DNA of 37,704 bases, from positions 1 to 37,704 of IMG/VR virus record IMGVR_UViG_3300042294_001905; one strand, given 5' to 3'. Origin of the DNA: a virus. How positions within the stretch are numbered: position 1 is the stretch's first letter; every line of letters starts with the position of its first letter. The notes under the pieces are model-generated. The model saw only the letters and a list, made by a program, of their open reading frames with translations, was not told where the DNA came from and searched no databases. Shown in pieces: positions 1 through 37,704 of the stretch. The position numbers were made by a program, and so were the translations under genes.

Positions 1-415
1 TCTCACATCACCCCGCCAGGTTGGAACATCACGTTGGCCGACAGGAACGAGGTGCCCGGCAGGCCCTGCATGGCCAGCCGCAGCGAGCCGTAGTAGCCCA
101 GGCCGCTCAGGCCGGCCCAGGCCTCGTAGTTGTTGGCGGCCGTCCAGGTGGCCGTGCCCCACACCCCGGTGCCCCACAGCGAGGCGCCCGCGCCGGTGAA
201 GATGGGCGTGTTGGCCGCCGCGTTGAAGGTGTACTGGGTGTTGATCGACACCTGCACCGAGGGCGCAGCCTGACCGTAGAAGATGGGCCGCGTCATCTGG
301 AACTGCTTCAGGGCCGCCGGCGAGCCGAAGGCGTTGAAGGCGCACTGCGCCTCGCCCACCACGTAGCTGCCGCCGCTGCCGGCAGACGATGCGCCGTCGA
401 CCTGGCCGTACAGAC
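1..415. repeat. Terminal near-repeat, left copy
   Basis: This segment matches 37290-37704 base for base without gaps. The first 100 bases are identical and about 17 substitutions are scattered over the rest (about 96% identity). Both copies cover the 3' end of the nozzle gene and its junction with the next gene. Most differences are synonymous. The simplest reading is a circular or terminally redundant genome whose contig ends come from two co-existing variants. Confidence 0.9.
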
Positions 416-1616
416 CGCGCGCCACCTTGCCGTCGAGCTTGCCGAACCACAGCTGCCCGGCCACCATGGCCGCGCTGCGGATGGGCATGCCCTCGAAGTC
501 GCACCAGGCGCCGGTGGTGACGTTCATCGCGAACTGCCGATAGATGCCGCTGTCCACCGGCAGGCTGATCAGCAGCACCTCGCTGCTGGGCACCGACACC
601 ACGTTCCAGAACTTCTCGCCGCGCAGGCGCTGCACCAGCGGCGCGAACACGCTCTGGATCTTGGCCGCCGGGCCGGTGTTCTGCGCGTCCACGCTGAACT
701 GCCCGGTGAACACGCGCGACATCGGCACCAGGCCGAGCTCGCTGACGATCATCACGTCGCCGCCGAGCTGCGTGAAGTAGCTGCCGAACAGCGGCACCGG
801 GCCCACGTACCACATGCCCTTCAGGCCGAAGGTGTTGACGCTGCTGGGGTCGGTGCCCTCCCACACACTGACGTCGCCCTGCGTGCCGATCACCACCAGG
901 TAGTCGTCGACGCTGATGCCGGCGTCGTTGGTCCAGTTGGTCAGGGCCGAGACGTAGCCGCCGTTGCGCAGCGTGCTGCCCATCGGGAAGGCCGACACCG
1001 CGCCCGTGATCGCGTCCACGGCCTGGATGTAGTAGACCTGCGGGTCGTTCTCGCAGGTGAACCAGACGCGGCGCTTCCACACGCCCACCGTGCGCACGTT
1101 GGAAGGCAGGCCGGTGGTCGTTGAGGTGCGGTTGACCCAGCCGCTGGCGGTGCTGTAGGTCCAGTAGCCCGCGCCTGGCGAGACAGCCAGCAGAAAGGTG
1201 TCGGCCGCGGTGCTGTACTGCGTGGTCCACCAGATGTTGGCCGTGCTGCCGGTGGTGGACGCCGACAGCACCGGCGTGCCGCCCAGCGTCACGTCGTAGA
1301 TGTTGCCGTTGGCGGCCATGAAGACCTTGTTGTTGGCCGCGGCCGGCGCCACGTAGCCGAACACCGACTCGGCCGACTGCGCCACCCCGGCCACCGTGAC
1401 CGCGTCGCTGAACTCCTGCCAGCCGCGGCGCAGCTCCACGCCCTGCTGGCGCGGGATCAGGTTGCGCAGCACCAGCGCGTCGCGCGGGTCCATCGAGCTG
1501 ATGGGGTCGCGGTAGTTCAGGCCGCCCACCGGCGCCGGGATCATGGCCGAGGCCGACACCCGAGCCGCCGCCGCGCGCCGAGGGGTTCTGATGGGCGCGA
1601 GCGGCACCAGCGGCAC
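3..1616 (-). CDS. Tail nozzle/hub protein (P22 gp10/SU10 nozzle-like)
   Basis: Predicted structural protein of 537 aa. It is beta-rich throughout, with repeated short strands ending in aromatic or Gly-rich turns, as expected of the propeller-like nozzle or DNA-stabilisation proteins below podovirus portals. It starts with GTG one base after the adaptor stop codon (TGACGTG). A second possible start is Met25, just before the conserved-looking PVGGLNYRDPI segment. It follows the adaptor in the order capsid, decoration, 205-aa protein, adaptor, nozzle, which fits head-tail connector assembly. The stop lies at the left window edge, and its 3' 413 bases recur at the right end. Function rests on order and fold-like composition, not on a catalytic motif. 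Confidence 0.62.
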   Translation of the reverse strand: MPLVPLAPIRTPRRAAAARVSASAMIPAPVGGLNYRDPISSMDPRDALVLRNLIPRQQGVELRRGWQEFSDAVTVAGVAQSAESVFGYVAPAAANNKVFMAANGNIYDVTLGGTPVLSASTTGSTANIWWTTQYSTAADTFLLAVSPGAGYWTYSTASGWVNRTSTTTGLPSNVRTVGVWKRRVWFTCENDPQVYYIQAVDAITGAVSAFPMGSTLRNGGYVSALTNWTNDAGISVDDYLVVIGTQGDVSVWEGTDPSSVNTFGLKGMWYVGPVPLFGSYFTQLGGDVMIVSELGLVPMSRVFTGQFSVDAQNTGPAAKIQSVFAPLVQRLRGEKFWNVVSVPSSEVLLISLPVDSGIYRQFAMNVTTGAWCDFEGMPIRSAAMVAGQLWFGKLDGKVARGLYGQVDGASSAGSGGSYVVGEAQCAFNAFGSPAALKQFQMTRPIFYGQAAPSVQVSINTQYTFNAAANTPIFTGAGASLWGTGVWGTATWTAANNYEAWAGLSGLGYYGSLRLAMQGLPGTSFLSANVMFQPGGVM

Positions 1617-1617
1617 G

Positions 1618-2379
1618 TCAGCTCCCGACCACCCCGGCGTAGCCGGTGTCAGGGGTGTTGATCAGCGGCTGGATGTAGGGCAGCCGGAAGTCGCGCGCCA
1701 TGCTCAGCACGGTGGCGCCCTTCTCCATGCCGCGGCGGTTGTCGAAGGCCATCTGGAAGTCGCGCATCGCTGCGGAGCTGTCCAAGCCCTTCATCTCGAG
1801 CCACTTCACGCGGGTGTACAGCGTGGTCAGGGTCGGGTCCAGCAGCACGGTGTCGCCGTTCTTCTGCACCCGGTTCTTCTCCAGGTCGGCGTTGTCCGCG
1901 TCGCGGACCCAGGCCTGACTGAGGTAGAAGAACTTCATGTTCTGGGCCGACACGGGCGGCGCCAGCACGTACAGACGGTTGCCGCGCACCTGCCAGTAGA
2001 ACGACAGCGTTGGCAGCGTGGTGCGGATCAGCAGCTGCTGCCACATCTGGGGCGACACCGGGCCCAGGCTGGGCAGCTGGTTGGTCGCGTTCCAGTTGGT
2101 CTGGTCGATCCAGTCGTAGAAGTCGTCGGGCAGCGTGAAGGCCTTCTCGCGCTGCCCGGGCGTGTCAGCCGAGATGCTGATCGTGAAGGTCTTGATCAGC
2201 TCCTGCCAGTCGTACATGGACAGCAGCTCGACGCCGGCCATGTTGACGGCCTGCACCATCTGCTGCACGGCCGGGTCGGTGCTGCCGGCCGGGTCAGACG
2301 GCACGGGGAAGGCCACCATCGAGCACACATTGCCGACGATCGCCGACAGGGTGCTCTCGTTGACTGCGCTGAAGGCCAC
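1618..2379 (-). CDS. Head-to-tail adaptor protein (SU10/P22 gp4-like)
   Basis: Likely connector protein of 253 aa that would bind under the portal and receive the nozzle. The N-terminal half is helical and has the pattern typical of phage adaptors: a helix ending in SMYDWQELIK, then a short beta module with TLPDDFYDWIDQTNW. The C-terminal half contains a long helix (LYTRVKWLEMKGL and onward) typical of the family. The start is GTG, supported by AAGGAG seven bases upstream. It lies one base from the nozzle start and 19 bases after the preceding 205-aa gene. The SU10-type adaptor assignment comes from sequence pattern and position. Confidence 0.65.
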   Translation of the reverse strand: MAFSAVNESTLSAIVGNVCSMVAFPVPSDPAGSTDPAVQQMVQAVNMAGVELLSMYDWQELIKTFTISISADTPGQREKAFTLPDDFYDWIDQTNWNATNQLPSLGPVSPQMWQQLLIRTTLPTLSFYWQVRGNRLYVLAPPVSAQNMKFFYLSQAWVRDADNADLEKNRVQKNGDTVLLDPTLTTLYTRVKWLEMKGLDSSAAMRDFQMAFDNRRGMEKGATVLSMARDFRLPYIQPLINTPDTGYAGVVGS

Positions 2380-2398
2380 CCGTGCGCTCCTTGCTGCG

Positions 2399-3016
2399 TC
2401 AGGCCGCGGCCGGCTCGGCCGTCAGCGCGCGCTTGCCCGTGGTGGCCTTGGCCACCTGGGCCTGCAGCGCCTCGAGCATCGTCGTCAGGTTCTCGATCTG
2501 CTCGTCGCGCTTGGCCAGCTCGGTGTTCAGGCGCTCCACCGGCGCGTTGCCCGCGGCCGCCTCCAGCCAGGCCTTGGCGCGCGCCTTGTCGGCCTGGAAG
2601 GACATGAACTTCTGCCCCAGGCCGTCGGCCGCGCCGGCCAGCTGCTCCACCGTCTTGACGTTGAAGTAGGCGTACTCGGCCACCTTGCCGGGCGTCATCG
2701 TCGGCATGGCCGACAGGGGCGTGCCCGTCACGGCCTCGGCCTGGCCGGCCTTCCACTTGGCGTAGCGGTCGGCGAAGCGCTGCGCGTAGATGGCGTCCAC
2801 CGGCGCGTCGATGACGGTCGACTTGTCACCCGGCACGCGGATGATGACGTGGTCGATCTCGTCGTAGACGGCGCGGCCGGCCTCGCGGCTCTTGTGCTGG
2901 TTCAGCATGGGCACGCGGTGGAACTCGACGTGCAGGCGCGCGTCCTCGGCGTAGCGCGCCGGGTCGGGCTGCGCCATCACGGGCGAAGAGAAGTCGATGG
3001 GGGTGGTGGGTTGCAT
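2399..3016 (-). CDS. Virion-module protein with C-terminal coiled coil
   Basis: Protein of 205 aa in the head module. An N-terminal segment (about residues 25-110) holds VYDEIDHVIIRVPGDKSTVIDAPV. This resembles a phage family found beside capsid genes, in which a 'PGDK' strand precedes a helix about feeding or replacing subunits; no enzymatic motif is visible. The last 60 residues form a heptad-rich helix (LNTELAKRDEQIENLTTML) that should be a coiled coil. ATG with an AAGGAG site ten bases upstream supports the start. It sits between the putative decoration protein and the adaptor. A structural or assembly role is inferred from context only. Confidence 0.5.
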   Translation of the reverse strand: MQPTTPIDFSSPVMAQPDPARYAEDARLHVEFHRVPMLNQHKSREAGRAVYDEIDHVIIRVPGDKSTVIDAPVDAIYAQRFADRYAKWKAGQAEAVTGTPLSAMPTMTPGKVAEYAYFNVKTVEQLAGAADGLGQKFMSFQADKARAKAWLEAAAGNAPVERLNTELAKRDEQIENLTTMLEALQAQVAKATTGKRALTAEPAAA

Positions 3017-3046
3017 GGTTGGTTCTCCTTCTTCTGAGGGGGGTGC

Positions 3047-3553
3047 TTACAGCGTCGCGCCGACGGTCGGGTAGCTGAAGATGGCGTCGGCATTGGTGGC
3101 CGCCGCCACGCCGGTGGCAGTGCCGAGCACCAGGCCAACGATCGCCTCGGAGCCGCCCGTGGCGTCGTCGTCCAGCGCGCCGTCGGTGGCGGTGCTGTTC
3201 AGGCGCGTGCCCTTGGCGGCGCTGGCCAGCGTGCGGCACGAGCCCTTGCCGTAGATCTGGAACCAGCCGTACTGGTTGTCGGCCAGCGCGGCCTGGGCGG
3301 CGCCCACGCGCGAGCCGTGGCCCGATGCGCCCGGGGCGGTGGTGGTCACCGATGCCATCGCGAAATCGAAGCCGGTGGCCTCGACGCAGATGTAGCCGGC
3401 GCCCGTGATCGCGCCGTTGGCGCGGCCGTAGACGAACTCCTGGTAGCCGTTGGTCGGGTCGTCATACCCGCCGACGGTGCCCAGACGGAATTGCGGCACC
3501 GCGGTGGCCGCCGTGACATCGTCCCTGCCGATGCCGATCACTGCTTGTCCCAT
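3047..3553 (-). CDS. Putative capsid decoration / head structural protein
   Basis: Protein of 168 aa, Gly/Ala/Thr-rich and predicted mostly beta, directly downstream of the major capsid gene. Small capsid-stabilising proteins are commonly encoded there. Visible segments include FRLGTVGGYDDPTNGYQEFVYGRA near the N terminus (quoted in part here) and a central QYGWFQIYGKG strand, a pattern recurrent in phage head proteins of unknown structure. There is no signal peptide or membrane segment. The start is ATG with AAGGAG 9-10 bases upstream. A terminator-like hairpin separates it from the capsid gene, so its expression may be lower than that of the capsid. Decoration is inferred from position. Confidence 0.5.
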   Translation of the reverse strand: MGQAVIGIGRDDVTAATAVPQFRLGTVGGYDDPTNGYQEFVYGRANGAITGAGYICVEATGFDFAMASVTTTAPGASGHGSRVGAAQAALADNQYGWFQIYGKGSCRTLASAAKGTRLNSTATDGALDDDATGGSEAIVGLVLGTATGVAAATNADAIFSYPTVGATL

Positions 3554-3583
3554 GACTCACACTCCTTGAACTGTTCAGATGCG

Positions 3584-3619
3584 AAAAAGCCCCCCGGGAG
3601 GGTCACCCCACCCGAGGGG
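3584..3619 (-). terminator. Intrinsic terminator after the capsid gene
   Basis: Read on the minus strand, CCCCTCGGG pairs with CCCGGGGGG (nine pairs, one G-U) around a 12-base loop, followed by C and five T. It lies 30 bases after the major capsid stop and 31 bases before the next gene. It probably gives partial termination, since genes resume on the same strand. Confidence 0.65.
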
Positions 3620-3649
3620 AAGGGCGACCCACCACAGGCCCACCGAAAC

Positions 3650-4624
3650 TCAGGCCACCATGCGGCCCTGGAACTGCGCGCCGTTGCTCGTCAGGTTGCC
3701 GGCCCAGGCGAGGATCTGCACCTCGGCGTCCTGGTTGATGGCGTACCGGCGATTCGGCGACAGCGGCACCATGTTGCGGCTGGCGTGCGGGCGCCACTTG
3801 AGGTACTTGCTGTTCAAGAAAAACCCGGTGTTCTGCGGGCAGAACCCGCCGATGCCGCCGTCGAGCACCACGTCCGCGTCCATGAACTTGATGGACGGGA
3901 AGCCCAGGTTCGCCGCCTCGGGCGACGTGAAGCGCTGCACAGCTTGCAGGCTGGCCATGTAGAACGACCAGTAGTTGCTGTCGAACACGATCAGGTCGGG
4001 GCGGTCGTTGCCACGCACCGTCTGCGACCAGAGGTTGTTCATGCAGCTCTGGATGTTGGCCGCCGAGGCCGCGCCGCCGGTGAAGGTGGACACGTCCAGC
4101 AGCTTGCTCTGCCAGAACGACCAGGTGGCACGGTCGATGCCGCCGTAGGTGCCGGTGGCCGGGTTGGTGGGCACTGCGGCGCCCAGGCCCGTGACCTCCT
4201 TGCCGCCCGAGCCGGTGCCGTCGCTGTAGATCGACTGCGCCAGCTTGTTGACCATGGTGGCCTCGGCCACGTTCAGCCGCGCCTCCATCAGGTCGATGAA
4301 GGCCTCCTTGCCGTTGTTCTGCAGCATCTCCAGGCCGCTCATCACCACCGGCACGGCGAACTGCTTGATGTCGAACTGGGCGGCGCTGATGACGTCCTGC
4401 GCGGCCACCGGCAGCAGGTCGTAGCCCGAGTAGAAGCCGGCGTTGCCGTTCTCGGCAAAGCTCAGCTCCTCCAGGATGACGTTGCCGCCGCTGATGGTCT
4501 TGATGTTGCCGCGCTGGTTCAGGCGCGACAGCAGGGCGTTGTTCTTGGTGACGTTGTCGGCAATCTGCCGAGAACGGTTCTGGATCGTCGTCGCGATGAT
4601 GTCGCTGACGTTGGGGAAAGACAT
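3650..4624 (-). CDS. Major capsid protein (HK97-fold type)
   Basis: Protein of 324 aa, the expected size of a podovirus major capsid protein without a delta domain. It directly follows the scaffold gene. An N-terminal helical arm (SFPNVSDIIATTIQNRSRQI) is followed by an E-loop-like region. Then comes a helix-rich P-domain segment (MLQNNGKEAFIDLMEARLNVAEATMVNKLA; central residues about 120-150), and the A-domain strands DRPDLIVFDSNYWSFY and FMDADVVLDGGIGGFCP. The end, SPNRRYAINQDAEVQILAWAGNL, is typical of capsid proteins that finish in a beta strand. An AGGAG site lies upstream of ATG. No protease gene is adjacent, so maturation cleavage is not indicated. Confidence 0.85.
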   Translation of the reverse strand: MSFPNVSDIIATTIQNRSRQIADNVTKNNALLSRLNQRGNIKTISGGNVILEELSFAENGNAGFYSGYDLLPVAAQDVISAAQFDIKQFAVPVVMSGLEMLQNNGKEAFIDLMEARLNVAEATMVNKLAQSIYSDGTGSGGKEVTGLGAAVPTNPATGTYGGIDRATWSFWQSKLLDVSTFTGGAASAANIQSCMNNLWSQTVRGNDRPDLIVFDSNYWSFYMASLQAVQRFTSPEAANLGFPSIKFMDADVVLDGGIGGFCPQNTGFFLNSKYLKWRPHASRNMVPLSPNRRYAINQDAEVQILAWAGNLTSNGAQFQGRMVA

Positions 4625-4801
4625 GATGAACTCCTCATCTGAGTTGGGTGTAGCCAGTCAGATGCGCCTCGCGCGAACCGGGTCAGTCCGTCTGTGTCGC
4701 GAAGGTGGGACGCCGGGCGGCGTCTCCTCGGAGCTCGCGGTGGCTGGGGTGCTCGAGCACACCAGGCGCGGTCGAAACCGCACCACGGTGTGATTGTCGC
4801 A
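4625..4801. other. Intergenic region between scaffold and capsid
   Basis: Gap of 177 bases, the longest inside the head module. It holds a GACGCC-GGGC-GGCGTC hairpin (about 4709-4724), a 12-base palindrome GTGCTCGAGCAC (about 4748-4759) and a GCGGT-CGAA-ACCGC hairpin. No convincing sigma70 promoter was seen. These structures could act as RNA processing or expression-tuning sites that let capsid outnumber scaffold. That role is inference. Confidence 0.4.
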
Positions 4802-5971
4802 TCAGCGAGAGGTCTGGGCAATCGCCGCTTCGATCGCGCTGCGCACGTCGGTGGGGTCTTGGCGCATCGCACCGGCCGGCGCGGCGCCGGTGACGCTGAC
4901 GGCCGCGGCCCGCGCGCGCTGCGCGGCCTGGGCCTGCTGCTGCGAGCCGGTGTTGCGCGCGCGGGCCTGCAGCACGGCGCGCACGCGGTCGTTGACCAGG
5001 CAGGCGCGCTGGTAGGCGTCCTGCAGCGTCAGGGCCTGGCCGCGGCGGTGCGCCACCTCCATGATGTCGGCCATCTCCTGGCGCACGTCCTCGCCGAACT
5101 CGGCCTGGTCCAGGAACTGCCCCACCTCGTCGTTGGCCTGCGTGACGACGCGCTCCTGCTGCGCCTGCTGCGCGGCCTGGAACTGCTGCAGCATGCCCTG
5201 CAGCGGCGCCAAACGCTGGTTCAGCGCCTGCTCCAGCGCCGCCTGCTGCGGGTCAGCCTTGGGCGCCTGGCCGGCCAGGGACTGGTCCAGCAGCTCGAGG
5301 AACTGCTGCCCGAAGCGCCCGGTGCCGAACTGCTGCACGATGCCGGCCATCATCTGCGCCAGCTCGGGCGCGGTGCCGGTGCGCAGCTTGGCCGCGGTCG
5401 ACATCATGTTGTCGATGGCCTGCATCGGGTTGCTGCCCTCGGCCCGGATGAAGGCCTCGTAGGGCTGGATCGTGCGCATGACCGCGTCGTAGCCCTTGCG
5501 CGCCTCGGCCGACTCCTGCAGCGTGCGCTGCACCTCGACCTCGCGGCGGTGGATCTCGGCACGCACCGGCTCGGGCAGCTGGCCCCAGTGCTCGCGCACG
5601 TCGGGCCGCCAGGCCTGCGGGGCGCGCTCGCCGGCCTGGCGCGGGCCGGCCTTGGGCCCGGGCTGGATCGGCTCGGTGGGCAGAGGCTGCTGCTGCCCGG
5701 GCTGCGCCGCAGGCGGCTGCTGCGCGGTGGCGTCGGCCGGCGCGGCCGCATCGGCCTGGCGCGGCTTGAAGCGCCCGAACTCGTCGCGCTCGCGCCCGCC
5801 GCCGGCCTGGCCCTCGGCCAGCGCGTCCAGATCCTGCCCGCCGGCAGCAGGCGCGTCGCCGGCCGGGGCAGAGGCAGGCTCAGGCGCCGGGGCGGCGCTG
5901 GTCTGGGGGGTGGGTTCGTCGATCGCGGCCTCGAGGGCCTCGCGGATGCTGCTGGTGGTGGGGTCGCTCAT
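4802..5971 (-). CDS. Scaffolding protein
   Basis: Protein of 389 aa immediately upstream of the capsid gene, the canonical scaffold position. The N terminus is acidic and disordered, rich in Ala/Pro/Gly/Gln. It carries RDEFGRFKP at about residue 80, a motif common in phage scaffold and head-assembly proteins. From about residue 125 onward it is strongly helical with many Gln and Glu (for example VEVQRTLQESAEARKGYDAV and LQQFQAAQQAQQERVV), consistent with an elongated coiled-coil assembly chaperone. It starts at ATG directly after the stop of the 108-aa gene (TGAATG). No protease motif is visible. Confidence 0.72.
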   Translation of the reverse strand: MSDPTTSSIREALEAAIDEPTPQTSAAPAPEPASAPAGDAPAAGGQDLDALAEGQAGGGRERDEFGRFKPRQADAAAPADATAQQPPAAQPGQQQPLPTEPIQPGPKAGPRQAGERAPQAWRPDVREHWGQLPEPVRAEIHRREVEVQRTLQESAEARKGYDAVMRTIQPYEAFIRAEGSNPMQAIDNMMSTAAKLRTGTAPELAQMMAGIVQQFGTGRFGQQFLELLDQSLAGQAPKADPQQAALEQALNQRLAPLQGMLQQFQAAQQAQQERVVTQANDEVGQFLDQAEFGEDVRQEMADIMEVAHRRGQALTLQDAYQRACLVNDRVRAVLQARARNTGSQQQAQAAQRARAAAVSVTGAAPAGAMRQDPTDVRSAIEAAIAQTSR

Positions 5972-6298
5972 TCATCGCCTTCTGCTGACGTCGTGAATGG
6001 CCCGTGCGACGTCTTCGCGCCGGATCGAGCCGCCTGCGCGGAAGTAGGCCTCCCGCTGTGCCTGGGCTCGCGCCCAGGTGTCCTTGTAGTCGTCGGCCAG
6101 GGTCAGGCCGCGCGCCGCCATGTACTCGCGGTGCTTGGTGCGCGTGCTGATGTCGGTGCCGTCGGTGGCGCGCGCGCCGTCGTAGTGCCTGTCGCCCCAC
6201 AGCACGCCCGCGTCGTTGGGCAGCGGAGCCCGGTAGTCCTGGCTGACTTCGATCAGCTCGCCGGTGTGGCGGTCCTGGATGTAGCGGCGGCGGGTCAT
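5972..6298 (-). CDS. Small head-module protein
   Basis: Protein of 108 aa, basic at the N terminus (MTRRRYIQDRHTGELIEV). It has the pattern 'DISTRTKHREYMAARGLTLADDYKD' around residues 50-75 (written here only as a pattern). Many phage small proteins next to scaffold or capsid genes carry a comparable 'ISSR..HREHL...G' segment. Function is unknown. It begins within the stop of the preceding gene (ATGA overlap) and its stop abuts the scaffold start, so it is probably translationally coupled to both. The longer upstream open frame was rejected because it lies entirely inside the 489-aa gene. Confidence 0.55.
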   Translation of the reverse strand: MTRRRYIQDRHTGELIEVSQDYRAPLPNDAGVLWGDRHYDGARATDGTDISTRTKHREYMAARGLTLADDYKDTWARAQAQREAYFRAGGSIRREDVARAIHDVSRRR

Positions 6299-7764
6299 CG
6301 GGCGGCCTCTTCCTCTTCTTCCTGCTTGCGGTTGCGCAGCGCCGCCACCGTGGCGGCAGTGCCCAGGCCGGCAGCGGCCAGGCCTGCGGCCAGGGTGGGG
6401 TCGATCTTGCCGGCGTGCGCCTTGCCCAGCAGCACGCGGTCGCGCATCGTCTCTGGCGAGACGCCCTCGCGCCTTGCGGCTTTCTCGATCTGTTGCGCCA
6501 ACAGCTCCAACTTGGGCGCGCCGACAGGCGTATCCACGCCGGTTTGCCGCGCGAACGTGCCCCACGCCAGCGCTTGGGCAGGCACCGACTCCAGGCCCAC
6601 CTTGCCGGCGATGCGGTTGCGCCACCACGGCCCGAGCTGCGACATCTCGGGGTTGCTGACGCTGGCCGCGTAGGCCTGGTTGGTGCGCGTGTCAGCCAGC
6701 CCGACCGCGCGCGACCAGTGCGCGTCGCCCACGGGCATGGCCGTCTGGAAACCCGTCTCGGGCACGCCGCTGGCCTGGATGTACATCGGCACCTTGGGCG
6801 ACGTCATGTCGACCTGGCCCGTGTTGACGTACTTCTGCATCGGGATCGCCTGCGCCGTGCGGTGATACGGGTGCCCCATGATGGCCTGCATGTCAGCCGG
6901 CGAAGACCCGAACCGGGCCTGCTGCGGCACGCCCGCGTAGCGCACGAAGTCGTCGAACCGGCCCTCGTTGGCCAGCCAGTTGGCGGCCGTGCCGCGGTTG
7001 AACTCGGTCAGCACGTCGCTGCCGGGCGAGGCCATGCCGCTGAAGGTGTTGAAGCGCTCGTAGCGCCGGATCGCCTCTTCCTCGCCCACCAGCGCCTTGA
7101 GCCGCTGAAAGGCCGGGTCCATGACGTACCAGCCCACCATGCCCTTGTACAGCTCGGGCTGCTTCTCGGCCTCTCCCAGCGCGTTGAGCAGGCGGTTCTC
7201 GTTGCGCCGGTTCATCACGGCTTCGGCCGCAGCGCTGCCCTTGGGGTTGGCTGCCGCGCCGGGCAGCCGGGGGGCGATGTTGCCCTGGCGGCTGCGGCTG
7301 ATCTCGTACAGGTCGTCGCGCGTGACGCCGAACAGCTGGCGCATGATCGGGTTCTCGGGCGCCACCATCTCGGCCGCCTCGCGCGCGATCTCGTCGGGGC
7401 GCTTGTAGATGCCCGGGTAGGCCACGCGCTGCGGGTTGTCGACCGTCTGCTTGACCTTGGGCGCGCGCAGCGCCTTGACCGTCTCTTCCACGGCCTGCTC
7501 GCCCTTGCGCGCCTTGTTCGCCGCCTTGGCCACGCCGCCCACCACCGGGATCGCCGCCAGGCTGGACAGGCCCATGCCCAGCGCGTCGCCCTCGCGGCGG
7601 GCACGTTCGAAGTCGCGCGCGGCCTGGGCCGTGCCGACCACCGGCACGAAGCCGGCGCCGATGTCGATCGCCGTGTCGCCCAGGTCGGCGTCCTCGGGCG
7701 TGTCGAGAGAGAAGAACCTGCGCGCGCGGGTGCGCAGCGCGTCGATCAAGGCCTGGGTGTCCAT
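6295..7764 (-). CDS. Large phage protein with pre-toxin-like N terminus, unknown function
   Basis: Protein of 489 aa. Residues about 30-85 carry VPVVGTAQAARDFERARREG and IPVVGGVAKAANKARKG, a paired 'PVVG' helical linker like those before toxin or effector domains in polymorphic toxins and large phage proteins. The middle and C-terminal parts (about 200-440) hold many conserved-looking aromatic motifs: FSGMASPGSDV, MGHPYHRTAQ, SGVPETGFQ, PVGDAHWSRAVGLADTR, GPWWRNRIA and TGVDTPVGAPKLELL. This is a recognisable phage/MGE family, possibly DUF7178, without an assigned activity. The HWSRAVGLADTR segment has His/Asp/Arg that could be catalytic. It ends with a Gly-rich helix and a run of Glu. It lies between a 222-aa unknown and the scaffold-proximal gene, so a virion-associated role is plausible. 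Confidence 0.5.
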   Translation of the reverse strand: MDTQALIDALRTRARRFFSLDTPEDADLGDTAIDIGAGFVPVVGTAQAARDFERARREGDALGMGLSSLAAIPVVGGVAKAANKARKGEQAVEETVKALRAPKVKQTVDNPQRVAYPGIYKRPDEIAREAAEMVAPENPIMRQLFGVTRDDLYEISRSRQGNIAPRLPGAAANPKGSAAAEAVMNRRNENRLLNALGEAEKQPELYKGMVGWYVMDPAFQRLKALVGEEEAIRRYERFNTFSGMASPGSDVLTEFNRGTAANWLANEGRFDDFVRYAGVPQQARFGSSPADMQAIMGHPYHRTAQAIPMQKYVNTGQVDMTSPKVPMYIQASGVPETGFQTAMPVGDAHWSRAVGLADTRTNQAYAASVSNPEMSQLGPWWRNRIAGKVGLESVPAQALAWGTFARQTGVDTPVGAPKLELLAQQIEKAARREGVSPETMRDRVLLGKAHAGKIDPTLAAGLAAAGLGTAATVAALRNRKQEEEEEAAR

Positions 7765-7782
7765 GCGCCTGGCTCGGAAGGG

Positions 7783-8451
7783 TCAGCGGGAAGGGATCAT
7801 CGTGTCGAGGTTGGCGTCCTGCTCGCGCAGCATGCGCGCGCGCGCCTCGGGGTGCAGGCGCAGCACGCGCGGCACGGCCTGCGGCACGGCCTGCGCTGCC
7901 TGCGCCGCGCCACGGCCAGACCGCAGCGCCGCGATCAGCGCGCGCGCCATCATGGGCGACGCCGGCACCACCGGCGCCAGCGCGTTCAGCGTGTTGCCCA
8001 GGTTGCGCTCGAGCTCGGTCATGCCCTCGGGCTCGCCGCCCGGGCCCGTCATGCCAGCCGCGGCCCCAGGGATCTGCCCTGCAGCCGCCACAGGCGCGGC
8101 AGCAGGCTGCGCAGCACCTGCACCCACCGGCGCGGCTGCAGGCGCTCCTGCGGCCCTCTGGGGCCCTTGCCGGCGCACCAGGCCGCGGTCGGCGTTGAGC
8201 AGGTCGCGCAGCGTCTTGTCGGCACCGAACTGGCGCTGGAAGTCGGCCAGCTCGGCCGCCGAGACGACCGCCCGGCCGCGCGCATCGACCGCCCGGTTGG
8301 GGTTGGGCCTGTAGACGCCCGCGGGCGCGCGGCGGTTCTCGATGGCGTACAGCTCGATGTCTTCCTGCCGCGCAGGGCGATTGCCGACGGCCGCGCGGCT
8401 CTTGGCGATCGCGGCCGCGGCCTCAAGCTCCCTGGCCATGTCTTCGTTCAT
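7783..8451 (-). CDS. Hypothetical phage protein (helical, Ala/Pro-rich linker)
   Basis: Protein of 222 aa. The N terminus is a charged helix (MNEDMARELEAAAAIAKSRAA). A middle portion reads AELADFQRQFGADKTLRDLLNADRG. A long Ala/Pro/Gly linker (about residues 95-130) then leads to a second helical region ending near the C terminus with RARMLREQDANLDTMIPSR. No known domain was recognised. ATG overlaps the previous stop as ATGA. A longer frame starting at 8670 was rejected because it lies over the upstream gene. The position upstream of the 489-aa and scaffold genes suggests a virion or assembly role, which is inference. Confidence 0.5.
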   Translation of the reverse strand: MNEDMARELEAAAAIAKSRAAVGNRPARQEDIELYAIENRRAPAGVYRPNPNRAVDARGRAVVSAAELADFQRQFGADKTLRDLLNADRGLVRRQGPQRAAGAPAAAPVGAGAAQPAAAPVAAAGQIPGAAAGMTGPGGEPEGMTELERNLGNTLNALAPVVPASPMMARALIAALRSGRGAAQAAQAVPQAVPRVLRLHPEARARMLREQDANLDTMIPSR

Positions 8452-8894
8452 GGTGCGATCTCCTCGGGTTGTTGCTGGGCAGGCTCGGGCACAGGCGGGC
8501 GCACCAGCTGCAGCCCCATGCGATCCATCGCCGCCCAGGGGTTTTCGGCAGTGACATCTGCGCTGTCGTACATGGCCCCGATGTCTTGCAGTTTGACCTC
8601 CAGGCCTGCTTGCAGGCACAGTTCGTAGGTTTTCACCGGCTTGCCCGGGTCGTGGCTGACCTCGACCCACTCAGGGGGATCGCCCTCCTGCGCCCACACG
8701 GTGAACGGCACCAGTGCCGCGAAGCTCTCGCTGATGCCGCCAGAGCTGATGTAGTGCGTTGCCGGCTCGTCGCCCGTGGGGGATAGGCCGGTGGTGAACA
8801 TGTTTTGGCAGTTCACGGGGTCCAGCGTTGCCGCAATAAGGCGGGCCAAGGGGGTTTGGTCGGCTGTAATAATCAAGTTTCTGTAAACGTCCAT
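8448..8894 (-). CDS. Hypothetical phage protein
   Basis: Protein of 148 aa starting MDVYRNLIITADQTPLARL. The ATG overlaps the TAA of the upstream gene by one base (TAATG), which decides against the longer frame beginning at 8927. The sequence (LDPVNCQNMFTTGLSPTG, THYISSGGIS, FTVWAQEGDPPEWVEV) resembles small proteins found with tail or fibre genes of proteobacterial phages, but the function is not known to me. Pro/Gln-rich C terminus. Part of the compositionally different block with the fibre-like gene upstream. Confidence 0.5.
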   Translation of the reverse strand: MDVYRNLIITADQTPLARLIAATLDPVNCQNMFTTGLSPTGDEPATHYISSGGISESFAALVPFTVWAQEGDPPEWVEVSHDPGKPVKTYELCLQAGLEVKLQDIGAMYDSADVTAENPWAAMDRMGLQLVRPPVPEPAQQQPEEIAP

Positions 8895-9211
8895 TAATTT
8901 CCCCGTGCGCGGATGGCCGCGGCGCAATCGTGAGCATCGGACCCCTTATTGCCATCACCAATGCCCTCACATACCTTGGCGCACGCCTCACGTTCGGCTG
9001 CTGCAGCTCTGGGCATGCACACTTTTTGGCAGCTTTGAAATTCCCCGCAGCAAGGTTTTACAGCAGCGGCTTCGGCAACGAGAGCGGCAAAGCGCTCAAG
9101 TTCATCGTCCCAATCTTCGTATGCACAGCGTTCGTCAGGAACGTCCAACTTGCTGTAGATGGGTTGCAGGCTGGCTTCTTTGGCGCAACGAATGATTTCT
9201 TGAATGTCCAT
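8894..9211 (-). CDS. Ea22-like small accessory protein
   Basis: Protein of 105 aa, acidic. Its C-terminal half, AAAEREACAKVCEGIG ... AHDCAAAIRARGN, is a recurrent module in phage accessory proteins of the Ea22/Ead type. An N-terminal half (IIRCAKEASLQPIYSKL) and a Cys cluster (CCGEFQSCQKVC, about residues 54-65) complete it. Such genes are usually in early regions, so finding one inside the structural operon is unusual. ATG overlaps the fibre-like gene stop as ATGA. The DNA is AT-richer than the surrounding head genes, suggesting it arrived with the fibre-like gene. Confidence 0.5.
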   Translation of the reverse strand: MDIQEIIRCAKEASLQPIYSKLDVPDERCAYEDWDDELERFAALVAEAAAVKPCCGEFQSCQKVCMPRAAAAEREACAKVCEGIGDGNKGSDAHDCAAAIRARGN

Positions 9212-11202
9212 CAGTAAGCTCCGGTTTTCCCGTTGACCCAGCTTTCCGTCGCCTCAATCTGGCTTTGCGTGGACTGTGCGCCACGGACGATGAGGCTTGT
9301 CAGCCAGCCTTGGAAGTACAGGCTTGCGTTGTTGCGAGCGCCGATGAACAGCGGGTAATTTCCAAAGTTTCCGCCGCCAGTGTCTGTTGTAGACGTGTTG
9401 CGCAAAGTGCCATTTACTCGCAATTGCACATCGCCAGTAGCCGGCGCCAAATCCATAACTGACGTATTTACTGTGGTAATTGGCGCAGACAAAGATGTTG
9501 CGGTCGCGGTTGTAGCTGAGCCTGAACCACGCACAGCGGCAACCCAAGTTGCCCCGCCATCAGATGCTGGCATTGAAAAAGCGCCTGCGATACCAATGCC
9601 ACTTACCGCAGTAGAAAGCTCTACTAATTGCCCAACCGCAGCATCACTCAACTTCCTAACCCCCGCCCAAACCGTCATTTTGTCGGTAGCGGTGAAGTCA
9701 ATACTCCCCGTAGACATCGAATCGTCAATGCCATCGAACTGCAGATACGGCAGGAACCCCGCAGTGTCATACGTCGCCGCGTCCACCACGCGCTGGTAGG
9801 TGGGGCCGATCAGGCCCGTGGATTGGCTGGCGGGGCGGAGGTCTGCGCCCCAGACATATATGGTATTAGATGTGGAGCCAAGGCGGCTTTCCATGCCGTA
9901 GGCTCCAAGCGTAGGCGTAGCGCCAGAAACCGTGCCAACCATTCCGAAAATGGTTGTGTCTGTTGGAATGCTGCCAGTTAAAACGACTCTCCACCAACCA
10001 TTGCCGGCATTTGTGCTTGTTGCGCTGACAAGAGTCCCGGCAGCACCAGCACTTTGTTGCGTAATTGTTCCGGTGTCCAAATCAATAACACATTGGAACC
10101 ACCTTGTAGATGTGCTGCCGCTTTGGGCATTTATTTGTGCGTACTGCCACGTTCCTTTTTTTAAGTAGCAAGAAAATGCAACAGTAGTGCCTGCTGTTAT
10201 CAAGGCGCCTTGATACGCAGAATGGTAATTTGTCGTCGCGGCTTCGGTAATGATGTCTGCCGTTGTGCCGCCCAACGGATCAGTTGTGGCCGTAGTGTTT
10301 ACAGCAGTAACGGCGTTTTTCGTCCACGCCCCATTATCAAACTGCTCCGTATAAATCAGCAGGTTGTATCTCGCCGCCAGCTTCGGGCGTTTTGTGCCGG
10401 TGGAGGTGGCGTGGTTGCCTGCGAGGGACTTGATGGTTACGTTGTCGAGGGTAAGCGTTGTCGGAGAGCCTGCGCCGCCCGGAGAAATAATCTCAAGCCT
10501 GTTTGACGCAGAGGCTGGAAACAAAACAAACGAGTATGTTTTGTTTAGCGCGGTGTTTTCGGTTGAAAATGTTGCGTGAATAGTTCCGCCCGCAGTTCGG
10601 ATGCGGAACGTCAGTCCGCCAGCGGAAGCGCCAGAAATAGTAAAGGAACAACTAAACGCGCCAGCAGGAACAGAGAGTGTTTGAGCAATTCCAGCGCCAC
10701 CGACGGACGCTGCAAAAACCGCAGCGCCGCCAGTAAATGAAACACTAGCGTCAGCAGTCCAGCCAGTTCCGCCGCTGGCAAAGTCACCATTCGTGACCAG
10801 TTCACTCCCCAGCACCAACCCCTTCGACTTATCCAGCATCAGCCCCACCCACACGTCTGCGCCGTTTCCCGGCGCACTGACGGGCGTGGTGCCTGCGCTG
10901 TCGTCGAACAGCGTCGTCAGATCGCTGGGGTCGTACCATGCGCCTTGTTCGCCGTTCGAAAATAGGGCGATGGGCCCGACCACCGTCTGGGAGTTCTGCA
11001 GCAGGTAGTTCAGCGCGGCCGACGACGAGCTGATGGTCGAGTCGAAGATCTGCGCCAGAGGGATGATCCGGCCGCTGATGGGCGCCTGCGGGATGCCGTA
11101 CAGCCCGCACAGGTCGTGCAGGTCACCGTTGAAGTCCTGCGTCGTCTTGCCCGTCGCGTTGCGGATGGCCTGCTGCAGGGCCCCCTGTAGCGTCTGCGTC
11201 AT
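9211..11202 (-). CDS. Tail-fibre-like / LamG-type carbohydrate-binding protein
   Basis: Protein of 663 aa. Residues about 1-130 form a distinct N-terminal region (DLHDLCGLYGIPQAPISGRI) ending in AWYDPSDLTTLFDDSAGTTP and VGLMLDKSKG. That motif is common to phage surface proteins carrying jelly-roll modules. It continues with a CBM-like domain (ELVTNGDFASGGTGWTA, about 137-260), a second jelly roll beginning NLLIYTEQFDNGAWTK (about 280-450), and a C-terminal LamG/concanavalin-like domain starting YLQFDGIDDSMSTG and ending WLTSLIVRGAQ. It probably binds surface glycans. The location between portal and scaffold genes, and visibly lower GC over the C-terminal two thirds, point to module acquisition. 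It could be a virion decoration rather than a tail fibre. Confidence 0.6.
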   Translation of the reverse strand: MTQTLQGALQQAIRNATGKTTQDFNGDLHDLCGLYGIPQAPISGRIIPLAQIFDSTISSSSAALNYLLQNSQTVVGPIALFSNGEQGAWYDPSDLTTLFDDSAGTTPVSAPGNGADVWVGLMLDKSKGLVLGSELVTNGDFASGGTGWTADASVSFTGGAAVFAASVGGAGIAQTLSVPAGAFSCSFTISGASAGGLTFRIRTAGGTIHATFSTENTALNKTYSFVLFPASASNRLEIISPGGAGSPTTLTLDNVTIKSLAGNHATSTGTKRPKLAARYNLLIYTEQFDNGAWTKNAVTAVNTTATTDPLGGTTADIITEAATTNYHSAYQGALITAGTTVAFSCYLKKGTWQYAQINAQSGSTSTRWFQCVIDLDTGTITQQSAGAAGTLVSATSTNAGNGWWRVVLTGSIPTDTTIFGMVGTVSGATPTLGAYGMESRLGSTSNTIYVWGADLRPASQSTGLIGPTYQRVVDAATYDTAGFLPYLQFDGIDDSMSTGSIDFTATDKMTVWAGVRKLSDAAVGQLVELSTAVSGIGIAGAFSMPASDGGATWVAAVRGSGSATTATATSLSAPITTVNTSVMDLAPATGDVQLRVNGTLRNTSTTDTGGGNFGNYPLFIGARNNASLYFQGWLTSLIVRGAQSTQSQIEATESWVNGKTGAY

Positions 11203-11211
11203 CGCTCACCC

Positions 11212-13152
11212 TCACTGAATCGGCATGGGCCCCTGCACCGGGGGCATCGGGGGGCCGGCAGGCGGCAGCGCCGGATTGGGCTGCATCATCCCCAGTTGCA
11301 TCTGCATCGCCGCGGCCTCGGTGGCCACCTTGCGAGCCTTGGCGCCGCGCTCCTGGGCCCCGGCCATCTTCTCGGCCACCTCAGCCTGCTGCAGCGGGCT
11401 CGGGCCCGGCGGCTGCGGGGGCTGCTGCTTCAGGCCCGTGATGGCCTGGTCCAGCACGCTCTCGATCTGCGTGCTCACCCGGAACTTGCTCACGCTCCAC
11501 TGCAGCAGGCTCAGCAGCACCGGCGCGGCCTGCGGCACGCTCTGCGCCATCGGCGCCACTTGGCTGATGAACGCCCCCAGGCCCTGCATGAATTGCACCG
11601 CCGCGTCGCGCTCGGCCGCCCAGTCCATCGCGGCCATGCTGTCGGCCTCGATGTTGATGCGGTACTCGCGCATCTCCTCGGTCTTCAGCAGCTCGATGGC
11701 CTGGCCGGCCAGCGCCGCGTCTGGCGTGCGCTCGATGTTGCTGCGCCTGATGATCGTCTCGGGCTGCCAGTGCCGGCAGATGATCTCGGCCTTGATGCGC
11801 AAGGCCTGGCTGATCCACTCGGCGATGTAGAACTGCGCCAGCTGCACCCGCGTGCTGCCGAACTGCGCCTTGATCTGCTGCGCCGTGGCCGTCTCGCTGG
11901 CGCGGCTCGAGCCCCGCATCACGTCCGAGACGCCCAGCACCTCGTAGATCTGCATCACCTTGTCCTGGCGGTACTGGCGCAGCCTCTCGATGGCGTTGAC
12001 CACCATGTCGATCGGCACCCAGTCCACCTGGCCCTTGATCCCGCCCCGCTCGGCAAACAGCGCCCAGTTGTCCACCGGGATCAGCTGGTTCTCGCTGGCC
12101 TGGCTGAACATCCTCTGGATGCCCTCGGCGCTCTTGTCGTACACCCCCACCACCTTGGCCGCACGCGTCAGCCAGGTGATCCGGGTGTTGATCTCGTCGA
12201 GCTCGGTGAACTGGTCCTGCGCGAACACGTAGTCGGCACGCGGCATGAAGTTGCTGCTCGTGACGTTGGCCGCCAACGGCCGCGGGCACGGGAAGAAGTG
12301 CTCCAGCCCCAGCGGGTCGTCCTTGACGTCCAGGATCGTCGGCGCACCCTTGCAGTACCAGTAGACCTTGCGGTTCTCCTTGCACCAGATCTCGTAGACC
12401 TCGGCCTTCGTCCAGGGGTCGTTCTGCGGCTTCTGGTCGTTGTCGACCTTCGTCATCCGACCCCCGCCCAGCGGCACGATCGCAGCGATCTGCTCGCCGA
12501 ACCGCTCCACCAGCTGGTCCTTCGTCATGTAGACGCGCCGCGCCACCCACCGCACCTCGGGCCAGGTGCGCGCCGGCGACCAGAAGAAGTCTTCCCAGTA
12601 GATGTAGTCGACCGGGGCGTCCTCCTCGACGATGCGCTCGAGCACCTGCGGCGGCGCCAGCTCGGCACCCGTCACCGGGTCCAGCACCGCCGGCTCTTCG
12701 AACTCCTCGGTCTTGACCTCGTAGCGCAGCCAGATCTGCCCCAGCCCCACCACCAGCCAGTCCTCGATGCCCTGCCGCACCGCCGCGTCCCACGACGAGC
12801 TGTTCTCGTCGAACCCGCGGTTCAGAATGCGCTGCATGATCGTCGACGCCACCCGCGCCACGTCGTCGTCGTAGTCCTGGAACGTGCGCGCCACGTCAGC
12901 CTTGGGCGGCCGGGCGTACAGCATCGACAGGAGCACCTTCATCGTGCTCCAGAACAGGTTGACCCGGCTCTCGTCCTTGCCGACCGCGTCGCGCTTGTCC
13001 AGGTAGCGATGCACGATCCGGCGCGAGTCCTCGTGGAACTTCCTCAGCTCCTTGCCCGCCGCCTCGATCTCCGTGCCCCAGCGCTGCTGCATGCCACCAG
13101 GCGTGGCAGCGAAGTCACCCACGCTGGTGATCTTCTCCGAGTTGTCCACCAT
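11212..13152 (-). CDS. Portal protein
   Basis: Protein of 646 aa directly downstream of the terminase large subunit (ATGA overlap), the canonical place for the dodecameric portal through which DNA is packaged. The long N-terminal helical region with WSTMKVLLSMLYARPPKADVAR, then the wing-like WLVVGLGQIWLRYEVKTEEF, and the block YIYWEDFFWSPARTWPEVRW are typical of P22/podovirus-type portals. A central EINTRITWLTRAAKVVGVYDKS helix precedes VLGVSDVMRGSSRASETATAQQ, a conserved portal signature. The C terminus (about residues 580-646) is Gln/Pro/Met-rich and probably forms the barrel or a flexible tail. Confidence is high from length, order and motifs. Confidence 0.88.
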   Translation of the reverse strand: MVDNSEKITSVGDFAATPGGMQQRWGTEIEAAGKELRKFHEDSRRIVHRYLDKRDAVGKDESRVNLFWSTMKVLLSMLYARPPKADVARTFQDYDDDVARVASTIMQRILNRGFDENSSSWDAAVRQGIEDWLVVGLGQIWLRYEVKTEEFEEPAVLDPVTGAELAPPQVLERIVEEDAPVDYIYWEDFFWSPARTWPEVRWVARRVYMTKDQLVERFGEQIAAIVPLGGGRMTKVDNDQKPQNDPWTKAEVYEIWCKENRKVYWYCKGAPTILDVKDDPLGLEHFFPCPRPLAANVTSSNFMPRADYVFAQDQFTELDEINTRITWLTRAAKVVGVYDKSAEGIQRMFSQASENQLIPVDNWALFAERGGIKGQVDWVPIDMVVNAIERLRQYRQDKVMQIYEVLGVSDVMRGSSRASETATAQQIKAQFGSTRVQLAQFYIAEWISQALRIKAEIICRHWQPETIIRRSNIERTPDAALAGQAIELLKTEEMREYRINIEADSMAAMDWAAERDAAVQFMQGLGAFISQVAPMAQSVPQAAPVLLSLLQWSVSKFRVSTQIESVLDQAITGLKQQPPQPPGPSPLQQAEVAEKMAGAQERGAKARKVATEAAAMQMQLGMMQPNPALPPAGPPMPPVQGPMPIQ

Positions 13153-14492
13153 CAGCCTACCCTCTGGCTCTGGCGCGGGCCGCAGTCCCAGATGTCGTTC
13201 AGGGCGAACGCATAGTTGGCCCCTCGCGCCGGCACCGTCGTTGCCGCGCTCGCACCGCCTTGCGATTGTCGCACCACCGGGCGCGCAGCCAAGGCCAGAT
13301 ACCGGAACGCGTCCGCAGCATGGCTGTGCTGGTCATGCTTGGGCTTGTTGCGGTAGGTCTGCGTGCGCTCGTCCCACTCCCGCATGTACCCACGCAGATG
13401 CTCCAGGCCGTCGTAGGTGCTCCCCTCGTCAAACCAGCACTGCGGCAGCACCAGCCTCGCCGCCTCGATCCCGTCCTGCAGCGACATCTCAGGCACCAGC
13501 TCAGGCCGGATGCCGTTGGACAGGAACTGCTCAATGATCGACTTGCCCGTCTGCAGCGACTTCGCCCGCGCATCGTGCGGCAGGTACACCTTGCCCACCC
13601 GGTACGGCCGCGCCTTGATCCAGTCGATGTAGTGCTGGATCGGCAGGTTGTCGCCTTCGTAGAAGTCCACCACCCGGTAGCCATCTCGCGTCGTCTGCCA
13701 GCCCCACCAGCTGCACGAGTCCGTGAACCCCAGGTCAGCCACCAGGTCCACCACCTGCTCGCCATCCACTCCGTGCTCACCCACCCGGCCCGCCTCGTAC
13801 GCGTCCGTCACCAGCCGCGCGTAGTACGCCCCAGGCACCGCCGCGTCGAAGCTGCACTCGTACTCGACCTCAAACGCCTCGGGCGTCATCTGCGCCTTCG
13901 CGTCGCGCAGCTCGTCCGGGTGGATGATTTCGGTCTTGCTCGCAGGGAGCTCGAGCAGCAGGTGCGTGCCCGGGTTCAGCCGCGCCTCCTCCCGCAGGTT
14001 CCAGAACATGTTCTTGCCCGCGGGCGTGCCAGCAAAGATGGCCCAGCCGCGCCGGTCGGACAAGGCCGGCCGCAGGACCGTGTACCAGGCGCTCGGCCGG
14101 ATCTGCCCCACCTCGTCCAGCACCACCCCGTCGAAGTACATGCCCCGCAGCGCGTCGTAGTTGTCCGCGCCCGCCACGTAGATCGTGCTCTCGCCCTTGT
14201 GCCCGTTGGCGATCGTGATCTTCAGCTCGCTCTCGTTGGGCTGCTTCGTCCAGAAGTCCTTCGTCAAGTCCTTCAGGTACGCCCACGCCACCCGCTTGGC
14301 CTGGTCGCGTTGCGGCGCCAGGTACGCGAACTGCGGCTTGGGCAGGTCCGTCTCGAGCGCGCCGATCACCAGGTCCGCACACATCGCCACCGTCTTGCCG
14401 CACCGGCGATGCGCCACCACCACCGTCCAGCGCTTGGCCCGGTTGTGCAAGGGCAAGAACACGCTGCGGGGTTGGTATTCCTGGAGTTTCAA
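13152..14492 (-). CDS. terL: Terminase large subunit
   Basis: ATPase-nuclease motor of DNA packaging, 446 aa. Walker A variant AHRRCGKT is at residues 27-34 and Walker B DGVVLDE at about 121-127. The coupling motif region AIFAGTPAGK is at about 151-160. The RNase H-like nuclease acids are visible as D253 (ADLGFTD), D307 (LPHDA) and D394 (HAADAFRY). It appears to start with TTG (14490-14492), overlapping the DUF6378 stop as TTGA, with GGAG seven bases upstream. No ATG fits, because the next Met is beyond Walker A. It overlaps the portal by ATGA. The rare start codon plus coupling may keep levels low relative to the portal. Confidence 0.93.
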   Translation of the reverse strand: MKLQEYQPRSVFLPLHNRAKRWTVVVAHRRCGKTVAMCADLVIGALETDLPKPQFAYLAPQRDQAKRVAWAYLKDLTKDFWTKQPNESELKITIANGHKGESTIYVAGADNYDALRGMYFDGVVLDEVGQIRPSAWYTVLRPALSDRRGWAIFAGTPAGKNMFWNLREEARLNPGTHLLLELPASKTEIIHPDELRDAKAQMTPEAFEVEYECSFDAAVPGAYYARLVTDAYEAGRVGEHGVDGEQVVDLVADLGFTDSCSWWGWQTTRDGYRVVDFYEGDNLPIQHYIDWIKARPYRVGKVYLPHDARAKSLQTGKSIIEQFLSNGIRPELVPEMSLQDGIEAARLVLPQCWFDEGSTYDGLEHLRGYMREWDERTQTYRNKPKHDQHSHAADAFRYLALAARPVVRQSQGGASAATTVPARGANYAFALNDIWDCGPRQSQRVG

Positions 14493-14770
14493 CGCTCCAC
14501 CCCAGCCAGCCGGTCAGCGACCAACTTTGCGTAGCCGGCAATGTCAACCCAGCTGTCCGCGTAATCCGGGTCGCCGTTGACGATGCGGCCAATCTTGTGG
14601 CAAATCATCTCCAGAGCCTCCTGCTGGTCGTAAGCCAACTCGACCTTGCTGACCTGATCGAGGTGACGGTAGATCGCCTGCTTGAGAACCTGCGTGATCG
14701 CGGCATGGTCCTTGAACTTGCCGTAACGGCTGCCGCGCTCCTGAAGCGTCTGGGTGATGTCGTGTTGCAT
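14489..14770 (-). CDS. DUF6378 domain protein
   Basis: Protein of 93 aa that fits the DUF6378 pattern over its full length: TLQERGSRYGKFKDHAAITQ near the N terminus, then EALEMICHKIGRIVNGDP and DSWVDIAGYAKLVADRL at the end. The function of the family is unknown. The E/D-spaced helical C terminus recalls all-alpha NTP pyrophosphatases, but I cannot see a full ExxE/ExxD set, so this is only a suggestion. ATG is preceded by GAGGG. It sits between the terminase subunit genes and is translationally coupled to terL through TTGA. Confidence 0.75.
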   Translation of the reverse strand: MQHDITQTLQERGSRYGKFKDHAAITQVLKQAIYRHLDQVSKVELAYDQQEALEMICHKIGRIVNGDPDYADSWVDIAGYAKLVADRLAGVER

Positions 14771-14991
14771 TGAGAAACCCTCAACATGATCTTGGGGGGT
14801 ACGGAAAAAGGTGGGGGGGCCCCTGCTTCGATGCCACCCCCCGCCCCCGCCTCGACGGGGGGGTGGGGGTCAGGCAGAAGGCCCGGGCAACGCGCCGGCT
14901 GCTGACCGCACCGCACACCCGCCCCGCCGATGCCCCGCCAAGGCCCACAGCAAGCCGCAGGAGGCGCGATCTGCAGGCTGGTGGCACCACC
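14771..14991. other. GC-skewed structured gap before DUF6378
   Basis: Gap of 221 bases without a convincing gene. It carries long C- and G-runs: on the minus strand CCACCCCCC can pair with GGGGGGTGG (about 14834-14869). Further on, GGTGG pairs with CCACC followed directly by five T (14805-14809), a weak terminator-like arrangement. G-runs here could also form a G-quadruplex. Just before the DUF6378 start, TTGAG-GGTTT-CTCAA resembles the early operator at 12 of 17 positions. Confidence 0.45.
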
Positions 14992-15528
14992 CTAGCCTGC
15001 CGGCGTTTCAGAGCCTCCTGCGGGCTCTGATCGCGTCGGGCTTTCGGCCGTCGCCGGATCGGCTGCTTGCGGATCGACAATCCGGTATGTGCCGTCTGTT
15101 TCCGGTTTCAGATCAAGCACTTGCGGCGCTGCTTGCCGAATTTGTGCCGCGTCTGTGCCGATTTGGCGCCCGCCAAGCCAGCCCAGCTCGAGCCTGATGC
15201 CGCCGTCGACGCTGGCCTGCACTTGCAGCGGCATGGCCTTGTTCACCATGGCCGCGAAGATCTGCCGGTCGCCCAGGCTGCCCTGCGCTCGCTCCACGAG
15301 CCAGCCGGCCAGGCCTTGCGGGTGGCACTTGCCAGGCTGGCTGGCCAGTTCGACCGCCTCGCGGATCGTGCGCGTCACCTTGTTGCCGACGCCCTTGGGG
15401 CGCCCCCCGGCCGGCAGCACCGCGCCGTTCAGCGGGCTGACGACCGGCTTTCTGGCCCCATTTTTCGCGGCCTTCGCGATTGCCGCCCCGACCGACGCCG
15501 CAACCGCATCTTGCGCTGAAACCTCCAT
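14992..15528 (-). CDS. terS: Putative terminase small subunit
   Basis: Protein of 178 aa, two genes upstream of terL. After a helical, Ala-rich start it has GRPKGVGNKVTRTIREAVELA (about residues 42-62, quoted in pieces here). This 'GRPKG..NK.T...REA' pattern is widespread in small terminase-like and DUF5681-type phage proteins that bind DNA. The middle region (WLVERAQGSLGDRQIFAAMVNKAMPLQ) fits an oligomerising helical core. The C terminus is Pro/Ala/Glu-rich and probably disordered. ATG lies 13 bases after the stop of the 27-aa gene. It would recognise the packaging site, though no pac or cos site could be identified. Assigned by motif plus position. Confidence 0.6.
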   Translation of the reverse strand: MEVSAQDAVAASVGAAIAKAAKNGARKPVVSPLNGAVLPAGGRPKGVGNKVTRTIREAVELASQPGKCHPQGLAGWLVERAQGSLGDRQIFAAMVNKAMPLQVQASVDGGIRLELGWLGGRQIGTDAAQIRQAAPQVLDLKPETDGTYRIVDPQAADPATAESPTRSEPAGGSETPAG

Positions 15529-15540
15529 GATGCGATTCTC

Positions 15541-15624
15541 TCACCTCTCTGGCCAGAACAGTAGCACCCCGACCGCGACGAGCACGGCCACGACGATCAT
15601 GTCCACGACTTCGACCGGGTTCAT
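15541..15624 (-). CDS. 27-aa single-pass membrane protein
   Basis: Very small gene of 28 codons. It reads MNPVEVVDMIVVAVLVAVGV followed by LLFWPER and a TGA stop. A hydrophobic run of about 18 residues should span the membrane, with a short acidic N terminus and a Pro-Glu-Arg end. ATG overlaps the stop of the upstream 87-aa gene as ATGA, exactly the coupling style used throughout this operon, and 12 bases separate its stop from the next ATG. This coupling is the main evidence that it is real. Function is unknown. It might be a holin-like or regulatory micropeptide. Confidence 0.6.
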   Translation of the reverse strand: MNPVEVVDMIVVAVLVAVGVLLFWPER

Positions 15625-15884
15625 CGCGCGACCTCCAGCACTTCCACCAGCGCCCGGATCTCCCAATGCCCGCGGGCGGCCATGGCATGCGCCACCTCGG
15701 CCTGGTCGGTGATGCGCCAGGGCGAGTTGGGCGCCAGATCCGACCGCAGCCTGAACCGCCAGGCCACCGCGGGCGGTGCCTGCTCTTGCGCCTGCATCTG
15801 CGCCCGCATCAGCTCAGCGACCTGCGCGCGCAGCTCCTGCAGCTCCCTTTGCGTGCCCGTGGGCACCGTTTCGAAGTCATCCAT
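15621..15884 (-). CDS. Small coiled-coil protein
   Basis: Protein of 87 aa starting MDDFETVPTGTQRELQELRA. The start is fixed by a perfect AGGAGGT site seven to eight bases upstream; the longer frame up to 15971 lacks one and runs into the repeat region. Residues 10-35 form a heptad-like helix (RELQELRAQVAELMRAQMQAQ). The rest (WRFRLRSDLAPNSPWRITD, then a helix ending VEVLEVAR) is unassigned. First gene after the 207-base repeat-rich gap, with its own strong ribosome site, so it may start a new transcript. Confidence 0.6.
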   Translation of the reverse strand: MDDFETVPTGTQRELQELRAQVAELMRAQMQAQEQAPPAVAWRFRLRSDLAPNSPWRITDQAEVAHAMAARGHWEIRALVEVLEVAR

Positions 15885-15913
15885 GACCACCTCCTGTTGA
15901 CCGTTGCACCGTT

Positions 15914-16081
15914 TGCGCTCGCATGACTCGCATCCACCCCCCCCTACGGGGGGGGCAATATGCGAGCGCACCTAGCGCAGGGGGCAGGCCCCCCACTTTG
16001 TGGTGGGGGCCATGCCTGCCCCACCCTGCTGCGCTTGCATGCGGACCAGATGCGAGCGCAATGCGAGCGCATGCGAGCGCA
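15914..16081. repeat. Array of ATGCGAGCGCA repeats
   Basis: Six 11-base copies lie in the gap between the PP-loop gene and the 87-aa gene. Direct copies are at 15960-15970, 16050-16060, 16061-16071 and 16071-16081 (the last two share one base). Inverted copies are TGCGCTCGCAT at 15914-15924 and TGCGCTTGCAT at 16030-16040 (one mismatch). A C-run/G-run hairpin (about 15936-15955) and another hairpin lie between them. Iteron-like spacing suggests protein binding: a replication origin, a packaging site or an operator. Confidence 0.7.
15980..16022. terminator. Long stem-loop inside the repeat gap
   Basis: GGGGCAGG pairs with CCTGCCCC, and an inner CCCCAC-TTT-GTGGGG-like stem extends it. There is no T tract, so it may be an RNA structure, a weak or Rho-linked terminator, or a processing site after the PP-loop gene rather than a classical terminator. 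Confidence 0.45.
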
Positions 16082-16091
16082 GACCCCCTGA

Positions 16092-16946
16092 TTACTCCCC
16101 GCAGAAGCACGCGATGGCCTCCTCATCCGGGTCGAACATGTCGCGCTGTTGGGCGGCAAACTTGGCCATGGCGGCGTATGAAGGCCTGTCCTTGCGGAAA
16201 TAGCCGCCGTTGGCAATGCCTGGGTTGGTGATGCTGCCTTCCTGCTTGGCCCACCAAACGGCGCGCTCAGGCTTCTCGGCGATCAGGCTGTAGATTTGCG
16301 AAGCGCCCTTCAGGAAACACAGGTCGCAGTTGCCGTGATAGGTCACGCCTGAGATGTTTGGCAGCTCCAAGTCGAACGGCTGCTCTCTCCAGAAGGCAGC
16401 CACGTCCTGCTTGGTGATGCCGGCCGTAGCCAGCGGCATGAGCCGGTGAATTCCTTTCATGCCGTCGGACGGGTTCGCTCTGATCTTGGCCACGCGACGG
16501 GGCTCATCGGCGCGGATGCCGACCATGTTGTCCCACTCAGCCCATCCCAAATGATGGCGACAGTAGTTGGCAAAGGGCTTGATCTTTAGGTCTACGGTGC
16601 AGAACCTGGTGACCGGATTTGGCAAGTAGTTCTTCTTGCGGATCAGTGCCTCGAAAGGCTCGCCGTTGCGGGCAGCGCTGGCGAAATTGACTACCTTGAG
16701 CCTGTCCTTCGCCCCTTCGGCGTGTTGCCATTCCAGCCATGTGATGTGCACACCCCAACGCTCTGAGCACGCCTGCACGAATTGCAGCGTGGCTTCGTCC
16801 TCCTTGCCGGTGTTGGCGAAGGCGACTACCGCATCTGCCGGCAGGCCGCTGTTGCTTTGCAACACCCGCCACAGCATGTAAGCCGATGTCCTGCCGCCGC
16901 TGAAGCTGATGCAGGTCGGGCTGTCGATCTTGAAGGGATCACTCAT
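16092..16946 (-). CDS. PAPS-reductase-family PP-loop protein
   Basis: Protein of 284 aa (285 if the GTG one codon earlier is used). The PP-loop SGGRTSA at residues 16-22 binds ATP pyrophosphate in the N-type ATP pyrophosphatase/PAPS reductase superfamily. Next come VVAFANTGKEDEATLQFV, RFCTVDLKIKP (Cys116) and GIRADEPRRV (about 143-151), the usual substrate-loop region. Then GNCDLCFLKGA (Cys207, Cys210) follows, with a C-terminal ACFCGE (Cys280, Cys282). The paired cysteines could bind a metal or Fe-S cluster. Phage members of this family have no settled substrate. DndC-like nucleic-acid sulfuration and sulfate metabolism are both possible. It overlaps the primase-helicase by eight bases, so it is an early gene. 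AT-richer than its neighbours. Confidence 0.8.
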   Translation of the reverse strand: MSDPFKIDSPTCISFSGGRTSAYMLWRVLQSNSGLPADAVVAFANTGKEDEATLQFVQACSERWGVHITWLEWQHAEGAKDRLKVVNFASAARNGEPFEALIRKKNYLPNPVTRFCTVDLKIKPFANYCRHHLGWAEWDNMVGIRADEPRRVAKIRANPSDGMKGIHRLMPLATAGITKQDVAAFWREQPFDLELPNISGVTYHGNCDLCFLKGASQIYSLIAEKPERAVWWAKQEGSITNPGIANGGYFRKDRPSYAAMAKFAAQQRDMFDPDEEAIACFCGE

Positions 16947-19044
16947 CACCGCGCCCCCTCCACATCGCCGCCGCGCCCGACCCTTGGGCCACCCGCAGGC
17001 GCCCGACCTCGGTCAGTTCGACGGCGCGGTGGCGCTTGCGGTGCTCGTTGAAGTACTCGACCTCATGCACCAGGCCGTCGCGCTGCAGGTCCATGAGCAG
17101 GCTGAAGAACCCGGCGCGGTCGACCTGGGGGAAGGCCGGCTCGTCGCGCAGCATCAGGTAGGCGTTGTTGTTGGCCTTGGGAGCCATGGACAGGCGCGCG
17201 CCGCGGTTGCCTGCCTCTGCCAGCAGGCGCAAGAGGGCCAGGCGCTGCTGGCTGGCCACGAGGGCGCGTGCGGCGGCCTGGCCTGGGATGTGGCCGAAGC
17301 GCCGGAAGACCTTGGCGTCAAGGTCGAACTCCAGCTTGACCTCTTCCTGCAGCGCGCCGAAGTTGCACTTCTCGTGGCGCAGCAGGACGCTGCCGTTGTC
17401 CTCGCGCACCATGGCCCAGCGCGAGCGCGCTGAGTTGTTCCAGGCCGTGCTGCCGCTGAAGGTGGTGTTGGTGTCGAGGCCGGCGCCGGCGCGCGCTGAT
17501 GCCTTGTCGACGTGGGCCAGCAGCAGGATGGCTGCGCCGGTGGCGCTGGCCAGCAGGTTGAGGGCGCGCAGGAAGCCGCGGACCTCGGCCCGGTCGTTCT
17601 CGTTGGCCATGAAAACGTCACTGGCGTTGTCCACCATGATGACGTCGGCGCGGGTTCTGACGGCCTGGTCGACGAGCCATTGCATGCGTGAGGTGGCGCC
17701 GCCTTCGCGCCAGAGCACGCAGTCCTGCTGGGTCAGGTCGTAGACGTGGAGCCTGTTGTGCAGGCTGCGCAGGTCGACGCCCATGTCGCGGCAGACGTTG
17801 GCGACGCGGAAGTGGACGGTGTCGGCGGCGTCTTCTCCGCTGAGCACCAGGACGCGGCTCTGTCGTGTCTGGATGCCCAGGAACTCCTCGCCGTGGGCCA
17901 GCGCGACGGCCAGCTGCAGGCTGACGTTGGACTTGCCGACGCCGCCGTGGGCGCTGAGCAGGGTGGTGGTCTTGTCGGGCAGCCAGCCGTCCAAGCGCCA
18001 GGTGGCGGGCTGAGGTTCCTGGTCGGCCAGGGCCTCCCAGTCCATGGGCTGGGGATCGCCTGGGGTCGGTGGTGTGGCGGGGGCGTTGAGGTTGACGGTG
18101 ATCTGCGGCGGCTGGCGCTCGGGTGGGGCGAACTGCTCAGCGCTGCGCACGGCGCGCGGGATCTCGTCGCGCCTGGACTGCCAGCGCTGCAGCTCTGCGT
18201 GGTCGTGGGGCCTGATCTGGTCCATCAGGCTGTAGAGCAGCTCGACCGCGGCGCCCGGGAACATGCCGCCGGCGATCAGGCTGGCGGCCAGGCGCGTCAG
18301 GCTGTCGTGGTAGGCCCTGTCGTGGGGCTGGGGCTGCATCAGCGAGGCCAGCATCTCGCCGGCCTTGCTGCCCTGGCCGGGCGCGGTGGCTGCGGCCTTG
18401 GGCAGGGTAGCGGTGATGCGCAGCGCCTCCAGGTCAATGCCCACGGCGTCGCAGGCGTCGGCCAGGCTCCAGCGCACGTTGGGCTGCCAGAGCTCGAGCT
18501 GCACGCGCCACACACCGGCCGGCCGCGGCTTGGTGTTGCTGCCCACCGGCAGGCGCACGTAGCGCACGCAGGCGTTGCCGCTGGCATCGTTGGTGCGCCC
18601 GCGCGCGGCCAGGCTCGACATGGTGCGGTCGACCAGCTGCCGGTTGTAGGTGTCCTGATCCTCGGGGTCGAGCAGGATGCCCACCTGGAACTTGCCCGGG
18701 CTGGTCTGGATGGCGTAGGACATCGCCTTGACGTCGTCGAGCTGCACGTCGTCCAGCACCAGGACGGCCAGCCTGACGAAGGCTTCCTTCTTGCGCACGA
18801 CCTCGCCGTCATCGGTGGCGCGCAGGATGGCGGTGGAGTAGTAGGTGTTTTCCCCGTCCGCACGATCCAGTACGGCGGCCTGCTGCGGCCTGCCGCTGTA
18901 GGCCCGGCCCGACCACACGTCGGGTGGCGCTTTATTGGGGTCGGCGCGGAAAGTACATACCCACCCGTGTGTGCCTGGAGCCAGCTCGCCGAGCACCTCG
19001 GCCAGGAAGTCGCTGTTGGTCATCGTCTGTGCCTCGATGACCAT
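16939..19044 (-). CDS. Primase-helicase (AEP/RepB-type primase fused to RepA-like ATPase)
   Basis: Replication protein of 701 aa. The N-terminal half (about 25-200) looks like a RepB-type primase of the archaeo-eukaryotic superfamily: VLVLDDVQLDD (acids near 98-104), AIQTSPGKFQVGILL (about 111-125), and RYVRLPVGSNTKP (about 161-173). A Pro-rich linker (300-335) leads to a RecA-fold helicase. Its Walker A is HGGVGKSN at 366-373, Walker B IMVDNASD near 469-476, LLLAHVDK at about 507-514 and SGSTAWNNSARSRW at 530-543. The C-terminal part resembles a winged helix. The ATG at 19044 is chosen because AAGGG lies six bases upstream and it is two bases after the HTH stop. The longer frame to 19350 runs over the HTH gene. 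Confidence 0.85.
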   Translation of the reverse strand: MVIEAQTMTNSDFLAEVLGELAPGTHGWVCTFRADPNKAPPDVWSGRAYSGRPQQAAVLDRADGENTYYSTAILRATDDGEVVRKKEAFVRLAVLVLDDVQLDDVKAMSYAIQTSPGKFQVGILLDPEDQDTYNRQLVDRTMSSLAARGRTNDASGNACVRYVRLPVGSNTKPRPAGVWRVQLELWQPNVRWSLADACDAVGIDLEALRITATLPKAAATAPGQGSKAGEMLASLMQPQPHDRAYHDSLTRLAASLIAGGMFPGAAVELLYSLMDQIRPHDHAELQRWQSRRDEIPRAVRSAEQFAPPERQPPQITVNLNAPATPPTPGDPQPMDWEALADQEPQPATWRLDGWLPDKTTTLLSAHGGVGKSNVSLQLAVALAHGEEFLGIQTRQSRVLVLSGEDAADTVHFRVANVCRDMGVDLRSLHNRLHVYDLTQQDCVLWREGGATSRMQWLVDQAVRTRADVIMVDNASDVFMANENDRAEVRGFLRALNLLASATGAAILLLAHVDKASARAGAGLDTNTTFSGSTAWNNSARSRWAMVREDNGSVLLRHEKCNFGALQEEVKLEFDLDAKVFRRFGHIPGQAAARALVASQQRLALLRLLAEAGNRGARLSMAPKANNNAYLMLRDEPAFPQVDRAGFFSLLMDLQRDGLVHEVEYFNEHRKRHRAVELTEVGRLRVAQGSGAAAMWRGRGDE

Positions 19045-19046
19045 GC

Positions 19047-19289
19047 TCAACCCTTGACGGCCGCCAGCTCCTTCAGGTCGACGGCCACGCCGCGCTGGCG
19101 CGCCATCTTGAGCAAGCCGTCCCAGTGCTTGCGCGGGATCTGCCCGCCCGTGCCGGCCGGCTTGGGCTGGCACCAGCGGCTCAGCGTGGACTTGTCCAGG
19201 CCCAGCGCCTCGGCCACCTCGGCCTTGCCGCCCAGGCGCTCCACGACCCCGTAGGCCGGCTGGAGGGAGTGAATCGTCGGAATTGCCAT
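19047..19289 (-). CDS. Cro-like regulator with carph-isopro-type HTH
   Basis: Protein of 80 aa starting MAIPTIHSLQPAYGVVERLG. A helix-turn-helix spans about residues 20-38 (KAEVAEALGLDKSTLSRWCQ) and is followed by GTGGQIPRKHWDGLLKMARQRGV. The Trp-Cys-x-Pro and G-x-IP-x-K/H pattern matches the carph-isopro family of small phage DNA-binding proteins. The start is supported by GAGG eight bases upstream; the longer form to 19319 has no such site and would cover the operator. It is first in the leftward operon and divergent from the repressor, the position of cro. It probably binds the 17-base operators found on both sides of the repressor gene. Confidence 0.75.
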   Translation of the reverse strand: MAIPTIHSLQPAYGVVERLGGKAEVAEALGLDKSTLSRWCQPKPAGTGGQIPRKHWDGLLKMARQRGVAVDLKELAAVKG

Positions 19290-19300
19290 GATCGAACCTC

Positions 19301-19317
19301 GTTGAGAAAGTGACAAC
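19301..19317 (-). promoter_or_regulatory. Candidate early operator OL
   Basis: On the minus strand this reads GTTGTCACTTTCTCAAC, matching the 17-base site at 20040-20056 in 14 positions. With the adjacent CTCAAC (to 19324) it forms a partial inverted repeat GTTGAG...CTCAAC. It lies 12-28 bases upstream of the Cro-like start, overlapping the expected transcription start. A TATGAT box (19328-19333, minus strand) sits just upstream, but its -35 partner is weak. Confidence 0.6.
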
Positions 19318-19406
19318 ACTCAACCCGATCATAAGTTGCGATTGCCTCATCGTGGAGATTCCGGCACGATCCCCACGGTCAACATGGAAGACAGCGAGGC
19401 GTCAGC

Positions 19407-19991
19407 ATGAACACGCAATGGTTCCGCGGTCGGATGGCCGACCGAAAAATCAGTCAGAGAGGACTCGCGAAGATGTTGGAACTCGACCCCGCCGCCGTGT
19501 CGCTGATGCTGCGCGGCAAACGACGGATGACGCCGCACGAGGCGCACCAGTTAAGCGTGATCCTGGGCACGCCGCTGAACGAGGTGATGCGCCACGCCGG
19601 CATCGACGTCGAGGAGGACGTGCGGCGTTGCCCGATTGCGGCGCACGTCAACGAGCGCGGCCAGGTCACGCTGATGCCTGCGGGCACGCACGACGACGTG
19701 ATGGGCCCGGCCGACGTGCCGGTGGGCACCTACGCCGTGCAGATGCGCTCGCACGCGTCCGTGACCGACGGCTGGTTGCTGTACGTCACGCCGGCGCAGA
19801 TGCCCGCAGCCAACAATGCTGACCAGCTGTGCCTGTGCGCGCTGCAGGACGGCCGGCAGCTGCTTGGGATCATCCGGCGCGGCTACCGGCGCAGCACGCA
19901 CAACCTGGTGCTGTGGCCGTCGATGGAGACGATTGACGACGCCTCGATCGTCTGGTCGTCGACGGTGCTCTGGGTCCGACCGTTGTACTGA
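19407..19991 (+). CDS. CI-like repressor with HTH and degenerate S24-type C domain
   Basis: Protein of 194 aa. An XRE-type HTH fills about residues 5-60: RKISQRGLAKMLELDPAAVS is followed by the recognition-helix region LMLRGKRRMTPHEAHQL. Residues 105-190 follow the order of a LexA/CI C-terminal domain: VPVGTYAVQMRSHASVTDG, WLLYVTP, then QDGRQLLGIIRRGYRRSTHNLVL. The usual catalytic Ser-Met and the Lys of the dyad are not evident (RSHAS and GIIRRG occupy those places). Self-cleavage may therefore be lost, so induction could depend on an antirepressor. It is divergent from the Cro-like gene and followed by a strong terminator, so it is transcribed alone. Confidence 0.78.
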   Translation: MNTQWFRGRMADRKISQRGLAKMLELDPAAVSLMLRGKRRMTPHEAHQLSVILGTPLNEVMRHAGIDVEEDVRRCPIAAHVNERGQVTLMPAGTHDDVMGPADVPVGTYAVQMRSHASVTDGWLLYVTPAQMPAANNADQLCLCALQDGRQLLGIIRRGYRRSTHNLVLWPSMETIDDASIVWSSTVLWVRPLY

Positions 19992-20003
19992 TGCTGCATT
20001 CGC

Positions 20004-20030
20004 ATCAGGGTTTGCCCTGATCCTTTTTTT
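20004..20030 (+). terminator. Strong intrinsic terminator of the repressor gene
   Basis: ATCAGGG-TTTG-CCCTGAT forms a perfect seven-pair stem with a four-base loop, followed after two C by seven T. It starts 13 bases after the repressor stop codon. It separates repressor transcription from the rightward recombination operon. Confidence 0.92.
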
Positions 20031-20039
20031 GCCCGGGGT

Positions 20040-20056
20040 GTTGTGATTTCCTCAAC
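20040..20056 (+). promoter_or_regulatory. Candidate early operator OR
   Basis: GTTGTGATTTCCTCAAC shares 14 of 17 bases with the site at 19301-19317 and has the same GTTG...CAAC ends. It contains a possible -35 (TTGTGA, 20041-20046), with a weak -10 (TCCAAT, 20064-20069) 17 bases further. It lies 47 bases ahead of the first gene of the rightward operon. Occupancy by repressor or Cro would control that operon. Confidence 0.6.
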
Positions 20057-20102
20057 GGTGTGCTCCAATCGCTGCACTGCAACGCGAACCGGAGCCCGAA
20101 CG

Positions 20103-20288
20103 ATGAGCTGGCCCACCTCCCGACGCTACCCGCGAACCCTGCGCGAGGCCTTCCCGCACGATGCCCGCCACGCCTACGCCATCGAGCGCGTGGCCAGCCG
20201 GCGCATGCAGTCGGTGGGCGGCGCCCTGGTGATCATCGCGCTGGTGCTGACGCTGGCCAGCACGCTGGTGTCGTGGGCGGCAGCATGA
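20103..20288 (+). CDS. Small membrane protein
   Basis: Protein of 61 aa starting MSWPTSRRYPRTLREAFPHD. The start is chosen because GGAG lies upstream and the RYPRTLREAFP motif begins here; it is recurrent at the N terminus of small phage membrane proteins. One transmembrane helix (VGGALVIIALVLTLASTLVS, about residues 38-57) ends the protein, leaving a basic cytoplasmic head. Function is unknown. First gene of the rightward operon, overlapping the next as ATGA. Confidence 0.65.
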   Translation: MSWPTSRRYPRTLREAFPHDARHAYAIERVASRRMQSVGGALVIIALVLTLASTLVSWAAA

Positions 20289-20446
20289 GCTGCACCGGCC
20301 CCTGCCACCAGGGCCGCACGCCCTGCCCCACGCCCGAGGCCTGCGGCCTGGCTGAAAGCGACGCCGGCGCAGCGCGCGCGCTGCTCTACCTGGCCGCCGT
20401 CGTGGTCGTCGTCACCGCGCTGGCCATCAGCGTGCTGGTGGCATGA
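20285..20446 (+). CDS. Small Cys-rich membrane protein
   Basis: Protein of 53 aa. The N-terminal half holds four cysteines in MSCTGPCHQGRTPCPTPEAC. The C-terminal half is a single transmembrane helix (ALLYLAAVVVVVTALAISVL). ATG overlaps the upstream stop and the TGA overlaps the next start (ATGA twice), which supports a real gene despite the size. It could be a membrane-bound partner of the 61-aa protein. No known family was recognised. Confidence 0.6.
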   Translation: MSCTGPCHQGRTPCPTPEACGLAESDAGAARALLYLAAVVVVVTALAISVLVA

Positions 20447-20667
20447 AATGCGTCCAGTGCAACCAGACCACGCGGGTGCTGAGCTCCCGCCGCGGCAAGC
20501 GCCTGCGCGAGTGCGCGACCGGGCATCGGTTCTTCACGCAGGAGCTGCCGACGGACAAGAAGCCTGGACGACCCCGGAAGGCGCGCGCACCGCAGCCTGC
20601 CCCGCCTGGTGGCCTTTTGGCTGCGGCGTGGCACTCAGTCCTCTTGAGCAGCGCCGACAAGCCCTGA
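20443..20667 (+). CDS. Zinc-ribbon protein
   Basis: Protein of 74 aa. MKCVQCNQTTRVLSSRRGKR is followed by LRECATGHRFFTQE. This is the CxxC...C..GH pattern of a small zinc ribbon like the N-terminal domain of NrdR and many phage proteins, with Cys3, Cys6, Cys24 and His28 as likely ligands. A basic linker follows (GRPRKARAP, AT-hook-like) and then an unassigned tail. It probably binds DNA or modulates transcription. Coupled to the upstream membrane protein by ATGA. Confidence 0.65.
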   Translation: MKCVQCNQTTRVLSSRRGKRLRECATGHRFFTQELPTDKKPGRPRKARAPQPAPPGGLLAAAWHSVLLSSADKP

Positions 20668-20722
20668 TGGGCTTGGACGACGCCCTTTTCTGACCTACAC
20701 CCACCACCGCGAAAGGAAGCAC

Positions 20723-21106
20723 ATGGACGCCATGGATCAACTGGCCATTGCCTGGGCCACCGCCAAAGAGCGCGAGGACAACGCGCGCGCCGAGCGCATC
20801 GACATCGAGGAGAAGATCCTCAAGCTGCACCCCGCCAAGGAAGAGGGCAGCGAGTCGTTCGCCACCCCCACCGGCGTGAAGATCACGCTGACGGGCAAGC
20901 TCACCTACAAGGTCGACATGGCCAAGCTGCAGGCGCTGGTGGCCAGCTGGCCCGAGGACACCCGGCCCATCAAGACCAAGGTCGAGGCCGACGAGACGAA
21001 GCTGAAGGCCATCCGCGCCGGCGCGCCCAAGCTCTGGGCCCAGCTGGCCACGGCGGTCGAGACGAAGCCGGCCAAGACGGGCGTGGCCATCAAGTGGGGG
21101 GAGTGA
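20723..21106 (+). CDS. Recombination-cassette accessory protein
   Basis: Protein of 127 aa directly upstream of the Sak4-like ATPase. It has an N-terminal helix rich in Glu, Arg and Ala (AKEREDNARAERIDIEEKIL), a beta hairpin (GVKITLTGKLTYKVD) and a C terminus ending KPAKTGVAIKWGE. Phage proteins of this layout, probably DUF7173, regularly accompany recombinase genes and have no known activity. ATG has AAAGGAAG upstream. It may bind the recombinase or nuclease, which is inference from neighbours. Confidence 0.6.
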   Translation: MDAMDQLAIAWATAKEREDNARAERIDIEEKILKLHPAKEEGSESFATPTGVKITLTGKLTYKVDMAKLQALVASWPEDTRPIKTKVEADETKLKAIRAGAPKLWAQLATAVETKPAKTGVAIKWGE

Positions 21107-21110
21107 AGCC

Positions 21111-21857
21111 ATGGCCTTCAACCTCTCCTCCATTTCCAAGACGCGCCGCCTGCGCGCGCCCAAAATCGTGATCGCCGGCCCGGGCAAGATCGGCAAGACC
21201 ACCTTCGCGGCCAGCGCTCCCAACGCGGTGGGCATCCTCACCGAGGACGGCGCCGACGCGGTGGACGCCAGCGCCTTCCCGCTGGCCACCAGCCTGCAGG
21301 ACGTGTACCAAGCCATCGGCACGCTGCTGAAGGACGAGCACGACTTCAACACCGTGTTCCTCGACTCGCTGGACTGGCTCGAGCCGCTGGTGCATGCGCA
21401 CGTCTGCGAGCAGAACAAGTGGGCCTCAATCGAAACTCCGGGCTATGGCCGAGGCCACGTGGCCGCGGCTGACGAGTGGCGCACGCTGCTCAACGGCCTG
21501 GAGCAGCTGCGCCAGCGCCGCAACATGGCCGTGATCCTGATCGCGCACGACAAGATCAAGCGCTTCGAGTCGCCTCTGCACGACGGCTACGACCAGTACG
21601 TGCTGAAGCTTCACGACCGCGCGGCCGCGCTGGTGCAGGAGTGGGCCGACGTGATCGGCTGGGCCAACTACCACATCGTCACCAGCGAGTCCGACGCGGG
21701 CTACGGCAGCAAGGAGGTCAAGGCCCGCACGACGGGCAAGCGCATCCTGCACGTCGAGCCGCACCCCGCCCACATGGGCGGCAACCGCTTCGGCCTGAAG
21801 AACATGCCTCTCACCTGGGAGGCATTCGCCGCGGCCCTGGCCGCATCTCAATCCTGA
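21111..21857 (+). CDS. Sak4-like RecA-fold ATPase (AAA_24)
   Basis: Protein of 248 aa. Walker A GPGKIGKTT is at residues 23-31 and Walker B TVFLDSLDWL at about 81-90. A conserved GYGRGHVAAADEW follows, then the VILIAHDKIKRFESP sensor-like segment. This is the Sak4 group of phage single-strand recombinases (AAA_24), smaller than RecA. It probably loads on ssDNA with the DUF669 protein encoded 242 bases downstream. The PD-(D/E)XK nuclease gene two genes on would supply the resected end. ATG lies four bases after the previous stop. Confidence 0.82.
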   Translation: MAFNLSSISKTRRLRAPKIVIAGPGKIGKTTFAASAPNAVGILTEDGADAVDASAFPLATSLQDVYQAIGTLLKDEHDFNTVFLDSLDWLEPLVHAHVCEQNKWASIETPGYGRGHVAAADEWRTLLNGLEQLRQRRNMAVILIAHDKIKRFESPLHDGYDQYVLKLHDRAAALVQEWADVIGWANYHIVTSESDAGYGSKEVKARTTGKRILHVEPHPAHMGGNRFGLKNMPLTWEAFAAALAASQS

Positions 21858-21870
21858 ACCGGAGAACCCC

Positions 21871-22095
21871 GTGCCCCTGTACGTCGTCACCGACACCCAA
21901 GCCTCGACCACCCGCCTGATCGAGGCCCCCAACCCTGCCCGGGCCGTGCGCCGCGTCACCGACCAGCGCTTCGCCGCCAAGGCTGCCAGCGCCGCCGTGG
22001 TAGCCAGGCTGATGGGCTCGGGCATCAAGCTCGAGTCCGTCAAGCCGCAGGCCGACGCCGCCGCCGACCCCCAACCCGAACCGCAGGAGGCCTGA
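21871..22095 (+). CDS. Small phage protein of unknown function
   Basis: Protein of 74 aa, starting with GTG (21871) after GGAG. MPLYVVTDTQASTTRLIEAP followed by NPARAVRRVTDQRF resembles short phage proteins that sit between recombination genes. The Pro/Ala/Glu-rich C terminus is likely disordered. No catalytic motif is seen. Spacing to both neighbours is short (13 and 3 bases), so it belongs to the recombination operon. Confidence 0.6.
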   Translation: MPLYVVTDTQASTTRLIEAPNPARAVRRVTDQRFAAKAASAAVVARLMGSGIKLESVKPQADAAADPQPEPQEA

Positions 22096-22098
22096 CCC

Positions 22099-22602
22099 AT
22101 GCCCGCGCTCAACTTCAAGGCCAGCAGCGTGCAGCTGCAGGACCGCCCCTCGACGCAGTACGGCCCGCTGCCGGCCGGCAACTACGAGATGATGATCGTG
22201 CGCTCGGCGACCAAGCAGACCAAGGCCGGCACGGGCTCGTACCTCGAGCTCGAGATGCAGGTGCTCAGCGGCGAGCACACCGGCCGCCGGCATTGGGAGC
22301 GTCTGAACCTGAACAGCCCGTCGCTGCAGGCTGTCAAGATCGCCGAGGAGCAGCTGGCGCGCCTGTGCATTGCCCTGGGCGTCGACGAGGTGACCGACAG
22401 CGAGGAGCTGCACGACCTGCCCTTCATCGCCGAGATCGCCATCGACAAGAAGGACGCAACGCGCAACGCCATCTGGGGCTACCACGCGGTGGACGGCCAG
22501 GCCGCGCCTGCGGCCAAGCCTGCCCCGGCGCCCGCGCCCAGGCCGGCGGCTGCCGCGCCTGCGCCTGCGGCTCCTGGCCGCGCTGCCAGGCCCTGGGGCT
22601 GA
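22099..22602 (+). CDS. DUF669 ssDNA-binding protein
   Basis: Protein of 167 aa fitting DUF669. It has LPAGNYEMMIVRSATKQTKAG, then YLELEMQVLSGEHTGRRHWE and RLNLNSPSLQAVKIAEEQLA. The FIAEIAIDKKDATRNAIWGY strand closes an OB-like fold. DUF669 proteins accompany Sak4-type recombinases and are thought to coat ssDNA. After residue 130 an Ala/Pro repeat forms a flexible tail ending in PWG, comparable in layout to an SSB tail but not acidic. It is two genes downstream of the Sak4 gene. Confidence 0.75.
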   Translation: MPALNFKASSVQLQDRPSTQYGPLPAGNYEMMIVRSATKQTKAGTGSYLELEMQVLSGEHTGRRHWERLNLNSPSLQAVKIAEEQLARLCIALGVDEVTDSEELHDLPFIAEIAIDKKDATRNAIWGYHAVDGQAAPAAKPAPAPAPRPAAAAPAPAAPGRAARPWG

Positions 22603-22604
22603 GC

Positions 22605-23810
22605 ATGGGCGCGCTGCCTCAGTCGCCGCACACCACCGCCACGGCGATCGTGCGGTGGTACGAGAGCAAGCCGCAGGAGCACCGGCCGCACATGGGCGCC
22701 AGCCTCATCGGCCACACCTGCGACCGGCACATCTGGCTGACCTGGCGCTGGGCCCTGCGGCCTGAGTTCCCGGGCCGCATCCTGCGCCTGTTCGACACCG
22801 GCAAGCGCGAGGAGGCCCGCCTGCTCGAGGAGCTGCGCGGCATCGGCGTGCAGGTGTGGGACACCGACCCGGCCACGGGCGACCAGTGGCGCGTCACCGC
22901 GCACAGCGGGCACTTTGGCGGGTCGCTCGACGGCGTGGCGCAGGGCCTGCCCGAGGCGCCCAAGACGGCGGCCGTGCTGGAGTTCAAGACGCACGGCGAG
23001 TCGTCGTTCAACCAGCTCAAGGCCGGTGGCGTGGCCAAAGCCAAGCCGCAGCACCTGGCGCAGATGACCATCTACATGGGCCTGATGGAGCTGACGCGCG
23101 GGCTGTACCTGGCCGTGAACAAGAACACCGACGAGGTGTACAGCGAGTGGGTCGAGTTCGACCCTGACCGCTTCGCCGTGCTGATGGCCCGGGCCGAGCG
23201 CCTGATCAGCTCCACCGAGCCGCCGGCGCGCATCAGCGACGACCCGGCGCACTGGGAGTGCAAGTTCTGCGGGTTCTACCGGCACTGCCACCAGGGCGTG
23301 GCGGCTGAGGCTAACTGCAGGACGTGCTGCCATGCCTCCCCCGTTGACAAAGCCGCATGGCGGTGCGACAGCCACAACGAGCACCTGACGCTGGAGGAGC
23401 AGCGCGAGGGCTGCGACGACCATCTGCTGATCCCCGCGCTGGTGCCCTACGCCGAGGCGGTCGACGGTGGCACCACCTGGGTGGCGTACCGGCACCGCGA
23501 GTCGGGCAAGACGTTCTTGAACGGCCCCGAGGACATGCCGCACGACACCACCTACGGCCCGGTGTTCAGCAGCAAGGAGCTGCACCAGTGCCCCGGTGCG
23601 GTGCTGCCCGACGCGGCCGAGCTGAAGGCCGAGTTCCCGGGCGCCAAGGTGATGTCTGGCGGCGTGCCGGCGCCTGCAAGCACGGCGTTCGACGACATGC
23701 CCAGCGACGACCTGGATGCAGCGCCTGCCAAGCCCGACGCCCCGGCCAAGCGCGCCAGGCGCTCGCGCATCAACGACTCGCTGAAGCAGCTCGAGGCGCT
23801 GCAGCCATGA
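22605..23810 (+). CDS. PD-(D/E)XK (RecB/Cas4-like) exonuclease
   Basis: Protein of 401 aa. The nuclease core has D109 (GSLDG), E126 and K128 (VLEFKTH), with Q153xxxY157 in LAQMTIYMGL, the order of RecB-family PD-(D/E)XK nucleases. An early cysteine at 39 and the set Cys219, Cys222, Cys228 with further cysteines at 238-270 could hold a metal or Fe-S cluster as in Cas4/AddB-type enzymes. The C-terminal part (about 280-401) is unassigned and ends in a basic helix. It would produce ssDNA for Sak4. ATG lies two bases after the DUF669 stop, and the stop overlaps the next gene by ATGA. Confidence 0.8.
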   Translation: MGALPQSPHTTATAIVRWYESKPQEHRPHMGASLIGHTCDRHIWLTWRWALRPEFPGRILRLFDTGKREEARLLEELRGIGVQVWDTDPATGDQWRVTAHSGHFGGSLDGVAQGLPEAPKTAAVLEFKTHGESSFNQLKAGGVAKAKPQHLAQMTIYMGLMELTRGLYLAVNKNTDEVYSEWVEFDPDRFAVLMARAERLISSTEPPARISDDPAHWECKFCGFYRHCHQGVAAEANCRTCCHASPVDKAAWRCDSHNEHLTLEEQREGCDDHLLIPALVPYAEAVDGGTTWVAYRHRESGKTFLNGPEDMPHDTTYGPVFSSKELHQCPGAVLPDAAELKAEFPGAKVMSGGVPAPASTAFDDMPSDDLDAAPAKPDAPAKRARRSRINDSLKQLEALQP

Positions 23811-24223
23811 GCAGCAGCGTGCCCTGGGGCGATCTCAGCCGGCGCATCCTGGCCTTGCTGGCCGAGGTGGGGCCGATGAGCCGGGCCGAGATCTGCGCCC
23901 ACCTCGGCCGCGACAAGGACGCCATTGCCAGCGTGGTGTCACGCCTGGCCAGGCCCTGGCCCCGGGCACGGAAGCGCATCCACATCCGCGCCTACGTCTA
24001 CGACCAGGAGGGCGAGCGCCGCTACCCCCGCGCGGTCTACGCCCTGGGCGACCGGCCTGATGCGCCCAGGCCACGGCCCGACACCGCCGCCAACAAGGCC
24101 AGGTACTGGGCCAACCGCAAGCTGCGGCTGCGCGGGTCGAGCATCTTCAACTGGGGCATGAATAACAGGCAGCTGGCGGCGCTGGTGAAGCAGACGAAGC
24201 AGAAGGAGCAGGGGCATGAGTGA
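23807..24223 (+). CDS. Winged-helix DNA-binding protein
   Basis: Protein of 138 aa. Residues about 10-45 (RILALLAEVGPMSRAEICAH, then LGRDKDAIASVVSRL) form a winged helix-turn-helix, followed by a basic beta wing (KRIHIRAYVYDQEGERRY). The C-terminal third is rich in Arg and Lys (YWANRKLRLRGSSIFNWG). It may regulate the early operon or act with recombination proteins. ATGA overlap with the nuclease and an eight-base overlap with the next gene. Confidence 0.7.
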   Translation: MSSSVPWGDLSRRILALLAEVGPMSRAEICAHLGRDKDAIASVVSRLARPWPRARKRIHIRAYVYDQEGERRYPRAVYALGDRPDAPRPRPDTAANKARYWANRKLRLRGSSIFNWGMNNRQLAALVKQTKQKEQGHE

Positions 24224-24839
24224 CGTGCAGCAGGTGCTGGAGGCGCTGGAAATCGGCTACGACTCTGCGCAGGCCGAGGCGGCGCAGTACCACGCCGCGA
24301 TGGCCGGATATAGGCCCGAGAGGCACGCCGCGATGGACGCGGATGTCGAGAAGATCGCCGCAGCCATCACCGCCCTCCGCGCCGCGCTGGAGCAGGAGGA
24401 GCAGCGACTTGTTCGTGTGCCTGACGGACTTGCGCAGTCAGACGCACAGTTCTGGTTGGACAAGCGTGGCGCGATCATCGACGCATGCAGGGTTCAGGGA
24501 TTCACCATCGTCACCACGGCCAACGGCGTGCATCTGATGCAACTGGGGAGGATTGAGGCGAAGACCGCCGCGCTGACGCAGCAGGAGCAGGAGCCGGTGG
24601 CGTGGGTTGATAGCGCAGAACTGAAACATCTGTCTGATGATTTTGAGCCTGTAATCAGCAAACTGGCGATTAGCGAATACGACATCCCCCTCTACACCAC
24701 CCCACCCCGCCGCGAGTGGCAGTCGTTGAGTGAGGAGGAGATTTTGCTGATATCGGTCGAGTGCGCTGCATCGCATCAGCAAGATGACGTTGCTTTCGCA
24801 CGCGCCGTTGAGGCCGCGCTAAAGGAGCGCAACGCATGA
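24216..24839 (+). CDS. Ea22-like mosaic accessory protein
   Basis: Protein of 207 aa with three parts. The first is a helical N terminus (MSDVQQVLEALEIGYDSAQA). The second is a middle segment ending QEQEPVAWVDSAELKHLSDD. The third is a C-terminal module DIPLYTTPPRREWQSLSEEE, finishing FARAVEAALKERNA. The 'EPVAW...PLYT.PP.REW..L...E' module is recurrent at the ends of phage Ea22-type proteins, where halves are exchanged between phages. The DNA becomes AT-richer in the last 200 bases, which agrees with module exchange. Function is unknown. Coupled to RuvC by ATGA. Confidence 0.65.
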   Translation: MSDVQQVLEALEIGYDSAQAEAAQYHAAMAGYRPERHAAMDADVEKIAAAITALRAALEQEEQRLVRVPDGLAQSDAQFWLDKRGAIIDACRVQGFTIVTTANGVHLMQLGRIEAKTAALTQQEQEPVAWVDSAELKHLSDDFEPVISKLAISEYDIPLYTTPPRREWQSLSEEEILLISVECAASHQQDDVAFARAVEAALKERNA

Positions 24840-25318
24840 GCTTCATCATCGGCATCGACCCCGGCGCCGGCGGCGCCGTGGCCATCCTTGAGCCCGACGG
24901 CAGCCTGGTCCAGGTCTTCGACATGCCCGCCGTGGAGGTGACGGTGGGCGGCAAGGCCAAGCGCCGCGTCAGCCCCGAGATGCTGGCCGCCGAGCTGCGC
25001 CTGTACAACGTTCACGGCACCACCGCGGTGGTCGAGCAGGTGGGCGCCATGCCCGGCCAGGGCGTCAGCAGCATGTTCGCCTTCGGCCAAGCCTATGGCA
25101 TGGTGCTGGGCGTGCTGGCGGGCCTGTACATCCCGGTGCGCACCGTCACCCCAGCCACCTGGAAGCGCGCCCTGAAGCTGAACACCGGCAAGGACGCCGC
25201 CCGCGCCGAGGCCGCCCGCCGCTGGCCCCAGCAGGCCGGGGAGTTCCGGCGCGCCCGCGACGACGGCCGCGCTGAGGCTGCGCTGCTGGCGGTGTGGGGG
25301 ATGAGGGAAAGTACCTAG
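24836..25318 (+). CDS. RuvC-like Holliday junction resolvase
   Basis: Protein of 160 aa with the RNase H-like resolvase pattern: D8 in FIIGIDPGAGG, E67 in TTAVVEQVGAMPGQGVSSM, and D142/D143 with E147 in RDDGRAEAALLAVW. Also the PVRTVTPATWKRAL segment typical of phage RuvC-like enzymes. It would resolve branched intermediates from recombination or packaging. Last gene of the long rightward operon before an 81-base gap with a likely promoter for the integration genes. Confidence 0.85.
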   Translation: MSFIIGIDPGAGGAVAILEPDGSLVQVFDMPAVEVTVGGKAKRRVSPEMLAAELRLYNVHGTTAVVEQVGAMPGQGVSSMFAFGQAYGMVLGVLAGLYIPVRTVTPATWKRALKLNTGKDAARAEAARRWPQQAGEFRRARDDGRAEAALLAVWGMREST

Positions 25319-25337
25319 TCTGTGCCCTAAAAATCTG

Positions 25338-25366
25338 TTGACGTGCTGGCTCCATGTTGCGAGAAT
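25338..25366 (+). promoter_or_regulatory. Sigma70-like promoter for the integration genes
   Basis: TTGACG (25338-25343), a 17-base spacer and GAGAAT (25361-25366). Start of transcription would be near 25373, with the first ATG at 25400. It lies in the 81-base gap after the resolvase gene, so the integration genes can be expressed separately from the recombination operon. Confidence 0.6.
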
Positions 25367-25399
25367 CTCATCATCTCAACACGAAACCGGAGCAGCAAC

Positions 25400-25600
25400 A
25401 TGAACGACAGCGAGTTTGCCAACGTCCACCGCGAAATCGACGAAGTGATCGCAGGCCGCCGCGGCTGGGTCTCCCTGACCAAGGCCCGCGCCAAGCTGAT
25501 CGGCATCGACCACCTGGTCTTGCTCGAAACCGCCCGCAGCCGCGGGCTGAAGGTGGCGCAGCACGGCCGCATGGGCTGGACTGCCAGCCGCCCGGCCTGA
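25400..25600 (+). CDS. Small protein, candidate excisionase
   Basis: Protein of 66 aa: MNDSEFANVHREIDEVIAGR, then GWVSLTKARAKLIGIDHLVL and a basic end (GLKVAQHGRMGWTASRP). It is small, basic in the C-terminal half and directly upstream of the integrase, the usual place of a recombination directionality factor. A short helical DNA-binding region is plausible, but I see no firm Xis motif. ATG has GGAG upstream. Alternatively it is an unrelated small early protein. Confidence 0.5.
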   Translation: MNDSEFANVHREIDEVIAGRRGWVSLTKARAKLIGIDHLVLLETARSRGLKVAQHGRMGWTASRPA

Positions 25601-25608
25601 CCCCACCC

Positions 25609-25643
25609 GCTGCCGGTGGCAGCGGCCTGCCTCGCGGCAGGCC
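25609..25643 (+). promoter_or_regulatory. Tandem hairpins between the candidate excisionase and integrase
   Basis: GCTGCC-GGT-GGCAGC (25609-25623) is followed directly by GGCCTGCC-TCGC-GGCAGGCC (25624-25643), both perfect stems with no T tract. They could attenuate or stabilise the int mRNA. Int starts 41 bases further. Confidence 0.55.
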
Positions 25644-25684
25644 CGTGTCACCCCCAACCCGAACCTGAACGAAAGGAACCCACC

Positions 25685-26653
25685 ATGGCCATCAAGCTCC
25701 GCGGCGACACCTACTGGATCGACGTCCAGATCAACGGCGTGCGCATCCGGGAGTCGCTGAAGACGTCCGACAAGAAGGAGGCCGAGCGCCTGCACGACAC
25801 CCGGCGCGCCGAGCTCTGGGCCGGGCGCATGCTCAAGGCCAAGCCCAAGAAGACATTCCGCGAGGCCTGCGATCGCTGGATGCGCGAGAAGGCGCACAAG
25901 AAGTCGATCCAGGAAGACCGCGACAAGGCGGCCTACTTTCTGCCCAAGCTGGGCCACCGCCAGCTGTCCACCATCACCCGCGACGACATCGAGGCGCTGC
26001 TGCCAGAGTCGGTCAAGCCGGCCACCCGCAACCGCTACCGGGCCTTCATGCGCAGCGTGCTGCGCGCGGCCGAGCGCGAGTGGGACTGGCTGGACCGCGC
26101 GCCCGTGCTGCGCACCGAGGCCGAGCCCAAGCGCCGCGTCGCGTTTCTGACACGCGACCAGGCCGAGCTGCTGATCGAAAACCTACCTCACAAGTACCGG
26201 ATTCCTGTCCGTTTCGCTTTGCTCACCGGGTTGAGAAGATCGAACGTGTTCGAGCTGTCCTGGGAAAACGTCAACCTCGAGCGCGGCGTCGCGATCGTCC
26301 ACGCCGACGAGGCCAAGGCCGGCGAGCGCATCGTAGTGCCGCTCAACAGCCGGGCGCGCGAGCTGCTGTCCGCGATCCCGCCCGGGCCTGATGGCCAGCG
26401 CACCGGCCGCGTCTGGCCAGGCCTGACCCGCGTCTGGGCCAACACATGGAAAGCCGCCGCCAAGCGCGCCGGCGTGCCCTGGTGCCGCTTCCACGACCTG
26501 CGCCACACATGGGCCAGCTGGCATGCCCAGGCGGGCACGCCGCTGTCGGTGCTGCAGGAGCTGGGCGGCTGGCACTCCCCGCAGATGGTGCAGCGCTACG
26601 CTCACCTGTCGCCAGAGCATCTGGCAGCCGCCGCAGAAAGGGTCTCGCTGTGA
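25685..26653 (+). CDS. int: Tyrosine-family integrase
   Basis: Site-specific recombinase of 322 aa. An N-terminal arm-binding-like region (MAIKLRGDTYWIDVQINGVR) precedes a SAM-like core-binding domain (about 60-140). The catalytic domain shows R184 (TGLRRSN), K212 as a possible lysine, H270-x-x-R273 (FHDLRHTW), H297 in GGWHSPQM and the nucleophile Y305 in VQRYAHL. The start is set by the AAAGGAA site; the longer frame to 25616 overlaps the hairpins. It lies 314 bases from tRNA-His, the probable attachment site, and overlaps the 105-aa gene as GTGA. Confidence 0.9.
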   Translation: MAIKLRGDTYWIDVQINGVRIRESLKTSDKKEAERLHDTRRAELWAGRMLKAKPKKTFREACDRWMREKAHKKSIQEDRDKAAYFLPKLGHRQLSTITRDDIEALLPESVKPATRNRYRAFMRSVLRAAEREWDWLDRAPVLRTEAEPKRRVAFLTRDQAELLIENLPHKYRIPVRFALLTGLRRSNVFELSWENVNLERGVAIVHADEAKAGERIVVPLNSRARELLSAIPPGPDGQRTGRVWPGLTRVWANTWKAAAKRAGVPWCRFHDLRHTWASWHAQAGTPLSVLQELGGWHSPQMVQRYAHLSPEHLAAAAERVSL

Positions 26654-26967
26654 TTGATGCCAAGAAGGTGATCTCCGACGCCCAGGCCGAGGCGACGAAG
26701 CGCCGCGAGGCGCACGAGGACGCCATGGACCAGGCCGCAGTGCCGGGCTCGACCGTCTACGTCCTGCACGACGGCCGCCGCGGCTGGATGCACGGCGAGG
26801 CGGGCACGGTTGTCTGGGCCAACGACGAGTGGGCCGAGGTTCAGTTCAAGGACCGCTGCCTGCGCTTCAAGCTGCAGCGCCTGTCGCGCCAGCCTGACGG
26901 CCTGGACTGCATGCAGGCCCGCTGGGCGCTCAACCAGGCCGCCGCGCACACGCGCACCGAGCGCTGA
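26650..26967 (+). CDS. 105-aa protein ending at the tRNA gene
   Basis: Protein of 105 aa starting with GTG inside the integrase stop (GTGA), with AAAGGG upstream. A helical N terminus (IDAKKVISDAQAEATKRREA) is followed by a small beta domain (GSTVYVLHDGRRGW, GTVVWANDEWAEVQFKD) resembling a KOW/SH3-like barrel. The C terminus runs RWALNQAAAHTRTER. Its TGA (26965-26967) directly abuts the CCA end of tRNA-His, so the gene end would lie at the integration junction. Function is unknown. Confidence 0.65.
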   Translation: MIDAKKVISDAQAEATKRREAHEDAMDQAAVPGSTVYVLHDGRRGWMHGEAGTVVWANDEWAEVQFKDRCLRFKLQRLSRQPDGLDCMQARWALNQAAAHTRTER

Positions 26968-27044
26968 TGGGGTGGTCGATGGGGCTCGAACCCACGACCG
27001 CTGGAATCACAATCCAGAGCTCTACCAACTGAGCTACGACCACC
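26968..27044 (-). tRNA. tRNA-His (GTG anticodon), complete with CCA
   Basis: On the minus strand a full cloverleaf can be drawn. It has a GGTGGTC...GACCACC acceptor stem, D arm with AGCTCAGTTGGTAGAGC, and anticodon stem CTGGA/TCCAG around TTGTGAT with anticodon GTG. The T arm is GTGGG-TTCGAGC-CCCAT, and the discriminator region is followed by encoded CCA. It closely resembles bacterial tRNA-His genes. Because integrase and repeat-rich DNA flank it and lysis genes follow beyond it, this is most likely the phage attachment site carrying the whole host-like gene. Confidence 0.92.
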
Positions 27045-27251
27045 GCTGAAGCCGCCTCACCCGCCGAATGGCACGTTTACGGCACAAAAAAGATCATACA
27101 TCAGAAAACCTCAATAAAATCATGAGGTTATCGCAATGTATCACCAGAATCACAATCACAATACATTGAGATTCTCTCAGCGTAGCCACATCTCACCGAT
27201 GAGGTTTTGTGTTCCTGTGCCGGCACTCTGCGGCACAAAAATGGCACAGGC
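27045..27251. other. Probable attP region with integrase-type repeats
   Basis: 207 AT-rich bases between tRNA-His and the lysis genes. Visible: the direct repeat CGGCACAAAAA at 27080-27090 and 27231-27241; AAAACCTCA at 27105-27113 with TGAGGTT at 27123-27129 and TGAGGTTTT at 27200-27208; and the inverted repeat CAATGTAT (27134-27141)/ATACATTG (27161-27168). Between those arms is GAATCACAATC (27147-27157), identical to 27004-27014 in the tRNA anticodon arm. CCTGTGCC/GGCACAGG (27214-27250) forms a hairpin at the end of the lysis operon. Repeated short motifs on both sides suit integrase arm and core sites. Confidence 0.7.
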
Positions 27252-27524
27252 CTAGAGCCTGGGTTTTGGCTCGCTGAAGGCGGCCGCCGGGGCGGTGGCG
27301 GCGCTGCCGTCCAGCCAGGCGATGAAGACCTCGGTGCCAGTCAGGCGCCAACAGCCGCTGACCCGGTACAGGCCCTTGTAGAGCACGGCCCACAAGGCGC
27401 CATGCTGGCACGGGCCGGCGTCGGCGTGCAACTCGACGCGCAGGTCGCCGTCCACGAGCTCGGCCACCGGGCCCGCCTGCGCCAGGCTCGAGGCCAGCAG
27501 CATGGCGGCAGCCCAGTGCGTCAT
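27252..27524 (-). CDS. Small secreted protein of the lysis cassette
   Basis: Protein of 90 aa with a signal peptide: MTHWAAAMLLASSLAQA is hydrophobic and ends in a likely AQA cleavage site. The mature part has two cysteines (about 39 and 58) and GLYRVSGCWRLTGTEVFIAW, a pattern of small periplasmic phage proteins that follow lysozyme genes. It is not lipidated, so not a typical o-spanin. ATG overlaps the lysozyme stop as ATGA. It may act in host lysis or modify the envelope, which is inference. Confidence 0.6.
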   Translation of the reverse strand: MTHWAAAMLLASSLAQAGPVAELVDGDLRVELHADAGPCQHGALWAVLYKGLYRVSGCWRLTGTEVFIAWLDGSAATAPAAAFSEPKPRL

Positions 27525-27961
27525 AGCAGCGCGGCCTCAGCCTGGCGCCGCCGCACCAGGCCCGGCAGCTCGCGGCCGCTGGCGCGGGTCCAGCGCATCA
27601 GCTGCTCGCGCGCGCCGGCCCAGTCCTGGGCGTTGACGACGCGCCGCAGCGTGCTGGTCTGCAGGCGCCCCACGCCCAGGTTGTAGGCCCAGTCGACGAT
27701 CGCGTTGCAGCGCGCCGGGTGCGCCACCAGCACAGGGCAGGCGCGCAGGACGCCCGGCAGGAACTCCTGGCTGAGCGTCAGCTGCAGCAGGCGCTCGGCG
27801 GCCTCCTGGCTGATGGGTGGGTCGGTGAGCTGCACCGCCCGGCCGTCAGCGTACCGGGTCGATCCGTAGCCGATCGTGGCCACGCCGGCCGGGCACAGGT
27901 AGGGCTGCGACCGGAAGCCCTCGAAGCGGCGGCACAGCTCGGCCGCCACGTCCAAGTTCAC
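27521..27961 (-). CDS. Endolysin, GH24 (T4-like) lysozyme
   Basis: Muramidase of 146 aa starting with GTG overlapping the holin stop (GTGA). The catalytic triad follows E-8aa-C-5aa-T: E14 (RRFEGF), C23 (YLCPAGV) and T29 (ATIGYGS), with Cys replacing the more common Asp. Later motifs CNAIVDWAYNLGVG and LPGLVRRRQAEAALL are typical. No signal peptide or SAR anchor is visible, so it should need a holin for release. The longer frame to 28378 lies over the holin. Confidence 0.88.
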   Translation of the reverse strand: MNLDVAAELCRRFEGFRSQPYLCPAGVATIGYGSTRYADGRAVQLTDPPISQEAAERLLQLTLSQEFLPGVLRACPVLVAHPARCNAIVDWAYNLGVGRLQTSTLRRVVNAQDWAGAREQLMRWTRASGRELPGLVRRRQAEAALL

Positions 27962-28455
27962 GCCAGCCCCCGCCGCTGCAGCGTGCGGTCCAGGAACCAG
28001 TAGTTCAGCGTGCCCGCCACCAGCGCGGCGAAGTCGGCCGACATGGCCAGCCGGAACACTTCGGCCGGCGGCATGCCGGCCAGCCAGGACTGCCAGGCGA
28101 ACCAGACGTGGACGAAGGACCAGATGCCCAAGATCCAGTAGGTCACCACCGGCCGCACGCTGGCCGACAGGCTGGCCACCCAGCCGCGGGCGACCTTGGT
28201 CATCTCGGTCTGCTGCGTGATGGCCGCCTGCAGCGCTTCCATCGCGCCGGCGTCGATTGCCGCCTCGCGCTGCGCGCCGATCTCCTGCAGGCGCTGGGCG
28301 CCGCGCTGAGCCTCGAGCTGGCACTGCCGGTCGAACATGGCCAGCTCGTGACCGCGCTCGTGCTTCTTGTCCAGCCACTTCAGCACCTCGGGCGCCAGCC
28401 GGAACAGGCCGCCCAGCAGGCTGCCCAGCACACCCCCGCCGATCAGGTCGAGCAT
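27958..28455 (-). CDS. Holin, 3-TM type
   Basis: Protein of 165 aa. A short hydrophobic N terminus (LIGGGVLGSLLGGLFRL) precedes a charged helix. Two clear membrane segments follow near the C terminus: VVTYWILGIWSFVHVWFAW (about 103-121) and DFAALVAGTLNYWFLDR (about 140-156). The SVRPVVTYWIL...NYWFLDR arrangement is that of the 3TM holin family. Directly upstream of the endolysin with GTGA overlap, and one base after the 67-aa gene. Confidence 0.75.
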   Translation of the reverse strand: MLDLIGGGVLGSLLGGLFRLAPEVLKWLDKKHERGHELAMFDRQCQLEAQRGAQRLQEIGAQREAAIDAGAMEALQAAITQQTEMTKVARGWVASLSASVRPVVTYWILGIWSFVHVWFAWQSWLAGMPPAEVFRLAMSADFAALVAGTLNYWFLDRTLQRRGLA

Positions 28456-28456
28456 G

Positions 28457-28660
28457 TCACTTCCCCCAATGCGTGGCGAACCACGACACGATGCCGCCGA
28501 AGAGGCTGGCGAAGGTCATGCCGGCCCACAGGCCGCCCTTGCTGCGGTTGGCCAGCGCCAGCAGCTGCCGCACGTCGTCCTGCAGCGCGGTCACCTGGCT
28601 GCGCAGCGAATGCACCTCGGCCTCAAGGCGGCCGAATTCGCGTGGGTCGATCTCGGTCAT
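28457..28660 (-). CDS. Coiled-coil plus single-TM holin-like protein
   Basis: Protein of 67 aa: a coiled coil (FGRLEAEVHSLRSQVTALQD) then one membrane helix (GLWAGMTFASLFGGIVSWFA). The layout is that of XhlA-type lysis accessory proteins that work with a holin. ATGA overlap with the zincin gene and one base before the holin. A class of antiholin is the alternative. Confidence 0.6.
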   Translation of the reverse strand: MTEIDPREFGRLEAEVHSLRSQVTALQDDVRQLLALANRSKGGLWAGMTFASLFGGIVSWFATHWGK

Positions 28661-28929
28661 GCATGCGTCCCTTCTGCAGCGCGTGCTTCAAGTTCCATCG
28701 GGTGGTTGCGGTAGCCGTGGCGCGCCAGGCCCCACACGTAGGCGGCGTAGAACCTCACCGCGCCCAGGCGCTGGTACTGCCGCCAGTGCGCTTTCTCGTG
28801 GCGAATCAGGCGCTGGCTGTGCAGGTGCGCGGCCAAGATGTAGATGCCCATCGGTGGCAAGCAGATGCCGGCGTAGCCGAAGGCTTTCAGGCACCAGCGG
28901 ATGAGATGGGGCGCTGGGCGGGGTGTCAT
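28657..28929 (-). CDS. Small HExxH zincin-like membrane protein
   Basis: Protein of 90 aa. [13 protein letters not shown] (about residues 44-56) contains the HExxH zinc-protease motif. A conserved-looking tail [17 protein letters not shown] supplies further His and Glu as possible third ligands. Upstream, [20 protein letters not shown] (about 17-36) is hydrophobic enough to span the membrane. It sits between the tail fibre and the holin-like gene with ATGA overlaps on both sides, so it may act in lysis or envelope passage. Activity is unproven; the fold is small for a peptidase. Confidence 0.55.
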
Positions 28930-29789
28930 TCGTAGAGGATGTTGATGGTGCCGGCGTCGAAGGTGTCAGTGCCGTTGAACGTCGTGAAGCGCAGCCTGTC
29001 AAGCGTTGCCGACAGAGTCTTGGAGCCTGCGGAGTAGTTGACGACCGTGTCGTCTCTTGCGGTAATGCAGGTCGCGACCCAGGTGTTGCCCGTCAGCAGG
29101 GTCAACGTGAGCGCGCCGCGGTAGTTGTTTGCTGCTGCAGCACCAGAAGTGACAAGCAACCCCGTGGTGGACGTGGTAGTGCCTTGCGAGCTGGAAACGT
29201 AGCCGGTGGTTTCAATTCCGCCGGAATCTCCAAGCTGAACTTGCAGCGCCGACGTGCCGCTGGTGCTGACACCGTCAAACGTAACGACAATGCGTCTGGC
29301 CCACGACGGGATGCTGGTGAAGTCGACGGTTGTGCCGCTGGTGCTTGCCTTTGCGGTTTCCAGCACCAAAGCCCCGGCACGCAGACCGGCCGGTGTGATC
29401 GCGCGGGTGGTGTCAGTGCCCGCCTGAATCTCTGCCGTAGTGGCAAGCTCCACCACACCAGTGGCTGCGTCAGTAGCGGCCTGCTTCAGCGCTGTGAAGG
29501 CATCGGCCGCAGTTGCTTGCCCGGTGCCGCCGTTGGCAATCGGCAGCACGCCTGTCGCCTGCGTTGTCAGCGACAGCTGGCCCGTCGTGCCAGTGCTCAG
29601 AGGCAGCCCGGTGCAGTTGCTCAGCACGCCAGAGGCCGGCGTGCCCAGCGCGGGCGCCGTCATCGTCGGCGACGTCAGCGTCTTGTTGGTCAGCGTCTGC
29701 GTGCCCGTGTCGGTGACGATCTGGCTGCCGCCAGTTGCCAGGATGCCGCCGTCGCTGACGGTGGCTGCCAGAGTTGCCGTCTTGCTCAT
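28926..29789 (-). CDS. Tail fibre protein
   Basis: Protein of 287 aa, Thr/Ser/Gly-rich. The N-terminal part ([60 protein letters not shown]) is typical of repetitive tail-fibre shafts. The [20 protein letters not shown] segment is a familiar tail-fibre repeat. The C-terminal 120 residues form a beta domain that probably binds receptor. AT-richer than the rest of the structural genes. It shares its operon with two further fibre/adhesin genes, which suggests a composite fibre. Confidence 0.7.
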
Positions 29790-29793
29790 TCCA

Positions 29794-30525
29794 TCACCCC
29801 ACCCAAGTGATCATCAGATAGCCCGAGCCGCCGGCGTTGCCGGCCGTGTTGATGGCCCCGCCCCCGCCCCCGCCGCCCGTGTTGGCCGAAGCTGCCGACC
29901 CGCCCGCAGCGCCAGGCCCGTAGCTGCCGCCACCGCCGCCCCGGCTGGCATTGGCCGCGCCGCCGCCCGACATGCTGGCGCCGCCAGAGGCGCTGCCGCC
30001 CCCGCCCCCGCCCCCGCCCTGGCCGCTCTGGAACACGACGCCCGCCGAGCCGCCGACGCCGTTGTCACCACCCGCGCCGCCGGTGCCGCCGCCGCCCGCG
30101 CCGCCGATGTTGCTGCCCGAGCTGGCGCCCACGGCGCTGAAGCCGCCACCACCCCCACCGCCGCCGTCGGTGCCTGTCTGCCCCTTGGCGCCGCCACCGC
30201 CGCCGTAGGCCGTCACGGTGCCAAAGGTGGTGTTGCCGCCGGCGCCGCCGTTGCCGTTGATGGCCCCGGCCGTGCCTGCCGCGCCCACCGAGTAGGCGAT
30301 CGACGCGCCCGCGGTCACGGGCAGCTCGATGTCGACCACCGCGCCGCCCCCGCCGCCGCCCCCGCGGTAGCTCGAGGTGTAGCCCCCGCCGCCCCCGCCG
30401 CCCGCCCCCACCGCGAACACGCGCACCGAGCTGACGCCGACCGGCACGGTCCAGTTGCCGCTGCCCGAGGTGAAGACCTGGGACTGCGACTTGCCCCCGC
30501 TGAAGAACTGCGACAGGGTGCTCAT
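29794..30525 (-). CDS. Poly-glycine adhesin / receptor-binding protein
   Basis: Protein of 243 aa, extremely Gly-rich with repeated runs such as [20 protein letters not shown] and [21 protein letters not shown] short conserved N terminus ([26 protein letters not shown]) resembles glycine-rich domain proteins of phages. Such runs can form polyglycine-II sandwiches as in T4-type Gp38 adhesins. The C terminus ([12 protein letters not shown]) is conserved-looking. It is between two tail-fibre genes. It has AGGAG about nine bases before ATG. It could recognise a host receptor by variable loops between Gly runs. Confidence 0.68.
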
Positions 30526-30554
30526 GTGGTACTGCTCCTACTGCTTGTTGCTGC

Positions 30555-31466
30555 TCAGCCGAACACCCAGCCGAGCGTCGCGCCGGTGTAGACCAGCGTG
30601 ATGGTGGCGTTCAGGCTGTCGATCGTCAGATCCTCGGCCAGGTTCTGGATCTTGTTGCCGTTGCGCGCGACCACGCAGGTCGTCGTGCCCGACAGGTTGC
30701 TGATCTGCACCTCGTCGCCCACGGCCGGCGAGGCCGGCAGCGTCAGCGTCAGCGAGGCCGTCAGCACGTAGCGCGTGTTCACCGCGGCTGCGGTGTTGAC
30801 GGCAACCACCTCGACGCCCGGGCGCACCGCGTAGGCCCCGTAGCCCACCAGGTCGATCACGTCGTTCAGCGCCACGCCCGAGGTGAAGACCACGCTCGTG
30901 CCGTTGGTGGCCGTGAAGTCGGTGCCGTTGCGCTGCTTGACGCCGTTGCGCCACACGTCGACCTGGCCCACCGTGTAGGCGATCGCGAACGTCGTCTGGC
31001 CCGCGGTGGCGGTGTAGGTCTGCCGGGTGGACGTCAGCGTCGCGGCCACGATCTGCGCGTCCACGTAGGCCTTCGTCGCCGCGTCGGCGCTGGCCGTGGG
31101 CGCGGGCAGGCCCTTGACGATGCAGTTGTCGGTGCGGAACTGGATCGACGCCGGGATCTGGAACGACACGTTCGTCGCCGACCAGACCTGCACGCCGCTG
31201 ACCGCACACCCGACCTGGCTGCTGCCGGGCCGGTAGAAGCCGCTGCTGGGTTCGTTGGTGAAGGCGATGCCGGGCGCCGAGACGCTGCCGTCGCTGAGCC
31301 TGAAAGGCGCCAGCATGCCGCCCTCGCCGTTGCGCGACAGCGAGTTGGTCAGCGCGGTGGCCACGTCCGACAGTGTCGAGTTCGCCCACGAGGCCTCGAT
31401 CGTGGTGCCGGTCGTAACCGGGTTGCCTGCCGGCAGCGTGTAGTTGCCTGATGCGTTGCGTGGCAT
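30555..31466 (-). CDS. Tail fibre/spike protein
   Basis: Protein of 303 aa. MPRNASGNYTLPAGNPVTTG, then IEASWANSTLSDVATALTNS is a common N terminus of podovirus tail fibres. AATKAYVDAQIVAATLTS marks a helical neck, followed by a beta-rich C terminus (VDVWRNGVKQRNGTDFTATN). It probably attaches to the nozzle or adaptor. It starts with ATG and a GGAG site 15 bases after the stop of the ejection-protein gene. Confidence 0.72.
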   Translation of the reverse strand: MPRNASGNYTLPAGNPVTTGTTIEASWANSTLSDVATALTNSLSRNGEGGMLAPFRLSDGSVSAPGIAFTNEPSSGFYRPGSSQVGCAVSGVQVWSATNVSFQIPASIQFRTDNCIVKGLPAPTASADAATKAYVDAQIVAATLTSTRQTYTATAGQTTFAIAYTVGQVDVWRNGVKQRNGTDFTATNGTSVVFTSGVALNDVIDLVGYGAYAVRPGVEVVAVNTAAAVNTRYVLTASLTLTLPASPAVGDEVQISNLSGTTTCVVARNGNKIQNLAEDLTIDSLNATITLVYTGATLGWVFG

Positions 31467-31480
31467 GTCTCAGTTCTCCG

Positions 31481-33415
31481 TCATTGCAGCGCCGTGGGCA
31501 GGCCGCGCAGCAGACCCAGCAGCTCTTGCTCGGCCAGGGTCAGCGGCTGGCCGGCGGCCAGCTGGCGCTCGAGCAGCTGGATCATGGCCTGCGGGTTCTG
31601 CAGCGCCTGCGCCAGCGCGGCGTCCTTGTTGGCGTTGGCCTTGCCGCGCGCCCAGTCGAGCACCGTGCGGCCGGGCGCCCCGGCACTGCTCAGCGCAGCC
31701 TCGGCCACGTTGCCGGCGGCCTGCGCCGCGATCGTGTCGCTGGCCGTGTTGCTGCCGCCGCCTGCGGTGGCGCTGCGCTTGACGCCCTGCACGATGTTCT
31801 GGGCCCGCAGGGCGCCCAGCACGGCCTCGAGCCGGGCGTTGGCCGTCGGGTCCAGCACCAGCTCGCGGCGCGGGCCGCGGGCCTTGTCCAGCGCCCGGCC
31901 CAGGCCGGCCTCGGTGACCTTGGGCACGTCGCCCCCGGCGTCGGCCGACACGCCGCGCACGCGCCCGGTGGCTGGGTCGATGAACGACTCGCGCACCTGC
32001 CCAGCCGCCTGCGACGAGCGCACGATGTCGCTGTCGCGCTTGTAGGACTGCAGCACCGGGCTCCAGCGCCCGCCGGTGGCGTTGTTCAGGATCGTGTCCA
32101 CTTCCTGCAGCACGCTCATCGTGGCGGGGCTGTCGCGCGGGGCGGCCTGGTAGGCCGTCGTCGGCAGGGCCGGCGCCTTGGCGGCCAGGTTGGCGCGGAT
32201 CGTGGCCAGGTGCTCGGGCCGGAAGTCGGGCCCCAGGCGGTCGATCTCGTCGGCCACCGCGGTCAGCATGTTGCGCACCGCCGGGTTGCTGGCCTCGGCC
32301 GTGCGCGTGGCCAGGTCGAGGTTGGACCGGAAGGCCGCCAGGTCGCGCGCGAAGGCCGGCTCGTTGACCGTGGCCATGGCCTGGTTCACCAGCACCTGCC
32401 GGTTGGACGACCGCAGATCACGGCGCGCGCCGATGTCGTCAGCGCCGCGCGTGGCGCGCGTGAGCTCGTCGTACACCGCGCGCGCCTGCGCCTGGTCGAA
32501 GTCGTACCAGTCGGCGCCGCTGCGGGCGCGGCTGCCGGCCTCCAGGCGTGCGAGCTGGGGGTCGGCCAGCGTGGCGGCCGTCGACAGCGGGATCGAGCCG
32601 CCTGGGCCCGTCTGGCGGCCTTGCTGGGCCAGCCTGATGCGCTCGATGGTCTGGCGCAGCACCTGCGGGCCGGCTTGGCCGCCCTGCCCCAGCTCGGCCG
32701 CCACCTGATCGGCGGCGCGGCTTTGGCCGCCGGCTTGGGTGACCATGCGCCGGGCCTGGTTCCAGCCAGCCATCACCGTCGGTGCGGCCGCGCTCAGCGC
32801 GCCGGCCGTGACCATGTTGATGCCGCGGTCCTCGCCCGGGCCCACCGGGTCGATCGCGCCCAGCGCGGTGCCCGTCAGTGCAGCGTCGGCCACCAGCGCG
32901 CCCGTGCCCATGCGGGCCACCGTGGGCGCGGCCTTCACCACGCCCAGCGCGCGCGGCAGCGCGGTGGTGGCACGCAGCGCGCCGCCCACCGGGATGGCCA
33001 GCGTTGGCGCCACACGCCCGGCGATCTGCAAGCCCTGGCCCACCAGCTCGCCACCCGGCGCCGCGGCAGCCAAGCGCTGATCGAGCGCGCGCTTCTCGGC
33101 CACGCCTTGGCGCGCGGCGGCCTGCTGCTCGGGCGTGCCGGTCAGGTCGGTGAACAGCTGCTTGGCGCCGGTGACCAAGTCCATCATGCCGGCGCCGACG
33201 TTGGCCGCGCCGCGCTGGAACGGGCTCATGTCGGCCAGCTGCTGCTTCTGCAACCGCTCGCGCTCGGTGTCGTAGTCGATGCGGTTGTAGAACTCGCCCG
33301 GCGTCAGGTCGCTGTAGAACTGACGCCGCAGCGCCATCAGCAGCTCGTCGTCGGGCACGTCCGCGTACATCGGGAACTTGGCCCGGACGTCGGACATCTT
33401 GATCTGCTGGTCCAT
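31481..33415 (-). CDS. Large DNA-ejection (internal virion) protein
   Basis: Protein of 644 aa, mostly helical. The N terminus MSDVRAKFPMYADVPDDELL followed by ALRRQFYSDLTPGEFYNRID is a module found in phage injection proteins. A hydrophobic stretch (about 110-190, RVAPTLAIPVGGALRATTAL; VADAALTGTALGAI) could insert in the membrane during ejection. The rest is helical with no enzyme motif recognised. It is the last gene before the fibre genes, in a three-gene ejection cluster, with a one-base overlap with the 430-aa gene. Confidence 0.6.
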   Translation of the reverse strand: MDQQIKMSDVRAKFPMYADVPDDELLMALRRQFYSDLTPGEFYNRIDYDTERERLQKQQLADMSPFQRGAANVGAGMMDLVTGAKQLFTDLTGTPEQQAAARQGVAEKRALDQRLAAAAPGGELVGQGLQIAGRVAPTLAIPVGGALRATTALPRALGVVKAAPTVARMGTGALVADAALTGTALGAIDPVGPGEDRGINMVTAGALSAAAPTVMAGWNQARRMVTQAGGQSRAADQVAAELGQGGQAGPQVLRQTIERIRLAQQGRQTGPGGSIPLSTAATLADPQLARLEAGSRARSGADWYDFDQAQARAVYDELTRATRGADDIGARRDLRSSNRQVLVNQAMATVNEPAFARDLAAFRSNLDLATRTAEASNPAVRNMLTAVADEIDRLGPDFRPEHLATIRANLAAKAPALPTTAYQAAPRDSPATMSVLQEVDTILNNATGGRWSPVLQSYKRDSDIVRSSQAAGQVRESFIDPATGRVRGVSADAGGDVPKVTEAGLGRALDKARGPRRELVLDPTANARLEAVLGALRAQNIVQGVKRSATAGGGSNTASDTIAAQAAGNVAEAALSSAGAPGRTVLDWARGKANANKDAALAQALQNPQAMIQLLERQLAAGQPLTLAEQELLGLLRGLPTALQ

Positions 33416-34707
33416 CAGCGAGGCCTCCGCAAGCCGAGGGGATCGGCGGGATCAGGCACGTTCATGCCCCCCGGCGGTCGATTGCCTCCCGCAGGCGCCC
33501 CACCACCACCACCCGGCTGCTGCGACAGCGCCCGCCCGGCCCGGGCTCGCAGCGCGTTCATGTAGACGGGGTACGAATCCATCTTTTGCTTGACCGTGCC
33601 CTGCTTGTCGCCGATCTGCGGCACCAGCTCGGCCACCTTCTGCTTGGCTTCGGCTTCGGTGACGCCGGCGCCCGTGGCAGCACGCAGCAGCGCCTCGGCC
33701 ATGCTGTTGGCCGCCTGCACGAACATCTGCCGGTCCTCGGGGCGCAGTAGGTTGGCGATGTCCTGACCCACGCCGGGGATGAAACCAGCCACGCGCTCGC
33801 CCACGCCCGGGAATGCGGCCCCCGGGTTGCGCTTGATGATGTCGGCCATGTTCTGCCGCGCGTTGTCGGCTTGCGCAAACCAGGAAGCCGCCTTGCGCTC
33901 GTCCTCGCTGGGAGACGACGAACTGACCTTCGGGTTGACGTTGCCGCTGTAGGGGGTCGGCTGGCCGTTGCTGTCGTAGGTGAACAGCGCGCCCGAGGGA
34001 GAGCGCATCACAGGCTCGCTGTTGGCGCCCGATCCGATCTGCACGGCATTGCCGGTGCCCAGCGGCCCGGCGCCAGCCATCATGCGTCCGGTGTCGGCGT
34101 TCTGCTGCGAGATCTGCAGCTGCAGCGTCCGCATCATGTTCTGGATCTCTTGCTGCGCCCGCTGCGCATCGGCACGCTCCTGCGCCGTCTGCGCGGTCAG
34201 CGCCATCTGCTCGTAGGCCTTGGCCTGCTGCAGCAGCATGTCGACGCGCTTCTCCTGCGAGGCGAACGGGTCGCGGATGAACTGGCCGTCGGGCGTCAGC
34301 ATGCCCTGCGCCAGCTTGATGGGCTCGCGCGCCGCGGTGGCGCGCTTCAGGAACTGCGCCTGCACCGGCTGGAAGCTCTCGCCGGCGTATTGCGCCGCCA
34401 GGGCGTTGAGCATGGCGGTGTCGCCCTGGCGGCCCTGCTGCCGCGCGAAGGCCTGCAGCGCCGAGGTGTCGACGTCCTGGTCCATCAGCTCGGTGCCCTG
34501 CTGGTACAGGCCCGCGGCGCGGCGCCGGTAGGCCTCGACGGCTGCGGGCAGTGCGCTGGGCGGCGTCTGCGCGGCCTGCGTCAGCGTGCCGCCCACCGAG
34601 CGCAACGCGCGCGGCAGCATGCGCCGGCGCTGCTGGTCGGGCAGCAGGCCGTAGTCGACAGCCTCGATGCCGGCGTCGATGTCGTCCAGGCCGGTCAGCT
34701 CGTCCAT
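33415..34707 (-). CDS. Putative ejection/internal virion protein
   Basis: Protein of 430 aa, helical, Gln/Ala-rich. A middle coiled coil (RADAQRAQQEIQNMMRTLQL) leads to a C-terminal helical domain. There FVQAANSMAEALLRAATGAG, VTEAEAKQKVAELVPQIGDK and SYPVYMNALRARAGRAL resemble domains of phage DNA-transfer proteins. Its last 40 residues are Gly/Pro-rich. It starts one base after the 123-aa stop. Role assigned by composition and order. Confidence 0.55.
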   Translation of the reverse strand: MDELTGLDDIDAGIEAVDYGLLPDQQRRRMLPRALRSVGGTLTQAAQTPPSALPAAVEAYRRRAAGLYQQGTELMDQDVDTSALQAFARQQGRQGDTAMLNALAAQYAGESFQPVQAQFLKRATAAREPIKLAQGMLTPDGQFIRDPFASQEKRVDMLLQQAKAYEQMALTAQTAQERADAQRAQQEIQNMMRTLQLQISQQNADTGRMMAGAGPLGTGNAVQIGSGANSEPVMRSPSGALFTYDSNGQPTPYSGNVNPKVSSSSPSEDERKAASWFAQADNARQNMADIIKRNPGAAFPGVGERVAGFIPGVGQDIANLLRPEDRQMFVQAANSMAEALLRAATGAGVTEAEAKQKVAELVPQIGDKQGTVKQKMDSYPVYMNALRARAGRALSQQPGGGGGAPAGGNRPPGGMNVPDPADPLGLRRPR

Positions 34708-34708
34708 G

Positions 34709-35080
34709 TCAGGCCTCGGAGCCGTAGGTGGGCACGTTGCCGTAGGGGTCGGCCGCCGGGCTCATGCCGGGCCCCATGCCACCGCCCATGCGACGGCGCC
34801 GCATCTCCTCGAGCGCGCGGCGCTGGCGCTCGTTCATGTCGCGCATGGACTGGTCCATGCCGCCCTGCTGCTTGCCGGCCATGTAGCCCTGTGCCACCTT
34901 GCCAGCCACGCCGAGCACGCTGGGGGCGACGTAGTGCTTGCCGACCATCTGGCCCTGCAGCGGGTCCAACGAGCTCTGGCGCAGCGCGTCGATCTGCGCC
35001 TGCCGGCGCCGCATCTCCTCCTGCTCCGGGCGCATCGCGCCCATCTGCAGCAGGTAGTCGAACATCATCTCGTCGTTCAT
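34709..35080 (-). CDS. Small virion-module protein
   Basis: Protein of 123 aa, Met- and Arg-rich (MNDEMMFDYLLQMGAMRPEQ, then a charged helix RDMNERQRRALEEMRRRRMG). ATG at 35080 overlaps the previous stop (TGATG); a GTG one codon earlier is possible. Probably an ejection-complex component by position; no domain recognised. Confidence 0.55.
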   Translation of the reverse strand: MNDEMMFDYLLQMGAMRPEQEEMRRRQAQIDALRQSSLDPLQGQMVGKHYVAPSVLGVAGKVAQGYMAGKQQGGMDQSMRDMNERQRRALEEMRRRRMGGGMGPGMSPAADPYGNVPTYGSEA

Positions 35081-36189
35081 CACCGACCTCCGAACATGAA
35101 GTAGCTCGCCCCCAGCTGCCCCAGCCCGCTGAGCGCGCTGCCGAAGGCGGCCTGCTCGGCGTTGTAGGCGCCCAGCTGCGCGTCGTAGCCCATCTGCGTG
35201 GCGCCCAGGATGTTGGGCGTCTCGGCCCGGCCCGAGGCCTGGAACGACGGCATGTTGGGCATCTGCACCTGCTGGCCCGACAGCAGCGCGTTCATCTCGT
35301 TCAGGCTCATGCCGCGGCGCTGCATCTGTTCGGCGATGGCCTGCTGGCGCAGCCGGTTCTGCGCGTCGGCGAAGCGCTGGTTGACGTCGAACTGATTGGT
35401 CACGGCCTGGTTCTGCGCGCCCATGCGCGCCTGGTCCAGCGCGGCGGCCTGGCCCAGGGCCTGGTTGTTGAACTGCGCCGCGCCCAGGTTCTGGTTGAAG
35501 CCGGTCTGCGCGGTGGACATCTGCATGCCGAACAGGCGCTGCATCTCGTTGCCGCTCTGGTCCAGCGCCTGGAAGCGCTCGCCGGCCTGGCGCTGCTGCA
35601 GCTCGTCCAGGGCCCGCTTGTAGGCCTCGCTGCCCGGGTCGAAGCCGCGGTTGGCCAGGTTTGTCTCGAGCTGGCGCGCTTGGTAGTCATGCACCGGCTG
35701 CATGCGCTGCATCAGCTGCGTGGCCACCTGGTCGCGGTAGCCCGAGTCCACCTGCGGCAGCGCGCCGAAGTTGAAGCCGGTTGCCAGCCCCGGCGTGTAG
35801 TCGGTCAGGCCCGTGCTCATGTTGCCCGGCGCGTTGGCCTGGGCCATCTGCGGCAAGCTGCCGTAGTCGAACGGGCGGCCGTACTCGTCAGCCACGCGCC
35901 CCATGAAGCCGCCGGCCAGCTGGCTGCGGCCGAGTTGCGTGCCGATCTGCGCGTCCAGCGCCTGCTGCAGCCCGGGCGCCAGCGTGGTGTTCTGCGTCCA
36001 CTGGGTGTAGGCCTCGCCGGTGACAGGGTCGCGCACGGCCTGGTTGTTCCAGGACGTGGTGCCGAACGGCGTCTGCTGCGTCGGCCGGTTGGCGTAGTTC
36101 TGCATCTGGAGGTTCTCTTTCGAGATCTCCCCCTGCAGCTTGGCGGCGCCGACGTAGTCAGGCGGCGGCGGTGCTGATCCCTTGCCCAT
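35080..36189 (-). CDS. Internal virion/ejection-type protein
   Basis: Protein of 369 aa beginning MGKGSAPPPPDYVGAAKLQG, a motif at the start of many podovirus structural proteins encoded between nozzle and ejection genes. It is helical and very rich in Gln, Asn and Ala (QRFADAQNRLRQQAIAEQMQ; RRGMSLNEMNALLSGQQVQM). It starts with ATG and a perfect AAGGAGG site and overlaps the acetyltransferase by 32 bases. A role in DNA delivery is inferred from order and composition. Confidence 0.6.
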   Translation of the reverse strand: MGKGSAPPPPDYVGAAKLQGEISKENLQMQNYANRPTQQTPFGTTSWNNQAVRDPVTGEAYTQWTQNTTLAPGLQQALDAQIGTQLGRSQLAGGFMGRVADEYGRPFDYGSLPQMAQANAPGNMSTGLTDYTPGLATGFNFGALPQVDSGYRDQVATQLMQRMQPVHDYQARQLETNLANRGFDPGSEAYKRALDELQQRQAGERFQALDQSGNEMQRLFGMQMSTAQTGFNQNLGAAQFNNQALGQAAALDQARMGAQNQAVTNQFDVNQRFADAQNRLRQQAIAEQMQRRGMSLNEMNALLSGQQVQMPNMPSFQASGRAETPNILGATQMGYDAQLGAYNAEQAAFGSALSGLGQLGASYFMFGGR

Positions 36190-36595
36190 GGCGGGCCTCC
36201 TTGATCCAGCGGCACTCGTCGTGCCTCATCTCGAACATCACGCAGTCGACGGTGCGCGCCATCTCGCGGTAGCCCAGCTTGCGCACCAGGCGCAGGCACT
36301 CGTCGTTGCCCTGGTCGATCAGCGCGTAGACGGCGCTCTTGCCGGCGCGCAGGAAGGGGTACTCGAAGGCGGCGCGCAGCAGCTGCCGCGTCAGCGCGTG
36401 CGGCGACTCGAAGGCGACGTGCATGAAGCAGCTGTCGGTCTGCCAGCCGTTGCAGCCCACGGCCGCGGCGATGCTGCCGTCGTCGCGCATCGTGCCGATG
36501 CAGCGCAGGTCGCTGCTCCACGGCAGGCGCGTGCGCGCGTGCAGCCACTGCCACACGACAGGCGGCTGCCCGGCCTGGTCGGTGACCAGGCGCAT
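36158..36595 (-). CDS. GNAT-family acetyltransferase
   Basis: Protein of 145 aa. A beta-rich first half (RLPWSSDLRCIGTMRDDGSI, AAVGCNGWQTDSCFMHVAFE) is followed by a helix and the LRLVRKLGYREMARTVDCVM strand-helix typical of the GNAT acetyl-CoA fold. The usual Q/RxxGxG/A loop is not clear, so the site may be divergent. GNAT genes recur beside nozzle/ejection genes in podoviruses. They may modify a virion or host protein. It overlaps the 231-aa gene by one base (TGATG). Confidence 0.7.
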   Translation of the reverse strand: MRLVTDQAGQPPVVWQWLHARTRLPWSSDLRCIGTMRDDGSIAAAVGCNGWQTDSCFMHVAFESPHALTRQLLRAAFEYPFLRAGKSAVYALIDQGNDECLRLVRKLGYREMARTVDCVMFEMRHDECRWIKEARHGQGISTAAA

Positions 36596-37290
36596 CAGTT
36601 GCCACCCCCCGTCAGGCCGCCGTCGTTGTACACCGGCTGCACGGGCGTCAGCGCGGCGTAGGCGTCGTCCTTCTTCTGCTGGTTGCCGGCCAGCAGGGCC
36701 TGCAGCTCCTCGTCGCTGAGCGTGGGCATCTGCAGCACCGGCGGGTTGTTCGCCAAGCCGGTGGGCCCTGGCATCATGCCGATGGGCGCGCCCGGCGCCT
36801 GCGCGGCGTTGGGCATCATCGTGACGCCCTGCGGGCCGCCGGCCTGGTTGGCAAACTGCTGCGCCGAGGACTGGCGCAGGGCCTTGATCAGCGCGCTGTT
36901 GTACAGCCCGTCACCCGAGGCGCCGGCCAGCCACTGGCCCGTGCCGCCCACCTGCTGCACGGCCGGCATGCCCATGGGCACCGACGGCACGCTCCAGTTG
37001 GCCGGCAGACGGCCACTGCCCAGCGGGAAGCCGCCGCCGATGCCGGGCAGCACTTGGGGCTGCGGCGCCGGTGCGGGCGCCGGTGCAGGCGCCGGCGCGC
37101 GCGGCGCGTAGTACTCCGGGCCTGCGCCGCCGCCCACGGTGATGCCCGAGGCAGCCTCGGCCTCGGTGCGCGTGGGCGTGCCGTTGAAGTACTGCTCCCA
37201 GAAGGCCATGTCGTCGGTGGACGGGTACACCCAGGCCACGCCGTTGTGCAGGCGCGAGGCCTGCTGCAGTTGGTCTTCGGTCAGCGCCAT
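36595..37290 (-). CDS. Virion-module protein with Pro/Ala linker
   Basis: Protein of 231 aa. The N-terminal 60 residues (LTEDQLQQASRLHNGVAWVY) form a small domain, then an APAPAPAPAPAPQP linker (about 64-78) encoded by three 12-base repeats. The rest is Gly/Pro/Met-rich (PMGMPAVQQVGGTGQWLAGA) with a C-terminal helix (LSDEELQALLAGNQQKKDDA). ATG directly follows the nozzle stop region. No family recognised. Confidence 0.55.
   Translation of the reverse strand: MALTEDQLQQASRLHNGVAWVYPSTDDMAFWEQYFNGTPTRTEAEAASGITVGGGAGPEYYAPRAPAPAPAPAPAPQPQVLPGIGGGFPLGSGRLPANWSVPSVPMGMPAVQQVGGTGQWLAGASGDGLYNSALIKALRQSSAQQFANQAGGPQGVTMMPNAAQAPGAPIGMMPGPTGLANNPPVLQMPTLSDEELQALLAGNQQKKDDAYAALTPVQPVYNDGGLTGGGN
37064..37099 (-). 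repeat. Three tandem 12-base repeats in the 231-aa gene
   Basis: GGCGCCGGTGCG, GGCGCCGGTGCA and GGCGCCGGCGCG lie head to tail and encode the alternating Ala-Pro linker. Copy number could vary between isolates by slippage in frame, since each unit is four codons. Confidence 0.8.
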
Positions 37291-37704
37291 CTCACATCAC
37301 CCCGCCAGGTTGGAACATCACGTTGGCCGACAGGAACGAGGTGCCCGGCAGGCCCTGCATGGCCAGCCGCAGCGAGCCGTAGTAGCCCAAGCCGCTCAGA
37401 CCGGCCCAGGCCTCGTAGTTGTTGGCAGCCGTCCAAGTGGCCGTGCCCCACAGCCCAGTGCCCCACAGCGAAGCGCCCGCGCCGGTGAAGATGGGCGTGT
37501 TGGCCGCCGCGTTGAAGGTGTACTGCGTGTTGATCGACACCTGCACCGAGGGTGCGGCCTGACCGTAGAAGATGGGCCGCGCCATCTGGAACTGCTTCAG
37601 CGCCGCGGGCGAGCCGAAGGCGTTGAAGGCGCACTGCGCCTCGCCCACCACGTAGCTGCCGCCGCTGCCTGCGGTCGAAGCGCCGTCGACCTGGCCGTAC
37701 AGAC
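37290..37704. repeat. Terminal near-repeat, right copy
   Basis: Matches 1-415 without gaps at about 96% identity. The first 100 bases are identical; later substitutions are largely at third codon positions. See the left copy for interpretation. Confidence 0.9.
37292..37704 (-). CDS. Nozzle/hub protein, second copy, 5' end beyond the window
   Basis: About 137 codons of the nozzle C terminus, from LYGQVDGAST at the window edge to QPGGVM and the stop. It differs from the complete copy (3-1616) at three residues: Ser/Thr in GASxAGS, Thr/Ala in FQMxRP, and Val/Leu in WGTGxWGT. The reading frame is intact. It is followed on the minus strand by the 231-aa gene, just as the complete copy would be on a circle. 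It therefore most likely represents the same gene from a variant strain rather than a paralogue. Confidence 0.85.
   Translation of the reverse strand, partial: LYGQVDGASTAGSGGSYVVGEAQCAFNAFGSPAALKQFQMARPIFYGQAAPSVQVSINTQYTFNAAANTPIFTGAGASLWGTGLWGTATWTAANNYEAWAGLSGLGYYGSLRLAMQGLPGTSFLSANVMFQPGGVM

Follow-up and report, generated by a model that had tools for sequence, protein, structure and literature searches.

A complete tRNA-His gene beside the integrase of a phage probably infecting Burkholderiales, and its likely part in tRNA-dependent lysogeny

A complete tRNA-His gene lying directly beside an integrase gene raises the question of whether the tRNA is itself the phage attachment site or a separate gene with another part in integration. 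This question was evaluated for the window, the whole 37,704-nucleotide stretch analysed, a 37.7 kb IMG/VR virus record (IMGVR_UViG_3300042294_001905). The first-pass annotation had favoured the former. The reading reached here, held with high confidence, is that the window is an uninserted temperate phage, probably of Burkholderiales, using tRNA-dependent lysogeny.

The tRNA-His gene and its neighbours

The only tRNA found in the window by ARAGORN was a tRNA-His(GTG) on the minus strand (26968-27043); with the tRNA-His identity base G-1 at 27044 and an encoded CCA (26968-26970, TGG on the plus strand), the complete gene, the proposed replacement of a host tRNA-His, covers 26968-27044. Rfam scored it as a tRNA at 67 bits, above the cut-off of 29. 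The neighbouring gene (25616-26653, plus strand) encodes a tyrosine integrase of 345 aa, matching PF00589 (E = 1.4e-26) and the integrase family phrog_1 (E = 6.8e-71). The presence of a complete tRNA-His with CCA next to the integrase was thereby confirmed, as was the observation that the stop codon of a 105-aa gene (TGA, 26965-26967) lies directly against the CCA. This small gene (26650-26967, plus strand) overlaps the integrase stop, had no Pfam or PHROG match and is missing from many relatives. The abutment is not special, since about 7-10 bp separate the integrase stop from the CCA in relatives without the small gene, and the distance from integrase to tRNA ranges from about 7 to 440 bp across relatives. 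A stretch of about 260-440 bp separates the two genes in some relatives (e.g., L009, L010, L018 and L030) and is missing in others, the small gene being the version found in the window. An endolysin gene (phage lysozyme, 27521-28378, minus strand; PF00959, E = 1.8e-33; phrog_7) lies beyond attP, and this phage DNA identifies the window as the uninserted form of the phage and not as a prophage end with host DNA. A weak match to a phage transcriptional repressor (19407-19991, plus strand; phrog_2328, E = 9e-5) is in keeping with a temperate phage. A frame at 24836-25318 on the plus strand gave a weak RuvC-like match (Pfam E = 2.5e-4), under the curated cut-off.

A full tRNA-His was found at the same place in the window and in 68 fetched viral loci, with 10 distinct sequences; these loci are related, several being slices of one contig, and are not independent. 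Such recurrence means that the gene is neither a chance occurrence nor an assembly artefact. The GTG anticodon, the G-1:C73 pair and the CCA are kept in the 10 distinct sequences. Four stem pairs vary among these, each change being matched on the other side of the stem, and non-standard pairs occupy 0 of 220 cells. A decaying relic would not be expected to show such stem covariation, which indicates that the phage tRNA-His is under selection. When whole records were searched (n = 38), exactly one tRNA was found in all 24 records of the full-tRNA class and none in the remaining 14; the isotype was always that of the target named by the core, with no further tRNA present.

Attachment cores of the window and its relatives

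The anticodon loop occurs a second time, in a copy missed by the first-pass annotation, about 105 bp from the tRNA of the window (about 96-105 bp in relatives with a full tRNA and a minimal core). The probable attP core (27143-27157) reads ACCAGAATCACAATC and contains the 7-bp loop ATCACAA at 27149-27155, the integrase overlap being assumed to be 7 bp. Arm-type sites, read as sequence repeats, flank this short core. The putative P-arm repeats, GGCAC (27070) and GGCACAAA (27081), are 11 bp apart within 27070-27088, at -79/-68 from the core (-80/-69 in most relatives), and the putative P'-arm repeats, GGCAC (27222), GGCACAAA (27232) and GGCAC (27243), occupy 27222-27247, at +73/+83/+94 (about +82/+93 in relatives). 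In minimal-core relatives, pairs of GGCACA repeats with an 11-bp spacing stand at roughly -80/-69 and +82/+93 relative to the loop. In the canonical relatives (His, Cys, Asn and Ser) the P' repeats lie at +81/+92 to +82/+93 from the anticodon loop of the tRNA 3' half, so the arm spacing of the window aligns its second loop copy with their core; on the P side the position of the pair varies more (-122/-111 to -78/-67). The full tRNA has its loop 143 bp away from the core, beyond the arm repeats. Because the second loop copy is bracketed by repeats at kept distances, it is most likely the crossover core of attP, and the full tRNA would be a separate gene outside the arms. No tRNA 3' half was found at 27149, so the window does not have a canonical 3'-half attP. 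The piece that the core has in common with Burkholderiales tRNA-His genes of stem type CCRGA/TCYGG measures 11-15 bp. Minimal cores read CC[AG]G, resembling this host stem (CAGG in L037-L041 and L044); the anticodon stem of the phage tRNAs is CTGGA/TCCAG in 10 of 10 distinct sequences, unlike the cores. A pattern search for a tRNA 5' end followed by 80-110 bp and a short core returned 39 contig stretches, many in contigs already known.

Relatives of the integrase were found in 57 viral loci at 61-99% identity, about 40 of which carry a full tRNA-His just downstream of the integrase on the opposite strand. Relatives lacking the full tRNA have, at the corresponding place, a tRNA 3' half ending in the anticodon loop, a canonical core derived from tRNA-Asn (L031 and L032), tRNA-Cys (L033-L036, L042 and L043), tRNA-Ser (L050) or tRNA-His (L041, L044 and L051). 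Four loci, L037-L040, have both an intact tRNA-His 3' half as core and a full tRNA beside the integrase. The 3' half is thus found in L037-L041, L044 and L051, and is gone from the core in the clade of the window. Distant integrase relatives in bacterial genomes (43-50%) mostly adjoin intact tRNA genes whose 3' end points toward the integrase, the ordinary geometry. Beside the integrase of L047 (5951-6150), an apparent 5' half of a tRNA-Ser, from anticodon loop to 5' end and not a 3' half, was observed, preceded by a terminator-like hairpin. L045 and L046 showed no tRNA half and no obvious core after the integrase stop; lysis-type genes seem to start at once, and their attP may be elsewhere. 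Many other viral contigs (L171-L216) have an apparent canonical tRNA-His 3' half ending in the anticodon loop, which seems a much-used integration target.

It was considered whether the full tRNA gene could serve as the attP core, with a crossover that swaps phage and host tRNA-His halves and always leaves a functional tRNA. The loop ATCACAA of the full tRNA is identical to that of the host, and identity with host tRNA-His is long, reaching 76/77 in relatives. The position of the full tRNA outside the arm repeats, the canonical arm spacing of the second core, the co-occurrence of a full tRNA with a canonical 3'-half core in L037-L040 and the match of the minimal cores (CC[AG]G), not of the phage tRNAs (CTGGA/TCCAG in all 10), to host CCRGA/TCYGG make this highly improbable, and a crossover within the full tRNA was rejected on arm spacing. 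The attachment site proposed in the first-pass annotation is consequently probably not the tRNA gene. Its suggestion that the crossover could lie in the anticodon arm was right in that the anticodon loop is probably used, but in a separate 11-15 bp copy about 105 bp away.

It is likewise very unlikely that the tRNA serves lytic growth or counters host tRNA-cutting defences and adjoins attP accidentally or as a remnant of host-junction capture. Such lytic-growth and anti-defence roles are proposed for phage tRNAs in passages of PMC10865867, and full tRNAs beside an integrase are typical of inserted prophages, a possible source. Against this, the isotype always equals the target of the core, other tRNAs are missing, outside L037-L040 the full tRNA goes together with a lost 3' half, and the stem covariation argues against a decaying relic. 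The link between the tRNA and integration, with tRNA-His as the probable target, was upheld. The case named beforehand as contradicting an attachment-site role, retention of the tRNA as a gene internal to the phage, is close to the outcome, but the reason for keeping it appears tied to integration.

Simulated insertion and the predicted host

In tRNA-dependent lysogeny as proposed for the window, the integrase would recombine the loop ATCACAA of the phage core (27149-27155) with the same loop in the host tRNA-His. With the 3' half lost from the core, the host gene should be split and not rebuilt on integration, leaving a complete tRNA at neither end, and the complete tRNA-His between integrase and attP would replace it. 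Recombination was simulated in silico between attP and 10 Burkholderiales tRNA-His genes within ATCACAA, the phage's own tRNA being set aside. For 10 minimal-core phages, including the window, a tRNA was called at neither junction (an ARAGORN call being a prediction of function only), whereas a tRNA-His was obtained at the integrase-side junction for all 3'-half-core phages tested, including L037 and L039. With the core placed as above, no functional tRNA would thus be rebuilt at attL or attR, contrary to the earlier expectation that one is kept whichever segment is exchanged.

The phage tRNAs match tRNA-His of Burkholderiales genomes at up to 76/77 positions (in relatives), and the core-like stem type CCRGA/TCYGG occurs in 221 of 399 genomes; together these place the host probably in the order Burkholderiales. 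A single tRNA-His match was found in about 198 of 300 Burkholderiales genomes (counted by eye, the host order itself being inferred), and in a lysogen of a single-gene host the phage tRNA would be the sole tRNA-His left. The host and attB are predictions, and it is from the sequences that we infer actual attB use, essentiality, expression and complementation.

Promoter scans upstream of the phage tRNA gave no significant sigma-70-like promoter. The tRNA is placed so that a host promoter could drive its transcription after insertion: it is co-oriented with the host 5' half, which would land upstream with the host promoter, and host transcription could pass through a leader of about 140 nt into the phage tRNA. 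A more tentative proposal, doubtful as a whole, is that the phage tRNA is promoterless and switched on only once insertion puts the promoter and 5' half of the host tRNA-His in front of it, that its stem (CTGGA) is kept different from CCRGA so that the integrase spares the replacement copy, and that L037-L040 record arrival of the tRNA before decay of the 3' half. It is tempting to regard the CTGGA/TCCAG stem as shielding the phage tRNA against the integrase.

Searches of viral contigs and of genomes yielded neither a lysogen nor an attL/attR junction. The integrase search of genome contigs gave only two relatives, at 42-43%, and nothing above about 50% identity was found in sets of 399 and 268 genomes; one further family, represented by only six genomes, yielded no lysogen. 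Integrase-side junction patterns (one with the TCCAG host stem) returned from viral contigs nothing, or only an unrelated tRNA array (L062), and the 3'-half junction pattern mainly recovered intact tRNA-His genes or canonical sites belonging to other phages.

Known systems and the order of events

Documented chiefly in phages of Mycobacterium and related genera, tRNA-dependent lysogeny is defined in Mycobacterium and Gordonia phages (Fionnbharth, LeBron, Gaia and BrutonGaster) in passages of a 2024 mBio paper (PMC10865867), where cores of 8-17 bp, lack of tRNA reconstruction and a cognate phage tRNA are shown experimentally for the mycobacteriophages. The window has in common with these phages, as described there, a tyrosine integrase, flanking arm sites, the lack of a rebuilt tRNA, a cognate tRNA and canonical 3'-half close relatives, and its core of 11-15 bp compares with 8-17 bp in the Mycobacterium and Gordonia phages; Gaia likewise has its tRNA downstream of int. 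The phages differ, as do the predicted host order and the target, tRNA-His here. The Fionnbharth tRNA is described there as having a strong promoter of its own and overlapping gene 37, whereas the tRNA of the window lies between integrase and attP, in host-remnant orientation and with no clear promoter. Relatives that combine a full tRNA with an intact 3' half, found here, are not described in the passages of PMC10865867 considered. A proteobacterial example comes from Sinorhizobium meliloti, where a prophage disables a host tRNA-Leu (UAG) and brings a replacement of its own (PMC11476347); the isotype here is His, and only uninserted forms were found, in contrast to the inserted prophages described there. 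The canonical relatives (L041, L044 and L051; L031-L036, L042, L043 and L050) share the integrase family, arm spacing and anticodon-loop core of the window, but lack a full tRNA and rebuild the host gene with the 3' half that they have. The window fits every feature of tRNA-dependent lysogeny that can be read from sequence.

Two questions raised in the passages of PMC10865867 are how frequent the strategy is beyond actinobacterial phages and whether arrival of the tRNA preceded or followed loss of the long core. A 94-bp stretch that holds the tRNA in L037-L040 is missing from L041 and L044; the L041 integrase is nearly identical to those of L037-L040, and that of L044 is slightly further away (branch 0.089). 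Gain or loss of the tRNA was recent in the L037-L041/L044 group. The L037 tRNA matches those of other phages at 75/77 positions and the nearest host tRNA compared at 72/77, which suggests exchange between phages. The coexistence of a full tRNA with a seemingly working 3' half agrees with an order in which the tRNA arrives before the 3' half decays; the tree (support 84-88) leaves the polarity of gain versus loss in L037-L041 unsettled. A whole tRNA beside an integrase, then, need not be the attachment site. The relatives of the window may keep an in-between stage in the evolution of tRNA-dependent lysogeny, and since one integrase family includes canonical phages for four tRNAs, phages with a minimal core and a tRNA-His, and phages with both together, the order of events is testable.
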